Both the position numbers and the translations under genes were made by a program. A stretch of DNA of 64,000 bases, from positions 56,508 through 120,507 of the forward strand of contig JAIUOK010000006.1 of assembly GCA_020161245.1 (NCBI GenBank), given 5' to 3'. The notes below the pieces were generated by a model that made no database searches, was not told where the DNA came from, and saw only the letters and a program-made list of their open reading frames with translations. Origin of the DNA: Actinomycetota bacterium (GTDB lineage Bacteria > Actinomycetota > Actinomycetes > S36-B12 > CAIYMF01). Shown here one piece after another: positions 1 through 64,000 of the stretch (position 1 is its first letter; every line of letters begins with the position of its first letter).

Positions 1-1
1 C

Positions 2-805
2 CTGCAGTTCAACGCCGCCCGGTCGATCGGCCCCGCTGTCGCCGGTCTGGTGATCGCGGCCCTCGGGCCCGGCTGGGCCTTCGCGCTCAACGCCGCCTCG
101 TTCGGGGTCGTCGTGCTCGCCCTGGCGGCCGTGCGGACGCGCTCCGGCCGTCCCGATCACGGGAGCCCGGCCCCCCGGCTGCTCCCGGGGTTCGTGGAGG
201 CGCTGCGCTACATCCCGCGCCAGCCGGGCATCGTGCTCGTCATCGTCCTGGTGGCGGTGCTCGGTGCCTTCGGGTCCCCCGTGTTCGGCTTCACCGTCGT
301 CTTCGCGGGGTCGGTGTACGACGTCGGCGCCCTGCAGCTCGGCCTGCTCAACGCCGCCCTGGGTGTCGGCGCCGTGCTCGCGGTGCCTGTGGTCGTACGG
401 TCCAGCACCCACGGCGGCCTCTCACGCACCGTGCTGCTGGGGCTCGGCGTCATGGGCGCGGCCATGGCCGTCTTCGGCCTCGTCCCCGGCTACTGGGGCG
501 GGCTGGTGAGCCTGGTGCTCGTGGGGTTCGGCTTCCTCGCCACGATCTCGGCCGGCAACACCGCCGTGCAGCTCATCGTCGCCGACCACCTGCGGGGCCG
601 CGTGATGGCGCTGCGCCTGATGGCCTACATGGTGTCGGTCCCCATCGGCGCCCTGCTGCTCGGCTGGATCTCCGACCAGGTCGGCCCCCGGATCACCATG
701 GTGCTCGGCGGCGGTGCGCTCCTGCTGGCCGCGGCGGCCCTCGTGACCGCCCCCGGACGCCGCGCGCTGCAGCGGATCGACGATCCCCAGGATGTCGCTG
801 CCTGA
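2..805 (+). CDS. MFS exporter, EntS/MFS_3 type (5' end outside window)
   Basis: The reading frame is open from the first complete codon at the window edge, so this is the C-terminal ~267 residues of a transporter. Several long hydrophobic segments are visible. The opening stretch, with FNAARSIGPAVAGL, matches the hallmark of the EntS-like 'transmembrane secretion effector' exporters. The same motif occurs as FNAARVVGPAIGGL in the complete exporter at 25723-27312, so the two are paralogues flanking the island. This copy ends soon after the last helix (RRALQRIDDPQDVAA) and lacks the soluble C-terminal tail of the other. It faces the leftward flavoprotein operon, with 25 bases between stop codons. 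Proton-driven efflux is the family role; the substrate is unknown. Confidence 0.85.
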   Translation: MQFNAARSIGPAVAGLVIAALGPGWAFALNAASFGVVVLALAAVRTRSGRPDHGSPAPRLLPGFVEALRYIPRQPGIVLVIVLVAVLGAFGSPVFGFTVVFAGSVYDVGALQLGLLNAALGVGAVLAVPVVVRSSTHGGLSRTVLLGLGVMGAAMAVFGLVPGYWGGLVSLVLVGFGFLATISAGNTAVQLIVADHLRGRVMALRLMAYMVSVPIGALLLGWISDQVGPRITMVLGGGALLLAAAALVTAPGRRALQRIDDPQDVAA

Positions 806-830
806 CGGGCAGCCCGCCCGGGGGCGCGGA

Positions 831-2177
831 TCAGGGGCGCAGCTCCCTGCCGAGGTGCTCGCCGATGATCCAGCCGAGGCCGAGGGCCGAGAGCAGCCCG
901 TTGCCCGACGAGTAGCCGCGCGACGACGGCCCGCTGATGCCCATCGCGGCGCCGCCGCCGGCGTAGAGCCCGTCGATGGCGCTGCCGTCGTGACGAAGCA
1001 CCCGCCCGGTGGTGTCGATCCCGAGCCCGCCCTGCGTCGCGAGGATGCCGCTGGTGAGCGGCGCCGCCCAGTACGGGGCCTCGAGCGGACGGCGGGCGCC
1101 GGTCACCTCGTCCCAGCCCACGAAGCCGGCGAGCGAATCCTCGAACGCCGCGGGCTCGACGCCGAGCGAGGTGCACAGGGCGGCGGCGTCGTCGTAGCGG
1201 CGGAACGCGCCGGCACGCTCGGACTCGCGCATGAGCTCGCTCGCGAGCGACGGGCCGTGCAGCACGTCGTCCCACACGAGCACGGCCCGGCGTCCGGGCA
1301 GCGTGCGCAGGACGGTGGCGAGCGACGAGTAGCCGTGCTCGTGCTCGTCGACGAACCGGCGGCCGTCGAGGCCCACCAGCATCGCGCCGCGGAACGGGAG
1401 CGAGGGGTTGATGCGCGTCGCATACCCGGGGACGACCATGCCGCTGCCGAGGAAGGACCCCATGCTCCGGGTCGCCGCGCCCAGCGCCGTCGCCCAGGCG
1501 AGCGCGTCGCCCGTGGAGGTCGAGACGCCCTGGAAGACGTCCTCGACGGCCTCGGGGATGTGCTCGGCGACGAGGTGCTGGTTCGCCGCGAACCCGTCCG
1601 ACGCCAGGACGACGGCGTGCGAGCGCACCTCGACCTCCTCGCCGTTCTGCCGGACCACCGCGCCCGCGACGCCTCCGGAGCCGTCGTCGATCAGGCCGAT
1701 GCCAGGAGTGCCGTCGACGAAGGCGATCCGGTCGTCCGCAGCGATGGCGCTGCGCAGCGTGCGGACGAGGGCGATGCCGCCCGAACGGGCCGGGTCGGTG
1801 TGGAGGCGGGGGACCGACATGCCGTGGCGGCGCATGTCGCCGCCGAGCTCGAGGGTGTGGCCGAGCTCGTCGTTGAGCCAGTACAGGTAGGACGGAGCGA
1901 CGGCGCAGACCGCCTCCACCAGCGGCCGCGTCGACTCGTCGCCGCTCTCACGCACGATGTCGTCGGCCTGCTGCTGCGGCGAGTCCTCGACGCCGGCCGC
2001 CTCCTGCCAGCGGGTGCCGGCGGCGGCGAGCGATCCGCTCGAGACCTGCGTGTTGCAGCCGTGCTGCACCGACTTCTCGAACACCGCGACGGACAGGCCG
2101 GCGCGGGCGGCGCGCAGGGCCGCCACCATGCCGGCCCCGCCGCCGCCGATCACGACGACGTCGACGTCCGCGCTCAC
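831..2177 (-). CDS. FAD-dependent oxidoreductase, fumarate reductase/ketosteroid dehydrogenase family
   Basis: A 448-residue flavoprotein. The N-terminus carries an FAD dinucleotide-binding loop, VVVIGGGGAGMVAA (about residues 7-20). The C-terminus has the family's second FAD contact, GLYAGGGAAMG followed by SSGNGLLSALGLG. The fold (FAD_binding_2) reduces or oxidises C-C bonds next to a carbonyl, as in fumarate reductase and 3-ketosteroid-1-dehydrogenase. No heme or signal peptide is seen, so it is probably cytosolic. The GTG start is chosen because it overlaps the upstream racemase-like gene's stop in a GTGA tetranucleotide (2174-2177), implying coupled translation. It is the last gene of a five-gene leftward operon holding two more members of the same family. 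The substrate is not deducible. Confidence 0.85.
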   Translation of the reverse strand: MSADVDVVVIGGGGAGMVAALRAARAGLSVAVFEKSVQHGCNTQVSSGSLAAAGTRWQEAAGVEDSPQQQADDIVRESGDESTRPLVEAVCAVAPSYLYWLNDELGHTLELGGDMRRHGMSVPRLHTDPARSGGIALVRTLRSAIAADDRIAFVDGTPGIGLIDDGSGGVAGAVVRQNGEEVEVRSHAVVLASDGFAANQHLVAEHIPEAVEDVFQGVSTSTGDALAWATALGAATRSMGSFLGSGMVVPGYATRINPSLPFRGAMLVGLDGRRFVDEHEHGYSSLATVLRTLPGRRAVLVWDDVLHGPSLASELMRESERAGAFRRYDDAAALCTSLGVEPAAFEDSLAGFVGWDEVTGARRPLEAPYWAAPLTSGILATQGGLGIDTTGRVLRHDGSAIDGLYAGGGAAMGISGPSSRGYSSGNGLLSALGLGWIIGEHLGRELRP

Positions 2178-2968
2178 CAGAGCTGCCGGTAGAAGTCGCG
2201 GGTCGCATCGATCGCCTCGACCGGGGGCTGCGCCCGGTAGAAGCCGCGCCTGGCCGGCCGCAGCTGCGTGCGCCGGTACTGGGCCGCGCGCACCTCGGCC
2301 AGCGCGAGGCACGTGCCGAGCGAGTCGATCACCGGCACCTCGTCCACGCGCGAGACGCCCTGGTCGGCGAGGAAGATGTTGAGCGGCCCCTCGCCGGGCA
2401 CGATCACGTCGGCGCCCTGGGCGATCGCCTCGCGCGCCGCATCCTCGAACGCGGCCACGAGCGGGGCGGGGTCGGCGTACGACGCCATGATGTCGTGGAA
2501 CCGGGTGCCCACCTGCACGACCGGCCCGACGAGGTCGCCGTACCCGTAGACGCGCGCGTTGCGCCGGATCTGGTCGCGCAGCTCGGGGATGAAGTGCACG
2601 ATGCCGACCCGGCTGCCCAGGGTGGCGGCGAAGGCGACGGACGCGTTGCCGAACGACACCACCGGGATGTCGACGACCGACGCCGCCTCCTCGAACCCCG
2701 TGTCCGGGATCGTGCCGATGAGGAAGGCGTCGAAGCCCTCGGCCTGCGCGGTCTGCGCCGCGCGGACGAACTGCTCCTTGTGCAGCCCGGCCATGTAGGC
2801 GTAGCCGATGTGGACGCCGGGGTAGTCGCTCGGGTAGGTGCCCGGCGCCATGCCGTGGAACTCGATCTCCGTGCCGGGCAGCGCGACGGCGCGCAGGTGC
2901 CGGTCGAGCGCGTCGCGGTAGTGCGGCACGTGCTCGAGCACCGTGAAGCTCTGATGCCAGATGCGCAC
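2174..2968 (-). CDS. Asp/Glu/hydantoin racemase superfamily protein lacking both catalytic cysteines
   Basis: A 264-residue protein whose overall pattern matches the hydantoin racemase branch of the Asp/Glu racemase superfamily. Canonical members use two cysteines, one in a GCFGDPG-like loop and one in a VLGCAGM-like loop. Here the corresponding loops read GTIPDTG (Thr86) and VPGEGPL (Glu193), so neither cysteine is present. Two-base cysteine racemisation is therefore unlikely. It may be a decarboxylase- or isomerase-like derivative, or a binding protein. The GTG start at 2968 lies 3 bases after the upstream flavoprotein's stop, and its own stop overlaps the next start. This tight packing implies it works in the same pathway as the flanking flavoproteins. 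Confidence 0.75.
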   Translation of the reverse strand: MRIWHQSFTVLEHVPHYRDALDRHLRAVALPGTEIEFHGMAPGTYPSDYPGVHIGYAYMAGLHKEQFVRAAQTAQAEGFDAFLIGTIPDTGFEEAASVVDIPVVSFGNASVAFAATLGSRVGIVHFIPELRDQIRRNARVYGYGDLVGPVVQVGTRFHDIMASYADPAPLVAAFEDAAREAIAQGADVIVPGEGPLNIFLADQGVSRVDEVPVIDSLGTCLALAEVRAAQYRRTQLRPARRGFYRAQPPVEAIDATRDFYRQLW

Positions 2969-2971
2969 GCC

Positions 2972-4411
2972 TCAGCCCTTCGCGGCCGCGCCCGCGCCGG
3001 CGATGCGGCCGAAGACCGCGCCGCGCAGCACCGAGGTGGAGCCCGTGTAGTTCGTGTAGTACATGCCGGTGATCTCGCCGGCCGCCCACAGCCCCGGGAT
3101 GGCCGAGCCCGAGCGGTCGACCACGCGCGCGTCGGCGTCGATGCGCAGGCCGCCGAAGGTGAAGACGTTCGCGGCGATGATCGGGTAGGCGAGGAACGGG
3201 CCCTCGACGATCGGCCGCGACCAGTTCGACTTGTCCACCCCGAGCCCGCTCGTCGCGAGGCCGTCGGGCCGGCTGTGGTCGAAGCCGCTCTCGTCGGGGC
3301 AGGCCGCGTTGTAGGCCTCGACGGTGGCGACCAGGGCGTCGGCCGGTACGCCGATGCGCTGTGCGAGCTCGCCGACCGTGGCGGCGGAGACGGGCGGCTG
3401 GTCGGTGCGGATGCCCACCGAGATGTTGGGCACGGACGCCCCCCGCTGGTCGTAGACCCACCACGCGACGCCGTCGGCCTGGGCGTGGATGCGGCGCGTG
3501 ATGCGCTCGTACCAGGCGTCGATCGTGCCCGGCGCCTCGTCCACGAAGCGGGAGCCCTCCTGGTTGACCAGGATCCCGTAGGGGAAGGCGAAGATCGCGG
3601 CCTCGGCCACTCCCGAGCGCGGGTCGATCGGCTCGGCGTGGAACAGCGAGAAGTTGCCCGCCCCGGCGGCGCCGGCCGCGAGCGCCATCTCGATGCCCTC
3701 GCCCTTGTTGTAGTGGCCGCCGCGGGCGACCGGGCGGGTGTTGATCGCCGTCGGGCCCATGTACCGGGCGAGCATCTCGGGGTTGCCCTCGAAGCCGCCG
3801 CAGGCGAGGACGACGTTGCCGCGCAGCACGCCGGCCGGGTTGGTGCGGACGCCGACGACCCGGTGGTCGTCGTCGAGCACGAGCGAGAGCGCGGTGGTCT
3901 CGTAGAAGTACTGGGCGCCGAGCTCCTGGGCGCGCGCGGTGAGGGTCTTCACGAGCTCCCAGCCGCCGCCCACCGGCGACATGCGCGGTGCGGCCTGGGT
4001 GAGGAACGGGGTCGGCAGCGCGTCGAAGCGGATGCCGTGCCCGGTGAGCCAGTCCAGAGTGGCGGGCGCCTGCTCGCCGAGGCGCATGACGATCTCGCCG
4101 TCGGCGACGTCGAGGGTGCGCATCGGCTGCGACCACGACGACCGGTCGGACATCGCGTCGGCGAGGATGCCGGGGTCCGGATGCCCCATGTGGTCGCCGA
4201 GGAGGCGGTCCTCGAGGTCGTCGCTGGGCTTCTCCTGCGACGCCATGCGCAGGAAGGCCTCCGTGTACCGCGTGTTGCCGCCGCTCTCCTCGGGCGTCGA
4301 GCGCTCGATGATCGCCACGCGCGCCCCGGACTCCAGCGCGGAGATGGCCGACGACAGGCCGGCGATGCCCGACCCGACGACGACGACGTCGAACTCGTGC
4401 GGCTGCCCCAT
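2972..4411 (-). CDS. FAD-dependent oxidoreductase, fumarate reductase/ketosteroid dehydrogenase family
   Basis: A 479-residue flavoprotein. The FAD loop VVVVGSGIAGLSSA lies at residues 9-22, a GGNTRYT substrate-loop region follows the first helix, and the C-terminal FAD-contact segment GLWAAGEITGMYYTNY is present. The length is normal for single-domain FAD_binding_2 enzymes without a cytochrome domain. The ATG start is one base after the stop of the upstream isochorismatase-like gene, with the stop of this gene 3 bases before the racemase-like start. It is clearly homologous to the flavoproteins at 831 and 5767 but divergent from both, so three reductive or dehydrogenating steps, or one step on different stereoisomers, are possible. 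Confidence 0.87.
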   Translation of the reverse strand: MGQPHEFDVVVVGSGIAGLSSAISALESGARVAIIERSTPEESGGNTRYTEAFLRMASQEKPSDDLEDRLLGDHMGHPDPGILADAMSDRSSWSQPMRTLDVADGEIVMRLGEQAPATLDWLTGHGIRFDALPTPFLTQAAPRMSPVGGGWELVKTLTARAQELGAQYFYETTALSLVLDDDHRVVGVRTNPAGVLRGNVVLACGGFEGNPEMLARYMGPTAINTRPVARGGHYNKGEGIEMALAAGAAGAGNFSLFHAEPIDPRSGVAEAAIFAFPYGILVNQEGSRFVDEAPGTIDAWYERITRRIHAQADGVAWWVYDQRGASVPNISVGIRTDQPPVSAATVGELAQRIGVPADALVATVEAYNAACPDESGFDHSRPDGLATSGLGVDKSNWSRPIVEGPFLAYPIIAANVFTFGGLRIDADARVVDRSGSAIPGLWAAGEITGMYYTNYTGSTSVLRGAVFGRIAGAGAAAKG

Positions 4412-4412
4412 C

Positions 4413-5012
4413 TCAGCCCTCCAGCCCGGCGAGGTACTCGTCGGACGGAACGACCGCAGCGAACATCGGCAGGATCGTCCCGGTCGAGAACTCGTGCGCG
4501 GCGGGGGAGAACGAGGCGCAGAGGTCCTCGAGCACGGTGACGTCAAGGCCGCTGTCGGCCGCGTGCCGGACTCCGGACTCCACGGCCAGGTTGGTGGCGA
4601 CGCCGGCGATCGCGACGGTTCGGATGCCCTTGCCGTGGAGCATGGCCAGCAGCGACGTCCCGATGAACGGGTCGACCGATCCCTTGATCACGACCGGCTC
4701 GCCGTCCGCCGGCGCGAGCGCCCGGACGATCTGCGACGCCGGCGAGTCGGCGAGCATGGCGCGCTCGGCGGGGTAGGAGTCCCACCGCTTGGTCCGGTTC
4801 GTGCGCGTCTCGTACGTCGGGTCGAAGGCGAGGCGCACGTGGACCACGAACACGCCCGCGGCACGCGCGGCCTCGAGCACCTTCGCGGCGCGGTCGATCA
4901 CGCCCCGCTCGCGCACCTGCGCCGCCAGCGCGGGGAGGCGGCAGAGCTCGCCCTCCTCGCAGAGCGCCACCTGGTAGTCCACGAGCACCAGGGCCGTGTT
5001 CTCGTTCACCAT
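4413..5012 (-). CDS. Isochorismatase-like (cysteine hydrolase fold) protein without the catalytic cysteine
   Basis: A 199-residue alpha/beta protein of the isochorismatase-like hydrolase superfamily. The Asp of the usual Asp-Lys-Cys triad is present (VDYQ, Asp12), as is the Lys (VIKGSVDPF, Lys110). The cysteine position, normally TNLCVES, reads TNLAVES (Ala143). True isochorismatases such as PhzD also lack this cysteine and hydrolyse a vinyl ether, whereas nicotinamidases and maleamate amidohydrolases need it. The chemistry is therefore more likely non-amidase. The ATG at 5012 overlaps the upstream SDR stop by 7 bases (ATGGTGA), and the gene is embedded in the flavoprotein operon. Confidence 0.8.
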   Translation of the reverse strand: MVNENTALVLVDYQVALCEEGELCRLPALAAQVRERGVIDRAAKVLEAARAAGVFVVHVRLAFDPTYETRTNRTKRWDSYPAERAMLADSPASQIVRALAPADGEPVVIKGSVDPFIGTSLLAMLHGKGIRTVAIAGVATNLAVESGVRHAADSGLDVTVLEDLCASFSPAAHEFSTGTILPMFAAVVPSDEYLAGLEG

Positions 5013-5770
5013 GCCGACCAACCGCCGTCCACGTAGAGGATCTGTCCTGTGAGGTACGCGCCCGCGTCGCTCGCGAGGAGCAGCAGCGGGCCCGTGAGAT
5101 CGGTGGCCGGGTCGCCGAGGCGGCCCAGCATCGTGCGCGCACGGAACCACTCGAGCCGGTCGGGGTCGTCGGCGAGCGGCGCGGTCATGCGGGTCGGGTA
5201 GAAGACGGCGGGGGCCAGGCAGTTGGCGGTGACGCCGTGCGGCCCGCCCTCCTGGGCCACCGAGCGGGTGAGGTTGGCGATGCCCGCCTTCGAGGCGTAG
5301 TACGCCGACTCCGGGATCGGGCCGACCCGCTCGGCGTAGACGGTGGAGACGTTGACGATGCGCCCGTACCCCTGCTCGGACATCACCGGCAGGACCGCGC
5401 GGTCGAGCAGCCACGTGCCCGTGAGGTTCACGTCGAGCACGCGCTGCCACTCGGCGGGGGAGGTGAGGCCGATCTCGCGTCGCAGCATCGCGCCCTGGCA
5501 GGCCACGAGGACGTCGATGCGGCCGTGCTCGCGGGCCACGGCGTCCACGAGCGCGCCGACCGACGCCTCGTCGGTGACGTCCACGTGGTGGGTGCTGCCG
5601 CCGCACTCGCGGGCTGTGGCTGCGAGGTCGTCGGCCCGTGCCTCGAGGTCGGCGACGGCGACCGTCGCTCCTGCGGCGGCGAGGGCCCGGGCGGCGTAGG
5701 CGCCGAGCCCGCCCTCGGCCGCCCCCACGACCAGCGCGGTGCGGCCCTCGAGGGAGAACAGCGCCGTCAT
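5006..5770 (-). CDS. Short-chain dehydrogenase/reductase
   Basis: A 254-residue classical SDR. It has a glycine-rich cofactor loop GAAEGGLGAY near residue 16, a catalytic Ser in NVSTVYAE, the YxxxK pair in SAYYASKAG, and the C-terminal ILYVDGGWSAW seen in many ketoreductases of this family. The usual NNAG motif is replaced by ACQG. It should oxidise or reduce a secondary alcohol/ketone with NAD(P)(H). The ATG at 5770 overlaps the upstream flavoprotein stop (ATGA, 5767-5770), and its stop overlaps the next gene's start, so it is translationally coupled on both sides within the five-gene operon. Confidence 0.88.
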   Translation of the reverse strand: MTALFSLEGRTALVVGAAEGGLGAYAARALAAAGATVAVADLEARADDLAATARECGGSTHHVDVTDEASVGALVDAVAREHGRIDVLVACQGAMLRREIGLTSPAEWQRVLDVNLTGTWLLDRAVLPVMSEQGYGRIVNVSTVYAERVGPIPESAYYASKAGIANLTRSVAQEGGPHGVTANCLAPAVFYPTRMTAPLADDPDRLEWFRARTMLGRLGDPATDLTGPLLLLASDAGAYLTGQILYVDGGWSAW

Positions 5771-7191
5771 GCGCGCACCCCTGCGTGCGCAGCCGCGGCG
5801 AGGCCGGCGAGGCGGCCGAACACGCCGGACTTGCCGACGGAGGTGCCCGTGACGTAGCCGGCTCCGTGGAAGCCGCCGGTCACCTCGCCCGCGGCGAACA
5901 GGCCGTCGATCGGCTCGCCGTAGACGTCGAGCACCCGGGTCCGCGGGTCGACCGTGATGCCGCAGTAGGTGGCGAGCACCGAGGCTCCGGACAGGTGCGC
6001 GTAGTACGGGGCCCGGCAGAGCTCGGTGGGCCGCTCGCCCGTGCCCGACAGCGAGGTGCGGCCGAACTCGTCCTCGCGCTCGCCCCGGACCGCAGCGTTG
6101 TAGGCGTCGACCGTGCGTCGCAGCTCGTCGGCGGGGACGCCGATGAGGTCGGCGAGCTCCTCGAGCGTGCCCGCGGTCTGGAGCAGGCCGGTCGCGAGCC
6201 GGCCGGAGAACCAGTAGATGTGGACCTCGGGGTCGTCCTTGTCCATGGTCTGCTGGTCGAACACCTGCCAGGCCAGGTGCTCGGGCAGAGCCAGGCACGC
6301 GTCGCCGATCGCCTTGTAGGGCAGGGACTCGTCGACGAACCGGCGTCCGCGGAAGTCGACCGCGATCGCGCCCTTGTAGACCGCGAGGATGCCCGTGCCG
6401 TTCTCCCGCGGGTCGTCGGGGTAGATGCCGAAAGTGCCCTTGACGAAGGGGGTGTCGCGGAAGTCGGCGCCCGCCTTCCACGCCATGAGCAGGCCGTCGC
6501 CCTCGGAGCCGGGCGAGCCGCCGTGGATCGCGTGGGCCATCTGCGGGACGAACTTGGCGAGCAGGTCGGGATTGCGGCTGAACCCGCCCGTGGCGATGAC
6601 CACCGCCGCGGCCTGCACCTCGACGAGCGACCCGCCGTTCTCGACGAGGACGCCGACCACGGAGCCGTCGCCGTCCTGCATCAGCTGGAAGCCCCGCACC
6701 CCGTAGACGATGCGCACGCCGAGCTCCTCGGCCCGTCGGGCCAGGGTGTCGATCATGCGGCTGGGGTCGGTCGCGTGGGAGCGCGGCACGCTCTGCCCCG
6801 AGGCAGCGTGGATGTGCCCGTACTCGACGCCGAGGTCCTTCAACCACCGGTATGTCGTCAGCTGCTCGCGGCAGTAGACGTCCACGAGCGTCTCGTCGTT
6901 GGCGTTGCCGCCTGTGGCCAGGATGTCGGCCCGCAGCGACTCGACCGAGTCCTCGATGCCCTCGGCGGCCTGCTCGTCCGTGCCCGCGTAGGCGGTGAGG
7001 CCCGACGACATCGCCGTGCTCCCGCCGGGGTGGCCCAGCTTCTCCAGCACGAGCACCCGGGCGCCCTGCTGCGCGGCCGCGACCGCTGCGGTCAGTCCGG
7101 CCTGCCCCGCTCCGAGCACCAGGACATCGAGGGCGCCGAGACCCGCCAGGACCTGGGACAGGGGTTGACGCACGGCCGTTCCATCTCCCAC
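5767..7191 (-). CDS. FAD-dependent oxidoreductase, first gene of the leftward operon
   Basis: A 474-residue FAD_binding_2 enzyme with the FAD loop VLVLGAGQAGLTAA (about residues 23-36), a GGSTAMSSG loop after the first helix, and the C-terminal FAD-contact segment GLFAAGEVTGGFHGAGY. It resembles flavocytochrome-c fumarate reductases without the heme domain. The GTG at 7191 is the first plausible start before the family fold, and a good promoter and an 18-base palindrome lie just upstream. As promoter-proximal gene of the operon it probably sets the first step handled by this group. Alternative starts a few codons downstream are possible, since the first ~20 residues are not conserved in the family. 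Confidence 0.85.
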   Translation of the reverse strand: MGDGTAVRQPLSQVLAGLGALDVLVLGAGQAGLTAAVAAAQQGARVLVLEKLGHPGGSTAMSSGLTAYAGTDEQAAEGIEDSVESLRADILATGGNANDETLVDVYCREQLTTYRWLKDLGVEYGHIHAASGQSVPRSHATDPSRMIDTLARRAEELGVRIVYGVRGFQLMQDGDGSVVGVLVENGGSLVEVQAAAVVIATGGFSRNPDLLAKFVPQMAHAIHGGSPGSEGDGLLMAWKAGADFRDTPFVKGTFGIYPDDPRENGTGILAVYKGAIAVDFRGRRFVDESLPYKAIGDACLALPEHLAWQVFDQQTMDKDDPEVHIYWFSGRLATGLLQTAGTLEELADLIGVPADELRRTVDAYNAAVRGEREDEFGRTSLSGTGERPTELCRAPYYAHLSGASVLATYCGITVDPRTRVLDVYGEPIDGLFAAGEVTGGFHGAGYVTGTSVGKSGVFGRLAGLAAAAHAGVRA

Positions 7192-7194
7192 AGT

Positions 7195-7212
7195 CTGTAG
7201 CGGTTGTTACAG
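7195..7212. promoter_or_regulatory. Palindromic operator of the flavoprotein operon
   Basis: The sequence CTGTAGCGGTTGTTACAG is an inverted repeat, with 7-base arms that match at 6 positions around a 4-base centre. It sits immediately downstream of the predicted -10 box of the leftward operon, where a repressor would block transcription. Its core TGTAGCGGTTGTT recurs, with two purine/pyrimidine variations, at 12501-12513 and 29855-29867 (both on the minus strand). The binding protein is not known. The double-TetR proteins at 28492-31202 are candidates because one copy lies upstream of the first of them. Confidence 0.6.
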
Positions 7213-7222
7213 GACGCGGGGG

Positions 7223-7251
7223 AACATAGGCGGCGGCCGCAGGGCTGTCCA
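7223..7251 (-). promoter_or_regulatory. Promoter of the leftward flavoprotein operon
   Basis: Read leftward there is a TGGACA -35 box (7246-7251), a 17-base spacer and a TATGTT -10 box (7223-7228). Both match the primary-sigma consensus well for a high-GC genome. The expected transcription start falls near 7216, directly at the palindrome 7195-7212. Confidence 0.55.
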
Positions 7252-7348
7252 GCGTGTGTGCGACCCAGCGGCACAGCCCGCGCGCGCACGCGCGGGGCCG
7301 CACTACGTTCACGCGCCTACGACGAGCGACGACGACGAGGAGAGCCCT

Positions 7349-8275
7349 GTGCCCGACATCGAGGTGACCTCCGTGCGGAGCGCGGCGGAGCGGCGGTCCG
7401 CCCTGCGCGCCCGGCTGGGGTCGCGCGAGCCGCTGGTCCTCCCGGGAGCGTCGGACGCCGCCGGGGCCATGCTGGTGCAGCGCGCGGGCTTCGCCGCTGT
7501 CTACGCCACGGGCGCGGGCATCTCCAACGCCCAGTTCGGTCTGCCCGACATCGGCCTCGTGAGCCAGAGCGAGATCCTGGCCCAGGTCCAGCGGATGTTC
7601 GCCGCGACGTCGTTGCCGCTCGTGGTCGACACCGACACCGGGTACGGCAACGTGCCGTCGGTCATCCGGACCGTGCAGCTCTTCGAGCAGGCGGGGGCGT
7701 CGGCGCTGCAGCTCGAGGACCAGGCCTTCCCCAAGCGCTGCGGCCACTTCGACGGCCACACGCTCATCGAGTCCGCCGAGATGCAGGCCAAGATCGCGGC
7801 GGCCGCAGCCGCGCGGCAGGACCCCGGCCTGGTGATCATCGCCCGCACCGACGCCCGCGGCGTCCTCGGCCTCGACGAGGCGCTGCGCCGCGGTCACGCG
7901 TACCTCGATGCGGGCGCCGACGCCCTGTTCGTCGAGGCCCCGCGCACGATCGAGGAGATGGAGCGCATCGGCCGCGAGTTCGCCGGTGTGCCGCTCGTGG
8001 CCAACATGGTCGAGGGCGGCAAGACGCCCGCGCGCAGCGCTGCGGAGCTCGCCGAGCTCGGCTTCGGGATCGTGCTGTTCGCCAACTTCCTCATGCGGGC
8101 CATGCTCCGGGCCGGCCAGGACGCGCTCGCGCACCTGGCGTCGGCGGGGGAGACCGACACCTACCTCGACCGGCTCCTCACGTGGGAGGACCGCCAGGAG
8201 ATGTTCCGGCTCGGCGAGTTCGGCGCCGTCGAGGACGCGTTCCTGGCCGCCTGGGCGCCTTCTTCCGGCACGTGA
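7349..8275 (+). CDS. Isocitrate lyase/PEP mutase superfamily lyase (2-methylisocitrate lyase-like)
   Basis: A 308-residue TIM-barrel enzyme of the ICL/PEPM superfamily. The metal-binding segment VVDTDTGYG (residues 92-100), the EDQ metal ligand region (123-125) and the active-site loop KRCGH (129-133) with its catalytic cysteine are intact. Members cleave C-C bonds in 2-methylisocitrate, dimethylmalate or oxaloacetate. Which of these applies is not evident. The GTG at 7349 follows a GAGGAGA ribosome-binding site at 7337-7343, so I prefer it over an upstream in-frame start at 7256. It is divergent from the flavoprotein operon and followed by the transporter operon. Confidence 0.82.
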   Translation: MPDIEVTSVRSAAERRSALRARLGSREPLVLPGASDAAGAMLVQRAGFAAVYATGAGISNAQFGLPDIGLVSQSEILAQVQRMFAATSLPLVVDTDTGYGNVPSVIRTVQLFEQAGASALQLEDQAFPKRCGHFDGHTLIESAEMQAKIAAAAAARQDPGLVIIARTDARGVLGLDEALRRGHAYLDAGADALFVEAPRTIEEMERIGREFAGVPLVANMVEGGKTPARSAAELAELGFGIVLFANFLMRAMLRAGQDALAHLASAGETDTYLDRLLTWEDRQEMFRLGEFGAVEDAFLAAWAPSSGT

Positions 8276-8360
8276 GAGAACCGGAAGGTCACGGTTGTGC
8301 AGCACTCTGACCTGCGAGGACGCGGTCGCATAACGACGTGCCGACCTACGGAACGGACCG

Positions 8361-8388
8361 GTTAACAGCCCTGAGGCGTCTCTGTAAC
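8361..8388. promoter_or_regulatory. 28-nt element upstream of the ABC transporter, shared with the hydrolase operon
   Basis: This 28-base stretch begins GTTAAC and ends GGCGTCTCTGTAAC. A stretch of the same length with the same ends (GTTCAC ... GGCGACTCTGTAAC) lies at 12411-12438. Within each copy the outer parts (GTTnAC and CTGTAAC) form an imperfect inverted repeat, as expected of a dimer-binding site. It lies 74 bases before the transporter's first start codon. Confidence 0.45.
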
Positions 8389-8462
8389 TTCTGCTCCACT
8401 CTCGGGCCGCGAGGCCTACGTCGGATCCGCCCCCAGTGCGGACAGACCCCGAAGGAACCCGG

Positions 8463-9647
8463 ATGACCACGAGCCTCAAGCGGTCTCTGACCGCAGCGGG
8501 TGCGGCTGTCGTCGCACTCGTGCTCGCCGCCTGCGGCGCGGGCGAGAACACCGGTACGACCAGCTCCTCCGCCGCCCCGTCCGCGTCCGGCTCCAGCTCG
8601 GCGGCCTCGCCGGCGGAGGCGGCTGCGGCGATCATCGACCCGCTGCGCTCGCCGATCACCTGGCCTGAGCCCACCGCGCTCAGCAAGGCGGTCGACGTCA
8701 AGGGCAAGACCATCTGGTGGGTGCCGATCGGCGACGCCGTCCCCGTGATCCACGGCTTCTACGAGGGCTTCAACCAGGCCGTCACCGCCGCGGGCGGCAC
8801 GGTCAAGCTGTGCGACGGCAAGTTCAACCCGGCCGACATCGGCAACTGCCTCAAGCAGGCCGGCGAGCAGGAGGCCGACGCCGTCGTCACCGCCTTCGTC
8901 GACTACGCCATGCTCCCGGCCGCCTTCGACGCGCTCACCGCGAAGAACATCCCGGTCATGGTCGCGGGCGTCCCGCCGACGGGCGACAAGACGCAGACCG
9001 AGAACTTCGCGTTCTTCGACCCGAGCGCCCACGTCAAGCGCATGTACGAGACCACCAGCGCGGCGGGCATCTTCGCCGTCGGCGACTCGGCCACCCCCAA
9101 CGGCCTGTGGCTCAAGCTGATGGACTCCAGCCTCACCACGGGCTCGTCCGAGGCCGGCATCGCGGCCTGGAAGACGCTGTGCCCGGACTGCCCGCTCGCC
9201 ACGGTCGAGTACACGACGGCGAACGCCGACAAGATCCCCTCGGCTGTCAGCGCGGCCCTCGTCCAGAACCCCGACATCAACGTGATCATGGTGCCGGTCG
9301 ACTCGTTCGTGCCCCCGGTGACCCAGGCGCTGAAGACGGCGGGCAAGAACGACGTCAAGATCGTCTCGACCGGCGGCGACCTGCCCAACCTGCAGAACGT
9401 CAAGGCGGGCACGCAGGCCGGCGACCTCGGCACCCCGGTCATCTTCACCGGCTGGCAGTATGCGAACGGCCTGTTCCAGCTGCTCGTCGGCGACGAGGTC
9501 GTCCCGGACAAGGGCCTGACCAACCGGTTCTTCGACTCGTCGAACATCGGCGAGCTGACCCTCACGCCCGAGGCGTACCTGTCCAACCAGTGGTACGGCG
9601 ACGACTCCTACCAGGCCGCGTTCAAGTCCGCGTGGGGCCTCGGCTGA
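8463..9647 (+). CDS. ABC transporter substrate-binding lipoprotein, RbsB-like
   Basis: A 394-residue exported lipoprotein: short basic N-terminus, hydrophobic segment and the lipobox LAAC with the acylated Cys24. A Ser/Ala-rich linker follows, then a periplasmic-binding fold of the sugar-binding (Peripla_BP_4) class. The ATG follows AAGGAA with good spacing. It starts a three-gene operon with an RbsA-like ATPase and RbsC-like permease. In a catabolic island like this the ligand need not be a sugar, because the class also binds aromatic and alicyclic acids. This is inference from context only. Confidence 0.88.
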   Translation: MTTSLKRSLTAAGAAVVALVLAACGAGENTGTTSSSAAPSASGSSSAASPAEAAAAIIDPLRSPITWPEPTALSKAVDVKGKTIWWVPIGDAVPVIHGFYEGFNQAVTAAGGTVKLCDGKFNPADIGNCLKQAGEQEADAVVTAFVDYAMLPAAFDALTAKNIPVMVAGVPPTGDKTQTENFAFFDPSAHVKRMYETTSAAGIFAVGDSATPNGLWLKLMDSSLTTGSSEAGIAAWKTLCPDCPLATVEYTTANADKIPSAVSAALVQNPDINVIMVPVDSFVPPVTQALKTAGKNDVKIVSTGGDLPNLQNVKAGTQAGDLGTPVIFTGWQYANGLFQLLVGDEVVPDKGLTNRFFDSSNIGELTLTPEAYLSNQWYGDDSYQAAFKSAWGLG

Positions 9648-9650
9648 GGC

Positions 9651-11189
9651 ATGGTCCAGCACAGGCTGGAGGCCCGCGCGGTCTCCAAGACGTTCGGTTC
9701 CACCAGGGTGCTCGACAACGTCGAGCTCCTGGTGGAGCCGGGCGAGATCCACGCCCTCATCGGGCAGAACGGGTCGGGCAAGTCCACCGTCGTCAAGATC
9801 CTGACGGGGTACCACGCGCCTGACCCGGGTATGACGCTCGCGCTGGACGGGCAGCTCCTCGAGCTGCCCGTCCAGTGGGAGTCGGTGTCGGCGGCCGGGG
9901 TCTCGGTGGTCCACCAGGACCTCGGCCTGCTCGACACCGCGACCGTCGCCGAGAACATCGGGGTCGGCGGCTACATCCGCTCGGGCTTCCTGCGCAAGAT
10001 CGACTGGAAGGCGCAGCGGGCGCTGGCCCAGGCGGTGCTCGACCGCCTCGACGTGCACGTGGACCCCGCCTCCCCGGTGGCGGCCCTCAACGCCACCCAG
10101 CGCGCGGAGGTCGGCATCGCCCGCGCCCTGCGGGACCAGCGGCCTGGCGAAGGCGTGATCATCCTGGACGAGGCCACGCGCGCACTCCCGCGCGAGGAGC
10201 TCGTCCGGTTCCACGGCCTGCTCAAGCGCGTGGTCGCCGAGGGCACCTCGGTCCTCATCGTGACGCACAACCTCGAAGAGGTCCTGGCCCTCGCCGACCG
10301 TGTCACGGTGCTGCGCGACGGCCGGGTCGTGGGGGCCGGCCTGCAGACGGCATCCCTGACCGAGCAGGACATGGCCAAGCTGATGCTCGGCAAGACGGTC
10401 GGGACCCTGTCGCGTCGCGACGGCAGCGTCGACGGCGCCCCCGCCGCCCTCACAGTCCGGGGCCTGGTGGCCGAGCCCGGCCGCCCGCCGCTGGACATCG
10501 AGGTCCGCCGGGGCGAGATCGTCGGCATCACCGGGCTGCCCGGGACGGGCTACGCGGCAGTGCCCTACGCCGTCGCCGGTGCCCGGCCGGCCTTGGCCGG
10601 CACGATCACCACGGAGCAGGGCGACGTCGACCTCGCCCGGGGCGACGTCGCGGCCTGCATCAGGGCCGGGATCGGCCTGGTGCCCGAGCGCCGCGACCGC
10701 GACGGTCTGGCGTTCGAGATGAGCATCCGCGACAACATCGCGCTGCCGAGCGTCCGCGCGCGCGGCTCGCGCTGGTTCGTCGGCCGCGGCTGGCAGACCG
10801 AGGTCGCCGAGTCGGCCGTCGACAACCTGTCGATCAAGACGCGCAGCGTCGAGACGCTGGTCAAGGAGCTCTCGGGCGGCAACCAGCAGAAGGTGCTGTT
10901 CGCCAAGTGGCTGTCCGTCGGCCCCAAGGTGCTCGTGCTCCACGAGCCGACCCAGGCAGTGGATGTCGGCGCGCGCCAGGACATCCTCGCCAGCATCCAG
11001 ACCGTCGCCGGGACGGGTGTCGGCGTCCTGCTCGCCAGCGGCGAGCCCGGCGACCTCGTCGAGATCTGCGACCGGATCCTCGTCGTCGCGCGCGACGGCA
11101 GCATGCGCGAGCTGCGAACCGACAGCGCCGACGAGGTGCTCGAGGCCGTGTACGACGAAGCCGCCCCCACCCCAGGAGGTCACGCGTGA
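9651..11189 (+). CDS. Duplicated ABC ATPase of a sugar-type importer, RbsA-like
   Basis: A 512-residue protein with two ABC domains in tandem. The first has an intact Walker A (GQNGSGKST, 38-46) and Walker B (VIILDEAT) but a degenerate signature. The second has a degenerate Walker A (GLPGTGYAAV), usual for RbsA second domains, and an intact signature LSGGNQQK (407-414). Its Walker B ends in LHEPT, with His431 where Asp is usual. The ATG lies 3 bases after the binding-protein stop. It energises uptake with the permease encoded next. Confidence 0.88.
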   Translation: MVQHRLEARAVSKTFGSTRVLDNVELLVEPGEIHALIGQNGSGKSTVVKILTGYHAPDPGMTLALDGQLLELPVQWESVSAAGVSVVHQDLGLLDTATVAENIGVGGYIRSGFLRKIDWKAQRALAQAVLDRLDVHVDPASPVAALNATQRAEVGIARALRDQRPGEGVIILDEATRALPREELVRFHGLLKRVVAEGTSVLIVTHNLEEVLALADRVTVLRDGRVVGAGLQTASLTEQDMAKLMLGKTVGTLSRRDGSVDGAPAALTVRGLVAEPGRPPLDIEVRRGEIVGITGLPGTGYAAVPYAVAGARPALAGTITTEQGDVDLARGDVAACIRAGIGLVPERRDRDGLAFEMSIRDNIALPSVRARGSRWFVGRGWQTEVAESAVDNLSIKTRSVETLVKELSGGNQQKVLFAKWLSVGPKVLVLHEPTQAVDVGARQDILASIQTVAGTGVGVLLASGEPGDLVEICDRILVVARDGSMRELRTDSADEVLEAVYDEAAPTPGGHA

Positions 11190-12280
11190 ACCCCGAGCCG
11201 TCGAGCGAGTCGGCAGCCGTCCGGCTGTCGAGCGACGAGGACGTGACGGGTCGCATCATCAGCGACTCCGGCGAGCATGCCGAGCCCAGCGAGCCGCCCA
11301 CCCGCGTGACCCTGCGCTCGCAGTACGAGCCCAAGTGGCTGCACACGATCACGAGCAAGTACGCGCTGGTGCTCGTGTGGGCGGCGATGGCGCTCGTGTA
11401 CTACATCCTCATGCCGAAGGGCTTCGGGTCCATCGGCGCGGTCCGGGCGATCTTCGGCGGGCAGCCCGTCCTGGTGTTCCTCGCCATGGCCGCCCTGGTG
11501 ACCCTGCTCGTGGCCGAGTTCGACCTCTCGGTCGCATCGATCATGGGTCTGGCTGCGACGATCGTCCCGGTGCTCACGACGACGCACGGCGTCAACGTCT
11601 GGGTCTCGTGCCTGATCGCGCTCGCCGCGTGCGCGGTGGCGGGGGCCGTCAACGCCTTCTTCGTGGTCTATCTGGACGTGTCGTCGTTCGTGGTCACCCT
11701 GGGCACCGGCACGCTCCTGATCGGCCTCGCGCAGTGGATCTCCTCGAGCAACGTGGTCTCCCTCAACGACCCTGTGTTCAGCGAGATCGCGCTCAAGCAG
11801 GTGCTCGGCATGCCGGTGTCGTTCTACTACGGGATCGGCCTGGCCCTGCTGATCGCCTACATCCTCGCCTACACGCCGCTGGGCCGGCACATGGTCTTCG
11901 TCGGCGCCAACCGCGAGGTGGCCAGGCTCGCCGGTATCCGCGTGAACGGCATCCGCACCGGCGCGTACATCGTGTCCAGCCTGCTGGCCGGCTTCTCCGG
12001 GATCATCCTCGTCTCCGCGCTCGGCGGGTTCGACCCGACGACGTCGGGGCAGTTCCTGCTGCCTGCGCTGGCCGCGGTGTTCCTGGGCACCACGGTCGTG
12101 CAGCCCGGCCAGTTCAACCCGATCGGCACGATGATCGCCATCTGGTTCCTGTGGACCGGCATCTTCGGCCTGCAGCTGCTCGGCTTCTCCGGCTGGGTGC
12201 AGAACGTGTTCTACGGCGCAGGCCTCGTCGTCGCGGTCGCCCTGGCCAAGATCGTGCGCAACCGCTCCCGGACGGCCTGA
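11186..12280 (+). CDS. ABC transporter permease, RbsC-like
   Basis: A 364-residue membrane protein. A ~60-residue hydrophilic N-terminus is followed by about eight to nine hydrophobic segments typical of BPD_transp_2 permeases. The conserved cytoplasmic coupling region (TPLGRHMVFVGANREVARLAG) is recognisable around residues 229-249. The GTG overlaps the ATPase stop in GTGA (11186-11189) and is preceded by an ideal AGGAGGT (11174-11180). It is the last gene of the importer operon, ended by the hairpin at 12309-12342. Confidence 0.88.
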   Translation: MNPEPSSESAAVRLSSDEDVTGRIISDSGEHAEPSEPPTRVTLRSQYEPKWLHTITSKYALVLVWAAMALVYYILMPKGFGSIGAVRAIFGGQPVLVFLAMAALVTLLVAEFDLSVASIMGLAATIVPVLTTTHGVNVWVSCLIALAACAVAGAVNAFFVVYLDVSSFVVTLGTGTLLIGLAQWISSSNVVSLNDPVFSEIALKQVLGMPVSFYYGIGLALLIAYILAYTPLGRHMVFVGANREVARLAGIRVNGIRTGAYIVSSLLAGFSGIILVSALGGFDPTTSGQFLLPALAAVFLGTTVVQPGQFNPIGTMIAIWFLWTGIFGLQLLGFSGWVQNVFYGAGLVVAVALAKIVRNRSRTA

Positions 12281-12308
12281 CCTGGGACGACATCCCTGTC
12301 CCGCCGAC

Positions 12309-12342
12309 GAGGGGCCCCGATCCGACCGGATCGGGGCCCCTC
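12309..12342. terminator. Hairpin terminator of the ABC transporter operon
   Basis: A perfect 15-bp stem (left arm GAGGGGCCCCGATCC) with a GACC loop lies 29 bases after the permease stop. No long U tract follows, which is common for high-GC terminators. The rest of the 12281-12555 gap carries the control elements listed below. Confidence 0.75.
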
Positions 12343-12410
12343 GCCGGATGCGCCTGGGGGAGTAGTGGAAACGCGTTCATCGCGTCCGACGCCCGGACGC
12401 TCGTGAAGCC

Positions 12411-12438
12411 GTTCACGAAGTAGTGGCGACTCTGTAAC
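12411..12438. promoter_or_regulatory. 28-nt element upstream of the hydrolase/monooxygenase promoter
   Basis: Second copy of the element at 8361-8388, ending GGCGACTCTGTAAC. It ends 18 bases before the predicted -35 box at 12457, a position typical of activator sites. The IclR regulator encoded two genes downstream (14735) is an obvious candidate ligand, by inference only. Confidence 0.45.
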
Positions 12439-12456
12439 GAATACTCCGGAGAACCC

Positions 12457-12485
12457 TTGACTGGGGTGCAGGCGCGTGCCATCCT
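12457..12485 (+). promoter_or_regulatory. Candidate promoter of the hydrolase/monooxygenase operon
   Basis: A TTGACT -35 box (12457-12462) is followed after 17 bases by CATCCT (12480-12485), a weak -10. The TTG could be mistaken for a start codon in frame with the hydrolase, but the ~33 extra residues it would add are unlike the family. Confidence 0.4.
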
Positions 12486-12500
12486 CCCCGCATTGCCTAG

Positions 12501-12521
12501 AACGATCGCTACATACAGCGA
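12501..12521. promoter_or_regulatory. Operator-like site, second copy of the TGTAGCGRTYGTT motif
   Basis: On the minus strand positions 12501-12513 read TGTAGCGATCGTT, matching the motif at 7196-7208 and 29855-29867. It overlaps a separate inverted repeat TCGCT-ACATAC-AGCGA (12506-12521). It lies just downstream of the expected transcription start, as in the leftward operon. Confidence 0.5.
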
Positions 12522-12555
12522 AGACGTTCCACCACTCCCCAGGAAGCAGGTACTC

Positions 12556-13404
12556 GTGGCCGAGCTGACGAAGGCGTCCACCAGCCGCACCGTCCAGACC
12601 AAGTCCGGCAAGGTGCACTACCAGGAGGCCGGCGAGGGCTACCCGCTGATCCTCATGCACGGCAGCGGCGCGGGCGCCACGGGCTGGGTGAACTTCTCCA
12701 ACAACATCGGCGCGCTGGCGGAGCACTTCCACGTGTACGCCGTCGACTGCCAGGGCTGGGGCGACTCGGACACCGTCACGTTCGAGGAGTCCGACCACGT
12801 CCAGATGCACATCGACTTCATGGACGAGCTCGGCATCGAGAAGGCCGCGCTGGTCGGCAACTCGATGGGCGGCGTCACGGCGATCCGCATGGCCGTCGTG
12901 CACCCCGACCGCGTCTCCCACCTGATCACGATGGGCTCAGGCTCGACCCGTGCCCCCAAGCTCTTCAGCCCCGGCGACGGCCCGACCGAGGGCCTCAAGG
13001 TGCTGCAGCTGTGCTACCGCGAGCCGTCGCTGGAGAACATGAAGCTCCTCTGCGAGATCATGATGTTCGACCCCGGCGACCGCGTGGACGCCCTCGCGCT
13101 CGAGCGCTACGAGTCGGCCAACGCGCGCCCGGACCACCTCGCCAACTTCCTCGACGCCCTCAAGAAGGGCGGCGGGCCGATCCGCAAGTGGTTCACCGCC
13201 GAGGACCTGATGGCGATCAAGACCCCCACGCTGCTCTTCCACGGCAGGGACGACCGGGTCGTCCCGTACGAGCACTCGCTGCTCCTGCTGGCGCACATCC
13301 CCGACTCGCGCCTTGTCCTGTTCAACCGTTGCGGCCACTGGGCGATGATCGAGCACCCCGCCGAGTTCAACCGCATGGTCGTCGACTTCATCGCCAACAA
13401 CTGA
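12556..13404 (+). CDS. Alpha/beta hydrolase, meta-cleavage product (C-C bond) hydrolase-like
   Basis: A 282-residue alpha/beta hydrolase resembling BphD/HsaD-type enzymes, which split the ring-opened product of extradiol cleavage into 2-hydroxypentadienoate and an acid. The oxyanion-region motif HGSGAGATGW (35-44), nucleophile elbow GNSMGG (Ser103), the Asp in GRDDRVVP (232/233) and catalytic His261 in RCGHW are all present. The GTG at 12556 follows AGGAAG (12541-12546). It heads an operon with the monooxygenase at 13437. Two extradiol dioxygenases encoded at 18041 and 21827 would supply its substrate. Confidence 0.85.
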   Translation: MAELTKASTSRTVQTKSGKVHYQEAGEGYPLILMHGSGAGATGWVNFSNNIGALAEHFHVYAVDCQGWGDSDTVTFEESDHVQMHIDFMDELGIEKAALVGNSMGGVTAIRMAVVHPDRVSHLITMGSGSTRAPKLFSPGDGPTEGLKVLQLCYREPSLENMKLLCEIMMFDPGDRVDALALERYESANARPDHLANFLDALKKGGGPIRKWFTAEDLMAIKTPTLLFHGRDDRVVPYEHSLLLLAHIPDSRLVLFNRCGHWAMIEHPAEFNRMVVDFIANN

Positions 13405-13436
13405 CGCCCCCCACCCGGACCGGAGGACCCCAGACC

Positions 13437-14609
13437 ATGCACGAGGCAGTCGAGCACATCCACAAGAACGCCGACCTCCTGCGTCAGCAGGCGCAGGCCA
13501 GCGACGAGGCGGGCCGGCTCACCGAGGACACCGTCCGCGTCCTCAAGGAGTCGGGCGGCATCCGCCTGCTCCAGGCCAAGGACAGCGGCGGCTACGAGGA
13601 GCACCCCAACCACTTCTTCGAGTGGGTGCGCGCAGTGGCTCAGTACTCGCCGTCCGCGGGTTGGATCGCCGGCGTCGTCGGCGTCCACCCGTGGGAGGTG
13701 GCGCTCATGGACCGCCGCCTGCAAGAGGAGATCTACGGCGAGGACCCGGACACGTGGACCGCGTCGCCGTACGCGCCGGTCGGCCGGGCGAAGAAGGTCG
13801 ACGGCGGGTTCGTGTTCTCGACCGACGTGCCCTACTCGACCGGCACCGACTTCTGCGAGTGGGTCATCCTCGGCGGCATCGTGACCGACGACGAGGGCAA
13901 CGTCGGCGCCCCGCCGGACATCCGCCACTTCGTCCTGCCCCGTGCCGACTACGAGATCGTCGAGGACAGCTGGAACGTCATGGGGCTGTCCGGCACCGGC
14001 TCGAAGAACGTGCGCATCAAGGACCAGTTCATCCCCGACTACCGCGTGGTCGAGGCCCCGAAGATGATCGAGGGCGTCTACGCCGACGAGCGCCGCCCGG
14101 GCCAGGCGCTCTACCGCATGTCGTTCGGCACCACGTTCGCGACCGCGATCGCGAGCGGCACCCTCGGCATCGCGCGCGGTGCGCTGGACGTCTACCGCGA
14201 GTACATGTCCAAGCGCGTGTCGGCGGCGGGCGTCGTCGCGAAGGTCGACCCGTTCCAGCAGGCAGCCCTCGCCGAGGCCGAGGCGGACTGGAAGTCGGCC
14301 GTCGTGCTGCTCGACCACGGCAGCGACGAGATGTACCGCCAGGCCGAGCGCGGCGAGCCCATCACCACCGCGCAGCGCCTCGAGTTCCGCCGCGACCAGG
14401 TGCGCGCCGTCCAGCGCGTCCTGGAGTCGGTCGACAAGGTCTACTCCCTGGCCGGCTCGGCCGCGGTGTGGACCGACAAGCCGCTCGAGCGCTACTGGCG
14501 CGACCTGCGTACCGGCGGCAGCCACATCTGCAACATCTACGACACCGCGTACACCTCCTGGGCCAACTACGAGTTCAACACCGGCGGCCCGGTCAACACC
14601 ATGCACTGA
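13437..14609 (+). CDS. Flavin-dependent monooxygenase of the acyl-CoA dehydrogenase fold (HsaA-like)
   Basis: A 390-residue protein with the three-part acyl-CoA dehydrogenase fold. It resembles the group D two-component phenol hydroxylases such as HsaA (similar length), which use reduced FMN/FAD from a separate reductase to make a catechol. Recognisable segments include the SAGWIAGVVGVHPWEVAL helix region, the mid-domain WNVMGLSGTGSKNV and the C-terminal RDLRTGGSHI segment. The ATG follows GGAGGA (13422-13427). The likely partner reductase is encoded at 18916, fused to a ligand-binding domain. It shares an operon with the C-C hydrolase and ends at the hairpin at 14651-14690. Confidence 0.82.
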   Translation: MHEAVEHIHKNADLLRQQAQASDEAGRLTEDTVRVLKESGGIRLLQAKDSGGYEEHPNHFFEWVRAVAQYSPSAGWIAGVVGVHPWEVALMDRRLQEEIYGEDPDTWTASPYAPVGRAKKVDGGFVFSTDVPYSTGTDFCEWVILGGIVTDDEGNVGAPPDIRHFVLPRADYEIVEDSWNVMGLSGTGSKNVRIKDQFIPDYRVVEAPKMIEGVYADERRPGQALYRMSFGTTFATAIASGTLGIARGALDVYREYMSKRVSAAGVVAKVDPFQQAALAEAEADWKSAVVLLDHGSDEMYRQAERGEPITTAQRLEFRRDQVRAVQRVLESVDKVYSLAGSAAVWTDKPLERYWRDLRTGGSHICNIYDTAYTSWANYEFNTGGPVNTMH

Positions 14610-14650
14610 CGCTCGCCCGATCGACCCGCACGCCACCTGCGAACGAGAGT

Positions 14651-14690
14651 GCCGGTGCGGCGCGACCCGTCTCCGTCGCGCCGCACCGGC
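14651..14690. terminator. Hairpin between the monooxygenase and the IclR gene
   Basis: A perfect 16-bp GC-rich stem (left arm GCCGGTGCGGCGCGAC) with an 8-base loop lies 41 bases after the monooxygenase stop. It should terminate or attenuate transcription before the regulator gene. Confidence 0.7.
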
Positions 14691-14734
14691 GACCCCCCGA
14701 CACCCCAGCAGCAGCAGGAAAGGGACCGACCGGC

Positions 14735-15562
14735 ATGACGGCCCAGATGCACGAGCCCAACGCCCTCACCCAGCGCGTGGCCGACCACGGCGACGCCACG
14801 AGCACCGCCTCCGTCACCAAGGCGCTGCGCCTCCTCGACGTGTTCCGGGGCGACGGCCCCGTCCTCGGTGTCAGCGAGCTCGCCCGCCAGGCCGGCGTCG
14901 CGAAGTCCACTGCCTTCCGCCTGCTCGCCCTCCTCGAGGACGCCGAGCTCGTGGAGCGCGACGGCCGCGGCTACCGCCTGTCGTGGCGCCTGTTCGAGCT
15001 GGGCACGAGCGTGCAGCGCCGCTGGCCCAGCGGCCTGCGCGAGATCGCCGCTCCCTGGCTCACCGAGGTCTTCGTCCGCGCCGGCGGCAACGTCGTCCAT
15101 CTCGCCGTGCTCGACGGCAACGACGTCCTCTACCTCGACAAGGTCAGCTCGCCGCGGTCGCCCCGCGTGCCCACCGCCGTGGGCACCCGCGTGCCTGCGG
15201 CGTGCACCGGTCTCGGCAAGGCGATCCTGGCGTCGAGCCCCTCGGCCGTCGTCCGCCCCGTCGTGGAGGCGGGCATCCCGCGCCGGACGCCGTACACGAT
15301 CACCGAGCCCGGCCGCCTGCTCGCCGACCTGCAGCGGATCCGGAAGGCGGGCCTCGCCGTCGACCGCGAGGAGTCGACCGTCGGCATCACCTGCGTCGCC
15401 GCACCGATCATCACCGGCACGCACGTGATCGCCGCCGTGTCGGTCTCCGGCCCCACCACCGGCATGGACATCGCCAACCACGGCCGGCTCGTGTCCTGGG
15501 CGGCGCGCCGTATCGCCATCGACCTCGGTGCCGATGCTGCCGCGTCGTCGGCTGGGCTCTAG
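14735..15562 (+). CDS. IclR-family transcriptional regulator
   Basis: A 275-residue regulator. The winged helix-turn-helix is at about residues 28-85 (SVTKALRLLDVF ... LGVSELARQAGVAKSTAFRLLALL). The C-terminal effector domain carries typical IclR motifs (CTGLGKAILA, GITCVAAPI). IclR proteins in aromatic catabolism often activate with a pathway intermediate as ligand. Its position right after the hydrolase/monooxygenase pair makes it a candidate for the element at 8361 and 12411. The ATG at 14735 follows AGGAAAGGGA. The last ~35 bases overlap the next gene. Confidence 0.88.
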   Translation: MTAQMHEPNALTQRVADHGDATSTASVTKALRLLDVFRGDGPVLGVSELARQAGVAKSTAFRLLALLEDAELVERDGRGYRLSWRLFELGTSVQRRWPSGLREIAAPWLTEVFVRAGGNVVHLAVLDGNDVLYLDKVSSPRSPRVPTAVGTRVPAACTGLGKAILASSPSAVVRPVVEAGIPRRTPYTITEPGRLLADLQRIRKAGLAVDREESTVGITCVAAPIITGTHVIAAVSVSGPTTGMDIANHGRLVSWAARRIAIDLGADAAASSAGL

Positions 15563-16511
15563 CGGGATCGAGGTCTCGCTGCTGGGCCTCGGGGGCAACG
15601 TCCTCGGGGCCCCGCGGCTCGACCTCGTCCGCAGCCGCGCCGTCCTCGACGCCGCGTCCGACCTCGGGGTCGACCTCGTCGACACTGCCAACATCTACTC
15701 GGGCGGCCAGTCCGAGGAGTTCCTCGGCGAGCTGCTGCAGGGCCGTCGCGACTCGTGGGTCGTGGCGACGAAGTTCAACCTCAAGGGCCTCGGCGACGCC
15801 GATCTCGGCGCGCACGTGCGCGGCCAGCTCGAGGGGAGCCTGCGCCGGCTGCGCTCTGACCGCATCGACCTGTACCAGCTGCACCTGGCGCCGCCGGACT
15901 CCGTGGATCCCCTGGAGCTGCTCGCCCTGCTGGACTCGTTCGTCCGCGACGGCACCGTGCGGGCGATCGGCGTCTGCAACGCGGCGTCGTGGCGGCTCGC
16001 CCGCTACGACGGGCTCGCCCAGGAGCACGGCCTGACGCGCATCTCCACGGTGCAGGACTACTGGCACCTGCTGGCCCGCGGGGTCGAGGCGGAGGTGGTC
16101 CCGTACGCCGCGCGTGCCGGCATCGGCGTGCTGCCCTACCACCCGCTCGGCGGCGGCTACCTCACCGGCAAGTACCAGCCGGGGGCCGAGCGGCCCGAGG
16201 GCACCCGCGGCGCGGCCGGGAGCCCCATCATCGACACGCTCGACTCCGCGCAGACCTACGCCGCCGTGCAGGGGCTCGCGCGCATCGCTGCCGACCACGG
16301 ACGGACGGTGGGGGAGCTGGCCGTCGCCTACCTCGCCGCGCAGCCCGTCGTCCCGTCCGTCATCGCCGGGGCCAGCAGCCCCGAGCAGCTCCGGCAGAAC
16401 GCCGCAGGCGCGTCCTGGACCCTGGACGCCGGCATCCTCGCCTCGATCGACCAGCTGCTCGGAACCCCGGCCGATCCCGAGGTGCTGCCCTACGGCCGAC
16501 GGGACCGGTAG
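15528..16511 (+). CDS. Aldo/keto reductase
   Basis: A 327-residue TIM-barrel aldo/keto reductase. The catalytic tetrad is recognisable: Asp in DLVDTANIYSGG, Tyr in NIYSGG, Lys in VVATKFNL and His in LYQLHLAPPDS. It reduces an aldehyde or ketone with NADPH, substrate unknown. The start overlaps the IclR gene by 35 bases if GTG 15528 is used, or by 29 if ATG 15534 is used. Neither has a clear ribosome-binding site, so translation is probably coupled to the regulator. It is convergent with the Bcr/CflA exporter. Confidence 0.85.
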   Translation: MPMLPRRRLGSSGIEVSLLGLGGNVLGAPRLDLVRSRAVLDAASDLGVDLVDTANIYSGGQSEEFLGELLQGRRDSWVVATKFNLKGLGDADLGAHVRGQLEGSLRRLRSDRIDLYQLHLAPPDSVDPLELLALLDSFVRDGTVRAIGVCNAASWRLARYDGLAQEHGLTRISTVQDYWHLLARGVEAEVVPYAARAGIGVLPYHPLGGGYLTGKYQPGAERPEGTRGAAGSPIIDTLDSAQTYAAVQGLARIAADHGRTVGELAVAYLAAQPVVPSVIAGASSPEQLRQNAAGASWTLDAGILASIDQLLGTPADPEVLPYGRRDR

Positions 16512-16562
16512 CGCGCTGCCTGCCGACGAGGCCGGCGGCAGCGCCCGCCGCGCCGCGGGACG

Positions 16563-17879
16563 TCAGCCCGCGGATCCGGAGCCCTCGATGATGTCGAGGC
16601 TGTCCACCGTCCCGGGCTCGTCGGCCTCCTCGTCGGCATGCGCCCGCAGCGGCAGCGCGACGAGCACGGCGGAGACGACCGCCAGGACCAGCATGCTGCC
16701 GGCCATCTCGATGCCGGGGGCGAGCGCGACCGCGGCCAGGATGCCGGCGACGATCCCGCCGGTCGCGAACTGCATCGTGCCGAGCAGGGCGGAGGCCGAG
16801 CCCGCGCTGCGCTTGAACGGCTGCATCGACTCCGCGGTCGCATTGGGGAAGATGCCGCCGAGGGAGGCCTTGACCACGGCGAGGGCGGCGAGCACGGCCC
16901 ACAGCGGCGACTGCATCTCGAGCAGCACGAGCAGCACGACCAGCGCTGCGATCTCCACGGCGACGTAGAGGCGCAGCAGCTGGTGCACCGACCTGCGATG
17001 CAGCAGCACGAGGTTGACCCGGATGCCGATGATGAACCACAGCGCCAGGAACGCGAAGATGAGGGCGAAGCCGGCGGGCTCCACGCCGTAGGTCGTCATG
17101 AGCACGACGGACGACGAGCTGATGTAGGCCAGCAGCGTCCCCGAGCCGAGCGCCGCGATCGACGCCGGGAGCACGAACCGGCGCTGGCGCAGCAGCGAGC
17201 CGTACCCCGCGATCGAGGCGATCACGCCGTGGTCGGTGCGCCTGTGCCGCGGATGCGTCTCGGGCAGCCTCAGGGCGGCGACGAGGCAGGCGGCGCCGAA
17301 CAGCGCGATCACGACGAACAGCACGCGCCAGCTCGCCACCTGCAGCACTGCGGCGCCGGCGGACGGCGCCAGCAGCGGCGCGATCATCGAGACCGACGCG
17401 ATCACGGAGAACGACCGCGTGAGCTCCGGGCCGTCGAAGCCGTCCCGCACGATCGCGCGGGCGATCACCAGCCCGGCGCACCCGCCGAGGCCCTGCACGA
17501 ACCGCAGCCCCGTCAGCGCCCAGAGGCTGGGAGCGGCAGCGCAGAGCAGGGAGGCGACGACGTAGAGGACGAGCCCGCCGATCAGCGGCGGCTTGCGCCC
17601 GTACCTGTCCGAGAGCGGCCCGTAGACCAGCTGGCCGAGTCCCAGGCCGAGCAGGCATGCGGCGAACGTGAGCTGGACATCGCCGGTCGAGACGCCGAGC
17701 GAATCGGCGATCGAGGGGAACGCCGGCAGGTAGAGGTCGAGGGAGATCGGTCCGAACGCGGAGAGCGCGGCGAGCGTGATGAGCAGCCCGCCGCGCAGGC
17801 GCATCGCCGGCGCCGACGACGCTGTGGCGCCCGGTACGCCGGCGCCCGCCGTCCCCGCTCCGCCCGCCGTATCCGTCAC
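16563..17879 (-). CDS. MFS multidrug exporter, Bcr/CflA family
   Basis: A 438-residue protein with twelve predicted membrane segments. The MFS loop 2-3 motif GPLSDRYGRKPPLIGG and the Bcr/CflA-typical N-terminus SLDLYLPAFPSI are clear. The GTG at 17879 is chosen because GGGGAGGA precedes it at ideal spacing; a longer frame upstream lacks this. It should export small hydrophobic compounds by proton antiport, possibly toxic ring intermediates. It is divergent from the dioxygenase operon, with a 161-base shared promoter region in which I could not define boxes. Confidence 0.88.
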   Translation of the reverse strand: MTDTAGGAGTAGAGVPGATASSAPAMRLRGGLLITLAALSAFGPISLDLYLPAFPSIADSLGVSTGDVQLTFAACLLGLGLGQLVYGPLSDRYGRKPPLIGGLVLYVVASLLCAAAPSLWALTGLRFVQGLGGCAGLVIARAIVRDGFDGPELTRSFSVIASVSMIAPLLAPSAGAAVLQVASWRVLFVVIALFGAACLVAALRLPETHPRHRRTDHGVIASIAGYGSLLRQRRFVLPASIAALGSGTLLAYISSSSVVLMTTYGVEPAGFALIFAFLALWFIIGIRVNLVLLHRRSVHQLLRLYVAVEIAALVVLLVLLEMQSPLWAVLAALAVVKASLGGIFPNATAESMQPFKRSAGSASALLGTMQFATGGIVAGILAAVALAPGIEMAGSMLVLAVVSAVLVALPLRAHADEEADEPGTVDSLDIIEGSGSAG

Positions 17880-18040
17880 GGTCCGGATCCTCCCCGAACC
17901 AGGGGGGATGACCCATTCGCGTTCCGCCTGCCGAGACCACGGCGGCACCGCGGCTCCACGTTCCAGTGCTCGGCACGTGCTCCTGGCCCGCTGTGGGCCC
18001 GGTCCCTAGCGTGCGAGGGCCCTAGGAGAGAGGTCGTGCT

Positions 18041-18919
18041 ATGAGCGAGGTGCGCAGTCTCGGGTACGTCGTGGTCTCCACGGGCGACCTGGACGCCTGG
18101 GAGGCGTTCGCCACCGGCCTGCTGGGGCTGCAGGTCTCCGAGCGCACGGCCGACCGCCTCCTGCTGCGCAACGACAGGTACTGGTGCCGGCTGCGTGTCG
18201 AGCTGGGCAGCGCCGAAGGCGTGACGGCCCTGGGCTGGGAGGTGGAGGGGCCCGTCGGTCTCGACGCGATCTCGCGACGGCTCGAGGCTGCCGGCTACGA
18301 CGTCGCCCGGCACGACTCCGCCTCGGCAGGCGAGCGCGGCGTCATGGGCCTGATCTCCTTCACCGACCCCGATGGGCTCGGCGTCGAGGTCTTCTACGGC
18401 CAGAAGGCCGACAAGCGCCGGTTCGTCTCGCCCACCGGCGCCTCGTTCGTCACCGGCGAGGCGGGCCTGGGCCACGTCTTCCAGCTCGTCGACGACGAGG
18501 AGCGCTTCCGCGAGCTCTACCTGGGCATCCTCGGGTTCAAGCTCTCGGACTACATCGAGTTCGGGCCCATCTTCGGCACCTTCACGCACTGCAACCCGCG
18601 CCATCACTCCTACGCGTTCGCCGCCGTGCCGGACCGTCCGAGGGGGATCGGCCACCTCATGCTGGAGGTCGACGACATCGACATCGTGGGCCGCGCCTAC
18701 GACAAGGTGCTCCGCGAGGGCGCGGCGCCTCTGGCGATCTCCTTCGGCCGGCACACCAACGACCAGATGATGTCCTTCTACGTCAACAGCCCGTCCGGCT
18801 TCCAGATCGAGTACGGCACCGGTGGGCTGCTCATCGACGACGCCACCTGGCGGCCGTCGCGCTACGACGCCCCCAACCAGTGGGGCCATGAGCACCAGCG
18901 GCGCCCGGTGACGGCGTGA
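18041..18919 (+). CDS. Type I extradiol ring-cleavage dioxygenase, BphC/HsaC-like
   Basis: A 292-residue two-module VOC-fold dioxygenase. The Fe(II) ligands of the family are present: His145 (GLGHVFQL), His205 (GIGHLMLEVDD) and Glu257 (FQIEYGTGG). So are the second-shell residues His188/189 (PRHHSYAF), His238 (GRHTND) and Tyr247 (SFYVNSP). It should open a catechol next to its hydroxyls, giving the substrate of the hydrolase at 12556. The ATG is preceded by AGGAGAGAGG. The stop overlaps the flavin reductase start in GTGA (18916-18919). Confidence 0.9.
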   Translation: MSEVRSLGYVVVSTGDLDAWEAFATGLLGLQVSERTADRLLLRNDRYWCRLRVELGSAEGVTALGWEVEGPVGLDAISRRLEAAGYDVARHDSASAGERGVMGLISFTDPDGLGVEVFYGQKADKRRFVSPTGASFVTGEAGLGHVFQLVDDEERFRELYLGILGFKLSDYIEFGPIFGTFTHCNPRHHSYAFAAVPDRPRGIGHLMLEVDDIDIVGRAYDKVLREGAAPLAISFGRHTNDQMMSFYVNSPSGFQIEYGTGGLLIDDATWRPSRYDAPNQWGHEHQRRPVTA

Positions 18920-20157
18920 CCGAGGTTCAGGAGAGGACGGCGACCCCGGTGGACGCGAGGCTGTTCCGGGATGTGCTCGGGCACTACCCGACCGGCGTGG
19001 TGCTGGTGACCGCGATCTCCCGCAGCGGCGAGCCGATCGGCATGATCGTCGGCTCGTTCACGTCCGTGTCGCTGGAGCCGCCTCTGGTGGCGTACCTGCC
19101 CACGACGACCTCGAAGTCCTACGCGGTCCTGCGCGAGGTCGACACGTTCTGCATCAACGTCCTGTCAGCCGACCAGGAGCTCCTGTGCCGTCGCTTCGCC
19201 TCTCCCGGCGACGACAAGTGGGCCGGGGTCGGCTGGACCCCCTCGCCGGGCGGTGCACCGGTCCTCGAGGACGCCGTCGCGTGGATCGAGTGCACGACGG
19301 AGTCGGAGATCGAGGCCGGCGACCACTACATCGTGCTGGGACGCGTGCGCGAGCTCGGCGTCCAGAACCCGATGGCCCCGTTGCTGTTCTTCCAGGGCGG
19401 GTACGGCCGTTTCACCATGTCGTCGGTGGTCGCGGCCTCGACGCCCGACCTCATCCACGCGATCCAGTCGGCGGAGAAGGCGCGCGACGAGATCGAGGCG
19501 CTCGCCGCCCGGACCGGCGTCGCGGTCGATGTCGTCGCGGCTGCCGGCCAGGACCTCGTGTTCGTGGGGGCAGCCACCGGCGCGGACACCCCGCCCAGCG
19601 TCCCGACCCTGGGCACCCGCATCCCGCTCATGGCGCCGCTGGGGGAGCAGTACGTCGCGTGGGCCGGCGAGGCGGCGGCCGAGGCGTGGATCCGGCGTGC
19701 GGGCGTGAGCGACCCCGAGGCGGCCGAGCGGCTCCGCGACCGGCTGCGGCTCGCGCGGGAGCGGGGCTGGTCGCTCTCCCGTCTGCACCCCGACGACGAG
19801 CTCGACTTCTACCAGACCCTGCGCGACTACTCCGACGGCGAGATCGTGCCAGCCAAGGAGCGCGCGCTCCGCGACCGGATCGTCGCCTACATCGAGAACT
19901 ACGACCCGGTGCCGATCGATCCCGAGGGGGAGTACGCCGCCCACTCCATCGTCGTCCCGGTGCTGGGCCGCACCAACCGGCCGCTGCTCAACATCCGTCT
20001 GGTGAACCTGCCGGGGCCGGCGTCGGGGGAGCAGGTGCTGACCTGGGTGCAGGAGCTGCGCCGCTGCGCCGCGGCAGTGGCCTCGCGCCTGGCCGACGAC
20101 CACTCGCCGCGCAGCCAGCGCCTCGGCCACGGGGTGGCCAGCCCCGGCTGGGGCTGA
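18916..20157 (+). CDS. Flavin reductase fused to an IclR-type ligand-binding domain
   Basis: A 413-residue two-domain protein. Residues 1-170 are an HpaC/HsaB-like flavin reductase domain (HYPTGVVLVTA, GSFTSVSLEPPLVAY, FCINVLSADQ). Residues about 190-395 look like the IclR effector-binding (GAF-like) domain (PLGEQYVAWAGEAAAEAWI, a central variable region, SIVVPVLG). No DNA-binding domain is present. The arrangement recalls the C1 reductase of hydroxyphenylacetate hydroxylase, whose regulatory C-terminal domain senses the aromatic substrate, although that domain is a different fold. It probably supplies reduced flavin to the monooxygenase at 13437. The IclR-domain assignment is from pattern only. 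Confidence 0.8.
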   Translation: MTEVQERTATPVDARLFRDVLGHYPTGVVLVTAISRSGEPIGMIVGSFTSVSLEPPLVAYLPTTTSKSYAVLREVDTFCINVLSADQELLCRRFASPGDDKWAGVGWTPSPGGAPVLEDAVAWIECTTESEIEAGDHYIVLGRVRELGVQNPMAPLLFFQGGYGRFTMSSVVAASTPDLIHAIQSAEKARDEIEALAARTGVAVDVVAAAGQDLVFVGAATGADTPPSVPTLGTRIPLMAPLGEQYVAWAGEAAAEAWIRRAGVSDPEAAERLRDRLRLARERGWSLSRLHPDDELDFYQTLRDYSDGEIVPAKERALRDRIVAYIENYDPVPIDPEGEYAAHSIVVPVLGRTNRPLLNIRLVNLPGPASGEQVLTWVQELRRCAAAVASRLADDHSPRSQRLGHGVASPGWG

Positions 20158-20167
20158 GCCACCCGGC

Positions 20168-20848
20168 TCAGGCGGTGGTGCGCCGCTCGATACCGGCCGC
20201 GTACGCCAGCGCGAGATCGACCGTGCGCTGCAGGTGCTGCTCGTGGAGCCGGACCGCCTCGTCGGCGTCGTGCGCGAGGACGGCGTCGAGGATGGAGCGG
20301 TGCTCGCTGCCCGCGGTGCGCGCGGCACGCGCCGGACGGTCCAGTGCGGCGACCGACCACCGCCGGTAGAGCTCGGAGGCCTCGAAGAGGTCCTCGCAGA
20401 GGGCGATCAGCCGCTCGTTGCCGCACCCGGACAGCAGCGCCATGTGGAAGTCGTGGTGGGCCTGACGGCTGACGTCGGTGTCGCGCGGCGCTGAGCGCAT
20501 CCGGTGGTGCGCGGCCAGCGCCCTGGCCTCGTAGTCGGCCCCACCGAGCCCGATGGACAGCCGCAGCGCGGCGCCCTCGTTGATGCGCCGCAGCCCGAGG
20601 AGGTCCTCGATGCGCCGCGGGCTCGCGTCGATGACGCGGTAGCCGCGGTTGGCCTCGAAGGTGGCGAGGTGCTCGGAGGCCAAGCGCCCCAGGGCTTCGC
20701 GCAGCACGCCCGCTCCGGCGCCGTACCGCACGGCGAGATCGGCGGGGACCAGCCGCTCGCCGGGCGCGTAGGCGCCGTCGAGGACCTCGGCGCGCAGCCG
20801 GCCGTAGACGTCGTCGAGGAGCGTCTGCGCCGCTCCTCGCCGGACCAT
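20168..20848 (-). CDS. GntR-family regulator, FCD subfamily
   Basis: A 226-residue regulator. The winged helix is at about residues 8-75 (LLDDVYGRLRAEVLDG to VLREALGRLASEHL). An all-helical FCD effector domain follows, with the metal-ligand pattern HHDFHMALL, GSEHRSILDAV and LHEQHLQ. The ATG at 20848 starts right before the HTH; the frame continues upstream but without homology. It is convergent with the reductase gene (10-base gap) and divergent from the 20970 operon, so it most likely represses that operon and itself. Confidence 0.88.
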   Translation of the reverse strand: MVRRGAAQTLLDDVYGRLRAEVLDGAYAPGERLVPADLAVRYGAGAGVLREALGRLASEHLATFEANRGYRVIDASPRRIEDLLGLRRINEGAALRLSIGLGGADYEARALAAHHRMRSAPRDTDVSRQAHHDFHMALLSGCGNERLIALCEDLFEASELYRRWSVAALDRPARAARTAGSEHRSILDAVLAHDADEAVRLHEQHLQRTVDLALAYAAGIERRTTA

Positions 20849-20892
20849 GTTCCGCACGGTAGCACGCGCGACGAGGCGTTCTCGGAAGATGC

Positions 20893-20911
20893 TTGTACTT
20901 TCGAAAATGTT
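20893..20911. promoter_or_regulatory. Candidate GntR operator in the 20849-20969 divergent region
   Basis: A 19-base AT-richer segment, TTGTACTTTCGAAAATGTT, contains the perfect 8-base palindrome TTTCGAAA (20899-20906) in an otherwise GC-rich gap between the GntR gene and its neighbour. FCD regulators usually bind short palindromes in such shared promoters. No promoter boxes are clear. Confidence 0.4.
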
Positions 20912-20969
20912 GGGATGGAATGAACGCTCCAGGGAGACCCCTGGGACCAGCTGACCTCGTGAGGACCTC

Positions 20970-21815
20970 GTGCGCATCATCAGCTACACCGCAGCCGGCT
21001 CGCCCTCGTACGGGTTCGTCGTCGGAGACCACGTGGTCGACCGGACGGCGCTCGGCCTCCAGGCGCCGACCGTGCGCGATCTGATCGCCTCGGGCGAGCT
21101 GCCCGCCGAGGAGGCCGTCGCGGCCGCGGCACCGACCGCCTCGCTGGCCGACGTGACGCTGCTGCCGCCGGTGGTGCCGGGCAAGATCCTCTGCGCCGGC
21201 GTGAACTTCCCGACCCACCGCGAGGAGACCGGCCAGGCCCCGGAGAAGCCCGACTACCCGGTGATCTTCAGCCGCTTCGCCGACAGCCACGTCGCGCACG
21301 GCGAGGACCTGCGCCGTCCCGCCGAGACCGAGAAGTTCGACTACGAGGGCGAGCTCGCCGTGGTCATCGGCACACGCGCCTTCCGCGTCACCGAGGAGGA
21401 GGCCCTCGGCCACGTCTTCGGCTGGTCGGTCTACAACGAGGGCAGTGTCCGCGACTGGCAGCGCCACAGCGGCCAGTGGATCCCCGGCAAGAACTTCTAC
21501 CGCTCCGGCGCCTTCGGGCCCGCCATCGTCACCGCCGGATCGGTCGACGACATCGGCGCCTCGCGCCTGCAGACCCGCGTCAACGGCGAGGTGCGCCAGG
21601 ACGCGCTCATCAAGGACATGGTGTTCTCGGTCGCCGAGCTGATCGCCTACTGCTCGACCTTCACCCCGCTCGAGCCGGGCGACGTGATCGCCGCCGGCAC
21701 CCCCGGCGGGGTCGGCCTGTTCTGGGACCCGCCCAAGCTGCTCTCGGACGGCGACGTCGTCGAGATCGAGATCGACGGCGTGGGCCTGCTCCGCAACACC
21801 GTCCGGCAGGCCTGA
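20970..21815 (+). CDS. Fumarylacetoacetate hydrolase family protein
   Basis: A 281-residue protein with the FAH C-terminal domain. The metal-binding segment FDYEGELAVVIG, the mid-domain WSVYNEGSVRDWQ and the C-terminal PLEPGDVIAAGTPGGVG are typical. Members hydrolyse or decarboxylate beta-diketo or oxo-dienoate compounds with Mg2+. In meta-cleavage pathways they act on ring-opened acids. The GTG at 20970 follows GAGGA. It heads the operon running to 27312 and is 11 bases from the next gene. Confidence 0.87.
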   Translation: MRIISYTAAGSPSYGFVVGDHVVDRTALGLQAPTVRDLIASGELPAEEAVAAAAPTASLADVTLLPPVVPGKILCAGVNFPTHREETGQAPEKPDYPVIFSRFADSHVAHGEDLRRPAETEKFDYEGELAVVIGTRAFRVTEEEALGHVFGWSVYNEGSVRDWQRHSGQWIPGKNFYRSGAFGPAIVTAGSVDDIGASRLQTRVNGEVRQDALIKDMVFSVAELIAYCSTFTPLEPGDVIAAGTPGGVGLFWDPPKLLSDGDVVEIEIDGVGLLRNTVRQA

Positions 21816-21826
21816 GGCGGCGCGGC

Positions 21827-22750
21827 ATGGCTCTGCACCGGCTCACCACGCTCACCCTCGGAGTCCCGGACCCCGCTGCGGTCGGCGAGTACTACGAGGA
21901 CTTCGGGCTGACGGCGCTCGGCGGCGGCAGCTATGGCACGGTCAACGGCGGCGAGCAGCTGCGACTCGTGCAGGCCGACCGCCGGCGCGCGGTGGCGCTC
22001 GGGATCGCGTGCGACGACGCCGACGACCTCGACCGGGTAGCCCACGACCTCGGCGCCCTGGGCTTCGAGAGCCGCCGCGACGGCGATGCGGTCGAGTCCG
22101 TCGACGCGGGCACGGGGATCCAGGTCCGCGTGGAGATCGCCGCGCGCCTCGTCGAGCCGCCCGAGACCGCCGTGACCTACAACGGGCCCGGCGACGTGCG
22201 GCGGCGCAACCTGCGCTCGGAGTCCCTCGACCGCGACGAGTCGGTGCTGCGCCCGCGCAAGCTCGGGCACGTGGTCCTGTCGTCCCTGGACGCCGAGCGC
22301 TCGCACGCCTTCTTCGTGCGCGGCGTCGGGTTCAAGGTCAGCGACACCACCAAGGAGGGCCTCGCGTTCCTGCGGTGCTCGCCGGACCACCACAACCTCG
22401 CCATCCGCCAGGCGCCGGTCCAGTTCGTGCATCACACCTCCTGGCAGCTGCCGGACGTCGATGCTGTGGGCATGGCCGCGATGCAGATGATCGCCCAGGA
22501 CCAGGAGCGCCACGTGTGGGGCCTGGGCCGGCACTACCTCGGCTCGAACTACTTCTGGTACCTGCGCGACCCCGCCGGCAACTTCTCGGAGTACTACTCC
22601 GACATGGATGTCATCCTCGACGACGCCGAGTGGGAGGCCGGCCTCTGGGAGGGCACCAAGTCGTTCTACTCGTGGGGCCCGCCGCCGCCCCGGCAGATGC
22701 GCGAGCCCGAGGACCTCGCCGCGCTGATGATGGGGGCGCACTCGCGGTGA
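21827..22750 (+). CDS. Second type I extradiol dioxygenase
   Basis: A 307-residue two-module VOC protein with the Fe(II) ligand pattern of extradiol dioxygenases: His148 (KLGHVVLSS), His202/203 (VHHTSWQL) and Glu255 (NFSEYYSDMD). Supporting residues are His188/189 (PDHHNLAI), His236 (GRHYLGSN) and Tyr245 (FWYLRDP). It is only distantly like the enzyme at 18041, so it may act on a different catechol or later in the pathway. It overlaps the CoA-transferase start by one base (TGATG). Confidence 0.85.
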   Translation: MALHRLTTLTLGVPDPAAVGEYYEDFGLTALGGGSYGTVNGGEQLRLVQADRRRAVALGIACDDADDLDRVAHDLGALGFESRRDGDAVESVDAGTGIQVRVEIAARLVEPPETAVTYNGPGDVRRRNLRSESLDRDESVLRPRKLGHVVLSSLDAERSHAFFVRGVGFKVSDTTKEGLAFLRCSPDHHNLAIRQAPVQFVHHTSWQLPDVDAVGMAAMQMIAQDQERHVWGLGRHYLGSNYFWYLRDPAGNFSEYYSDMDVILDDAEWEAGLWEGTKSFYSWGPPPPRQMREPEDLAALMMGAHSR

Positions 22751-23496
22751 TGGACAAGATCCGCACCGACGTGCTGGAGATGCTGTCGATCGTCCCCGAC
22801 GGTGCGTCCCTGGCCGTCGGCGGCTTCGGCCTCACGGGTGCGCCGATCATGCTGTGCGACGCCCTCTGCGAGCTCGACAAGCGGGACCTGCACATCGTCG
22901 CCAACAACGCCGGCATCGACCCGACCGGCGTCGGGCGGCTCGCGCAGGAGGGCCGGCTCCGCAAGTTCACCGGCTCGTTCCCGTCGAACAAGAACTTCTT
23001 CTCGCTGTTCCACGAGGGCCGCGTCGAGCTCGAGCTCGTGCCCCAGGGGACGCTCGCGGAGCGGATGCGCGCGGCCGGCGCCGGCATCCCGGCGTTCTAC
23101 ACGCCGACCGGGGCCGGCACCGACCTCGCGACGGGCAACTACCCCGCGCGCTACGACTCCGACGGCAACGTGGTCCAGTGGCTGGAGCCGAAGGACGTCC
23201 GGGTGTTCAACGGGCGGCCGTGCGTGCTCGAGACCGCCCTGGCGTGCGACTTCGCGCTGGTGAAGGCGCACCGGGCGGACCGGCTCGGGAACCTGGCCTT
23301 CCGTCTCGGCTCGCGCAACTTCAACGTCCCTGCCGCGATGGCCGGTGCGGTGACCTTCGTCGAGGCGCAGAACATCGTCGAGGTCGGCGCGATCGAGCCT
23401 GACGCCGTGCACCTGCCCGGCGTCTTCGTCCAGCACGTGATCCAGTCGACCGGCGGCTGGGTCGGCAACCCCAACCCCCCAGGAGCCTCGTGGTGA
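22750..23496 (+). CDS. CoA-transferase subunit A (family I)
   Basis: A 248-residue alpha subunit with the glycine-rich GGFGLTGAP motif near residue 24 and the usual ANNAG segment. With the beta subunit it moves CoA from an acyl-CoA donor to a carboxylic acid, as in 3-oxoacid and 3-oxoadipate CoA-transferases and the steroid-ring enzyme IpdAB. It could also have IpdAB-like hydrolytic activity. The ATG overlaps the dioxygenase stop. The stop overlaps the B subunit start. Confidence 0.88.
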   Translation: MDKIRTDVLEMLSIVPDGASLAVGGFGLTGAPIMLCDALCELDKRDLHIVANNAGIDPTGVGRLAQEGRLRKFTGSFPSNKNFFSLFHEGRVELELVPQGTLAERMRAAGAGIPAFYTPTGAGTDLATGNYPARYDSDGNVVQWLEPKDVRVFNGRPCVLETALACDFALVKAHRADRLGNLAFRLGSRNFNVPAAMAGAVTFVEAQNIVEVGAIEPDAVHLPGVFVQHVIQSTGGWVGNPNPPGASW

Positions 23497-24152
23497 GCGT
23501 CGACGAGCGGATCGGCTGGTCGCGCGACGGGCTCGCCCAGCGTGCGGCCGACGACGTGCCCGACGGCGCGTACGTCAACCTCGGCATCGGCATCCCGATG
23601 ATGATCCCGTCGCGGCTGCCCGAGGGCCGCGAGGTGTGGTTCCACACCGAGAACGGGATCCTCGGCCTCGGCGGGGTGCCCGAGCCCGACCAGATCGACC
23701 TCGACGTGCAGAACGCCGGCAAGGAGTACGCCACGATGGTGGAGGGCGCGTCGACGTTCGACTCGTCGCTGTCGTTCGCGATCGTCCGTGGCGGCCACCT
23801 CGACATCGCCGTCCTCGGAGGCATGCAGGTGACGCCGTCCGGCGACCTCGCCAACTGGACGGCGCCGGGCCGCACGCCGGGCGTCGGCGGTGCCATGGAC
23901 CTCGTCACGGGCGCCAAGCAGGTCTGGGTGGTCCTCGACCACACCGACCGGGCCGGGAAGGCCAAGCTGATGCGCCGCTGCACCCTGCCGCTCACCGGCG
24001 CGCGCTGCGTCACGCGCATCTACTCCACGCTCGGCGTCTTCGAGCCCGCCGGAGCGCACTTCGACTGCCTCGAGCTGGCGCCAGGGGTCGACGAGCAGAC
24101 CGTCCGCGGGCTGACCGACGCCGAGGTGGTCTTCGCCGGGGGCGGGCGATGA
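23493..24152 (+). CDS. CoA-transferase subunit B (family I)
   Basis: A 219-residue beta subunit. The ENGILG motif supplies the glutamate (Glu53) that forms the CoA thioester in true transferases, and GIGIP precedes it. The GTG at 23493 is preferred over the adjacent GTG 23490, since AGGAG at 23481-23485 is then 7 bases away and the start overlaps the A subunit stop as GTGA. It forms a heteromer with the product of 22750. Confidence 0.88.
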   Translation: MSVDERIGWSRDGLAQRAADDVPDGAYVNLGIGIPMMIPSRLPEGREVWFHTENGILGLGGVPEPDQIDLDVQNAGKEYATMVEGASTFDSSLSFAIVRGGHLDIAVLGGMQVTPSGDLANWTAPGRTPGVGGAMDLVTGAKQVWVVLDHTDRAGKAKLMRRCTLPLTGARCVTRIYSTLGVFEPAGAHFDCLELAPGVDEQTVRGLTDAEVVFAGGGR

Positions 24153-25297
24153 GCCGCGCGCCGCTGGCCTACGTCGCCGGCATCTACGAGCACCCCGACC
24201 GCGCCATCGACGACCGCTCGCTGGCGTCGGTGTACCTCGAGATCGTGGCCGGGGTGCTGGCCGACGCCGGGCTGTCGATCTCCGACATCGACGGCTTCCA
24301 CACCTCGCTCAACCCGGGCGGCATGCCGGCCATGGCCGACCTGCTGGGCCTGAGCGGCATCCGGCACTTCGACGGCACGGACCTCGGCGGCGCGACGTAC
24401 GTGTCGTCGCTGGGCACTGCGGCGCGGGCCATCCAGGCGGGCGACGCCAGCGTCGTCCTCGTGGTCATGGCGGGTCTGCCGCGTCGAGGGCTGTTCAACC
24501 GTGCCGTGCCGGGGCCGCACGCGGTCTACGAGCTCGCGCACGGCTCGACCCTGGTCGGCCAGTACGCGCTCGCGGCCCAGCGCCACATGCACGAGTTCGG
24601 CACCACCCGCGCCGACCTCGCCGAGATCAAGGTCGCGTCTGCGTACCACGCCTCGTTCAACCCGAACGCGATGCTCCCGAAGCGGGTCACGCTCGACGAG
24701 GTCCTCGAGCAGCCGCCCATCGCCGAGCCGCTGCACCGCATGGACTGCTGCGTGGTGTCCGACGGCGGCGGGGCCTTCATCCTGGTGAACGAGGAGGTCG
24801 CGCGCTCCCTCGGCAAGCCGCTCGTCGGCGTGGTCGCGCAGGCCGAGACCACGCGCAACTGGGACAACGGGCGGCTCGACCTGACGCACACCGGGGCCAT
24901 CCAGACCGGCGCCCAGGCGTTCGCGCAGGCGGGGATGTCGCCGGCCGACGTCGACTACGCCTCGATCTACGACTCGTTCACGATCACGGTGCTCCTGACG
25001 CTCGAGGACCTGGGGTTCTGCGAGAAGGGCCAGGGCGGCCGGTTCGTCCGCGACGGCGCGCTGCTGTCGCCGAGCGGGGTCCTGCCGCTCAACACCGACG
25101 GCGGCGGCCTGTCGAACAACCACCCCGACATGCGCGGCGGCATGATCCGCACCATCGAGGCGGTGCGGCAGCTGCGCGGTCAGGCCCATCCCGAGCTGCA
25201 GGTTCCCTCGTGCGAGGTGGCGATCGTCCACGGCTCGGGCTTCTCGCTGGGGGCGCGGGCGATGTCGTCGACGAGCATCCTGGTGAGGGAGTCATGA
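24149..25297 (+). CDS. Thiolase-like protein (SCP-x/Ltp type) without the nucleophilic cysteine
   Basis: A 382-residue thiolase-fold protein of the lipid-transfer-protein class. The segment where thiolases carry the acyl-accepting cysteine reads DLGGATYVSSLGTA (78-91), with no Cys. The C-terminal NNHPDMRGGM and VAIVHGSG motifs are kept. Cysteine-less relatives such as Ltp2 are retro-aldolases that work with a DUF35 partner, exactly as encoded next. It may therefore cleave a beta-hydroxyacyl-CoA side chain. Its start overlaps the CoA-transferase stop, and its stop overlaps the DUF35 start, both as ATGA. Confidence 0.82.
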   Translation: MSRAPLAYVAGIYEHPDRAIDDRSLASVYLEIVAGVLADAGLSISDIDGFHTSLNPGGMPAMADLLGLSGIRHFDGTDLGGATYVSSLGTAARAIQAGDASVVLVVMAGLPRRGLFNRAVPGPHAVYELAHGSTLVGQYALAAQRHMHEFGTTRADLAEIKVASAYHASFNPNAMLPKRVTLDEVLEQPPIAEPLHRMDCCVVSDGGGAFILVNEEVARSLGKPLVGVVAQAETTRNWDNGRLDLTHTGAIQTGAQAFAQAGMSPADVDYASIYDSFTITVLLTLEDLGFCEKGQGGRFVRDGALLSPSGVLPLNTDGGGLSNNHPDMRGGMIRTIEAVRQLRGQAHPELQVPSCEVAIVHGSGFSLGARAMSSTSILVRES

Positions 25298-25710
25298 CCG
25301 ATCTGCCGGGCGTCGAGCTCACGCTGTACCCCGAGGACCTGCCGTTCTTCGACGGGCTGGAGCGCGGCGAGGTCGTTGTCACGTGGTGCGACCACTGCGA
25401 CGACCACGTGTGGCCCCCGCGCAGCCACTGCATCCGCTGCTACAGCCCGGTGGCCGGCTCGAGGACCCTCGCCGGTACGGGCGAGATCTACTCGTACTCC
25501 GTCGTGCACCGCGGCGAGGGCGTCTTCGCCAAGCGCCCGCCCTACGTGCTGGCGTACGTGTCGCTCGACGGAGGTCCGACCATCATGGCCAACGTCGTCG
25601 CCGACGACCCCGCGGCGCTGGCCGTGGGCGCGAGGGTCCGCCTGCGCCCGCGGCCGGCACCGGCGACCGGGCGGGCGGGGGCCCTCTTCGCGGTCGACCC
25701 GTCCGCCTGA
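25294..25710 (+). CDS. DUF35 zinc-ribbon/OB-fold partner of the thiolase-like protein
   Basis: A 138-residue protein. A four-cysteine zinc ribbon (WCDHC at ~31-35 and HCIRC at ~46-50) is followed by an OB-fold (GEIYSYSVVHR, YVLAYVSLDGG). Such proteins bind acyl-CoA and form obligate complexes with Ltp-type thiolase homologues. The ATGA overlap with the thiolase-like gene supports one-to-one synthesis. Confidence 0.88.
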   Translation: MTDLPGVELTLYPEDLPFFDGLERGEVVVTWCDHCDDHVWPPRSHCIRCYSPVAGSRTLAGTGEIYSYSVVHRGEGVFAKRPPYVLAYVSLDGGPTIMANVVADDPAALAVGARVRLRPRPAPATGRAGALFAVDPSA

Positions 25711-25722
25711 TGAGGTAGGGGC

Positions 25723-27312
25723 GTGAGCAGCGGAGCGGAGTCCAGGCCGGATCCCGCCCGGCTGCTCTCGCCGCTGCGGGTCTCGCGCGCCTACCGCTCC
25801 CTCATGCTGGGCCAGCTGGCCACGCAGACGGCCATCTGGGTGCTCACCGTGGCGGCCCAGGTCGTCATGGTCGACCGCGGAGAGTCCACGCTGGTGGTCG
25901 CGCTGGTGCAGTCCGCGGTCACCCTGCCGTTCCTGGTGTTCACCATCCCGTCGGGCGTGCTGGCCGACCTCGTGTCGCGGCGGATGGTCCTCGTCGTCAC
26001 CAACGCCGCAGCCGTGCTCGTCGGCGTCGTCCTGACCGTGACGAGCGCGGCCGACGTCCTCGGCGCCCCGCTGCTGCTCGGGCTCACCTTCCTGCTCGGT
26101 CTGGCGTGGGCCGTCAACGCGCCCTCGTTCACCGCGGTCGTGCCCGACGTCGTGGCGCCGGAGTACATCCCCGCGGCCGGGATGCTGGCCAGCATCAACT
26201 TCAACGCCGCCCGGGTGGTGGGCCCGGCGATCGGCGGCCTGGTGATCGCACTGGTGGGGCCCACGTTCGCCTTCGGCCTGAGCACGTTGGGCTACCTCGC
26301 GTTCGCCGTCGCGGCGCTGGTGTCGCACGTCCCGCAGCGCACCAGCGGCTCGCGACGGTTCCTGCCCGCGCTGCGCACCGGCTTCCGCCACGTGCTCAAC
26401 GCCCAGCCCTTCCGCCGGCTCGTGGTCGTCACTGCCGCGTGGTTCGTCGCCGGCAGCGTGATCTTCGCCCTGCTGCCCGTCGTGGCCCTGCGCGAGCTCG
26501 GCCTCGGCCCCGGCCAGTACGGATGGGTGCTGGCGATCCTCGGGGGCGGAGCCGTCGTCGGGACGATCCTGCTGGCGCCCTACCGGGCACGGGTCGACTC
26601 CACCCGCTACGTCACGGTCATCATGCCGGTGCTGGCCGTGTGCCTCGTCGGCATCGCGTTCGCGCACACGCCGCTGCTGCTCATGCTCGTGCTGCCCGTG
26701 ACCGGCGCTGCCTGGACCGCCGTCGGCGCGGTCCTGCTCGCGCTCGCGCAGCAGATGCTGCCCGGCTGGGTGCGGGCGCGGGGGATGGCCTACTACCTGA
26801 TGGCCTCGCAGGGCGGCATGGCCGCCGGCTCGTTCCTCTGGGGCGCCGTCGGCAACCGGCTCGGCACCACAGCCGCGTTCTGCCTCGCTGCGGCCGCGAC
26901 CGTCCCGGTCTGGATCATCGCGCTGCGCGGCCATTTCCCCGAGGTCCGGCTGCGCGCCGAGGTCGAGGGCTGGCCGCTGCCCGACGCCGAGCTGTCCGAC
27001 GAGCTGCTCGACCGGCGCGCCCGGGTCACCGTCACCTGGGAGGTGCCGCCGGATCGGCGCGAGGACTTCCTGGCCGCGGTGGTCGAGCTCCGCCGATCGC
27101 GCCGCCGCACCGGCGGGCGGGAGTGGTCGCTCGTGTCCGACGTGGAGCGGCCCACGCGCTACGTCGAGTCGTGGACGGTCGACTCCTGGCACGACCACCT
27201 CGAGCAGCACGAGGTGCGTCAGGAGCTCGAGGATGCCGAGGCCTCAGGCGTGGTGCGCCGGATCGTGGGCGAGCCCCTCGAGATCCGCCACTTCGTCGAG
27301 GAGATCGGCTAG
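25723..27312 (+). CDS. MFS exporter, EntS/MFS_3 type with soluble C-terminal domain
   Basis: A 529-residue transporter. About twelve membrane segments (residues ~20-410) include FNAARVVGPAIGGL. A ~100-residue hydrophilic tail follows (RVTVTWEVPPDRREDFL to RHFVEEIG) that looks like an antibiotic-biosynthesis-monooxygenase-type ferredoxin-like domain. The GTG at 25723 follows GAGGTAGGGG. It ends the operon; its TAG stop lies in a CTAG that also supplies the stop of the convergent gene. Export of a pathway compound is likely but unproven. Confidence 0.87.
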   Translation: MSSGAESRPDPARLLSPLRVSRAYRSLMLGQLATQTAIWVLTVAAQVVMVDRGESTLVVALVQSAVTLPFLVFTIPSGVLADLVSRRMVLVVTNAAAVLVGVVLTVTSAADVLGAPLLLGLTFLLGLAWAVNAPSFTAVVPDVVAPEYIPAAGMLASINFNAARVVGPAIGGLVIALVGPTFAFGLSTLGYLAFAVAALVSHVPQRTSGSRRFLPALRTGFRHVLNAQPFRRLVVVTAAWFVAGSVIFALLPVVALRELGLGPGQYGWVLAILGGGAVVGTILLAPYRARVDSTRYVTVIMPVLAVCLVGIAFAHTPLLLMLVLPVTGAAWTAVGAVLLALAQQMLPGWVRARGMAYYLMASQGGMAAGSFLWGAVGNRLGTTAAFCLAAAATVPVWIIALRGHFPEVRLRAEVEGWPLPDAELSDELLDRRARVTVTWEVPPDRREDFLAAVVELRRSRRRTGGREWSLVSDVERPTRYVESWTVDSWHDHLEQHEVRQELEDAEASGVVRRIVGEPLEIRHFVEEIG

Positions 27313-27719
27313 GAGTTCTCCCGCCAGAGGGCGGCGCCTGCCGAGGCGGCCGCCGCGTCCTCGTCGGGATGCGCGCCGCTTCCGGCGACCGCCCCGAGCA
27401 CCGCGCCGCCGGCGTCCTTCACGACCACCCCGCCGCCGAGGATCGTGACGGTGTGGCCGACCTGCTCCTGGATCACCTCGAGCAGCCCGGGGTGCGCCTG
27501 GCCGAGCCCGCCGACGTCCTTGCTGTCCATCCCCATCGCCACGCAGGTCTTGGCCTTGGTGCGCGCGATGTGCGGGGTGAACCAGGGTGCGCCGTCCATG
27601 CGGGCGGTGAGCACCTCGTGGCCGCGGTCGTCGGCGACCGAGATCGACAGGCGGACGCCGATCGACTCGGCGTGCGCGATCGCGGCGGCGAGGATCTGCT
27701 GGGCGAGGTCGAGCTTCAT
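27309..27719 (-). CDS. GlcG/HbpS-like (heme-degrading domain family) protein
   Basis: A 136-residue protein of the GlcG/HbpS family (LDLAQQILAAAIAHAESIG, FTPHIARTKAKTC, GGGVVVKDAGGAVLGAVAGSG). Members occur beside many catabolic operons; some bind heme or cobalamin, others have no known function. The stop shares the palindrome CTAG (27309-27312) with the convergent exporter. The ATG overlaps the SDR stop by one base, so it is co-transcribed with it. Confidence 0.85.
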   Translation of the reverse strand: MKLDLAQQILAAAIAHAESIGVRLSISVADDRGHEVLTARMDGAPWFTPHIARTKAKTCVAMGMDSKDVGGLGQAHPGLLEVIQEQVGHTVTILGGGVVVKDAGGAVLGAVAGSGAHPDEDAAAASAGAALWRENS

Positions 27720-28483
27720 CAGGCGCCTCCTGCGCTGCGGCCGCCGTCGACCGGGAGGGCGACGCCGGTGATGAACGAGGCGTCGTCGGACGCCAGGAAC
27801 GCGATCGCGGCAGCGACGTCGTCGCCGGTGCCGAGCCGCTTCATGGGGAGATTCTCCGCGTTCCGGGCGTAGCGCGCGCGGACCCACTCCGGATCGGCAC
27901 CCGGGATGTTGCGCAGCAGGCCCGTGTCGGTCGAGGTCGGCAGCACGCAGTTGACGCGCACCTCCGGCGCGAGCTCGAGCGCCAGGCTCTTGGTCATGGC
28001 GATCGACGCGGACTTGCTCGCGGCGTAGAGGCTGGCGCCCGGCCGGATTACCACGGCCCCGATGGAGGCCACGGTCACGATCGAGCCGCGGCCCGAAGCC
28101 CTCAGGTGCGGCACTGCGGCCTTCGCCGTGTACAGGAGGGGCTTGGTGTTGACGTCGAGCATGCGGTCGAACTCGCTGTCGGGGAGGTCCATCGCGTTCT
28201 CGAACAGGTGGTGGACGCCGACGTTGTTGACCAGCACGTCGAGGCGGCCCGCGTGGTCGAGCGCGGCCTGCACCATCGTCGAGCACTGGGCGGGGTCGGA
28301 GACGTCCACGGCGGCGGCGGCCGCCGCGGCGCCGAGCTCGGCGGCCTGTGCCGCGGCCGCCGCGCCGTCGATGTCCGCGACCAGGACCGAGGCGCCCTCC
28401 TCGACGAACCTGCGCGCGATGTCGCGCCCCATGCCGTTGCCGCCGCCGGTGACGATGACGGAGTACCCCTCGAACCTGCGCAT
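27719..28483 (-). CDS. Short-chain dehydrogenase/reductase
   Basis: A 254-residue classical SDR with TGGGNGMG, NNVG, the catalytic Ser in VASIGAV, the YxxxK in SLYAASKSA and a C-terminal GVALPVDGGRSAGGA. The stretch AAAAAQAAELGAAAAAAAV is unusually alanine-rich. The ATG at 28483 has CCAGGG upstream and lies 8 bases from the stop of the double-TetR gene. The regulator, SDR and GlcG-like gene are thus probably one transcript. Confidence 0.88.
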   Translation of the reverse strand: MRRFEGYSVIVTGGGNGMGRDIARRFVEEGASVLVADIDGAAAAAQAAELGAAAAAAAVDVSDPAQCSTMVQAALDHAGRLDVLVNNVGVHHLFENAMDLPDSEFDRMLDVNTKPLLYTAKAAVPHLRASGRGSIVTVASIGAVVIRPGASLYAASKSASIAMTKSLALELAPEVRVNCVLPTSTDTGLLRNIPGADPEWVRARYARNAENLPMKRLGTGDDVAAAIAFLASDDASFITGVALPVDGGRSAGGA

Positions 28484-28491
28484 GCCCTGGA

Positions 28492-29781
28492 TCAGCCCTT
28501 CGTGGTGGTGCCGGCCGCACGGTCGGCGGCGGCGGTGATGACGTCGACCATGAGGTCGACGAAGACGGCCACCGACGGCTCGCGGCCGTCGATCTGCACG
28601 CCGAGGAAGTACCCGTCGGTGAAGGCGACCACGGTGCGCGCCAGCGTGGCCGGCAGGTGGGGCACGGCCTCGAGCGCCGGGCCAGGCAGGACCGCGCCGA
28701 ACCAGTCGCTGATGCTGGCCAGGATCCCGGCGCGTACTTCGAGGAAGCGGTCGCGCGCGGCGACGTCGTCGCCCTCGAGGGCCAGCATGACGCCGATGCG
28801 CAGGAACGACGGCGCGTCGACGAGGCTGCGCACCGCGCCGTCGAGGATGCGCCGCAGCTGCAGCGGCCACGTCGACACGTCGTCCGGAGGCACCCACCAC
28901 GGCTGGCCGGCCTGCCACTCCTCCCAGGAGTGGGTCACCACCTCGGCGAGGAGGTGGTCCTTGTCGTCGAAGAACCAGTACAGCGACGACACCGGGAGCC
29001 CGGCCCGGGCGCAGATGCGCTTGATGGTCGTCCCGCGGTACCCCTGCTCGGCCGCGACCTCGGCCGCCGCGTCGAGCAGCCTCCCTCGCGACTCCTCGAC
29101 GACGCGCTCGCGCTGCGCCTTGCGCCGCGGGGACCGCCGCGCCGGCTGCGGCCCCGCCGCGACCCGTGCCTCGCGCACGTCGGCCATCGCCTCGGCCACG
29201 ACGTCGTGCACCTCGTCGAGGGGGATGGCCGGGTCGGCCCGGTGGGCCACGAACATCCCGTCGACGAACGCGAGGTACATGCTGGCGAGGGAGTCGACGA
29301 GGACCGGGTCCTTGGCCGCCGCCTCGAGGTCGAGGCTGGCCCACCACTCGCGCACGATCCGCCGGGTCTCGCCGCGGACGGCGATGAAGCGGTCCTGCGC
29401 CTCGATCCCGCCGGGCCGCTGCAGCAGGGCCAGGGTCAGGCCGAGCCGCCAGTACTCGAGCTCCTGCTCCACCGAGGCGAGCGAGTAGCTCAGCCGGGTG
29501 CGGATCCGCTCCCGCGGCGTGCCGGTGTAGCTGCCGGCCTGCCAGGTGGGGCCCTCCGTCCGCCAGCGGCGGTAGGAGTGGTCGAGCGCCTCCGCGAGCA
29601 GCTCGTCCTTGTTCTTGAACTGCCAGTAGACCGAGGAGGCCGGAAGCTCGGCGCGCTCGGTGACCAGGGCCATGGTCGTGCCGTCGTAGCCGCGCTCGAC
29701 CGCGATGGACAGCGCCGCCTCGAGGATGCGCTGCCGGCTCTCGATCCCCTGCCGGTGCCGGCGTTGCGTGCGCGCAGGCAT
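28492..29781 (-). CDS. Double TetR regulator I (two TetR units in one chain)
   Basis: A 429-residue protein made of two complete TetR-like units. The first HTH is at about residues 14-64 (ESRQRILEAALSIAVERGYD, then SSVYWQFKNKDELLAE). The second is at about 229-279 (EESRGRLLDAAAEVAAEQGY, then SSLYWFFDDKDHLLAE). Each is followed by its own all-helical ligand domain, joined by an Arg-rich linker (~213-228). Ordinary TetR proteins are ~200-residue homodimers, so this is a built-in pseudo-dimer. The ATG at 29781 is chosen by homology with the neighbour at 29913. A copy of the TGTAGCGRTYGTT motif lies ~75 bases upstream. Confidence 0.88.
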   Translation of the reverse strand: MPARTQRRHRQGIESRQRILEAALSIAVERGYDGTTMALVTERAELPASSVYWQFKNKDELLAEALDHSYRRWRTEGPTWQAGSYTGTPRERIRTRLSYSLASVEQELEYWRLGLTLALLQRPGGIEAQDRFIAVRGETRRIVREWWASLDLEAAAKDPVLVDSLASMYLAFVDGMFVAHRADPAIPLDEVHDVVAEAMADVREARVAAGPQPARRSPRRKAQRERVVEESRGRLLDAAAEVAAEQGYRGTTIKRICARAGLPVSSLYWFFDDKDHLLAEVVTHSWEEWQAGQPWWVPPDDVSTWPLQLRRILDGAVRSLVDAPSFLRIGVMLALEGDDVAARDRFLEVRAGILASISDWFGAVLPGPALEAVPHLPATLARTVVAFTDGYFLGVQIDGREPSVAVFVDLMVDVITAAADRAAGTTTKG

Positions 29782-29854
29782 CGTCGTGGGCTCCCGTTCC
29801 GGCGGACGCCGGGACGGCCCGGGCGGTCCCCGGGCGGCTCCGGGCATGCTGGCA

Positions 29855-29895
29855 AACGACCGCTACAGGGAGTTAGCGCAGCGTTCCAGGGAACG
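29855..29895. promoter_or_regulatory. Operator region between the two double-TetR genes
   Basis: On the minus strand 29855-29867 reads TGTAGCGGTCGTT, matching the motif at 7196 with one base changed. It overlaps an inverted repeat CGCTA-N8-TAGCG (29861-29878). A second palindrome, CGTTCC-AG-GGAACG (29882-29895), is adjacent. The cluster is ~75 bases upstream of double TetR I and just after the stop of double TetR II, so TetR I probably has its own autoregulated promoter here. Confidence 0.5.
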
Positions 29896-29912
29896 GCACG
29901 CCGCGAGCGGGG

Positions 29913-31202
29913 CTAGCGCGCTGCGTGCCCGGCGACGATCGCCTCGAGCACCTCGACGACGAGGTCGACCACGGCGTCGAGATCCCAGTCCCAGTCGTCG
30001 ATCTGCTCCGCGAGGAACAGCCCGTCGGTGACCGCGACGACGACGCGCGCCAGCAGGGTGGCGAGGGCCTTGTCGCCCTCGACCGCGCTCCCGTCGAAGG
30101 ACTCCAGGAACCACGCCGACACCATCTTCTCGGTGCTGCGCCGGATCGACAGGAACAGCGTGCGCGCCGCGGTGTCCTCCTCCTGCCGGGCGAGGCTGAC
30201 GCTGTGGCCGACGCGCAGGAAGTCCGGAGCCCCGACGAAGCTGCGCGTGCCCTCGCGCAGGATCCGCCGCAGCTGCTCGTCGCGCTGCTCGGCGCCGTGG
30301 GCCGGCAGCCATTCGGGCTGGTGCTCGAGCCAGGTCTCCCACGAGCTCTGGACGACGGCGGCGAGCAGCGCGTCCTTGTCCTCGAAGTACCAGTAGACCG
30401 AGCTGACCGGCAGGCCGGACTCGGCGCAGACCTTGGAGATCGTCGTCCCGACGTAGCCGCGCTGGGCCGCCACCCGCCCCGCGGCCCAGAGCAGCCGCTC
30501 CCGCGAGTCGTCAGGGGCCGGCGCCTCGGCCGGCACCGGCAGGGGCTTGGCCTTGCGCCGCCTGGCCGGCGGCGGCTCCGCCGCCAGCCGCACCGCGACC
30601 TCGCCCGTCGCCCGCCCGAGGGCGTCGGTGATCCGCCCGACCGACCAGCGCGGGTCGATCTGCGTCGACATGAACAGGCCGTCGCCGGCAGCCATGACGA
30701 ACTGGGTGAGCAGCACCGGCAGCTCGGGATGCCGGGCGACGGCGTCGGCACCGAGGACCCCGCGCGCCCACACCACCGTGGCGTCGATGGTGTCCTTGCG
30801 CACCTCGAGGAAGCGCTCGCGCGCCGCGATCTCCTGGTCGCCCGAGAGCAGCGCGAGGGTGAGGCCGAGACGCCAGAACTCCGGCCGGTCGCTCATGCCC
30901 GCGCGCACCCGGTCGAACCGCGTGCGGAAGCGGCTGCGTGCGTCGCCGTCGTCGGCGGTGCGATAGGCGTCCTCGCCCTGCCGCCACTGCGTGTACGAGT
31001 GCTCGAGCACCTCGGCGAGCAGGGCGTCCTTGTTCTTGAAGTGCCAGTACACCGAGGACGCCGGCAGGCCGCTGCGCTCGGTGACGAGGGCGAGCGTCGT
31101 GCCGTCGTAGCCGCGCTCGGCGGCGATCTCGAGGGCGACGTCGAGGATGCGCTCGCGCGACTCCGCCCCCTGGCGGTGACGGCGGGAAGTCCTCGGCGGC
31201 AC
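29913..31202 (-). CDS. Double TetR regulator II (paralogue of I)
   Basis: A 429-residue protein with the same two-unit layout as its neighbour. HTH 1 is at about residues 14-64 (SSVYWHFKNKDALLAE). HTH 2 is at about 235-285 (GTTISKVCAESGLPVSSVYW). A linker containing PPPARRRKAKPLPVPAEAPA joins the units. N-terminal units of the two proteins are more alike (shared RRHRQG, GYDGTT, LPASSVYW) than the C-terminal units, so the pair arose by duplication of an already double gene. The GTG at 31202 follows GAGGA. There are 131 bases between the two genes. Confidence 0.88.
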   Translation of the reverse strand: MPPRTSRRHRQGAESRERILDVALEIAAERGYDGTTLALVTERSGLPASSVYWHFKNKDALLAEVLEHSYTQWRQGEDAYRTADDGDARSRFRTRFDRVRAGMSDRPEFWRLGLTLALLSGDQEIAARERFLEVRKDTIDATVVWARGVLGADAVARHPELPVLLTQFVMAAGDGLFMSTQIDPRWSVGRITDALGRATGEVAVRLAAEPPPARRRKAKPLPVPAEAPAPDDSRERLLWAAGRVAAQRGYVGTTISKVCAESGLPVSSVYWYFEDKDALLAAVVQSSWETWLEHQPEWLPAHGAEQRDEQLRRILREGTRSFVGAPDFLRVGHSVSLARQEEDTAARTLFLSIRRSTEKMVSAWFLESFDGSAVEGDKALATLLARVVVAVTDGLFLAEQIDDWDWDLDAVVDLVVEVLEAIVAGHAAR

Positions 31203-31334
31203 GGCATCCTCGTGGTCGGTTCGGTGGTGTCCGGGGAGAGCCTAGGACCTCCGGGCGCATCGTGCCGGAGGGCGGATCGCCGCGCTTCGCCCGGTGCGGG
31301 GGACCCCGGTTGGATGGGTCGGAGGAGGTGCGCG

Positions 31335-31979
31335 GTGGTGCAGCGCGGTGCGGTGGTGGTCGGTGCAGGCCCCGGTGTCGGGAGGGAGCTGGCGCTCATC
31401 CTGGCGCGGGAGGGCTACGACGTCGCTGTCGTAGGCCGGCGGCCCGAGGTCGTGGAGGCGGTGGCGGCCGACGTGCGCGCCGCAGGAGGTACGGCCGAGG
31501 CGCTGCTGGCCGATGCCGGCGACCCGGCGTCGATGGCCGCGGTGCTCCGCGACCGCGACGCCCGGGTGCCCACCGAGGTGCTCGTCTACAACCCCGTGAT
31601 GCGCTCCGAGCTCACGCTGACCCGCATCGGCATCGACGACCTGCGCGCCTCGCTCGACATCAACGTCGTCTCGGCCGTGGCCGCGGTGCAGGCGGTGCTG
31701 CCGTCGCTGGTGGCCGCGCAGGGCACGCTGCTCGTCACCGGCGGCGGCTCGGCCCTCAACCCCAGGGCCCCGTTCGGCGTCCTGTCGGTGGGCAAGGCCG
31801 CCCAGCGCGCGGCGGTGCACGCGCTCGCCGACGAGCTGGCGCCGCTCGGCGTCACCGTGCGCACCATCACCATCGCGGGACTGATGGACCCGAAGGGCCC
31901 GCTCGACCCCCGCCTCGTCGCCGAGGCCTTCTGGGCGCTGCGGGACAGCGACGACGTCGAGCTCGTCTACAGGGGATGA
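31335..31979 (+). CDS. Atypical short-chain dehydrogenase-like protein lacking the catalytic Tyr
   Basis: A 214-residue Rossmann protein with the cofactor loop GAGPGVGREL (residues 10-19). Ser139 is in GGGSAL, but the YxxxK motif reads LSVGK (Leu150, Lys154). Reductase activity by the usual Tyr-Lys route is therefore doubtful. It is shorter than classical SDRs. The GTG at 31335 follows GGAGGAGG (31321-31328). It is divergent from double TetR II and convergent with the thioesterase (1-base gap). Confidence 0.75.
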   Translation: MVQRGAVVVGAGPGVGRELALILAREGYDVAVVGRRPEVVEAVAADVRAAGGTAEALLADAGDPASMAAVLRDRDARVPTEVLVYNPVMRSELTLTRIGIDDLRASLDINVVSAVAAVQAVLPSLVAAQGTLLVTGGGSALNPRAPFGVLSVGKAAQRAAVHALADELAPLGVTVRTITIAGLMDPKGPLDPRLVAEAFWALRDSDDVELVYRG

Positions 31980-31980
31980 C

Positions 31981-32760
31981 CTACCGCAGCAGGCACTCCT
32001 GCGTGCTGGTCGCCACCAGCCGGCCATCCTGGTCGAACACCCGAGCCTCGTTGAACGCCCGCGCCCGGCTGCGCACCAGGCTGCTCACCTCGACGTAGAG
32101 CCAGTCGTCGGCGGCGAGCTCGCGGTGGAACCACAGGGCGTGGTCGAGCGAGGGACCGGGGCGGCCCGGTGCGTCCGCAGGCATGCCGAGCCTCGCCGTG
32201 CGCACCATGAGCAGGTCGGTCATCCACGCGAGGGCCGAGGCGTTGACGACCGGGCCGTCGCCGAGGGGCTCCCGCCACCGCATCCACAGCCGCATCGCCG
32301 GCTCGTCGCCGCGGACCAAGGAGACCACCCGGGCCTCGGCGTGGGCCCAGACGGGGGAGGCGCCGATCGCGACGAGGTCGAGCGGCTCGCACGCGTCCGG
32401 GTGGGGGACGCCTTCGGCGCGCACCCCGTGCTCGTCGCTGTGCTCGTGGACGTGGAACGACGACGTCGACGTCGCCAGCACACGGTCGCCCTGCACGGCG
32501 TCGACGCGCACGACGGTGAAGGAGCGCCCCGACCTCACCACCTCCGGCACGTAGGTCACGCGCTGGCCCGCGTCGCCGGAGGCCACGAAGAGCAGGTGGA
32601 CGGAGTGCGGCGCCAGCTCTCCGCCCGCAGCTGCGGCGGCCGCCGCCACCGAGTGCGCGCTCAGCTGGCCGCCGAAGATCTGTCCGTTGCGCCCGCGGAC
32701 GACCTCGCCGACGAGGGCCGGCCCGTCCGCGTCGAGCGACAACAGGGCTGGCCCGGTCAC
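31981..32760 (-). CDS. Acyl-CoA thioesterase, TesB-like double hotdog
   Basis: A 259-residue double-hotdog protein. The N-terminal helix motif GQIFGGQLSAHS, the catalytic-region Asp206 in SLDHALWFHR and Gln254 in ATSTQECLLR match the Asp/Gln active site of E. coli TesB. It would hydrolyse acyl-CoA to acid and CoA. The GTG at 32760 overlaps the dehydrogenase stop as GTGA. It is the last gene of a three-gene leftward operon. Confidence 0.85.
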   Translation of the reverse strand: MTGPALLSLDADGPALVGEVVRGRNGQIFGGQLSAHSVAAAAAAAGGELAPHSVHLLFVASGDAGQRVTYVPEVVRSGRSFTVVRVDAVQGDRVLATSTSSFHVHEHSDEHGVRAEGVPHPDACEPLDLVAIGASPVWAHAEARVVSLVRGDEPAMRLWMRWREPLGDGPVVNASALAWMTDLLMVRTARLGMPADAPGRPGPSLDHALWFHRELAADDWLYVEVSSLVRSRARAFNEARVFDQDGRLVATSTQECLLR

Positions 32761-33680
32761 GGCGTCCCTGCGCCGGAGGAGCCGTCCTGCCCGGCGTAGC
32801 GGGCGATCTCGGTGTGGTCGGCGTCCTGGCCCAGTGCCTCGAGGGCGTCGGCCCAGCGCTGCAGCGAGGACTCGCCGAGCAGTGACGGCAGGCCGAGCCC
32901 ACGGGCGAGATCGGTGGCGATCCGCATGTCCTTGACGAGCAGCGACATCGCGAAGCCGGAGTCGTAGGTCTCCGGCACCACGAACGTCGGCCACTTGAAC
33001 TCCGTCGACCAGCTGCGCCCGGTGGAGGAGTTGATGACCGACAGCATGGCGTCGTCGTCGAGGCCGAACCGGCGCCCCGCCTGCAGCGCCTCGCTCGAGA
33101 TGAGCAGGGTCGTGGCCGAGAGCAGGTTGTTGAGCGCCTTCAGCGCATGCCCCGAGCCGACCGCGCCGGTGCGCACGACGCGGCCGACCGAGCCGAGGAG
33201 CGGCAGGACCCGCTCGACGACGTGGTCGTCGCCGCCCGCCATCACCGTGAGCGTGCCGGCGACCGCGCCGACGACACCGCCGGAGACGGGCGCGTCGACG
33301 AGCGCGACGCCGAGGCGGGCCAGCTCGTCCGCCAGCGCGCGGGTGCTCAGCGGCTCCGACGAGCCCATGTCGACGATGACGGTGCCGGGACGCAGCGCTG
33401 CGAGCAGGGCGTCGTCGCGCAGCACGCTCTCGACGTGCCGCGAGCTCGGCAGCATGAGCACGAGCGCATCGGCCTGGGACACTGCGGCTGGCAGGTCGTC
33501 GGCGAGCGGGATCCCGGCGTCGGACGCGGCCTGCTTCGCGGCGTCGGTGACGTCGTTGCCGACCAGGCCGCCGCCGATGCCGGCGAGGTGCGCGTGCAGG
33601 TGGACGCCCATGGGCACGCCCATCCGCCCGAGGCCGACCAGGACGGCGTCGCGCACCGGCGTCGTCGTCGACGCGGTCAC
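32757..33680 (-). CDS. Beta-hydroxyacid dehydrogenase (3-hydroxyisobutyrate dehydrogenase family)
   Basis: A 307-residue NAD(P)-dependent enzyme. It has an N-terminal Rossmann loop GLGRMGVPMG (16-25), the substrate-binding DAPVSGGVVGA (129-139) and the catalytic Lys181 in GHALKALNN. It oxidises a 3-hydroxy acid or reduces a semialdehyde. It is coupled at both ends by GTGA overlaps (33677-33680 and 32757-32760) to the carboxymuconolactone decarboxylase-like gene and the thioesterase. Confidence 0.87.
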   Translation of the reverse strand: MTASTTTPVRDAVLVGLGRMGVPMGVHLHAHLAGIGGGLVGNDVTDAAKQAASDAGIPLADDLPAAVSQADALVLMLPSSRHVESVLRDDALLAALRPGTVIVDMGSSEPLSTRALADELARLGVALVDAPVSGGVVGAVAGTLTVMAGGDDHVVERVLPLLGSVGRVVRTGAVGSGHALKALNNLLSATTLLISSEALQAGRRFGLDDDAMLSVINSSTGRSWSTEFKWPTFVVPETYDSGFAMSLLVKDMRIATDLARGLGLPSLLGESSLQRWADALEALGQDADHTEIARYAGQDGSSGAGTP

Positions 33681-34072
33681 TGCGGATCTGCGGGGATCGC
33701 GCCCTCGGCCACCAGCACCTCGTGCGCGTTCTTGAACGCCTCGAGGCCCGCGGGGATGCCGCAGTAGACCGTGGCGTGGATGAGCGTCTCGCGGATCTCC
33801 TCCACGGTGACGCCGTTGTTGAGCGCGCCGCGCACGTGCAGCTTCAGCTCGGCGGGTTTGCCGAGGGCCGTGAGCATCGCGAGGTTGAGCAGCGAGCGCG
33901 TGCGCCGGTCGAGGCCGTCGCGGTTCCACGTGTAGCCCCAGCACCACTCGGTGGTGACGCGCTGGAAGCTCATCATGAAGTCGTCGGCGCGCTCCAGGCT
34001 GGCGTCGACGTACTCCGCGCCGAGCACGGCCCGCCGCGTGGCCAGGCCCTCCTCGAACAGGTCGCTGCTCAT
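33677..34072 (-). CDS. Carboxymuconolactone decarboxylase family protein
   Basis: A 131-residue PcaC-like protein. The core RRTRSLLNLAMLTALGKPAEL and the C-terminal EIRETLIHATVYCGIPAGLEA are typical of gamma-carboxymuconolactone decarboxylase. It lacks the CxxC of AhpD-type peroxidase relatives, which favours decarboxylase-type chemistry. The ATG follows GGAGGACCG. It is the first gene of the three-gene leftward operon; its promoter must lie in 34073-34302, where a palindromic repeat also sits. Confidence 0.87.
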   Translation of the reverse strand: MSSDLFEEGLATRRAVLGAEYVDASLERADDFMMSFQRVTTEWCWGYTWNRDGLDRRTRSLLNLAMLTALGKPAELKLHVRGALNNGVTVEEIRETLIHATVYCGIPAGLEAFKNAHEVLVAEGAIPADPQ

Positions 34073-34156
34073 CGGTCCTCCCGTGATCGCAGCGATCCTG
34101 CGCCGCCACCCGGCGCCGGCGCCCGCCGCACGTGCCGCCCGCCGGAACACCCCTCC

Positions 34157-34216
34157 CGCTGAGACTGATCGACTCTGCGTCGTGGGGCCTCTTCACGCAG
34201 TCGATCAGTCCGAGCG
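34157..34216. repeat. Family-1 palindromic repeat, copy A
   Basis: A ~60-base imperfect inverted repeat with outer arms containing AGACTGATCG (34162-34171) and CGATCAGTCC (34202-34211). The inner stem is CTGCGT/ACGCAG and the loop is GGGG-containing. The same design recurs at 46821-46883 and 62205-62266. This copy lies between divergent genes. Confidence 0.75.
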
Positions 34217-34302
34217 ACGGGGTGGCGGGGTGGCCGGGGTGGCGGGCCGGCGGGGCGGATAGCCTCGGGACGCTGCTCCCCGATACCCCTCGAGGTGGAC
34301 AC

Positions 34303-35154
34303 GTGCGCCTGGCCAACGTCTCCGGACGGCTCGTCATCCTGACCGCGGACGACCGCGGCGTCGACGTCGCGACGGTGTCCGACGGCCGGTTCGGCCCGGA
34401 CCCGATGTCGGCGTACGCCGAGTGGGACGCCTTCACGTCGTGGGCGTCCGGGCTCGACCTCGCCTCGGCGCCGCAGGTCGACGTCGCCCGCGCCGACCTC
34501 GGGGCCCCGGTTCCGCGGCCCGGCCAGGTGCTCGCCATCGGCCTGAACTACCGCGCCCACGCGATCGAGAGCGGCGCCCAGATCCCCGGCCGGCCGGTGG
34601 TCTTCACCAAGTTCGTCTCCTCGATCACCGGCCCCGACACCGAGGTGGTGCTGTCCGACGGCGACGTCGACTGGGAGGTCGAGCTCGTCGTCGTGATCGG
34701 CCGCGAGGCGCGGGGCGTGTCCCGCGACGACGCGTGGGCCTACGTCGCCGGGCTCACCGTCGGCAACGACGTCTCCGACCGCGCTCGGCAGTTCGCCGAT
34801 CCGGCGGGGCAGTGGTCGATGGGCAAGTCGTTCCCGGGCTACGGCCCCACGGGCCCGTGGCTGGTCACCCTCGACGAGGTGGCCGACCCCGACGACCTGC
34901 GGGTGGTGTGCGAGGTCGACGGCGCCGTCGTGCAGGACTCGCGCTCGAGCGACCTCATCTTCTCGGTGCCCGAGCTCATCGAGGACCTCAGCGCCGGACT
35001 CACCCTGCTGCCGGGCGACCTCGTCTTCACCGGGACGCCGTCGGGCGTGGCCCTCGGCCGCCCCGACAAGCCCTACCTGCGGCCGGGCCAGCAGGTCCGC
35101 ACCTGGATCGAGGGCATCGGCGACCTCCACCAGACCTTCATCGCCCGCCCCTGA
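34303..35154 (+). CDS. Fumarylacetoacetate hydrolase family protein
   Basis: A 283-residue FAH-domain protein. GLNYRAHAIESG, the metal-binding VDWEVELVVVIG, the NDVSDRARQ segment and LLPGDLVFTGTPSGV are clear. Family members handle ring-opened keto-acids (hydrolysis, decarboxylation or isomerisation). It is more like 2-hydroxyhepta-diene-dioate isomerase/acylpyruvase members than the FAH protein at 20970. The GTG at 34303 follows GAGGTGG. It stands alone, convergent with the IclR gene 23 bases away. Confidence 0.87.
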   Translation: MRLANVSGRLVILTADDRGVDVATVSDGRFGPDPMSAYAEWDAFTSWASGLDLASAPQVDVARADLGAPVPRPGQVLAIGLNYRAHAIESGAQIPGRPVVFTKFVSSITGPDTEVVLSDGDVDWEVELVVVIGREARGVSRDDAWAYVAGLTVGNDVSDRARQFADPAGQWSMGKSFPGYGPTGPWLVTLDEVADPDDLRVVCEVDGAVVQDSRSSDLIFSVPELIEDLSAGLTLLPGDLVFTGTPSGVALGRPDKPYLRPGQQVRTWIEGIGDLHQTFIARP

Positions 35155-35176
35155 CAGGTACGCGACACCGAGCAGG

Positions 35177-35980
35177 TCAGCGGGAGAGGGTGCGCGACAG
35201 GGCGAGGGCGGCGGTGCGGACGGCGGGGGCCAGGCGGCCGGGCTGCAGCTGGCTCGACGGCACCGTGATCGACAGCGCCGCCACGGGCTCGCCGCGCACC
35301 AGCACCGGAGCGGCCACGCACGAGACGCCGAGCACGGCCTCCTCGTGGTCGTAGCCGACGCCGGCCGTGCGGATCGTGGCCAGCTCGTTCTGCAGCACCA
35401 CGGGGTCGGCGATCGAGTGCTCGGTAAGCCGGCGCAGTGGACGCGACACGACCTCCTCGACCAGCGACGACGGCGAGAACGCCAGCAGCGTCTTGCCGAC
35501 GCCGGTCGAGGTGATCGGCAGCCGGCCGCCGACGCGCGAGGGCACGTCGACGCCGGAGTGCCCGCGGATCTTCTCCGCGTACAGCACGTCGAGGCCGTCG
35601 CGGACGGCGAGGTGGATGGTCTCGTGGGTGGCCTCGTAGAGGTCCTCCATGAACGGCAGCGCCGCCTCGCGCAGCCGCATCTTGATCGGCACGAGCTCGC
35701 CGAGCTCGAACACCGCGCGCCCGAGCACCCAGCCGTCGGCCGTGCGCTCGAGCATCCCCTGCGCCGAGAGCGAGTCGACGAGCCGGTGCGTCGTCGACTT
35801 CGGCAGGTCGGTGCGGCGGGAGATCGCCGAGAGCGTCTGCGGCTGTCCCGTAGGGCGGAACGACTGCAGGACCTGGATCCCGCGCTCGAGCATCGAGTCG
35901 CGCGGATCGGTAAGGCTCGCCTTGCTCTCGGGAGCCTTGGCCGGCGTCGGAGGGGCTGTCGGGGCTGCGTTCCGTGCCAT
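35177..35980 (-). CDS. IclR-family transcriptional regulator
   Basis: A 267-residue regulator. A ~30-residue Ala/Pro-rich leader is followed by the winged helix (MLERGIQVLQSF, LSAISRRTDLPKSTTHRLVDSL) and the IclR effector domain (STGVGKTLLAFSP, GVSCVAAPVL). The ATG at 35980 is chosen because homology begins soon after; the frame is open further upstream without family similarity. It is divergent from the hydratase-dehydrogenase-aldolase operon with an 85-base shared control region, so it probably controls that operon. Confidence 0.87.
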   Translation of the reverse strand: MARNAAPTAPPTPAKAPESKASLTDPRDSMLERGIQVLQSFRPTGQPQTLSAISRRTDLPKSTTHRLVDSLSAQGMLERTADGWVLGRAVFELGELVPIKMRLREAALPFMEDLYEATHETIHLAVRDGLDVLYAEKIRGHSGVDVPSRVGGRLPITSTGVGKTLLAFSPSSLVEEVVSRPLRRLTEHSIADPVVLQNELATIRTAGVGYDHEEAVLGVSCVAAPVLVRGEPVAALSITVPSSQLQPGRLAPAVRTAALALSRTLSR

Positions 35981-36025
35981 GGGACGCAGTCTGACGCAGC
36001 GGCACGGCCGAGTCCATCCTGAGCG

Positions 36026-36048
36026 CCACGCGCGCAGTGTGCGCGTGG
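36026..36048. promoter_or_regulatory. Candidate IclR operator between 35980 and 36066
   Basis: A perfect inverted repeat CCACGCGC-N7-GCGCGTGG lies midway between the IclR start and the hydratase start. It is the only strong symmetric element in this gap. It sits 8 bases before the hydratase ribosome-binding site AGGAGG (36056-36061), a repressor-like position. Confidence 0.5.
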
Positions 36049-36065
36049 TCACCCCAGGAGGATGG

Positions 36066-36866
36066 ATGTCCCTCGTGACGGACGTGCGGCAGGCCGCCGC
36101 CGACCGCCTCTGGCAGGCCGCCCAGTGGCGCACGCCGTGCCCGCCGATCCGCGACCTCGTGGCCGCCGACGACGTCGAGTCGGCCTACGCGATCTCGTCG
36201 ATCAACGTGGCCCGGCGCCTCGAGAAGGGCGCCCTGCGCGTCGGGCGCAAGATCGGCCTGACGTCGGAGGCCGTGCAGCGACAGCTCGGCGTCGGCACCC
36301 CGGACTTCGGCGCGCTGCTCGACGACATGGTCGTGGCGCCCGGCGGCGTCGTCCCCACCGGCGTGCTGCTGCAGCCCAAGGTCGAGGCCGAGGTCGCGTT
36401 CGTCCTCACCGGCGACCTCGACGGCGCCCTCGAGAGCACCGACGAGGTGCGCGCGGCGATCGGCGGCGCGATGGCCGCGATCGAGATCGTCGACTCGCGC
36501 ATCGCCGACTGGGACATCAAGTACGCCGACACCGTCGCGGACAACGCGTCGTGCGGCCTCTACGTCGTCTCCGACACCGTCGTGCCGCTCGCGGACGTCG
36601 AGCCCGTCGAGGTGTCGATGACCATGTCGATCAACGGCGAGGAGGTCAGCACCGGCAGCGGCGCGGCCTGCCTCGGCGACCCGCTCAACGCGGTGCTGTG
36701 GCTCGCCCGCACGCTGCGCGACGTCGGCGACCCGCTGCGCGCGGGCGAGGTCGTCCTGTCCGGGGCCCTGGGCCCCATGGCTGTGGTCCGCCCGGGCGAC
36801 AGCGTCGAGACCACGATCACCGGCCTCGGCACGGTGTCGGTCCGCTTCGCGGAGGAGAGCGCATGA
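36066..36866 (+). CDS. 2-Hydroxypenta-2,4-dienoate hydratase family protein
   Basis: A 266-residue protein of the 2-keto-4-pentenoate hydratase family ([50 protein letters not shown]). It adds water to 2-hydroxypenta-2,4-dienoate to give 4-hydroxy-2-oxovalerate, the step after C-C hydrolysis. The ATG 36066 has AGGAGG 4 bases upstream. An out-of-frame ATG at 36062 is ignored. It is the first gene of the terminal meta-cleavage operon, overlapping the next start as ATGA. Confidence 0.9.
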
Positions 36867-37825
36867 CCCGCAACAAGGTGGCGATCATCGGATCGGGCAA
36901 CATCGGCACCGATCTCATGATCAAGATCCTGCAGATCTCGGACGGCCTCGAGATGGGCGCCCTGGTCGGCATCGACCCCAACAGCGACGGCCTGGCGCGC
37001 GCGGCGCGCATGGGCGTCACGGCCGTGAGCACCGGCATCGACGGCCTGCTCGCGCTTCCGGACTTCGACGAGTACGGCTTCGTCTTCGACGCCACGTCGG
37101 CGACCGCGCACCTGCACAACGACGCGAAGCTCGCCGAGCACCCCGTCCACGTCATCGACCTGACGCCGGCCGCGATCGGCCCGTACGTCGTCCCGTCGGT
37201 CAACCTCGACGAGCACCTCGACAAGCGCAACGTCAACATGGTCACTTGCGGGGGCCAGGCCACGATCCCCATGGTGGCGGCCATCTCGCAGGTGGCGCCG
37301 GTGCGCTACGCCGAGATCGTCGCCTCGATCTCGTCGAAGTCCGCGGGCCCCGGCACGCGGGCCAACATCGACGAGTTCACCGAGACGACGTCGCTGGCGA
37401 TCGAGAAGGTCGGCGGCGCAGCGCGCGGCAAGGCGATCATCATCCTCAACCCCGCCGAGCCGCCGCTCATCATGCGCGACACGGTCTTCGCGATCGTCGA
37501 CGAGTGCGACGAGCAGGCCGTGGTCGACTCCGTCGAGCGCATGGTCGCCAAGGTGCAGGCCTACGTGCCGGGCTACCGGCTCAAGCAGAAGGTGCAGTTC
37601 CGCAAGGCCGCCAAGAACGGCCCCGAGGCCGCCCTCATGCCGGGCGCCGAGCCCGCCGAGCGCCTCGTGGTGTCGGTGTTCCTCGAGGTCGAGGGCGCCG
37701 GCCACTACCTGCCGACGTACGCCGGCAACCTCGACATCATGACCTCGGCCGGCCTGCAGGTCGCCGAGCGCCTGGTGTCGCTCGACAAGGACGCCGACGC
37801 GAAGCTGGAGGTCGCAGCGCGATGA
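36863..37825 (+). CDS. Acetaldehyde dehydrogenase (acylating), BphJ/HsaG-like
   Basis: A 320-residue enzyme with an N-terminal NAD-binding loop GSGNIGTDL (10-18) and catalytic Cys129 in VTCGGQAT. It turns the aldehyde released by the aldolase into acetyl-CoA (or propionyl-CoA) using NAD+ and CoA, with the aldehyde channelled from the aldolase in a complex. It is linked to both neighbours by ATGA overlaps, consistent with fixed stoichiometry. Confidence 0.95.
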
Positions 37826-38883
37826 CGAAGCTCTACATCCAGGACGTCACCCTCCGGGACGGGATGCACTCCGTCCGGCACCAGTACACGGTGGAGCAGG
37901 TGCGCGCGATCGCCGCGGCCCTCGACGCCGCCGGCGTCGACGCCATCGAGGTCACGCACGGCGACGGCCTCGGCGGCAGCAGCCTCAACTACGGCCCCGG
38001 CCGCCACACCGACTGGGAGTGGATCGCCGCCGCCGCCGACGTCGTGAAGAACGCCAAGCTCACGACCCTGCTGCTCCCCGGCATCGGGCGCATCGAGGAC
38101 CTCGAGCACGCGCACGAGCTCGGTGTGCAGTCGGTCCGCGTGGCCACGCACTGCACCGAGGCCGACGTCGCGATCCAGCACATCGGCAAGGCGCGCGAGC
38201 TCGGCATGGACGTCAGCGGCTTCCTCATGATGAGCCACATGGCCGAGGTCGACGTCCTCATCAAGCAGGCGAAGATCATGGAGGACGCCGGCGCGATGTG
38301 CCTCTACGTCGTCGACTCCGGCGGCCGCCTCACGATGGACGGCGTCCGCGAGCGCGTGCGCGCCTTCCGCCAGGAGCTCAAGCCCGAGACGCAGGTCGGC
38401 ATCCACGCCCACCACAACCTCGGCCTCGGCGTCGCCAACAGCGTCGTCGCGGTGGAGGAGGGCGCCTACCGCGTCGACGCATCGCTGGCCGGCCAGGGCG
38501 CGGGCGCGGGCAACTGCCCGATCGAGGCCTTCGTCGCCGTGGCCGACCTGCAGGGCTGGGAGACCGGCTGCGACGTCTTCTCGCTCATGGACGCCGCCGA
38601 CGACCTCGTCCGCCCGACCCAGGACCGCCCGGTCCGCGTCGACCGCGAGACCCTGAGCCTCGGCTACGCCGGCGTCTACGGGTCGTTCCTCCGCCACGCC
38701 GAGCGTGCGGCCGAGACCTACGGCCTCGACACCCGCACGATCCTCGTCGAGGTCGGCCGTCGCCGGCTCGTCGGCGGCCAGGAGGACATGATCGTCGACG
38801 TCGCGCTCGACATGGTCGCGGACCGCGAGGCGGCCGTCGCCGCAGCCGAGGACGCCAAGAACGAGGCCCCCGCGGGGGTCTGA
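37822..38883 (+). CDS. 4-Hydroxy-2-oxovalerate aldolase, BphI/HsaF-like
   Basis: A 353-residue TIM-barrel aldolase of the DRE-metallolyase type. VTLRDGMHS (Arg12, Asp13, His16) and the metal-binding HAHHNLG are present, with the C-terminal domain that contacts the dehydrogenase. It splits 4-hydroxy-2-oxoacids into pyruvate and an aldehyde. The last gene of the operon, it is followed by the terminator at 38932-38969. Confidence 0.95.
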
Positions 38884-38931
38884 GACCGCTTGCCGGAACG
38901 GCGCTTCCGCCGTCCCGGTGTGACCCGCGCT

Positions 38932-38969
38932 ACGGCGTCCCCTTCAATCGTCAACGAAGGGGACGCCGT
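38932..38969. terminator. Terminator of the hydratase/dehydrogenase/aldolase operon
   Basis: A perfect 14-bp stem (left arm ACGGCGTCCCCTTC) with a 10-base loop lies 48 bases after the aldolase stop and separates the catabolic operon from ppdK. Confidence 0.75.
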
Positions 38970-39042
38970 CGCTATCGTCGCTCGCAGAGGGCCGGGGCCC
39001 CGGGGGGGTATCCGGCCGCTAGACGCTCGGAAGGAGCGCAGC

Positions 39043-41754
39043 ATGCCCGGCAGCCCGGCTTACGTCTTCGACTTCACCCAGGGGTCGAAGGACATGAAGG
39101 ACCTCCTCGGCGGCAAGGGAGCCAACCTCGCCGAGATGACCAACCTCGGGCTGCCGGTGCCGCCGGGGTTCACCATCACCACGGAGGCGTGCCGGGCGTA
39201 CCTCGCCAACGGCAAGGAGCCGGGCGAGCTGCGCGTGCAGGTCACCATGGCGCTGCGCCACCTCGAGGACGAGCTCGACCGGCGTCTGGGCGACCGCCAC
39301 GACCCGCTGCTGGTCTCGGTGCGCTCGGGCGCGAAGTTCTCGATGCCCGGCATGATGGAGACGGTCCTCAACATCGGGCTCAACGACGCCTCTGTCGTCG
39401 GCCTGGCGGAGGCCAGCGGCAACGAGCGGTTCGCGTGGGACTCCTACCGGCGTCTGATCCAGATGTTCGGCAAGACCGTCCTCGACATCGACGGTGAGCG
39501 GTTCGCCGACGCCCTCGAGGCGGCGAAGAAGGCCAAGGGCGTCACCAACGACACCGAGCTCGGCGTGGCCGAGCTCGAGGCGCTGGTGGGGACGTTCAAG
39601 GACATCGTGCGCGAGGAGTCGGGCCGCGAGTTCCCGCAGCACCCCCGCGAGCAGCTCGACCTCGCGATCCGTGCTGTGTTCGACTCGTGGAACACCGACC
39701 GCGCGCGCCTGTACCGCCGCCGCGAGCGCATCCCGCACGACCTGGGCACCGCGGTGAACATCTGCACGATGGTGTTCGGCAACCTCGGCGAGGGCTCGGG
39801 CACCGGCGTCGCGTTCACCCGCGACCCCTCCACCGGCGCGCCCGGCTCGTACGGCGACTACCTCGAGAACGCGCAGGGCGAGGACGTCGTCGCCGGCATC
39901 CGCAACACCCTCTCGCTCGACGACCTCAAGACGTTGCAGCCCGAGGCCCACGCCGAGCTCATGACGGTGATGCGCCGCCTCGAGACCCACTACCGCGACC
40001 TGTGCGACATCGAGTTCACCATCGAGCGCGGCAAGCTCTGGATGCTGCAGACCCGCGTCGGCAAGCGCACGGCTGCTGCGGCGTTCCGCATCGCCACCCA
40101 GCTCGTCGACGAGCACCTCATCCACGAGGACGAGGCGCTCGACCGCGTCACCGGCGCCCAGCTCGCGCAGCTGATGTTCCCCCAGTTCGACTCCGCCGCC
40201 CCGCGCCAGCTGCTGTGCAAGGCGATGGCCGCCTCGCCCGGCGCCGCGGTGGGCAAGGTCGTGTTCGACTCCGCCGCCGCCGTCGCCGCCAAGGAGCGCG
40301 GCGAGGACGTGCTGCTGCTGCGCCGCGAGACCAACCCCGACGACCTCGAGGGCATGATCGCGGCGGCCGGCATCCTCACTGCGCGCGGCGGCAAGACCTC
40401 GCACGCCGCCGTTGTCGCCCGCGGCATGGGCAAGACCTGTGTGTCCGGCGCGGAGGACCTCGACATCGACACGCATCTGCGCATCGCGCAGTGCGGCGAC
40501 ATCACCATCACCGAGGGCGACGTGCTCTCGATCGACGGCTCCACCGGCGAGGTCTTCGTCGGCTCGGTGCCCGTGGTGCCCTCACCCGTCGTCACCTACC
40601 TCGAGCACGGGCTCGACAAGGCGCTGGCCGACGTCGACGAGGACACCGCGGCCCTCGTGGTCGCCGTCGACCGGGTGCTCAAGTACGCCGACGACACCCG
40701 CCGGCTCAAGGTGCGTGCCAACGCCGACACCGCCGAGGACGCCGCCCGTGCGCGCCACCTGGGCGCGGAGGGCATCGGCCTGACCCGCACCGAGCACATG
40801 TTCCTCGGCGACCGCCGCGTGCTCATCGAGCGCGTGATCCTCTCCGAGGACGAGGACCGTCAGGAGGCGCTCGACGCGCTGCTTCCCCTGCAGCGCCAGG
40901 ACTTCGTCGAGCTGCTGCGCGAGATGGACGGCCTGCCCGTCACGATCCGCCTGCTCGACCCGCCGCTGCACGAGTTCCTGCCCAACCTCACCGAGCTGTC
41001 GGTGCGGGTGGCGGTGGCCGAGGCCAACGGCCTGCCCGAGGCGGCCGACCTCAAGCTGCTCGCCGCCGTGCAGCGCCTGCACGAGTCGAACCCGATGCTC
41101 GGCCTGCGCGGCGTCCGCCTCGGCCTGGTGGTGCCCGGCCTGTTCGCCCTGCAGGTGCGCGCGATCTCCGAGGCCGCCGTCCAGCGGATCAAGGAGGGCG
41201 GCGACCCCAAGGTCGAGATCATGGTGCCGCTCGTCGGCTCCGTGATGGAGCTGCACCTCGTCGCCGACGAGACCGACGGCATCGTCCACGAGATCGCCGC
41301 GCGCGAGGGTGTCGACCTGCACATCCCGATCGGCACGATGATCGAGCTGCCGCGCGCCGCGCTCACCGCCCACCGCATCGCCGAGGTCGCCGAGTTCTTC
41401 TCCTTCGGCACCAACGACCTCACCCAGACGACGTGGGGCTTCAGCCGCGACGACGTCGAGGCCGAGTTCTTCGCGACCTACCTCGACAAGGGCGTCTTCA
41501 CCGTGTCGCCGTTCGAGACCCTCGACGGCGACGGCGTCGGCCGCCTCGTGGAGATCGCCGCGAAGGAGGGGCGCGCCAAGCGGCCCGACATCAAGCTCGG
41601 CGTCTGCGGCGAGCACGGCGGCGACCCCGAGTCGATCCACTTCTTCCACGGAGTGGGCCTCGACTACGTGTCCTGCTCGCCGTTCCGCGTCCCGGTCGCC
41701 CGCCTCGAGGCCGGCCGCGCCGCCATCGCCTCGGAGTCGTCCGACACCCGCTGA
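39043..41754 (+). CDS. ppdK: Pyruvate, phosphate dikinase
   Basis: A 903-residue three-domain enzyme. It has the N-terminal ATP-grasp region (LLGGKGANLAEM, VRSGAKFSMPGMMETVLNIG), the phospho-carrier His454 in GGKTSHAAVVARGMGK, and the C-terminal PEP/pyruvate barrel with active-site Cys855 in GVCGEHGG. It interconverts pyruvate, ATP and phosphate with PEP, AMP and pyrophosphate. The ATG follows AAGGAGCG. It follows a pyruvate-producing operon but has its own leader behind a terminator, so it is a neighbour rather than an operon member. Conversion of pyruvate to PEP for gluconeogenesis would suit growth on aromatics. Confidence 0.97.
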   Translation: MPGSPAYVFDFTQGSKDMKDLLGGKGANLAEMTNLGLPVPPGFTITTEACRAYLANGKEPGELRVQVTMALRHLEDELDRRLGDRHDPLLVSVRSGAKFSMPGMMETVLNIGLNDASVVGLAEASGNERFAWDSYRRLIQMFGKTVLDIDGERFADALEAAKKAKGVTNDTELGVAELEALVGTFKDIVREESGREFPQHPREQLDLAIRAVFDSWNTDRARLYRRRERIPHDLGTAVNICTMVFGNLGEGSGTGVAFTRDPSTGAPGSYGDYLENAQGEDVVAGIRNTLSLDDLKTLQPEAHAELMTVMRRLETHYRDLCDIEFTIERGKLWMLQTRVGKRTAAAAFRIATQLVDEHLIHEDEALDRVTGAQLAQLMFPQFDSAAPRQLLCKAMAASPGAAVGKVVFDSAAAVAAKERGEDVLLLRRETNPDDLEGMIAAAGILTARGGKTSHAAVVARGMGKTCVSGAEDLDIDTHLRIAQCGDITITEGDVLSIDGSTGEVFVGSVPVVPSPVVTYLEHGLDKALADVDEDTAALVVAVDRVLKYADDTRRLKVRANADTAEDAARARHLGAEGIGLTRTEHMFLGDRRVLIERVILSEDEDRQEALDALLPLQRQDFVELLREMDGLPVTIRLLDPPLHEFLPNLTELSVRVAVAEANGLPEAADLKLLAAVQRLHESNPMLGLRGVRLGLVVPGLFALQVRAISEAAVQRIKEGGDPKVEIMVPLVGSVMELHLVADETDGIVHEIAAREGVDLHIPIGTMIELPRAALTAHRIAEVAEFFSFGTNDLTQTTWGFSRDDVEAEFFATYLDKGVFTVSPFETLDGDGVGRLVEIAAKEGRAKRPDIKLGVCGEHGGDPESIHFFHGVGLDYVSCSPFRVPVARLEAGRAAIASESSDTR

Positions 41755-41770
41755 CCCTGCACGTGCTCGC

Positions 41771-41816
41771 TCTGGATGGGTGAGCGACGGCTATAGCCGT
41801 CGCACACCCATCCAGA
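41771..41816. repeat. Family-2 palindromic repeat, copy 1 (bidirectional terminator)
   Basis: A 46-base hairpin, perfect except for one A-A pair. The outer arm TCTGGATGGGTG pairs with CACCCATCCAGA, and the inner arms are GCGACGGCTA/TAGCCGTCGC. It starts 17 bases after the ppdK stop, between convergent genes. Three more 46-base copies are at 45452, 47784 and 52725. Confidence 0.8.
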
Positions 41817-41834
41817 TCGCGTTCGCGGGCTGCG

Positions 41835-42680
41835 TCAGATGGTGCCGCCGCCGCTGGCGCCGGTGGTGCCGTGCGATCCGGGCGGGCCCTGCAGCTGGCC
41901 GCCGTCCTGCGACGTGGTGCCGCCCGGGAGGTCCTGACCCCCGGGGCCGCCGAGGCCGCCGGGGACCCCGGAGCCGGCGGAGCCGTCGGGCGGGAGCGGC
42001 ATCGAGCCCCCGGTGCCCCCGGTGCCGCCGTTGCCGCCGGTGGTGTCGTTCTGCGAGCCCATGCCGGGCGGGAGCTGCAGCCCGCCGCTGCTGTCGCTGC
42101 CGTCGCTGCTCTGGCCCGGGATCTGCGGGAGGGTGCCGGTGGAGCTGTCGTCGTCGGTGCCCTGGCCCGGCATCTGGGGGAGCGTGCCGGAGCCGTTGTC
42201 GGTCGTGCCGCTGGATCCGTTGCTGCTGGGGCCCTGCGGGCCGCCGTGGCGGCCGCCGAACTGGCCGCCGCCGAGCTGCTCCTGCGACGAGCCGCCGTTG
42301 GTACCGGCGATCGCGACCCCGGTGACGGTCGCGCCGCCTACCAGCCCCGCCGCGACGAGCGCCACCGGCAGGCCCACCCGGCGCAGCAGCGTCGAGGTGC
42401 GCGAGCCGCCGTCGGTGGCGTCGGCATCGGCGTACGCCGTCGTGCCCGGTGCTGCTCCGGCGTACTGCTGATCGCCGGCCGTTGTTCCGGTGTACCGCTG
42501 ATCGGCGGCGTACGAGGAGGAGCCGGGGTCCGAGGCGCGGGGCGACGACGTGCTCGGGCCGTCCGCCGCGGGGTACGACGTCGTCGGCGTGCTGTCCGGC
42601 GTGGTGCCGAACGGCGGCACGTTGAGCACGCGGTCGTCGTCCGGCTGGGGTGCCTGGTCGTACGGCGTCGGGTCGGTCAT
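41835..42680 (-). CDS. Membrane-anchored Gly/Ser/Pro-rich low-complexity protein
   Basis: A 281-residue protein of no recognised family. A ~105-residue hydrophilic N-terminus rich in Ser/Thr/Ala/Asp precedes one membrane segment (VALVAAGLVGGATVTGVAIAG). A long tail of Gly, Pro, Ser, Gln and Asp follows, with internal repeats (GTLPQMPGQ and GTLPQIPGQ). The topology suggests a tail outside the membrane. The ATG has CAGGAGAAC upstream. The anchor resembles that of the PepSY protein at 43177, so both may belong to one envelope-related set. Confidence 0.7.
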   Translation of the reverse strand: MTDPTPYDQAPQPDDDRVLNVPPFGTTPDSTPTTSYPAADGPSTSSPRASDPGSSSYAADQRYTGTTAGDQQYAGAAPGTTAYADADATDGGSRTSTLLRRVGLPVALVAAGLVGGATVTGVAIAGTNGGSSQEQLGGGQFGGRHGGPQGPSSNGSSGTTDNGSGTLPQMPGQGTDDDSSTGTLPQIPGQSSDGSDSSGGLQLPPGMGSQNDTTGGNGGTGGTGGSMPLPPDGSAGSGVPGGLGGPGGQDLPGGTTSQDGGQLQGPPGSHGTTGASGGGTI

Positions 42681-42978
42681 CGGTTCTCCTGCGGGTCGGC
42701 GCTGGGTGCGGTCGGGCGGACGTCGGGACCGGCTGGCGATCGGCTGGCTCTCGGCTTGAGCTCGGCTGGGGCCGGCGTCCTCACGAGCGAGGGTGCGTGC
42801 CGAGCCTGAGAGGACCCTGCGAGCCGCCCCCGTGCTGCGCTGAGCGCACCTGAGCCGTGGCCCGCCGAACCTGAAGACCGTGTGAGGACGCGTGTGACAG
42901 CCCGAGAGGGGCCACACCCGGCGCCGTTTGCCCCACCTGGGGCTGTGACACGCGGACCGCCGCAGGCGGCGGAAGCGT
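42681..42978. other. Gene-free stretch upstream of the low-complexity protein
   Basis: I see no convincing gene here. It must hold the promoter for the leftward gene starting at 42680, but no clear -35/-10 pair is visible. The only structured part of the wider 42681-43176 gap is the tandem repeat and terminator listed next. Confidence 0.5.
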
Positions 42979-43078
42979 GGGTCGATGCGCGCTGTCTGCG
43001 ACGCGATCCGACCCCCAGCGGCTCGCGGTGCGGACTTGGGGGTCGATGCGCGCTGTCTGCGACGCGATCCGACCCCCA
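42979..43078. repeat. Tandem 39-nt direct repeat with hairpin potential
   Basis: Two identical 39-base copies (42979-43017 and 43040-43078), offset by 61 bases, each begin GGGTCGATGCGCG and end GATCCGACCCCCA. Each has complementary ends (GGGTCG/CGACCC) and can fold as an imperfect hairpin. It lies between two leftward genes encoding anchored proteins. Confidence 0.8.
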
Positions 43079-43095
43079 ACGCCAGACGACGACGG

Positions 43096-43131
43096 CGACG
43101 GGCCGGGACCTCGCGAGGTCCCGGCCCGTCG
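43096..43131. terminator. Terminator of the PepSY protein gene
   Basis: A perfect 36-base palindrome centred at 43113/43114 (left half begins CGACGGGCCGGGACC) lies 46 bases beyond the leftward gene's stop. Confidence 0.75.
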
Positions 43132-43176
43132 TGGGTGAGGAGAGGTGCTGGTCGTGCTCGTCGAGCCGGTCGTGCG

Positions 43177-43968
43177 TCAGGCGGAGGTGCTCGACGTCGT
43201 GCCGGTCGAGGGGCTGGCCGACGGGGCGGTGCCCTGCGGGCCGTCGCCGTCCGGGCCGTGGCCCCCCATGCCGCCGGCGGGGTGCGACTCCTCGCCGGTG
43301 ACGGCGTAGGACTTGTCGACCTCGACGGTCACGCGAGTGCCGTCGGCCTTGGTGATGTGGGCCTCGTAGACGCCGTCGGCGTCGGTCTCGAGTCGGTCGA
43401 TGGTGGCGTTCGGGTACTCGGCGAGGACGGCGGCCTTCACCTTCGCGGCGACGTCGCCGGTGAGCTCGGTCTCGCCGGCGCCGGGGCCGCCGTTGCCGCC
43501 GGGGCCGCGGCCGGAGAACGCCTGCTCGCCGGTGACGGTGAAGTCGGCGTCGACGGCGACGACGACCTGGGTGCCGTCGGCCTGGGTGATGTGGGCCTCG
43601 TAGACGCCCTCGGCGTCGGTCTCGAGGCGGTCGATGGTGGCGTCGGGGTACTTCGCGAGGACGGCGGCCTTCACCTTGTCGGCCGTGTCGCCCGTGAGCG
43701 GGGTCTCCTGCGCGTGCTGCGGCCGGGATCCGTTCTGCCCGTTGCTGTCCGAGCCGTTCTGGTCGCCCTGGGGCGGCGTCATCGAGTAGCCGTTCGCCGA
43801 CTGCGACGGCGTCGGCGTGGTCTCCGCGGCGCTGGCGGCGGCGGTGCCCGCGAGGATCGCGCCGCCGATCACGCCGGCGGCCACGAGCGCCACGCCCGGG
43901 CCGTACGTGCGCATGCGGCCGGTGCGGCCGGTGCGGGCGGTCTGCGGGGTCGTCGTCTGGTCGTCCAT
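43177..43968 (-). CDS. Exported protein with two PepSY domains
   Basis: A 263-residue protein. One membrane segment or signal anchor (VALVAAGVIGGAILAGTAAASA, about residues 26-47) precedes a Ser/Gln-rich spacer and two near-identical ~60-residue PepSY repeats (each with VKAAVLA-YP-ATIDRLETDA-GVYEAHIT-ADGT). The repeats are separated by a Gly-rich stretch. PepSY domains are usually extracytoplasmic and often regulate peptidases; no enzyme is attached here. The ATG follows AGGAGATATC. The two repeats are so alike that recent internal duplication is likely. Confidence 0.85.
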   Translation of the reverse strand: MDDQTTTPQTARTGRTGRMRTYGPGVALVAAGVIGGAILAGTAAASAAETTPTPSQSANGYSMTPPQGDQNGSDSNGQNGSRPQHAQETPLTGDTADKVKAAVLAKYPDATIDRLETDAEGVYEAHITQADGTQVVVAVDADFTVTGEQAFSGRGPGGNGGPGAGETELTGDVAAKVKAAVLAEYPNATIDRLETDADGVYEAHITKADGTRVTVEVDKSYAVTGEESHPAGGMGGHGPDGDGPQGTAPSASPSTGTTSSTSA

Positions 43969-44013
43969 GTCGGGATATCTCCTGTGCGTCAGGTGGGTTG
44001 CGGCGCCGGCGCC

Positions 44014-44065
44014 GGCGCCGGGGCCGTGGCCGGACGCCGCGAGGCGCCGGGGCCGTGGCCGGACG
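44014..44065. repeat. 23-nt GC-rich direct repeat upstream of the PepSY gene
   Basis: Two copies of a 23-base unit containing GGGGCCGTGGCCGGACG lie at 44014-44036 and 44043-44065, 29 bases apart. The unit contains GGCC-GTG-GCC symmetry. The remainder of the 43969-44308 gap contains the left arm of the inverted repeat below and nothing else I can name. Confidence 0.7.
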
Positions 44066-44241
44066 ACGTCGGAGCCGCGCGGCGCGTGGGCTGGGGTGAC
44101 CCCGCGCCGCCGCACGGCGAGGTGCTGGTCCGCCGTACTCGCGCGACGGGCTCTCCGCCGCACACCCCCGACTCTGCGCACCCCACCTGTACGCACCCTC
44201 TGAACCGCACCCCACCGCCCCTGAGCACACCTGTGGATCAG

Positions 44242-44713
44242 ATGAAGGGTCCCCATGACCAATAGAGCCAGACAGATCCGCCCCTCATGGTCGCGACTAT
44301 CCACAGCGTCAGACCTCCTTGGCGGCCGTGGTCGGCGTCGACGCGCTGCTGATCGACGTCGTCATCGCCGGCGTCGCGGTGCTGCTGCCGGGATGCGGCG
44401 CCATCCCGCCCGCCACGAGGACGACGGCGGCAGCGAGCCCGGCTGCAGCTGCCGTGAAGCCCGCCGTCCAGCGCTCGGCCGCGCGGTCGGTGCCGGGGAA
44501 GGTCGTGGTGGTGGTCGTGGGCATAGCGCGCCTCCTCGTCCCGTGGCGGCCGGACGCCGCCGATGCGTGGAATCTGGCCGGGCCACCTGAGAGGACGCCG
44601 AGGCGGCAGCGATGCTGTCGCTGAGCACAGCGGATCCCCAGGATCCGGCTGTGGACAGCCGTCGCGATGAGGGGTGGATCTGTCTGGCTCTATTGGTCAT
44701 GGGGACCCTTCAT
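44242..44713. repeat. 472-bp segment bounded by long inverted repeats
   Basis: The first 47 bases inward from each end (44242-44288 and 44667-44713, starting ATGAAGGGTCCCCATGACCA) are inverted copies with one mismatch. The similarity continues inward, with a 2-base gap, to CCACAG (arms 44242-44308 and 44649-44713). The interior holds one small leftward ORF. No transposase is present. It could be a miniature mobile element or a symmetric control region. No target-site duplication is obvious. Confidence 0.7.
44309..44524 (-). CDS. Small hypothetical membrane protein inside the inverted-repeat segment
   Basis: A 71-residue ORF starting with a Thr-rich stretch (MPTTTTTTFPG). One hydrophobic segment follows (GFTAAAAGLAAAVVLVAGGM, ~residues 22-41), then a Ser/Thr/Ala-rich tail. 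It resembles in layout the anchored proteins at 41835 and 43177. The stop is right at the edge of the left inverted repeat. No clear ribosome-binding site is seen, so it may not be expressed. Unknown function. Confidence 0.4.
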   Translation of the reverse strand: MPTTTTTTFPGTDRAAERWTAGFTAAAAGLAAAVVLVAGGMAPHPGSSTATPAMTTSISSASTPTTAAKEV

Positions 44714-44769
44714 ATCGACGCCGGCGGCGGATCGGGACCGCGGCGGGTTCGTCCGGACGCCGTCGATCG

Positions 44770-45447
44770 GTGACACTGGTGCGTGTGACCCTGACGACCG
44801 AGCGCCCGGCCGGCGCGGCGCAGCGCCGTCGCTCGCCGCTGCGCCGGATCGTCGGCATCGTCGTCACGGCCGTGCTGCTCGGCATCGTCCTGGTGGCGCT
44901 CGCGGCGCTCGGCCTCGTGCTCGTCGAGTCGCAGCGCGACGACACCACGCCCACCGACGCCGTCGTCGTGCTGGGCGCGGCGCAGTTCTGGGGCAAGCCG
45001 AGCCCGGTCCTCGAGGCGCGGCTCGGCCACGCCCAGAGCCTCTTCGGCGACGACGTCGCGCCGCGCATCATCACCGTCGGCGGCAAGCAGCCCGGCGACA
45101 TCACGACCGAGGCGCAGGCCGGCAAGTCGTGGCTGGCCGGCAACGGCGTCCCGCGCACCAGCATCTACGCCGTCCGCACCGGCACCGACACCCTCACCAG
45201 CCTCACCGCCGTCGCCGAGCTCATGGCCGAGAGGGGGTGGACGTCGGCCACGATCGTCACCGACCCGGCGCACATGGCCCGCAGCCTCGCGATGGCCCGC
45301 GCGCTCGGCATCGACGCCCACGGCTCGCCCACGCAGGAGGGCTCGGGCACGCAGGTCACGGCCGACTACGTCCTGCGCGAGACCGCCGGCCTGCTCTACT
45401 TCTGGGCCTTCGAGCGCCGCGACGTCCCCCAGGTCGTCGGCACGTGA
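44770..45447 (+). CDS. SanA/YdcF-like (DUF218) membrane-anchored protein
   Basis: A ~225-residue protein with one N-terminal membrane segment (IVGIVVTAVLLGIVLVALAA) followed by a DUF218 domain: DAVVVLGAAQFWGKPSPVLEARL, then IITVGGK, GVPRTSIYAV and ATIVTDPAHMARSLAMARALG. SanA/YdcF proteins act at the cell envelope and bind nucleotides or cofactors; their exact role is unsettled. The start is uncertain among GTG 44770, 44779 and 44785, because no ribosome-binding site decides. The gene ends just before a family-2 repeat. Confidence 0.82.
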   Translation: MTLVRVTLTTERPAGAAQRRRSPLRRIVGIVVTAVLLGIVLVALAALGLVLVESQRDDTTPTDAVVVLGAAQFWGKPSPVLEARLGHAQSLFGDDVAPRIITVGGKQPGDITTEAQAGKSWLAGNGVPRTSIYAVRTGTDTLTSLTAVAELMAERGWTSATIVTDPAHMARSLAMARALGIDAHGSPTQEGSGTQVTADYVLRETAGLLYFWAFERRDVPQVVGT

Positions 45448-45451
45448 TCGA

Positions 45452-45497
45452 TCTGGAGGGGTGAGCGACGTCCAGAGACGTCGCTGAGCCATCCAGA
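45452..45497. repeat. Family-2 palindromic repeat, copy 2
   Basis: A 46-base inverted repeat, TCTGGA...AGCGACGT paired with ACGTCGCT...TCCAGA, with a few unpaired positions. It starts 4 bases after the SanA-like stop and lies 34 bases before dgt. Confidence 0.75.
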
Positions 45498-45531
45498 GCG
45501 GGTACCCGCCCAGCGGCTAGGGTCGGCTGCG

Positions 45532-46806
45532 ATGGACAGGACCGCGTTCGACGACGACCGGCTCTCCGACGGCTACGCCGAGCAGGACGAGGAGCGCTGG
45601 GTCGCCGAGCCCCCCAAGCGCGCCGGCCGGACGGCGTTCGCGCGCGACCGCGCCCGGGTGCTGCACTCCGCGGCGCTGCGGCGCCTGGCCGCCAAGACCC
45701 AGGTGCTCGCGGCCGGCGAGAGCGACTTCCTGCGCACCCGACTGACCCACTCGCTCGAGTGCGCGCAGGTGGGCCGCGAGCTCGGCGCGGCGCTCGGCTG
45801 CGACCCTGACCTCGTCGAGGTCGCGTGCCTGTCGCACGACCTCGGCCACCCGCCCTTCGGCCACAACGGCGAGGACGCGCTCGACCAGGCGTCGCAGGCG
45901 ATCGGCGGCTTCGAGGGCAACGCGCAGAGCCTGCGCATCCTCACCCGGCTCGAGGCCAAGTCCTTCGGCCACGACGGCGGCCCGCGCGCCGGCGAGCCCG
46001 TCGGCCTCAACCTCACCCGCGCCGCCCTCGACGCCGCGACGAAGTACCCGTGGCCGCGCCAGGACGGACGCCGCAAGTTCGGCGTCTACACCGACGACCT
46101 CGACGTCTTCGCGTGGCTGCGCGACGGCGCGCCCGGCCAGCGGCAGTGCTTCGAGGCGCAGGTCATGGACTGGGCCGACGACGTGGCGTACTCGGTCCAC
46201 GACGTCGAGGACGCCGTCGTAGCACGGCATCTCGACATCCGAGCGCTGCCCGGCGCGGGGGCAGCGGAAGACCCTGAGGGGCTCATCGCCGTCGCGCGCG
46301 GGTACGCGCCCGACGCCGACGACGCGGAGCTCGGCGCGGCCGTCGAGCGGCTCACCGCGCTGCCGTTCTGGCCGACGTCGTACGACGGCACGCTGCGCGA
46401 CCTCGCGGCGCTGAAGAACATGACCAGCCAGCTCATCGGGCGCTTCTGCGCGGCCGCCGAGCGCGCGACGCGCGCCGAGCACGGCGACGGCCGGCTCACG
46501 CGCTACGCCGCCGATCTCGTCGTCCCGCGCGAGCAGCGCCTCGAGGTCGCGATCCTCAAGGCCGTGGCCAACCGCTGGGTGATGCAGCGCGAGGGCGCCG
46601 ACGACGTCTACACCCGCCAGCGCGAGATCGTGCTCGAGCTCGTGTCGGCGCTGCGCCTGCGCGCGCCCGAGAACCTCGACCCGGCGTTCCGCGGGTCGTT
46701 CGAGTCGGCGCCCGACGACGCGGCGCGGCTGCGCGTCGTCGTCGACCAGGTCGCCAGCCTCACCGACCGCTCGATCGTCGCCTGGCACCACGACCTCTGC
46801 ACCTGA
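45532..46806 (+). CDS. dgt: Deoxyguanosinetriphosphate triphosphohydrolase-like protein
   Basis: A 424-residue HD-domain protein. The metal-binding residues are His73 (RLTHSLE) and His102-Asp103 in [11 protein letters not shown], with a downstream [16 protein letters not shown] segment. It hydrolyses dNTPs to the nucleoside and tripolyphosphate, helping to control dNTP pools. Length and motifs fit the dGTPase-like group common in Actinobacteria. The ATG at 45532 gives the family N-terminus. It is preceded and followed by palindromic repeats. Confidence 0.95.
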
Positions 46807-46820
46807 CCGGCGCAACCCCC

Positions 46821-46883
46821 TGCTCAGACTGATCGTGTGGGGGTTTCTGGGGCGCATACGCCCTCACGCGATCAGTCTCGGCG
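46821..46883. repeat. Family-1 palindromic repeat, copy B
   Basis: An inverted repeat with arms AGACTGATCG (46826-46835) and CGATCAGTCT (46869-46878). The inner stem (GTGTGGGGG against CCCTCACG) differs from copies A and C but still pairs. It lies between dgt and the thioredoxin-like gene. Confidence 0.75.
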
Positions 46884-46969
46884 GAAGCTGCGGCGGTGCG
46901 AGGGCGCCGGGTGCCGGGAACCGCGGGGGCTGGCGCTTAGTCTCAGGGGAGACTCGAGGAGGTCGGCCC

Positions 46970-47770
46970 ATGTCGGGGGAGAAGCAGAGCACGCGCGACA
47001 AGGCTGCGGCCGCACGTCAGGCCGCCGAGGCGCAGGAGAAGGCGCGCACGCGGCGCATCCAGATCATCGGCGGCGCGGTCATCGCGCTGGTCGTCGTCGG
47101 CATCATCGCCGTCGGCGTCCTGGGCAGCCGCTCCAACGACAACCCGAACCCCGACCTCGTGCTGCCCAGTCCCACAGCCGGCGCCCCGCTGCCGACCGGC
47201 GTCCTCGGTGCCGACGCCGCGCAGCCCTACGGCTGGCCGGTGAAGCCCGACGCGTCGGCGAGCGTGCCGCTCGTCGTCGTGTGGGAGGACTTCCAGTGCC
47301 CGTACTGCGCGCTGTTCGAGAACACGCAGGGCAAGGAGCTCGCCGCTGCGGGCGAAGCGGGCACGATCCGGCTGATCTACCGCCCGGCGACGTTCCTCGA
47401 CAACAACCTCCCGCAGAGCGGCCTCGCTTCGGCCCGCGCCACCAACGCGTTCGGCGCGGCCATCGAGGCCGGCGTCGGGCTGAAGTACCACGAGCTGCTG
47501 TTCGCCAACCAGCCGCAGAAGGAGGGCGACGGCTTCAGCGACCAGCTGCTGCTCGACCTCGGCAAGCAGGCCGGCCTCACGGGCGCGGCGTACGACACCT
47601 TCGCCCAGCAGGTGACCGACCGGGCGTGGTTCGGCTGGGTCGCCAGCACGTCGCAGCAGTTCTACGACGACAACGTGCCCGGGACGCCGAACATCTCGGT
47701 CAACGGCACCGAGGTCCCGCAGCAGTACCTCGAGTCCGGCCTCATGGACTACATCAAGACCCAGTCCTGA
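46970..47770 (+). CDS. Membrane-anchored DsbA-like thiol-disulfide oxidoreductase
   Basis: A 266-residue protein. A charged cytoplasmic N-terminus (1-29) is followed by one membrane helix (30-51), a Pro-rich linker and a DsbA/thioredoxin-4 fold facing outside. The active site is CPYC (Cys110, Cys113) in WEDFQCPYCALFE. The cis-Pro region near TPNISVNG is present. It should form or shuffle disulfides in exported proteins. The ATG at 46970 follows GAGGAGG (46956-46962). Monocistronic, ending at a family-2 repeat. Confidence 0.9.
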   Translation: MSGEKQSTRDKAAAARQAAEAQEKARTRRIQIIGGAVIALVVVGIIAVGVLGSRSNDNPNPDLVLPSPTAGAPLPTGVLGADAAQPYGWPVKPDASASVPLVVVWEDFQCPYCALFENTQGKELAAAGEAGTIRLIYRPATFLDNNLPQSGLASARATNAFGAAIEAGVGLKYHELLFANQPQKEGDGFSDQLLLDLGKQAGLTGAAYDTFAQQVTDRAWFGWVASTSQQFYDDNVPGTPNISVNGTEVPQQYLESGLMDYIKTQS

Positions 47771-47783
47771 CCCACCTGCTCGC

Positions 47784-47829
47784 TCTGGAGGGGTGAGCGA
47801 CAGCCAGAGACGTCGCTCACCCATCCAGA
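47784..47829. repeat. Family-2 palindromic repeat, copy 3
   Basis: A 46-base inverted repeat, TCTGGAGGGGTGAGCGAC against GTCGCTCACCCATCCAGA, starting 13 bases after the thioredoxin-like stop. The rest of the 47771-48051 gap holds no feature I can name apart from the GAGGAGG (48036-48042) of the next gene. Confidence 0.78.
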
Positions 47830-48051
47830 GCGGGTCCTGCTCCGAAGCACTGCTCATGAGGTGCTGCAGACGATCCGTGCGTGCGCGTGCGCGTGGGGTG
47901 AGGTGATGGTCCGAATGGCGTCGTCCGTTCGCCGGATTCCGTCGTCCTGCGCGGAATCCGTAACGACGCCGCGCCTACCGTCGATTCACAGGGGCCGCGG
48001 ATTCCGCCGCGGGCCTCGGCTGCAGCCAGCACTGTGAGGAGGACGCCGCCC

Positions 48052-48600
48052 GTGCATCGGACCCGTGAAGGCCTCGTCGTACGCACCGACGTCATGCCCC
48101 AGGTGGGACGTGGCTGGTACGCCGACCCCGACGCCGTCATCGACCTCACCGACGGCGCGTCGCCTGCCTCGGCCGACCGTCCGCTGCGCTACTGGGACGG
48201 CTCCCGCTGGGCGCCGCCGGCCCGTCGCGGCGACCGCTGGCTGGTGTGGACGTGGTACGCCGTCGCCAGCCTGCTGCCCGCCGTCGTGCTGCTGCTCATG
48301 CCCGTCCTCGGCGCGACCGGCGTCGACCACGCGCTGCTCGACCGGTTCCTGCCGGCGCACATCGAGGGCACGGCGCGCGCCGACGAGCTGCTGCACGACG
48401 TCGTCGCCGCCACCGCGTGGACCGCGGTGCTCGTGGCGTGCTGGGGCGTCGTGCTCGGCGGCGTGATGTTCGCCGAGATCCGGCTGCGCTGCCGGACGGC
48501 GGCCCGCTGGTACGTCGCCGCCTGGTGGATCGCCGCCGCGCTCATCGTGCTCGCGCTCGCCCTCACCGTGGCCACCCCGGCCATCGCCGCTGCGCTCTGA
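48052..48600 (+). CDS. Membrane protein with DUF2510-like N-terminus
   Basis: A 182-residue protein of unknown function. The N-terminal motif GWYADPD ... LRYWDGSRW resembles the short DUF2510 module common in actinobacterial membrane proteins. About three membrane segments follow (WTWYAVASLLPAVVLLLMPV, TAWTAVLVACWGVVLGGVMF, WYVAAWWIAAALIVLALAL). The GTG at 48052 follows GAGGAGG (48036-48042) at ideal distance. It lies 93 bases upstream of the DabBA fusion, which has its own promoter. Confidence 0.75.
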   Translation: MHRTREGLVVRTDVMPQVGRGWYADPDAVIDLTDGASPASADRPLRYWDGSRWAPPARRGDRWLVWTWYAVASLLPAVVLLLMPVLGATGVDHALLDRFLPAHIEGTARADELLHDVVAATAWTAVLVACWGVVLGGVMFAEIRLRCRTAARWYVAAWWIAAALIVLALALTVATPAIAAAL

Positions 48601-48656
48601 CGTCTCCCCGCGGTCCGGACCCCTCGGGGCCGGCGGGGACACGCGCGGGCGCCGAG

Positions 48657-48697
48657 TAGACATGCGAAGAAGATTTCGGGTATAAAACTTCGCATGT
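48657..48697 (+). promoter_or_regulatory. Promoter and palindromic operator of the DabB-DabA fusion gene
   Basis: A TAGACA -35 box (48657-48662), an 18-base spacer and a TATAAA -10 box (48681-48686) are present. The expected transcription start falls at about 48693-48694, on the ATG itself, and no ribosome-binding site is present, so the mRNA is probably leaderless. A perfect 10-base inverted repeat, ACATGCGAAG (48660-48669) with CTTCGCATGT (48688-48697), brackets the -10 box and includes the start codon. Confidence 0.65.
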
Positions 48698-51600
48698 GGG
48701 GACGCAGGGGTGTGGGACTCGCGGGGCTGGCGCTGAGCGCGGTGCCCGCGGCGGTGGTGGCGACGTCGGGCTCGGGCTCGTGGACGGTGCCGGTCGAGCT
48801 CGGTCCGCTGGGGACGTCGGAGATCGGGCTCGTGCTCGACCCCGTCCGCGCGGTGCTGCTCGGCCTGGTGCTGCTGGTGAGCACGGTGGTCGCGGGGTAC
48901 GTGAGCGCCAACCTCGTGGGGCAGCGACGGGTGGGCCGGTTCGCCGGCCTGCAGGTGCTGCTCGCCGCGGCGCTCGTGCTCACCGTGGCCGCGCCGAGCC
49001 TCGTGCAGCTGGCGGCCGCCTGGACGGCGACCAGCTGGGCCACCGCGGCGCTCGTGGGCCACGCCGCCACGGCCCCCGCGCTGCGGGCCAGCCGGCGCGT
49101 GCTGCGCAGCCTCCTCATCGGCGACGCCGCCGTCTGGGCGTCCGTGGTCCTGGCAGCTGCCGCGCTCGGCACCACCGACCTCGACGCCGTCGAGCCGGGA
49201 TCCCTTGCGGGCGTGGTCATCGCGGCGCTGCTCGTGATCGGCGGGCTGGTGCGCAGCGCCCAGGTGCCGGTGAGCCGCTGGCTCCAGGAGACCACCGAGG
49301 CGCCCTCGCCCGTCAGCGCGCTGCTGCACGCCGGCGTGGTCAACGGCGTCGGCGTCGTCGTGCTCCTCGCATGGCCGCTCGTGGCCGCGTCGTGGCCGGC
49401 CCGCGCGATCGCCGTCGCCGCCGGTGCCGCGACCATCGCGGTCGGCTGGGCCACGTCGCGGGTGCGCCCGGACGTCAAGGGCCGCCTGGTCTCCTCGACC
49501 TCGGCGCAGATGGGCTACCTCGCCGTCGTCGCGGGCCTCGGGGTGCCGGCCGCGGTGCTCGTGCACGTCGTCGGTCACGGCCTCTGGAAGGCCGCCCTGT
49601 TCCTCGGCGCCGGGTCGGCGGTCGACCGGGTGCGGCGCGCCGGCGCCGAGGGCCACGCCCCTGCCCGGGCCTCCCGTGCCGCTGCGGCGGCGGTCGCGGC
49701 GTCGGCCGTCGTCGTCGCCGCGGCACTGCCCTGGCCGGGCGAGAGCCTGCTCGCGACGCCGTCCACGCTGCTCCTCGTGGCCGCGGCCGCCCTCACCGCC
49801 GCCGTGGCCGCCGCCGGCGCGCTGGGCCGCGGCCGCGCGGCCGGCTCCTTGTCGGTGGCCGGCGTCGCTGCTGCCGGCGCGGCCTACATCGTGATCGTGC
49901 GCGCCGTGGAGACGTCGCTCGCCGACGAGCTGCCGCTCGCGGCCGCCGCGTGGGGCGAGCCCGGCTCGTGGATCGAGCTCGCCGTCGTCGTCGGGCTCGC
50001 CGCTGCCGCGCTGGTCGCCTGGCGCCTCGACCGCGCCGCCTCGGCGGGCGGCGCCCCGCGGGTCGTGGCCTGGGCCGCGCGCCAGACCCTGCCCACCCCG
50101 CCGGTGCGCCGCATCGCTGTCGAGGCGGTCGAGCAGCCCGAGGCGCTGCTCGACGCGAAGGACGTGCGGGCCGCGGTCGACGTCGTGTCCGACGTCGTCG
50201 CCCCGCTCTGGCCGCTGCACGCCTTCGTCGCGAGCAACCCGCTCGCCGGCCTCGAGGTGCTGCCCTTCCGCGACGCCCTCGCCGCCGCTTCGGTCTCGTG
50301 GGGCAGCCGCCCCGGTATCGACGCCGCCATGTTCCGTGCCGCGGTGCGCGAGGGCGCCGTCGACCGCGACGTGCTCGCGCGGATCTGCGCCGAGGTGGCC
50401 CCCGGGCCGGACCTCGTCATCAACTCGCCCGTACGCACCCGCACCGAGCTGGTCGAGGCGCTGCTCGCCGACGACGCCGTCGAGCCGCGGGTCGCGCAGG
50501 CCACCGCCGCGCGGCTGGAGCAGCTCGGCCGGTGGATGCGCACGGTCGAGCCGGTGCGTACGCCGGGGGAGCGGGCGGCCATCGCCGACCCGCGCCTGGC
50601 CGACGTGCAGCAGCGCGTCCGCGACCTCGTGTCGATGCACGCGGCTCGCGTGCTCGGCGACCCGGCATGGCCCGCGCAGCACGGGATCTGGGGCGCGCTC
50701 CTCGACGACGACGTCGACCGCGCGCTCGGCCTCGACGGCGCCGACGCCGTGCTGGCGCACCTGCCGCGCCACGCGCCCGACGCCATCGCCGAGCTCGCCT
50801 CGCGCCTGCACGCCGAGGGCCACGAGGTCGTGCCGGTGCTCACCAGGCTGCTCGCTCGCGATCCCGGCTACGTCGCGCACCTGCAGTGGCGCCGCCGGGT
50901 CGGCCTCGACGTCGGCCACGCGCGCATCGAGGACCTGCTCGCCGCCCGGCTCGCGCTCGACGTCGTCGTCGCGGCTGCCGGCCCGCAGGAGATGTCCGCG
51001 ACCGGCGCCGACGACGAGCTCGCCGCCGCCGTGGCCGTGCTCGTGCAGGCCATCGGCCTCGACCTCGCCGAGACCAGCGACGACGTGCTGCTGGCACTCT
51101 CCGAGATCGCCGACGCCGTCCTGCTCGCCGGGCCCGAGATGCTGCGCTTGCGCGCCTGGGAGGAGTCGTACCGCGAGCCGCTGCTGGCACGGGTCGCGGG
51201 ACGCGCCGCCGCCCTCGCCGACGGCGTTCGCACGACGCCGGAATCGCCTGAGGCCCAGGTGATCACGTGCATCGACGTCCGCTCCGAGCCGATGCGCCGC
51301 CGCCTCGAGGCGCGGGGGCCGTGGGAGACCCTCGGCGCCGCCGGCTTCTTCGGCATCCCGCTGCGCCACGTCGGGCCCACGGGCGCCGTCAGCGACCGCC
51401 TGCCCGCGCTGCTGCTGCCCGACCGCCAGGTGGCCGAGACCGGCACCTGCTCGGTGGGCGCCCAGGCCGGGTCGTCGATGGAGCACGCCGCGCATGCGCC
51501 CGACCACGTGGGCGGTGCGGCGTTCGCGCTGGCCGACGCCGCCGGCTGGGCGGCCGGGCCGTGGGCGGTGCTGCGCACGTTCGCGCCGCGCACGGCCGAC

Positions 51601-52716
51601 CGGCTGGCCCACCGCTGGCAGCGCTCGCACGCGCCGCGCTCCACGGATCTGGTCGTCGAGGGCGACGACCTGTCGCCGCTCGGCTTCAGCCTCGACGAGC
51701 TGGCCGACCGCGCGCAGGCCTTTCTCGCCGTCTGCGGCCTCGACCGCCCGGCGCCGCTCGTGCTGCTGCTCGGCCACGGCGCCCACGTCACCAACCAGCC
51801 GCACGTCGCGGCGTACGACTGCGGAGCCTGCGGCGGCAACCCCGGAGACGTCAGCGCGCGGACGATGGCGCGGGTGCTCAACGACGTCCGGGTGCGCGAC
51901 GTGCTCGCCGTGCGCGGCGTGAGCATCCCGGCCGACACGGTGTTCGCCGCGGCGCTGCACGGCACGACCGACGCCACGGTCGAGGTGCTCAGCGAGGTGC
52001 CGGCGTCGCACCGCGAGATCCTCGGGCGCGTCGTCGCCGATCTGCGCGACGCGCTGGCCGAGGGCACCGACGTCGGCCTGCAGGCCACGCGCGCCTCCGA
52101 CTGGGCGCAGGCGCGGCCCGAGTGGGGCCTGGCCCGCAACGCCGCGCTGATCATCGGGCCGCGCTCGCTCACGGCCGGCCTCGACCTCGACGGCCGCGCG
52201 TTCCTGCACTCCTACCGCCACGACCTCGACGCCGACGGCAGCAGCCTCGAGTTCCTGCTCACCGCGCCGATGGTGGTCGCGCAGTGGATCAGCTCGCAGT
52301 ACTGGGCGGCCACGGTCGACCCGGAGCGCTTCGGCGCCGGCGACAAGACGCTGCACAACATCGTCTGCCGCCCGGACTCGGGGCCGTCGTCGCTGACCGG
52401 CGTCCTCGTGGGCGCGCGCGGCGACCTGCGCCTCGGCATCCCGTGGCAGGCGGTGTCCGAGCACGCGCCCGTCGACGGCGTCTGGCCCGCGCTGCCGCAC
52501 CACGAGCCGCTGCGCCTGCTCGTCGTCGTCGCCGCGGAGCGCTCGGCGATCGACGCGGTGCTCGCCCGTCGCGACGAGGCCGCCCGCCTCGTCGCCGGCG
52601 AGTGGGTCACCCTCGTCGCCGTCGAGCCCTCGACCGGCCACCTCCACCAGCGCACCCCGCACGGCACCTGGACCGACGTCTCGCCCACCTCCGACGACGA
52701 CCGAGTCACCGCCTGA
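48694..52716 (+). CDS. Single-chain DabB-DabA fusion, inorganic carbon transporter family
   Basis: A 1,340-residue protein. Residues ~1-460 are a NuoL/MrpA-like proton-conducting membrane module (DabB-like), with SRWLQETTEAPSPVSALLHA (~193-212) and HVVGHGLWKAALFLGAGS (~286-303). Residues ~470-1,340 are a full DUF2309/DabA module. Its beta-carbonic-anhydrase-like zinc ligands are present: Cys859 and Asp861 in ITCIDVRSEP, His1028 in LLGHGAH and Cys1043 in YDCGACGGN. The spacing is close to characterised DabA. DAB complexes use a cation gradient to drive CO2 hydration and bicarbonate accumulation. Characterised systems have separate dabA and dabB genes; here both are in one reading frame. Confidence 0.88.
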   Translation: MWGRRGVGLAGLALSAVPAAVVATSGSGSWTVPVELGPLGTSEIGLVLDPVRAVLLGLVLLVSTVVAGYVSANLVGQRRVGRFAGLQVLLAAALVLTVAAPSLVQLAAAWTATSWATAALVGHAATAPALRASRRVLRSLLIGDAAVWASVVLAAAALGTTDLDAVEPGSLAGVVIAALLVIGGLVRSAQVPVSRWLQETTEAPSPVSALLHAGVVNGVGVVVLLAWPLVAASWPARAIAVAAGAATIAVGWATSRVRPDVKGRLVSSTSAQMGYLAVVAGLGVPAAVLVHVVGHGLWKAALFLGAGSAVDRVRRAGAEGHAPARASRAAAAAVAASAVVVAAALPWPGESLLATPSTLLLVAAAALTAAVAAAGALGRGRAAGSLSVAGVAAAGAAYIVIVRAVETSLADELPLAAAAWGEPGSWIELAVVVGLAAAALVAWRLDRAASAGGAPRVVAWAARQTLPTPPVRRIAVEAVEQPEALLDAKDVRAAVDVVSDVVAPLWPLHAFVASNPLAGLEVLPFRDALAAASVSWGSRPGIDAAMFRAAVREGAVDRDVLARICAEVAPGPDLVINSPVRTRTELVEALLADDAVEPRVAQATAARLEQLGRWMRTVEPVRTPGERAAIADPRLADVQQRVRDLVSMHAARVLGDPAWPAQHGIWGALLDDDVDRALGLDGADAVLAHLPRHAPDAIAELASRLHAEGHEVVPVLTRLLARDPGYVAHLQWRRRVGLDVGHARIEDLLAARLALDVVVAAAGPQEMSATGADDELAAAVAVLVQAIGLDLAETSDDVLLALSEIADAVLLAGPEMLRLRAWEESYREPLLARVAGRAAALADGVRTTPESPEAQVITCIDVRSEPMRRRLEARGPWETLGAAGFFGIPLRHVGPTGAVSDRLPALLLPDRQVAETGTCSVGAQAGSSMEHAAHAPDHVGGAAFALADAAGWAAGPWAVLRTFAPRTADRLAHRWQRSHAPRSTDLVVEGDDLSPLGFSLDELADRAQAFLAVCGLDRPAPLVLLLGHGAHVTNQPHVAAYDCGACGGNPGDVSARTMARVLNDVRVRDVLAVRGVSIPADTVFAAALHGTTDATVEVLSEVPASHREILGRVVADLRDALAEGTDVGLQATRASDWAQARPEWGLARNAALIIGPRSLTAGLDLDGRAFLHSYRHDLDADGSSLEFLLTAPMVVAQWISSQYWAATVDPERFGAGDKTLHNIVCRPDSGPSSLTGVLVGARGDLRLGIPWQAVSEHAPVDGVWPALPHHEPLRLLVVVAAERSAIDAVLARRDEAARLVAGEWVTLVAVEPSTGHLHQRTPHGTWTDVSPTSDDDRVTA

Positions 52717-52724
52717 GGGCTCGC

Positions 52725-52770
52725 TCTGGATGGGCGAGCGACGCCTAGAGCGGTCGCTCACCCATCCAGA
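52725..52770. repeat. Family-2 palindromic repeat, copy 4
   Basis: A 46-base inverted repeat, TCTGGATGGGCGAGCGAC against GTCGCTCACCCATCCAGA. It lies 8 bases after the DabBA stop and 5 bases before the stop of the convergent DUF1349 gene, so it can terminate both. Confidence 0.8.
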
Positions 52771-52775
52771 GCGGG

Positions 52776-53333
52776 TCAGGACGCGATGCGGAGGCTGATC
52801 TCGGAGGCCCGGGCGGTGAAGCCGGGGCCGGACGGCGCTGCTGCGTAGACGCCGACGTCGAGCACGCCGGGCATCCGGAACTGGCGGATCATCCGCCACT
52901 CGCCGTCGTCGGTGTGGCGCACGAACGACTCGACGACGTCGCCGTGGCGCACCACGCGCAGCCACCCGAGCCCGTCGACGTCCGAGCGCGACCAGTCGGA
53001 GTCGTGCCGCGTACGGACGCCGCCGACGCACAGGGTGCCGTCGAGCTCGTAGCTGGTCTTGTACCAGTCGGTCTCGTTGCTGAGCACGAGCAGGCCTACC
53101 TGGTCGTACTGCGTGGCGAGGTCGGCGTCGAAGCGCGCGGAAAGGTCGACGTCGCCGCCGGCCCGGGCGACCAGTGCGTGGCCGTTGTGGGCGACGACGC
53201 CCGACGCCGTGTGCCGCCAGTAGTCCGACCCGTGCGTCGCGGTCAGCGTCACGACGCCGGCGTCGAGGTCGACGTCGGACTCGGTGACCCGTGTCCAGAC
53301 CCACTCCAGCCCGGCCATCCCGCTGCTGCCCAT
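52776..53333 (-). CDS. DUF1349 domain protein (concanavalin-like fold)
   Basis: A 185-residue protein covering one DUF1349 domain (HGSDYWRHTASGVVAHNGH, YDQVGLLVLSNETDWYKTSYE, DSDWSRSD, GEWRMIRQFRMPG). The domain has a lectin-like beta sandwich; a role in carbohydrate binding or enzyme regulation has been proposed, not settled. No signal peptide. The ATG at 53333 follows GGGGAGGA at good spacing. The ATG at 53318 is an alternative. Confidence 0.82.
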   Translation of the reverse strand: MGSSGMAGLEWVWTRVTESDVDLDAGVVTLTATHGSDYWRHTASGVVAHNGHALVARAGGDVDLSARFDADLATQYDQVGLLVLSNETDWYKTSYELDGTLCVGGVRTRHDSDWSRSDVDGLGWLRVVRHGDVVESFVRHTDDGEWRMIRQFRMPGVLDVGVYAAAPSGPGFTARASEISLRIAS

Positions 53334-53436
53334 GGCAGTCCTCCCCGTCCCGGTGCTCGCAGTGTGACAGCGCACCGCTGACAGGACGCCGTCATTGCGT
53401 CAGCCGGGCAGGCCCCCCATTCCCGGGACGCCCGGG

Positions 53437-53504
53437 CCACGCCGAACCCAGGCAAGCCCGCGAAACCGCCCCTGTTCTTGCGCCATGTCCTGGGTTCGGC
53501 GTGG
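53437..53504. repeat. Family-3 palindromic repeat, copy 1
   Basis: A 68-base element with perfect 16-base arms, CCACGCCGAACCCAGG and CCTGGGTTCGGCGTGG. The interior resembles copies 2 and 3 (CCCGCGAAACCG, TTCTTGCG). It lies between the DUF1349 start and the pentapeptide-repeat gene's stop. Confidence 0.82.
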
Positions 53505-53520
53505 GTGGGGCGGCGGGTAA

Positions 53521-55221
53521 TTAGCGGCTGGCGATGACGCCGTCGATGCGGACGGGCTTGCCGCTCGAGGCGACGACGACGCGCACGTGGGCTTTGCGCG
53601 CCGAGAACCGGGGGAGCAGCAGGATCTTCTGGGCTGCGTAGGTGCCGGCCAGCGAGACGCGCCCGACTTTGCGGCCGCCGACGAAGACGTCGACCGCGCC
53701 GCAGCCCGGGCAGGTGGTGGCGACCAGGCCCGCGCGCGTCACCGGCCCGGGCAGGGCCACGTAGAGCGCGGCCCCCTTGCTCGTGGTGCTCGAGACGGAG
53801 GCCGCGAGCCAGCGCGGATCGTTGGTGCGCCGCCACCTGCCCTCGGTGAACAGGTCGCGGTCGTCCATGGGCAGCTCGGTGCAGCGCGGCACGGTGCGCG
53901 TGGTGCGGCTGGTGAAGTCGGTGAGCGAGAGCCGGAAGCAGTAGCGGTGGCCCGTGAAGGCCACGTAAGTGCGCGAGCTGCCCTTCATGGCGCGTGCGCC
54001 GACCAGCCAGCCGGTCGACGGGATCCGCTCGAACGACGGCGTGAAGGTGAGCTGCAGGTCGTTCTGCGCGATCCCGAGGCCGTTGCCGTCCGACGCCGTC
54101 CACGCCAGCGGGATGCGCCGGGTCAGGGAGTACGTCGGCAGCGCCGCCATGCTGCCGGTGGGCGCGGCGGTGTCGAGCGGCTCGGTGCAGTCGCCGTGGT
54201 CGTGGTCCGCAGCGCCGTTGGCGTCGGGGCACATGGCGCCGGTCCAGACGACGCCGTCGGTGGTCGCCCCGGTCAGATCGGCCCCCAGCAGGTCCGCGCC
54301 CGAGAGGTCGGCGCCGGTGAGGTCGGCGTCGACGAGCACGGCGTCCCGGAAGGTCGTGCTGCGGAGGTCGGCGCCGCTGAGGTCGGCGCCGGTCAGGTCA
54401 GCGCCGTAGAAGTTGCTGTCGTGCAGGTCGCGCCCGTGCAGGTCGATGCCGGCGACGTCGGTGCCGACGAAGCTCACGCTCGGCCCGACGAGGTTGCCGT
54501 CGACGAAGGCGTAGCCCGGCGGGAGGGCGGCCGGTGCGCCCGTCGCGAGCACGATCCCGAACCGGCGGAACGTGGCCGACGACAGGTCCATCCCTTCGAC
54601 GTCGCTTCCAGAGAGAAGCACGTTGGTGAAGACGGCGTGCGACAGGTCCAGACCGGAGAGGTCGGCGTTGTACGCGGCGGTCGAGGTTGCCCTCATGTAC
54701 GGGCCCCAGAGGTTCGGCCCCTGGACGACCCAGCCCTGCGGGAGCCCGATGGGCTGACCGCTGGCGCTGTTGAACGTGCCGCCATCGAGGAGCGCGCCGG
54801 TGAAGTCGGCACCTCGCACGTCCATGCTCTCGACGACGGCGTTTCGGAAGTCCGCACCTGACAGATCGGCGTTCAGGAAGGTCACGGTGTCCAACCGGGC
54901 GCCGTCGAACGTGGCGTCGGACAGGTCGGCGCCGGTCAGGTCGGCGACGTAGATCCACGCGTTGCGGAGGTCCGCCCCCGAGAGGTTGGCTCCCTCGAGA
55001 TGCACCATCGTGAGCCGGGCGCCCCGGACCGTGCCGTCCGGCAGCACGGTGAACAGCGAGCAGCCCGACCAGTCGACGCCGGGGCTCGGTGCGGGGGTCA
55101 GCTCGCCGGTGGGCGACACGGTGGGGCAGGTCGCGGCGCCGGCGGCGGGAGTCGCCACCAGGCCCATGCCGGCTGCCAGTGCTGCGGCCGCGATGAGCGC
55201 AGCGGCACGTCGTCGACGCAT
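53521..55221 (-). CDS. Secreted pentapeptide-repeat protein
   Basis: A 566-residue protein. The signal peptide (RRRRAAALIAAAALAAGMGL, cleavage likely after PAAGA) is followed by two stretches of A(D/N)LxG pentapeptide repeats: ~65-150 (GANLSGADLRNA, ADLTGADLSDATF) and ~175-330 (GADLTGADLSGADLRS, ADLTGADLSGADLLGADLTG). These are interrupted by GLPQGW-type spacers. A ~220-residue non-repeat C-terminus follows with several Cys (HRYCFRLSL, TTCPGCGAVDVF). Pentapeptide repeats form a right-handed beta helix. Export suggests a surface role, not gyrase protection. Unknown function. Confidence 0.87.
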   Translation of the reverse strand: MRRRRAAALIAAAALAAGMGLVATPAAGAATCPTVSPTGELTPAPSPGVDWSGCSLFTVLPDGTVRGARLTMVHLEGANLSGADLRNAWIYVADLTGADLSDATFDGARLDTVTFLNADLSGADFRNAVVESMDVRGADFTGALLDGGTFNSASGQPIGLPQGWVVQGPNLWGPYMRATSTAAYNADLSGLDLSHAVFTNVLLSGSDVEGMDLSSATFRRFGIVLATGAPAALPPGYAFVDGNLVGPSVSFVGTDVAGIDLHGRDLHDSNFYGADLTGADLSGADLRSTTFRDAVLVDADLTGADLSGADLLGADLTGATTDGVVWTGAMCPDANGAADHDHGDCTEPLDTAAPTGSMAALPTYSLTRRIPLAWTASDGNGLGIAQNDLQLTFTPSFERIPSTGWLVGARAMKGSSRTYVAFTGHRYCFRLSLTDFTSRTTRTVPRCTELPMDDRDLFTEGRWRRTNDPRWLAASVSSTTSKGAALYVALPGPVTRAGLVATTCPGCGAVDVFVGGRKVGRVSLAGTYAAQKILLLPRFSARKAHVRVVVASSGKPVRIDGVIASR

Positions 55222-55284
55222 CCCCGTCCCCGTTTCCCCCGAGGGGCCGCCGCGCGACCCGACCCGCGCAGTGTGGCACCCGGG

Positions 55285-55352
55285 CCACGTCGAACCCAGG
55301 ATTGCCCGCGAGACCGACCCCGTTCTTGCGGGATTCCCTGGGTTCGACGTCG
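55285..55352. repeat. Family-3 palindromic repeat, copy 2
   Basis: A 68-base element with arms ACGTCGAACCCAGG (55287-55300) and CCTGGGTTCGACGT (55337-55350). The interior contains CCCGCGAGACCGACCCC and TTCTTGCGGG, which can form an inner hairpin. It lies between the pentapeptide-repeat gene start and the nucleotidyltransferase gene stop. Confidence 0.82.
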
Positions 55353-55377
55353 GTCCTGACGGCGCGACCGCCGAAGG

Positions 55378-55917
55378 TCATGCAGGGGGACGACGCAGCG
55401 AGAGCCACGCCTCGACCCGCGCCTGAGCGCCGGCAGACAAGACTTCCTGATGGTGGTACCGCTCATAGATCTCCTGGGCCTGCTCCAGCGACTCGACACC
55501 GCAGGCCTCGAGCAGGAAATGGATGTCATCGGTATCGCGGACGCCGCGGTTGGCCGACATCTTCATGGCGAGGAGCAGCGGGGTGGAGGCGATGAAGACG
55601 GACACGTCGCCCTCTCTCAGCAGCTCGACCCAGTCGTCATCGCCGACGAACGGCGTCTTGGCCTTGACGGCATCGTTGAGCCAGTCGGGACGCAGACCGT
55701 GCTCCGCGGCCATCTCGTCGACGACGTCCTGCACAGAGCCTGCGGGATGGATGAGCACGTCGATGTCCTGCGTGACCCGACGATCTGCGTTCAGCAGAGC
55801 GATGGCGGCGCCGCCCACGACCCGGATCCCCACGCGGGCTCGGTTCGCGCTGACGCGCCGTGCCAGCTCCCTGAGCAGCGGCTGGATATCGCCCGGCTCG
55901 AGCAGGTCGCCGATCAC
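55378..55917 (-). CDS. Nucleotidyltransferase-fold protein (AbiEii/DUF6036-like)
   Basis: A 179-residue protein with the minimal nucleotidyltransferase signature VVGGAAIALLNADRRVTQDIDVLI: the GG pair at 35-36, then Asp51 and Asp53 as metal ligands. The downstream FIASTPLLLAMKMSANRGVRDTDDI segment is typical of AbiEii-like and DUF6036 proteins. Relatives include toxins that add nucleotides to tRNA and uncharacterised enzymes. The GTG start overlaps the upstream HTH gene's stop (GTGA, 55914-55917). Pairing with an autoregulated HTH protein suggests a toxin-antitoxin-like unit, by inference. Confidence 0.75.
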   Translation of the reverse strand: MIGDLLEPGDIQPLLRELARRVSANRARVGIRVVGGAAIALLNADRRVTQDIDVLIHPAGSVQDVVDEMAAEHGLRPDWLNDAVKAKTPFVGDDDWVELLREGDVSVFIASTPLLLAMKMSANRGVRDTDDIHFLLEACGVESLEQAQEIYERYHHQEVLSAGAQARVEAWLSLRRPPA

Positions 55918-56486
55918 AGGCTCTCCAGCTCCTGGCGATGGAGGTAGACGCCGTGCCGACGGATCTCAGGGGGCGTGTTGCGCCGGGCGGCACGGCGGAG
56001 AGCCGAGATCGGCTCGACGTCCCAAGGCTCGGCCAGCGTGTACGCCGGATCATCGAGCCAGCCCGGCCTGGGGAGGCCCCTGAGCCGGTAGTCGGTGACG
56101 GCTGCCAGGACGGCGTCATGGCGGGCCGACCCAGTCGGGAGGGGCGGGGTGACCGCGAGGGCCACCCTCGTCGCGTCGGGCTCGCGGGCCAGATCGTCCG
56201 CGAGCTGGATCAGCTCACGCCAGGCGCGCGGCGCATCCTCGGACTGCACGGACTCGCGGATAGCTGCTGACGCCTCCCACACCGGCCTGCCGCGTGTGGG
56301 GAGGGCGCTGACGCGGTACCCCAGCGGGGCCAGCAGCTGCTCGAGGCGGTCGACGGTGGTGTCGTGGGCGCCGGTTTCGATGTCGGCGATGCCTGGCTGC
56401 CTCACCCGGGCGCGGTCTGCCAGGGCGCGCTGGCTCAGCCCGCGGTCGTGTCGTGCGGTGCGCAGGAGCGCTGCAGCTGTAGGCAT
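55914..56486 (-). CDS. XRE-type HTH protein, probable antitoxin-like partner
   Basis: A 190-residue protein. The N-terminal helix-turn-helix (ALLRTARHDRGLSQRALADRA, then RQPGIADIETG) spans ~5-60. A C-terminal ~120-residue region of unknown fold follows. The ATG at 56486 is preferred, since GGAGGT ends 4 bases before it; a second ATG lies at 56489. Directly upstream is a perfect 20-base palindrome, the expected self-repression site. It overlaps the nucleotidyltransferase gene by GTGA. Confidence 0.78.
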   Translation of the reverse strand: MPTAAALLRTARHDRGLSQRALADRARVRQPGIADIETGAHDTTVDRLEQLLAPLGYRVSALPTRGRPVWEASAAIRESVQSEDAPRAWRELIQLADDLAREPDATRVALAVTPPLPTGSARHDAVLAAVTDYRLRGLPRPGWLDDPAYTLAEPWDVEPISALRRAARRNTPPEIRRHGVYLHRQELESL

Positions 56487-56495
56487 CATGACCTC

Positions 56496-56515
56496 CGATA
56501 CGATATATCGTATCG
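56496..56515. promoter_or_regulatory. Palindromic operator of the HTH/nucleotidyltransferase pair
   Basis: CGATACGATATATCGTATCG is a perfect 20-base palindrome ending 9 bases before the HTH start codon. It is AT-rich in a very GC-rich region and overlaps the ribosome-binding region and probably the -10 box. Confidence 0.75.
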
Positions 56516-56533
56516 CATGCGATGGCACCCGGG

Positions 56534-56601
56534 CCACGTCGAACCCAGCTTTACCCGCGAGACCGACCCCCTTCTTGCGGGGTTTCCTGGGTTCGACGTG
56601 G
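56534..56601. repeat. Family-3 palindromic repeat, copy 3
   Basis: A 68-base element with perfect 15-base arms CCACGTCGAACCCAG (56534-56548) and CTGGGTTCGACGTGG (56587-56601). The interior (CCCGCGAGACCGACCCC, TTCTTGCGGG) is almost identical to copy 2. It lies between the divergent HTH and acyl-CoA dehydrogenase genes. Confidence 0.85.
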
Positions 56602-56713
56602 ACGCCGCCGCCCCGTCAGGTGCCGCCTGACCACGCTCCGCATCGACGTCAACTGAACAGCCGCAACGGGTTCGGGGGATAGCGTCGGGGTACCGACGAA
56701 GGACGAGGACGTC

Positions 56714-57859
56714 ATGGACCTGTGGGGCACACCCGAGCGCCGGCTGCTGCGCGAGACCGCGCGCCGGTTCGCCGAGGAGCGGCTCGTGCCGCGGCTGGCC
56801 GAGTGGGAGGACGCCGGCACCATCCCGCGAGCGGTGCACAAGGAGACGGCCGACGCCGGACTGCTCGGCATCGGCTTCCCCGAGGAGATGGGCGGCTGCG
56901 GCGGCGACCCGGTCGACGCGTTCGTCGTCGCGGAGGAGTTCATCCTCGCCGGCGGGTCGTCGGGCCTCATCGCTGCGCTGTTCACCCACGGCATCGCGCT
57001 GCCCCACATCGCGCTCTCCGGCCAGCAGCCGCTCATCGACCGCGTGGTGCGGCCCGTGCTCGCCGGGGAGGCGATCGCCTCGCTCGCGATCACCGAGCCC
57101 GACGGCGGGTCCGACGTCGCCGGTCTGCGCACCCGGGCGGTCCGCGACGGCGACGATTACGTCGTCGACGGTGCGAAGCTCTACATCACCTCGGCCACCC
57201 GCGCGGACTTCATCACCACCGCCGTCCGCACGGGCGGCGACGGCGCCGGCGGGATCTCGCTGCTCGTCATCGAGACCGACCGGCCCGGCGTCACCATCTC
57301 GAGCCCGCTGAAGAAGATGGGTTGGTTGTGCTCCGACACCGGCGAGATCGCCTTCGACGGCGTCCGCGTGCCGGCGTCCAACCTCGTCGGGGAGCCGGGC
57401 TCGGGCTTCCTGCAGATCGTCGGCCAGTTCGCCGCCGAGCGGCTCTCGATCGCCGTGCAGGCCTACGCCACGGCGCAGCGCTGCCTCGACCTCAGCCTGC
57501 AGTGGTGTGCCGACCGCCAGACCTTCGGAAAGCCGCTGGTGGCCCGCCAGGTCGTCGCCCACAAGCTCGCCGAGATGGCCCGCGACGTCGACGTCGCCCG
57601 CACCTACACCCGCGCGGTCGTCGCCGACTGGCAGGCCGGCGAGGACGTCCTCATGCGCGTCGCGATGGCCAAGAACACCGCGGTCGCCGCCTGCGACCGC
57701 GTCGTCGACGCCGCGGTGCAGCTGCACGGCGGGTTCGGCTACATGCGCGAGGCCGAGGTCGAGCGCCACTACCGCGACAGCCGCATCCTCGGCATCGGCG
57801 GCGGCACCAACGAGATCATGACCGAGATCGTCGCCAAGCTCCTCATCCCGCGCGTCTGA
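56714..57859 (+). CDS. Acyl-CoA dehydrogenase
   Basis: A 381-residue enzyme with the complete acyl-CoA dehydrogenase fold: ASLAITEPDGGSDVAGLRT (FAD/substrate loop), LKKMGWLCSDTGEIAFD, the RQTFGKPL segment and the C-terminal RILGIGGGTNEIM. At the position of the medium-chain enzyme's catalytic Glu (EGT) there is Gly. Isovaleryl-CoA-type enzymes instead use a Glu in the helix reading AERLSIA, which is present. It probably oxidises a short or branched acyl-CoA. Monocistronic; no electron-transfer partner is adjacent. The ATG follows AAGGACGAGG. Confidence 0.9.
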   Translation: MDLWGTPERRLLRETARRFAEERLVPRLAEWEDAGTIPRAVHKETADAGLLGIGFPEEMGGCGGDPVDAFVVAEEFILAGGSSGLIAALFTHGIALPHIALSGQQPLIDRVVRPVLAGEAIASLAITEPDGGSDVAGLRTRAVRDGDDYVVDGAKLYITSATRADFITTAVRTGGDGAGGISLLVIETDRPGVTISSPLKKMGWLCSDTGEIAFDGVRVPASNLVGEPGSGFLQIVGQFAAERLSIAVQAYATAQRCLDLSLQWCADRQTFGKPLVARQVVAHKLAEMARDVDVARTYTRAVVADWQAGEDVLMRVAMAKNTAVAACDRVVDAAVQLHGGFGYMREAEVERHYRDSRILGIGGGTNEIMTEIVAKLLIPRV

Positions 57860-58262
57860 CGCCGCCCGCTGGTGTGACGGCGACCGCTAACGCCATCGCA
57901 GCGGGGGATCGGAACGACGCCCCAAGCTTGCGAGACGCCCCGGCGCAGCCTGGACGAGCGCCGCCATCGTCCGGCCCCATCGGCTTCGGCGGCGCCGAGG
58001 CTCGAGACCAGGGATCGGATGCTCCGCCGCCGCCTGCGCCCTCTGCACTCCCACGTTGATCCCCCTCTTGCTGCCAGATGCGGTCAGACCCTGCCGCAAC
58101 CATCTGCCGCTGGCCTCGCGTGCATCACCCAGCCGGACCATGAGGGCGGCGAGCAGGGGACAGAGGGGGTGCGCCTGAGCCCCGCTTGTTCGACGGATCG
58201 TGCCTGCCGCCGTGACCCGACCGTCATGATGATGACTGGCGACTGGCGAATGAGGGGGAGGC
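57860..58262. other. 403-base stretch without a recognisable gene
   Basis: No supported gene, RNA or repeat is seen. The codon and base usage is less GC-extreme than the surroundings and continues so into the next two genes. An open frame on the minus strand (57887-58435) runs antisense into the phosphatase gene and has no family features, so I do not call it. It may be decayed or recently acquired DNA. Confidence 0.5.
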
Positions 58263-58844
58263 ATGACGCAGCACGAGCAGAACCAGTTTCGCATTCTCAC
58301 CGTGTCAACGGCGAACGTCTGCCGCTCACCAGCGATGGAGATGCTGCTGCGCTGGGGTCTGCGCGGGGTCACAGATATCGCTATCGCGAGCGTCGGGACC
58401 GCGGCCGACATCGGCAAGCCCGTGGACCCGATCATGGCGGGGCTTCTGGATCAGGGCGGCCTGCTGATCGAAGGCTTCCACTCGCGTCAGGTGCACGTGC
58501 GGATCCTCGAGCGAGCCGACTTGATCCTGTGCGCCACACGGCGCCACAGGACCGATGTCATGACGATGTCGCCGAGTTCTGTGCGGAGGACGTTCACTTT
58601 GCGCGAGATCGCGCGGCTGGCACCGGCAGTCGATCAGCAGAGCATGCCACGCCCCGACGTGGTCACGCCCAGCGAGCGCATCCGTAGCGCCATGCCTTTG
58701 CTCCGCCTCGAGCGCGGTGCTCATGTGGCGAAGAGGCCTGAGGACGACGACGTCGAGGATCCGACTGGTCGTTCCCTCGAGCACCACCAGAAGGCCCTCG
58801 ACCAGATGCTCCCGGGCGTAGAGGCGCTGCTCGCGCTCACGTGA
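58263..58844 (+). CDS. Low-molecular-weight tyrosine phosphatase homologue lacking the catalytic Cys
   Basis: A 193-residue protein of the LMW-PTP family. The phosphate loop, normally V-C-x-x-N-x-C-R-S-P, reads VSTANVCRSP. The nucleophilic Cys is Ser15, while Arg21, the second Cys (20) and a DP acid loop (Asp166) remain. Without the thiol, phosphatase activity should be lost or very weak. It may bind phosphotyrosine or phosphate groups instead. Codon use is less GC3-biased than that of neighbours, suggesting transfer. Its 3' end overlaps the convergent gene by 8 bases. Confidence 0.75.
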   Translation: MTQHEQNQFRILTVSTANVCRSPAMEMLLRWGLRGVTDIAIASVGTAADIGKPVDPIMAGLLDQGGLLIEGFHSRQVHVRILERADLILCATRRHRTDVMTMSPSSVRRTFTLREIARLAPAVDQQSMPRPDVVTPSERIRSAMPLLRLERGAHVAKRPEDDDVEDPTGRSLEHHQKALDQMLPGVEALLALT

Positions 58845-59382
58845 CTTCGCGCGTGCCGTAGTCCACCCGCGTCGGAGCCCGGCCGTCCTCGGTGCCGGTG
58901 TACCGGCACAGGCGCTCCGTGATGTCCGCGTAGGGCAGAGGATCCCGCAAGTACCGCCGCTCCGCGTCCCACACGGAGTGGACGATGTGCGCCTCCTGCT
59001 CGGAGAGGTCCGGGTGCAGAAGCCGGAGCGCCCATTCCACCGGCCACTCAACTGAAGCGACGTGATCAGGGGCGGTTGGCGGAGCAAGGCCGGCGGGCAC
59101 CTCGCCCGCGATCAGGCCTTCGTCCCGGGACTGATCGATCCAGGCGCTGATGAAGCGACGCGACAGCTCATCGGTCTGCCAGGTGCTGCCATCCCAGACG
59201 GCGATCACACCGCCGACCATCCGTCGGTACTGCTCGAAGGCGCAACGGGGACACAGGCTCATCCCGAAGCTGTCCTGCCCGGCCTGGGCAAGCGTGCATG
59301 CCGTGAACACGACCTCGAGGGCGCCGTGCGTCCTGCAGGGAGTTGGCGGGCGCGCCTCGAGCAGGTCCTTCTCTGCTGGCAT
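58837..59382 (-). CDS. Hypothetical protein with cysteine cluster
   Basis: A 181-residue protein I do not recognise. The N-terminal half has four cysteines in a metal-ribbon-like order (Cys16 in CRTHG, Cys29 in FTACTL, Cys44 and Cys47 in LCPRCAF). A Trp-rich region follows (VIAVWDGSTW, SAWIDQSRDEG, EWPVEWALRLL). No membrane segment. It lies 77 bases downstream of the 890-residue gene on the same strand and overlaps the phosphatase homologue tail to tail. A zinc-binding role is a guess. Confidence 0.55.
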   Translation of the reverse strand: MPAEKDLLEARPPTPCRTHGALEVVFTACTLAQAGQDSFGMSLCPRCAFEQYRRMVGGVIAVWDGSTWQTDELSRRFISAWIDQSRDEGLIAGEVPAGLAPPTAPDHVASVEWPVEWALRLLHPDLSEQEAHIVHSVWDAERRYLRDPLPYADITERLCRYTGTEDGRAPTRVDYGTREVT

Positions 59383-59459
59383 CTCTCATCACCCCGCGGC
59401 GTCCCAAGGGCACGGAGCATCAGCATGGATCTGCGTCCCACGGCGAGTCATCTCGAGCG

Positions 59460-62132
59460 TCAGCGCCAGCGCTTGCCGGTCCATGACAGGTCGTCCTCGC
59501 GGAGCCAGTGGAGCCAGTTGGTCTCGATCGTGTCGGCCAGGGTCGGGGTGTGCATCGGCGTCGTCGGGACGGGCCGGATCTGGGCGGAGCCGCCGGGCTC
59601 CCAGTGCGTCGTCCAGAGGGTGCTCGAGCCGAGGTCGATCGCGAGGGTGTAGCGCGTGTGCTCGGTGCGCATGTCGCTGAGCAGCGGGAGGAACCCGGGG
59701 AAGAGCGGTGCGCTGGTGTGGGCGGTCCAGTGCCACTCGGGGTGGGCCATCGCCTCCTCGATCAGCCGCCGCTCGTGCAGCGCCTCGTCGAGGCTGAGCA
59801 GCACGTTGTGCGAGGCCTCGGCCTGGAAGCGCGTGTCGACCGTGCCGTTGTGCCAGCCGAACCAGATCTCGGCGAGCACCGGGTCGGAGTCGATGCCGGC
59901 CCGGCGCAGCTCGAGCTGCACGCGGTCGGCCGGCAGGCCCGGGTGCAGCAGCGCATCGACGTCGGCCCCGCGGTCGCGCCACTCCTGCTCCCACGCCTCG
60001 AGCAGGGCCGGCAGCCGCAGGGCGTCCGCGCGTACCCGCTGCGGGTCGGGCTCGGGCGTCGCGACGCCGGGCTCCTCGTGCTCGTAACCGCCGCCGTCGA
60101 CGTCGCCGCTGCTCATCGCGGTGAAGGTGAAACCGCCGCTGTGGTGGGCGATCCCGGCGTCGCCGCTGACGAGGAACGGGCCGTCGGGGCCGTAGGAGAC
60201 CCAGCCGAAGGCAGGGGACTCGCCCTGTGCTTCGAGCTCGGCGATCTGGGCGCGGATGTCGTCCGGCCCGAGCTCGGCCGTGACCTCGAAGGTGAAGCCG
60301 CCACTGTCCGCCGCGCCAGGCGGCCGCTGCCAGGCGCCGCCGCGCCACACCTGGGCCCAGGGCAGCGCGAGGTCGTCGACCTGCGTCGCGACCCACTGCG
60401 CGAGCGTCTGCTCCACGCGCTGCATGCTCGGCCCCTGGCCCGATCCCGGCGCAGGATGCGTGCCGTACCAGACAAGGCCGGAGTCGAGGTCGACCCCGAG
60501 GGTGCCGCCGTCGTCGGCGGTCAGCAGCGGCAGGTAGCTGTCGATCCAGCTGGTGATGGTGCGCTCGGGGTCGAAGGCCTCGGGCGGGAAGCTGGCCTCG
60601 TGGGCCTTCACCGCTGCCACAGCGCGCTCGCGCTCGCGCAGCGACTCCTCGATGGAGAGCAGCCGCTGGTGCATCCAGCCCGGCAGTGTCCAGCTGGGCG
60701 CGGCCGCGCCGTCGTGCCAGCCGAACCACGCCTCGGCGATGGCGGTGCCGGCCACGGGCAGGCCCTCGAGAGTCGCACGGACGACGTCGGGCGGCAGGCC
60801 GGGCGCGAGCAGCTGCTCCACGGGCGCTCCCTGGGCCCGCCACCCGTCCTCCCACGCCGCCAGCAGCGCGGGGAGGGCCTGGCTCACGGCCAGCACCTGA
60901 TCGGGGTCGGCGACCGACTCCGGCCCGCGCGGGATCACGAACGGCTCCGGCTCCGGCTCGGGCTCCTCGGGCTCGAGCCCGCGCACCATCGCCAGCGCCC
61001 GCTCGCGGTCGACGGCATACCGCTGCGACTCCCAGTCGTCGCCCAGGCCGGGGTCGAACGGCGGGTCGTCGACGCCGTCCGCCGGCGGCACGCCCAGGCC
61101 GTCGAGCAGCGCGCCGGCCTGCTCGCGCATCTCGGCCTCCGTGAACGCGCGGCTGTAGACGGCGAGGGGGAGCGCCTCGAGCGCCGCCGTCCTCGCGTCC
61201 TCGTGGCAGGCCAGCTGCAGCGCCGAGATGGCGTTGCGCCGCAGCTCCGCGGCCAGGTAGTACGCCTTCGGGTAGCCGCCGGCCCGCGAGGGGTCCGTGC
61301 GGTAGCGCACCTGCTGCTCGCGGTGCAGCTCGTCGTAGAGGCTCTGGGCCGGCTCGAACGACGCCGACGTGCCGCGGCCGAACTGCTCGAGCACGGCCTG
61401 CGCGCGCGGGTCGGCTGCGATGTCCATGCCCTCGATCGCCTTGCGGGCGGCCCACTCCGCGAGGGCGCGCTGCGCGAACGGCCCGGCGTCGGCGATCCGG
61501 CGTCCGAGGTGCGGGGCGTCGTACTGCCACTGGCCGAGGTCGTCGCCGACCTCGTGGATCGGCTCGGGCCGCGGGATCACGGGGTGGAACACGAGCTCGT
61601 CGATGTCGGGGGTGTCCAGCAGGGGGAGCCCGACGTGCCGCGCTGCCAGCTCGAGCGCCAGGGGCCGCCCGTCGACCCACTCGTCGGCCTCCTCCCGCGC
61701 GGCGAGCGCGGCGACGACGTCGGCCGGCGGCACCCCGAACGAGAACTCCGGCCGCGGTAGCTCGACGTCGACCGTCGAGACTGCGCCGTCCTGCGCCGTC
61801 GACCAGGTCTGGCCGACGTCGTCGTTCCAGTAGAGGCTCGCCACTGCGCCGCCGTCGCGGGCGAGCTCGAGCAGCACCTCGTGCCGCGAGCCCTCGAAAC
61901 CGTTGGCCTCGATGCAGATCCAGCCGTCGCCGTACGGCGCGACGGCGACGTTGACCGCACCCCAGTCGAGGTCCTCGAGCGTGACACCCGGGGAGCCGTC
62001 GGCTCCGAAGGCCTCGAGCACCTGGTCGCGCGTGCGTCCGCGTACGAACGTGATGCACCCGCCAAGGTCCATGGCCTCAATCAGCGCCACCGCCGACCAG
62101 CCCGATGCGCCGCCGTACTCGTCGTCGCTCAT
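59460..62132 (-). CDS. Large DUF6461/SMI1-like multidomain protein
   Basis: An 890-residue soluble protein. The N-terminus (~1-110) resembles DUF6461 (GGCITFVRGRTRDQVLEAFG, GDGWICIEANGF). A middle helical region (~195-330) contains QRALAEWAARKAIEG and GTSASFEPAQSLYDEL. Two SMI1/KNR4-like repeats follow: ~420-475 (LPALLAAWEDGWRAQGAP, AEAWFGWHDG) and ~706-760 (LPALLEAWEQEWRDRGAD, AEIWFGWHNG). SMI1/SUKH domains often serve as immunity proteins in polymorphic toxin systems, but no toxin is seen here. The middle region is paralogous to the next gene. Function unknown; domain names are from pattern only. Confidence 0.7.
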   Translation of the reverse strand: MSDDEYGGASGWSAVALIEAMDLGGCITFVRGRTRDQVLEAFGADGSPGVTLEDLDWGAVNVAVAPYGDGWICIEANGFEGSRHEVLLELARDGGAVASLYWNDDVGQTWSTAQDGAVSTVDVELPRPEFSFGVPPADVVAALAAREEADEWVDGRPLALELAARHVGLPLLDTPDIDELVFHPVIPRPEPIHEVGDDLGQWQYDAPHLGRRIADAGPFAQRALAEWAARKAIEGMDIAADPRAQAVLEQFGRGTSASFEPAQSLYDELHREQQVRYRTDPSRAGGYPKAYYLAAELRRNAISALQLACHEDARTAALEALPLAVYSRAFTEAEMREQAGALLDGLGVPPADGVDDPPFDPGLGDDWESQRYAVDRERALAMVRGLEPEEPEPEPEPFVIPRGPESVADPDQVLAVSQALPALLAAWEDGWRAQGAPVEQLLAPGLPPDVVRATLEGLPVAGTAIAEAWFGWHDGAAAPSWTLPGWMHQRLLSIEESLRERERAVAAVKAHEASFPPEAFDPERTITSWIDSYLPLLTADDGGTLGVDLDSGLVWYGTHPAPGSGQGPSMQRVEQTLAQWVATQVDDLALPWAQVWRGGAWQRPPGAADSGGFTFEVTAELGPDDIRAQIAELEAQGESPAFGWVSYGPDGPFLVSGDAGIAHHSGGFTFTAMSSGDVDGGGYEHEEPGVATPEPDPQRVRADALRLPALLEAWEQEWRDRGADVDALLHPGLPADRVQLELRRAGIDSDPVLAEIWFGWHNGTVDTRFQAEASHNVLLSLDEALHERRLIEEAMAHPEWHWTAHTSAPLFPGFLPLLSDMRTEHTRYTLAIDLGSSTLWTTHWEPGGSAQIRPVPTTPMHTPTLADTIETNWLHWLREDDLSWTGKRWR

Positions 62133-62204
62133 CTCATCCCCCCGGTCACCGACCCTAGCCACGCCGGATCCCCCCCAGGGGCGGGTTCGCCGAGCCGACC
62201 GCCT

Positions 62205-62266
62205 CGCTGAGACTGATCGACTTTGCGTTTACGGGGCCCTAGTCGCAAACCTGATCAGTCTGAGCG
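62205..62266. repeat. Family-1 palindromic repeat, copy C
   Basis: A ~62-base inverted repeat with outer arms containing AGACTGATCG (62210-62219) and TGATCAGTCT (62252-62261). The inner stem is TTTGCG/CGCAAA. It lies between two leftward DUF6461-like genes. Confidence 0.78.
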
Positions 62267-62279
62267 GAGGGTGGCCCGC

Positions 62280-63413
62280 CTACTCGTCACGGTGGCGGGA
62301 GTCGACGAGGCGGAGGTTCCAGACCACCTGCTCGCGCTTGGCCTGCAGGGGAGCGGTCGACGTCGCTGCCGTGAGGTCGACGACTGTTGCGTCCTGTGCC
62401 GCGAACCGGTCGAGCAGATCGATCACCTCGGCGTCGACGGCGCTGTTGTCGATGCCGCGCACCGAGCGGTAGCAGACCAGCGAGCACAGCGCGGCCGACT
62501 CGGGGTCGGGGTCGCACGCGTGACGGAGCGCCTGCACCGCGGCGAGCGGGAGGTCGCGCCCCTCGTCCTGGGCGTTGTCCTTGCGCGCGGCGTAGAGCTC
62601 GTCGAGCAGGCTCTCCGCCGGTGCGAACGACGCGCGCGTGCCGCCGCCGAAGCCGGCCAGCACTGACTGCACGCGCTCGTCGTCGGCCACACCGGCGTCG
62701 ACCACGGCGGCGCGTGCGAGGTGCTCGGCGAGTGCGCGCTGCGACGACGGCGGCGCATCGACGATGCGCTCGATGAGCCCGGGCTCGTCGGTGAGCACGA
62801 TCGGCGCAGGCAGGGTGTCCTCGACGTCGCGGACGACGGGGTGGAACAGGATCTCGTCGGCCGGCGGCAGGTCCACCAGCGGCAGCCCGGCGGCGCGGGC
62901 CGCGAGGCCGACGGCGAGCGGGCGGACGTCGGCCGGCCCCGACGTGCGCGTGGCCTCGAGCACCGCGCGGACGTCGTCCATGATCGGCGCGTTGGGACTG
63001 CCGTCCTTGGCGAGGGTCCAGGCGATCGGGCGGCCGTCGCGCCAGGTGGTGCTCGCGCCCGCGCCCTGCGCGGTGAGCCGGCTGAGCACCTCCGGCCGCG
63101 TCCCTTGCCGGCCGCGGTGCTCGAGCACGATCCAGCCGTCGGCGCAGGGCACCAGCGCCACCGACGCCGTCGTCGCCTCGCCCGGCGCCCCGAGCACGCC
63201 CGACATCCCGGTGGCGCCGAACGCCTCGAGGATCGCGGTGCGCTCGACCCCGCGCAGGAACGTCGCGGTGGCGTCGGATCCCTCGCCGAGACTCGCGAGC
63301 CCGGCGTCGTCGAGCCACGGCCAGCCGGCGGGGGCCGGGGTCTGCGGGATGGTCTCGGCGTCGTCGAGGTCGGCGTCGCGATGGTCGCCCGTGGACGCGT
63401 CGATGCCGGTCAT
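62280..63413 (-). CDS. DUF6461-like protein, paralogue of the preceding large gene
   Basis: A 377-residue protein. A ~35-residue acidic leader precedes a DUF6461-like domain (DATATFLRGVERTAILEAFG, CADGWIVLEHRGRQG). A helical domain shared with the 890-residue protein follows (QRALAEHLARAAV, GTRASFAPAESLLDELY). It lacks the SMI1-like repeats. The ATG at 63413 follows AAGGGGATC. Family members occur in actinobacterial accessory regions; function unknown. Confidence 0.7.
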   Translation of the reverse strand: MTGIDASTGDHRDADLDDAETIPQTPAPAGWPWLDDAGLASLGEGSDATATFLRGVERTAILEAFGATGMSGVLGAPGEATTASVALVPCADGWIVLEHRGRQGTRPEVLSRLTAQGAGASTTWRDGRPIAWTLAKDGSPNAPIMDDVRAVLEATRTSGPADVRPLAVGLAARAAGLPLVDLPPADEILFHPVVRDVEDTLPAPIVLTDEPGLIERIVDAPPSSQRALAEHLARAAVVDAGVADDERVQSVLAGFGGGTRASFAPAESLLDELYAARKDNAQDEGRDLPLAAVQALRHACDPDPESAALCSLVCYRSVRGIDNSAVDAEVIDLLDRFAAQDATVVDLTAATSTAPLQAKREQVVWNLRLVDSRHRDE

Positions 63414-63813
63414 GGCAGATCCCCTTGCCCCCCGTGCGTTTCGCCCCCGTGCCCCTCGTGGGAACCCTAGCCAGCACACGGCTTTCCGCCGCGGATCTCG
63501 ACCGCGGGGGACGGCGTGTTTCAGGACATTCCGGACATGGCACCGACAGGTCGCCCGTGTGGGTGGCCAACGACGGGTAGTCCGCCGTCCGCCGCGCGGG
63601 GGAGACGCGCACCGGGCTTGAGAGCCCGGTCTAAGCCCGACGATCACGGGTTGGCCCCGTCGAGGGTGCCTACTAGGTCACCTTGCGGCCGATCCGGCCT
63701 GGACTGTCGGTCAACCGTCGAGTCGTCGGGTTCTCCGGCTGCCGTCACCCACCGGGCCCGGACATGCCTCGAGGCCCTCTCCTGTGGGGGAGCGGGCTTC
63801 GGGGCGGGGTCGT
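63414..63813. other. Gene-free 400-base stretch with a hairpin
   Basis: No supported gene. A perfect 8-bp hairpin, ACCGGGCT-TGAG-AGCCCGGT (63611-63630), is the only clear structure. It could terminate the leftward gene ending at 63814. Several overlapping open frames on both strands show no family features. Confidence 0.5.
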
Positions 63814-64000
63814 TAGAAGGGCGGGATGTCGTCGTCGGGGTCGGGCTCGCTCGGCGGGCCGAGGCGCAGCAGCTCGCGCAGGGTGCGACGTCCGGGCTGC
63901 TCGGGGCTGCCTGGTTCGTCGGTTCCTGCGTGGTCGGGCGGTGATGCCCAGGGTCGGGGGGTGACCTTGAAGCCGATGGGTGGTTGGTGGCCCCATCGGT
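63814..64000 (-). CDS. C-terminus of a probable HNH/DUF222 (13E12-type) protein, cut by the window edge
   Basis: The last ~61 codons of a leftward gene are visible. They begin RWGHQPPIGFKVTPRPWA and end LRLGPPSEPDPDDDIPPF. A terminal Asp-rich, Pro-Pro-Phe ending is common in the abundant actinobacterial DUF222/HNH endonuclease family, and the RWGHQPPIGFKV part fits the segment after the HNH motif. The HNH residues themselves lie outside the window, so the assignment is tentative. Confidence 0.4.

Follow-up and report, generated by a model that had tools for sequence, protein, structure and literature searches.

The described system closest to the protein studied here is DAB2 of Halothiobacillus neapolitanus (DabA2-DabB2, PDB 9rd0), whose two subunits are encoded by two genes in nature. 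The wild-type two-chain complex is unstable and prone to dissociation, and its cryo-EM structure was obtained with an engineered DabB-DabA fusion in B-to-A order, which is active and did not significantly affect growth yield (PMC13144422). This engineered fusion mirrors the single-subunit DAC of Acidimicrobium ferrooxidans, for which a natural fused gene has been reported (PMC6689103; PMC13144422), so the opinion of an earlier sequence-only reading, that described DABs are two-gene systems, is outdated, and a fusion as such is no novelty. The homologous pair MpsAB of Staphylococcus aureus, a two-subunit system for which sodium coupling has been proposed, supplies inorganic carbon in a heterotroph (PMC6689103).

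Here, we examined a window of 64,000 nucleotides (the whole stretch of DNA analysed) from an Actinomycetota bacterium; the named members of its order in this analysis are Candidatus Nanopelagicales. A single ATG-started frame (window positions 48694-52716, + strand) encodes 1,340 amino acids without an internal stop. In the same polypeptide, Pfam identified the NuoL-like domain PF00361 at residues 100-312 (E 2e-21) and the DabA domain PF10070 at residues 495-1305 (E 1.9e-171), with the full profile (1-747) covered, and a phmmer search against PDB matched DabA2 (9rd0_A, E 2.1e-77) and DabB2 (9rd0_B, E 1e-27). The fusion, the Cys-Asp-Arg-His-Cys site, the proton-path residues, Asp948, and the SbtA-type promoter spacer can all be read from the sequence, and the features are as follows:

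48657..48686, + strand: promoter, TAGACA (48657-48662), 18-nt spacer with CGAAGAAGATTTCG, TATAAA (48681-48686), located with the SbtA-site matrix
48660..48697, no strand: inverted repeat with perfect 10-bp arms, ACATGCGAAG-N18-CTTCGCATGT, overlapping the start codon
48694..52716, + strand: single-chain DAB (DabB-DabA fusion), 1,340 aa, from the frame, Pfam, and phmmer
48694..50043, + strand: DabB half, residues 1-450, from the model and alignment
50083..50154, + strand: inter-domain linker, residues 464-487, from the model
50155..52713, + strand: DabA half, residues 488-1340, beta-carbonic-anhydrase-like, from PF10070 and fold matches
51268..51282, + strand: active-site motif Cys859-x-Asp861-x-Arg863 (zinc ligand and Asp-Arg dyad), from the alignment
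51454..51582, + strand: finger helices, residues 921-938 and 943-963, from the alignment and model
51775..51822, + strand: zinc ligands His1028 (51775-51777) and Cys1043 (51820-51822), from the alignment

What looks new at this locus is the control of the DAB gene rather than the fusion; in the open-licence literature, consulted mostly as listings, we recognised no publication on the regulator described below or on fused DABs of the host's order. When the window was scored with a matrix built only from sites linked to SbtA (PF05982, the Na+-dependent bicarbonate transporter superfamily in Pfam), the fused gene's own promoter ranked first of 127,942 positions. The spacer sequence CGAAGAAGATTTCG is operator-like and is likely the site of a regulator. 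The -10 box and the ATG are separated by 7 nt, which makes a leaderless transcript likely. A sigma-70 scanner reported no site at this promoter, since TATAAA is without the final T that the scanner demands. The 10-bp inverted repeat has no second copy in its own genome and none in 20 relatives, and as it occurs in one genome of 21, its role as a general operator of the regulator is unsupported.

The candidate regulator is a small MarR-like winged-helix protein, whose gene adjoins DAB divergently in 19 of the 22 named Actinomycetota loci and lies beside split DABs, too, in many Actinomycetota. It was found beside none of the 25 Pseudomonadota DAB loci and none of the four Bacillota DAB loci tested, S. 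aureus not being among these four. Within the host's order, the regulator was present in all nine genomes with DAB, in 27 of the 53 with SbtA (the other 26 lacking it), and in 5 of the 104 with neither; this association with DAB and SbtA holds within genera as well, and among the 166 genomes of the order, none carried both DAB and SbtA. In the host itself, the regulator gene is unlinked to DAB (G000:C41:5875-6189), and there is no matching promoter site beside it. SbtA is a protein unrelated to DAB, and in the host's order the two have the same regulator family and a matching promoter site. Because the fused-gene promoter matches the site beside the SbtA gene in relatives, both uptake routes are likely under one kind of regulator. 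We lean towards the view that in Actinomycetota an inorganic-carbon regulon is governed by a MarR-like winged-helix switch, acting at an operator between the -35 and -10 boxes of each promoter, and that its pumps can stand in for one another: some heterotrophic lineages would use single-chain DAB, and their relatives SbtA. The sequence-only reading did not mention the promoter and the regulator, which link the gene to inorganic carbon uptake.

The site and regulator might instead respond to a cue unrelated to inorganic carbon, such as redox state, metal, or general growth, and their place beside DAB and SbtA would then be incidental. Of the 42 regulator matches listed, the loci of 31 were examined, and in 14 of these neither DabB nor SbtA lies within 1.5 kb; some regulator loci adjoin dehydrogenase or TerC-like genes (named by eye), and the regulator's sole NCBIfam match is a sub-threshold one to an ArsR/SmtB metalloregulator. 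We nevertheless consider such a cue unlikely, given the association with two unrelated inorganic-carbon systems, which recurs at the genus level, and the regulator's presence next to two-gene DABs.

PF00016 (RuBisCO) had no match in the host genome. The promoter and regulator evidence supports a putative role in inorganic carbon supply in an organism without RuBisCO. The host has one beta-carbonic anhydrase-like gene (PF00484; G000:C83) with the Cys-Asp and His-Cys motifs present, which rules out DAB as its only CO2-hydrating enzyme and means that the host may be able to do without the DAB pump; PF00194 had no match. Of the 11 genomes of the same genus, seven have no DAB. One PF00484 type, whose open frame spans about 230 codons, is missing in all four DAB genomes of the genus and present in four of the seven without DAB (G008 has a fragment only; G005 and G007 lack it), a possible swap seen in small numbers (11 genomes); all except G008 have another PF00484 match.

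The DabA half retains the active-site residues of DAB2. Cys859, Asp861, His1028, and Cys1043 align with DabA2 Cys351, Asp353, His524, and Cys539, and Arg863 is the counterpart of Arg355, so that both the Cys-His-Cys zinc site (C859, H1028, C1043) and the Asp-Arg dyad (D861, R863) are kept. The zinc ligands of DAB2 are Cys351, His524, and Cys539, and Asp353 pairs with Arg355 instead of binding zinc (PMC13144422); the earlier claim that four zinc-ligand positions are kept therefore holds for the residues, but not for Asp861 as a zinc ligand. In the DabB half, S208, H212, K262, S268, H291, H295, and K299 are also kept, at seven positions of the proton path that were tested in DAB2. We regard it as quite probable that the fused protein is a one-way pump, driven by proton motive force, that converts CO2 to bicarbonate for the carboxylases of a heterotroph under MarR-like control. 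CO2 would enter by diffusion, and the buried zinc site would be opened by protons on their way through DabB and the finger, making hydration one-way, as has been proposed for DAB2. The bicarbonate would likely feed ordinary carboxylases, the likeliest use in a genome without RuBisCO in which the active site is kept, in agreement with the sequence-only suggestion of carboxylation in a heterotroph. The regulator (G000:C41) likely binds the -35/-10 spacer and controls the fused gene; in relatives with SbtA in place of DAB, SbtA is likely under the control of this regulator family.

It is quite unlikely that the fused protein is a sodium-coupled bicarbonate importer resembling MpsAB rather than a proton-driven CO2 hydratase. 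MpsAB, a homologue, has been argued to use sodium (PMC13144422), and the sharing of a regulator family by DAB and SbtA, which have no genome in common, fits either substrate; against this, the protein has retained both its carbonic-anhydrase active site and a proton path of the NuoL type, and DAB2 is sodium-independent and failed to rescue a mutant in a sodium transporter (PMC13144422).

The fused protein differs from DAB2 at residues relevant to coupling. In a multiple alignment, finger residue Asp948 (codon 51535-51537) occupies the place of the essential DabA2 Glu444, whose change to Ala or Gln abolished DAB2; the text of PMC13144422 contains no Asp variant at this position, and DAB-like activity with Asp948 in place of Glu444 is not guaranteed. 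Furthermore, DAB2 Lys235 and Arg182 correspond to Arg187 and Leu141. Coupling might thus be weakened or lost in a genuine fusion that has another role, such as CO2 sensing or a residual ion leak; the finger Asp is found in only 10 of the 108 fused sequences (the window protein and nine more), and the Lys235 position is Arg in 107 of the 108. This reading is distinctly improbable, because all 107 fused sequences ungapped at the finger position have an acidic residue there, nearly all have an intact zinc site, the gene retains its promoter site, and K235A in DAB2 only lowered the yield (PMC13144422). Among 76 split rows, the finger position is E in 68, D in 5, Q in 2, and H in 1. Neither the Glu-to-Asp change nor the absence of the first membrane helix, described below, was mentioned in the sequence-only reading.

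An AlphaFold2 model of residues 1-1200 (pLDDT 91.7, pTM 0.91) predicted two finger helices and a single well-defined arrangement of both halves; for a putative insertion of the finger into DabB, which would complete the proton path, the observation is the high pTM of this joint model. The junction, as predicted, comprises residues ~464-487, which follow the final helices of the DabB half and precede the first helix of DabA. The DabB half has 14 long helices, one of them broken, whereas DabB2 has 15 membrane helices (PMC13144422). Its start corresponds to NuoL residue ~28, and unlike NuoL of respiratory complex I, the protein is without the first NuoL helix and is joined to DabA instead of complex I partners. 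The DabA part alone resembles beta-carbonic anhydrases in fold matches; a Foldseek search with this part gave no match with E <0.001, the best being a carboxysomal beta-carbonic anhydrase (0.016), and 9rd0 was not among the fold matches (library entries to 8 April 2026).

The continuity of DabB and DabA in one frame, as originally read, is confirmed by homologues. P0002, a separate record, has the same length (1,340 aa) and 98% identity, and P0003 has 1,342 aa and 86% identity; both have the two domains of the window protein, and such agreement in domains and length makes a sequencing frameshift very unlikely. Many further fused proteins were found, and the tree placed the window's gene in a large group that is all-fused. 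The protein search drew its words from residues 1-500, which belong mostly to DabB, and its length filter dropped split DabB, so that the 109 fused proteins among the 120 matches listed of 219 reflect a property of the search, not a fused-to-split ratio. L005, probably the Acidimicrobium ferrooxidans fused gene, is placed among split DABs of proteobacteria, at a great distance from the window's group, and is therefore likely an independent fusion. Although the window stems from a 95-contig assembly, we found no evidence for an assembly or sequencing artefact, which the same-length homologue, the other fused proteins, and the all-fused group reduce to a negligible probability.

The matching site and common regulator family of two unrelated inorganic-carbon systems provide a direct genetic handle on the question of why carbon-concentrating pumps are kept in heterotrophs. 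If our view of the regulon is true, the switch would govern carbon supply in heterotrophs and have no relation to the LysR-type CbbR/CmpR regulators of autotrophs. The all-fused group is also a source of natural single-chain pumps, which are wanted because of the instability of two-chain DAB2, and its Glu-to-Asp change is a natural test of a finger residue proposed to link protons with catalysis.

Positions 48694–52716 (+) form a single stop-free frame, on reading of the frame, that encodes 1,340 residues, and Pfam profiles matched both of its halves. The features of the gene and its surroundings are as follows:

Residues 100–312: PF00361 match
Residues 495–1305: PF10070 match, covering the entire DabA profile
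48657–48686: promoter (TAGACA −35, 18-nt spacer, TATAAA −10)
48034–48600: 188-aa protein upstream of the gene, with a WYADP..RYWDG start, hydrophobic stretches, and only a sub-threshold Pfam match
53521–55221 (−): 566-aa protein with pentapeptide repeats, whose N-terminus looks signal-like by eye

A sequence search of the PDB gave DabA2 and DabB2 of Halothiobacillus neapolitanus DAB2 (PDB 9rd0) as the closest solved structures, and a profile search of the host genome found the fused gene as its sole PF10070 match (G000:C73:105201). The continuous DabB-DabA frame proposed in the sequence-only reading was borne out, and a protein of the same length and 98% identity in another record argues against a local sequence error. 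The window protein is a single-chain DAB. The assumption that described DABs are only two-gene systems did not hold, as a natural fusion is already reported in two papers (PMC6689103, section 12; PMC13144422, section 6). Other fusions were found, both as two-domain proteins among the matches listed (109) and in the order of the host.

The protein search gives no fusion rate because its search words came mainly from the DabB half. Among the named loci from the genome scan (best 80 of 569 by likeness to the fused query), four were fused, 69 were split, and seven had no DabB in reach. DAB was found in 9 of the 166 genomes of the order, where three candidates were scored per genome and misses are possible, and in 4/11 genomes of the genus; in seven of the nine, the domain matches lay in one open frame, and the genes of G009 and G533 were cut by contig ends. 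Some fused relatives carry the name Candidatus Nanopelagicales. A DabA tree was built from 157 rows (81 fused and 76 split, with near-copies, broken, and partial rows left out). The fused/split label required seven changes on it, at least four of them forced by well-supported branches, so fusion arose several times. The version in the window seems old and stable, because 72 of the 81 fused rows, that of the window included, grouped together without any split row (support 86, from FastTree alone). In other Actinomycetota, long DabA proteins of 1,300–1,324 aa (L006 in G403 and L009 in G097) had PF10070 stretched over approximately 1,210 residues without PF00361, with DabB-like frames on both sides; a similar DabA at L011 had one DabB-like frame in reach.

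Residue conservation was examined in 108 fused sequences, comprising the window protein and 107 of the 109 two-domain matches listed (the short P0101 and P0110 were left out). In pairwise and multiple alignments, Cys859, Asp861, and Arg863 were kept in 108/108 and His1028 and Cys1043 in 107/108. The four positions previously read as zinc ligands are therefore conserved, but the role given to Asp861 requires revision: in DAB2, two Cys and a His hold the zinc, and its equivalent, Asp353, holds the zinc-bound water with Arg355 (PMC13144422, section 8). The DabB residues whose loss is reported to impair DAB2 (S256, H260, K310, S316, H339, H343, and K347) aligned with S208, H212, K262, S268, H291, H295, and K299 of the window protein. 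The protein most likely works as proposed for DAB2. In contrast, the DabA finger residue Glu444, reported as essential in DAB2, is Asp948 here. This position was Glu in 97 fused sequences, Asp in 10, and a gap in one in the multiple alignment of the matches listed, and Asp was common to the nearest relatives (P0002–P0005) and five distant fused sequences; an E444D variant of DAB2 is not mentioned in the text of PMC13144422. Furthermore, DAB2 Lys235 corresponds to Arg187, with Arg in 107/108 fused sequences among the matches listed, and DAB2 Arg182 to Leu141.

A gap of 7 nt separates the end of the −10 TATAAA from the window ATG. A TATAAT-like box 6–7 nt before a possible start codon occurred in nine of 10 further fused loci (L042, L043, L044, L153, L155, L156, L158, L168, and L170, for several of which the start codon was chosen among candidates to fit this spacing) and not in L055. 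This arrangement suggests leaderless transcription and favors the window ATG, and hence the absence of the first helix from the window protein. The loss is not general, because the 16/108 fused sequences with a longer N-terminus, by length alone (at least 70 residues before window residue 50, versus 49 in the window protein), include some members of the same group.

On the strand opposite the DAB start, relatives carry a gene of approximately 100–120 codons for a MarR-like winged-helix protein (PF12802, E 7.6e−9), a putative regulator. It was divergent from and adjoined the fused DAB in seven of 10 loci examined (L042, L043, L044, L162, L163, L165, and L166), lay 2.8 kb away in L161, and was not seen in L164 and L055; the window also has none. 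Among the named loci that had a DabB and no less than 700 nt of upstream sequence, split DABs included (n = 62), it adjoined DAB in 21: 19/22 in Actinomycetota, 1/2 in Acidobacteriota, and 1/3 in Planctomycetota, with none in 35 loci of other phyla, 25 of them Pseudomonadota. Across the order, the regulator occurred in 41/166 genomes: 9/9 with DAB, 27/53 with SbtA, an unrelated predicted bicarbonate transporter (PF05982), and 5/104 with neither (Fisher 1.4e−14 for either system; within-genus shuffling, 0/20,000 for either system and 0.00055 for DAB). DAB and SbtA occurred together in none of the 166 genomes, a non-overlap that is weak alone (p 0.059). By coordinates, the regulator and SbtA were no more than 1 kb apart in 17 of the 27 genomes carrying both, and the regulator lay beside DAB in 5/9; of 42 regulator loci listed, the 31 read had DabB (five), SbtA (12), or neither (14) within 1.5 kb. 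In the host genome, the regulator gene is unlinked to DAB and lies between chemotaxis receptor and permease genes, with no matching promoter site alongside.

The SbtA promoters L172 and L202 consist of TTGACA, an 18-nt spacer (CCTGAA..AATTACAGG), and TATTnT. The top match to their consensus on both strands of the window was at 48657 (17/26 letters), which also ranked first with the two-site matrix (13.31, next 4.64) and, among 127,942 positions, with a seven-site SbtA-linked matrix (15.95 bits, next 1.01). Five sites of the seven-site matrix had been selected because they matched the two-site consensus best; among these, L179, L181, and L183 lie between tandem regulator and SbtA genes in the other orientation. 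Five of 12 SbtA-linked loci (L185, L190, L191, L193, and L199), with weak or displaced sites, were omitted from that matrix. Because column-permuted matrices ranked a site in the same intergenic stretch first in only 2 and 5 of 300 cases, AT-richness alone seldom gives the top rank. Sixty Markov-resampled windows reached top scores of 11.48 (seven-site) and 12.46 (two-site), and shuffling the letters of 48640–48700 never equalled the real seven-site score in 20,000 trials. The DAB matrix omitted the DAB loci L194, L153, L156, and L055. Over the 80 named loci (best 80 of 569), the strongest site (33.7 bits) lay immediately upstream of a split dabB of Microbacterium and provides independent support for the promoter site. 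A perfect 10-bp inverted repeat (48660–48697) surrounds the promoter and start codon, with no copies elsewhere in the host genome or in 20 relatives. The regulator family also adjoins genes for membrane proteins that read by eye as TerC-like (L182, L189, and L198), with related sites at L189 (16.3 bits) and L182 (10.0 bits), and at L188 a frame beside the regulator, named by eye as an isocitrate/isopropylmalate-type dehydrogenase, is immediately preceded by a related site (16.9 bits). The position of the putative regulator site between the −35 and −10 elements suggests that the regulator either represses by steric block or activates by a spacer-type mechanism.

Within the scope of the literature searches, the following are new: the large group of solely fused DABs that have Arg in place of Lys235, the natural Asp finger residue, the loss of the first helix in the window protein, and a regulator and promoter site in common with SbtA. 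A profile search of the host genome found no RuBisCO; the genome has no SbtA and one PF00484 gene. This beta-carbonic anhydrase-like PF00484 gene (L037, on G000:C83) adjoins genes that resemble, by eye, ferredoxin reductase and sucrase/ferredoxin-like genes, a neighborhood that recurs in G010 (L039). The association of the regulator and promoter with SbtA supports inorganic-carbon supply as the probable role of the fused DAB, in a host without RuBisCO.
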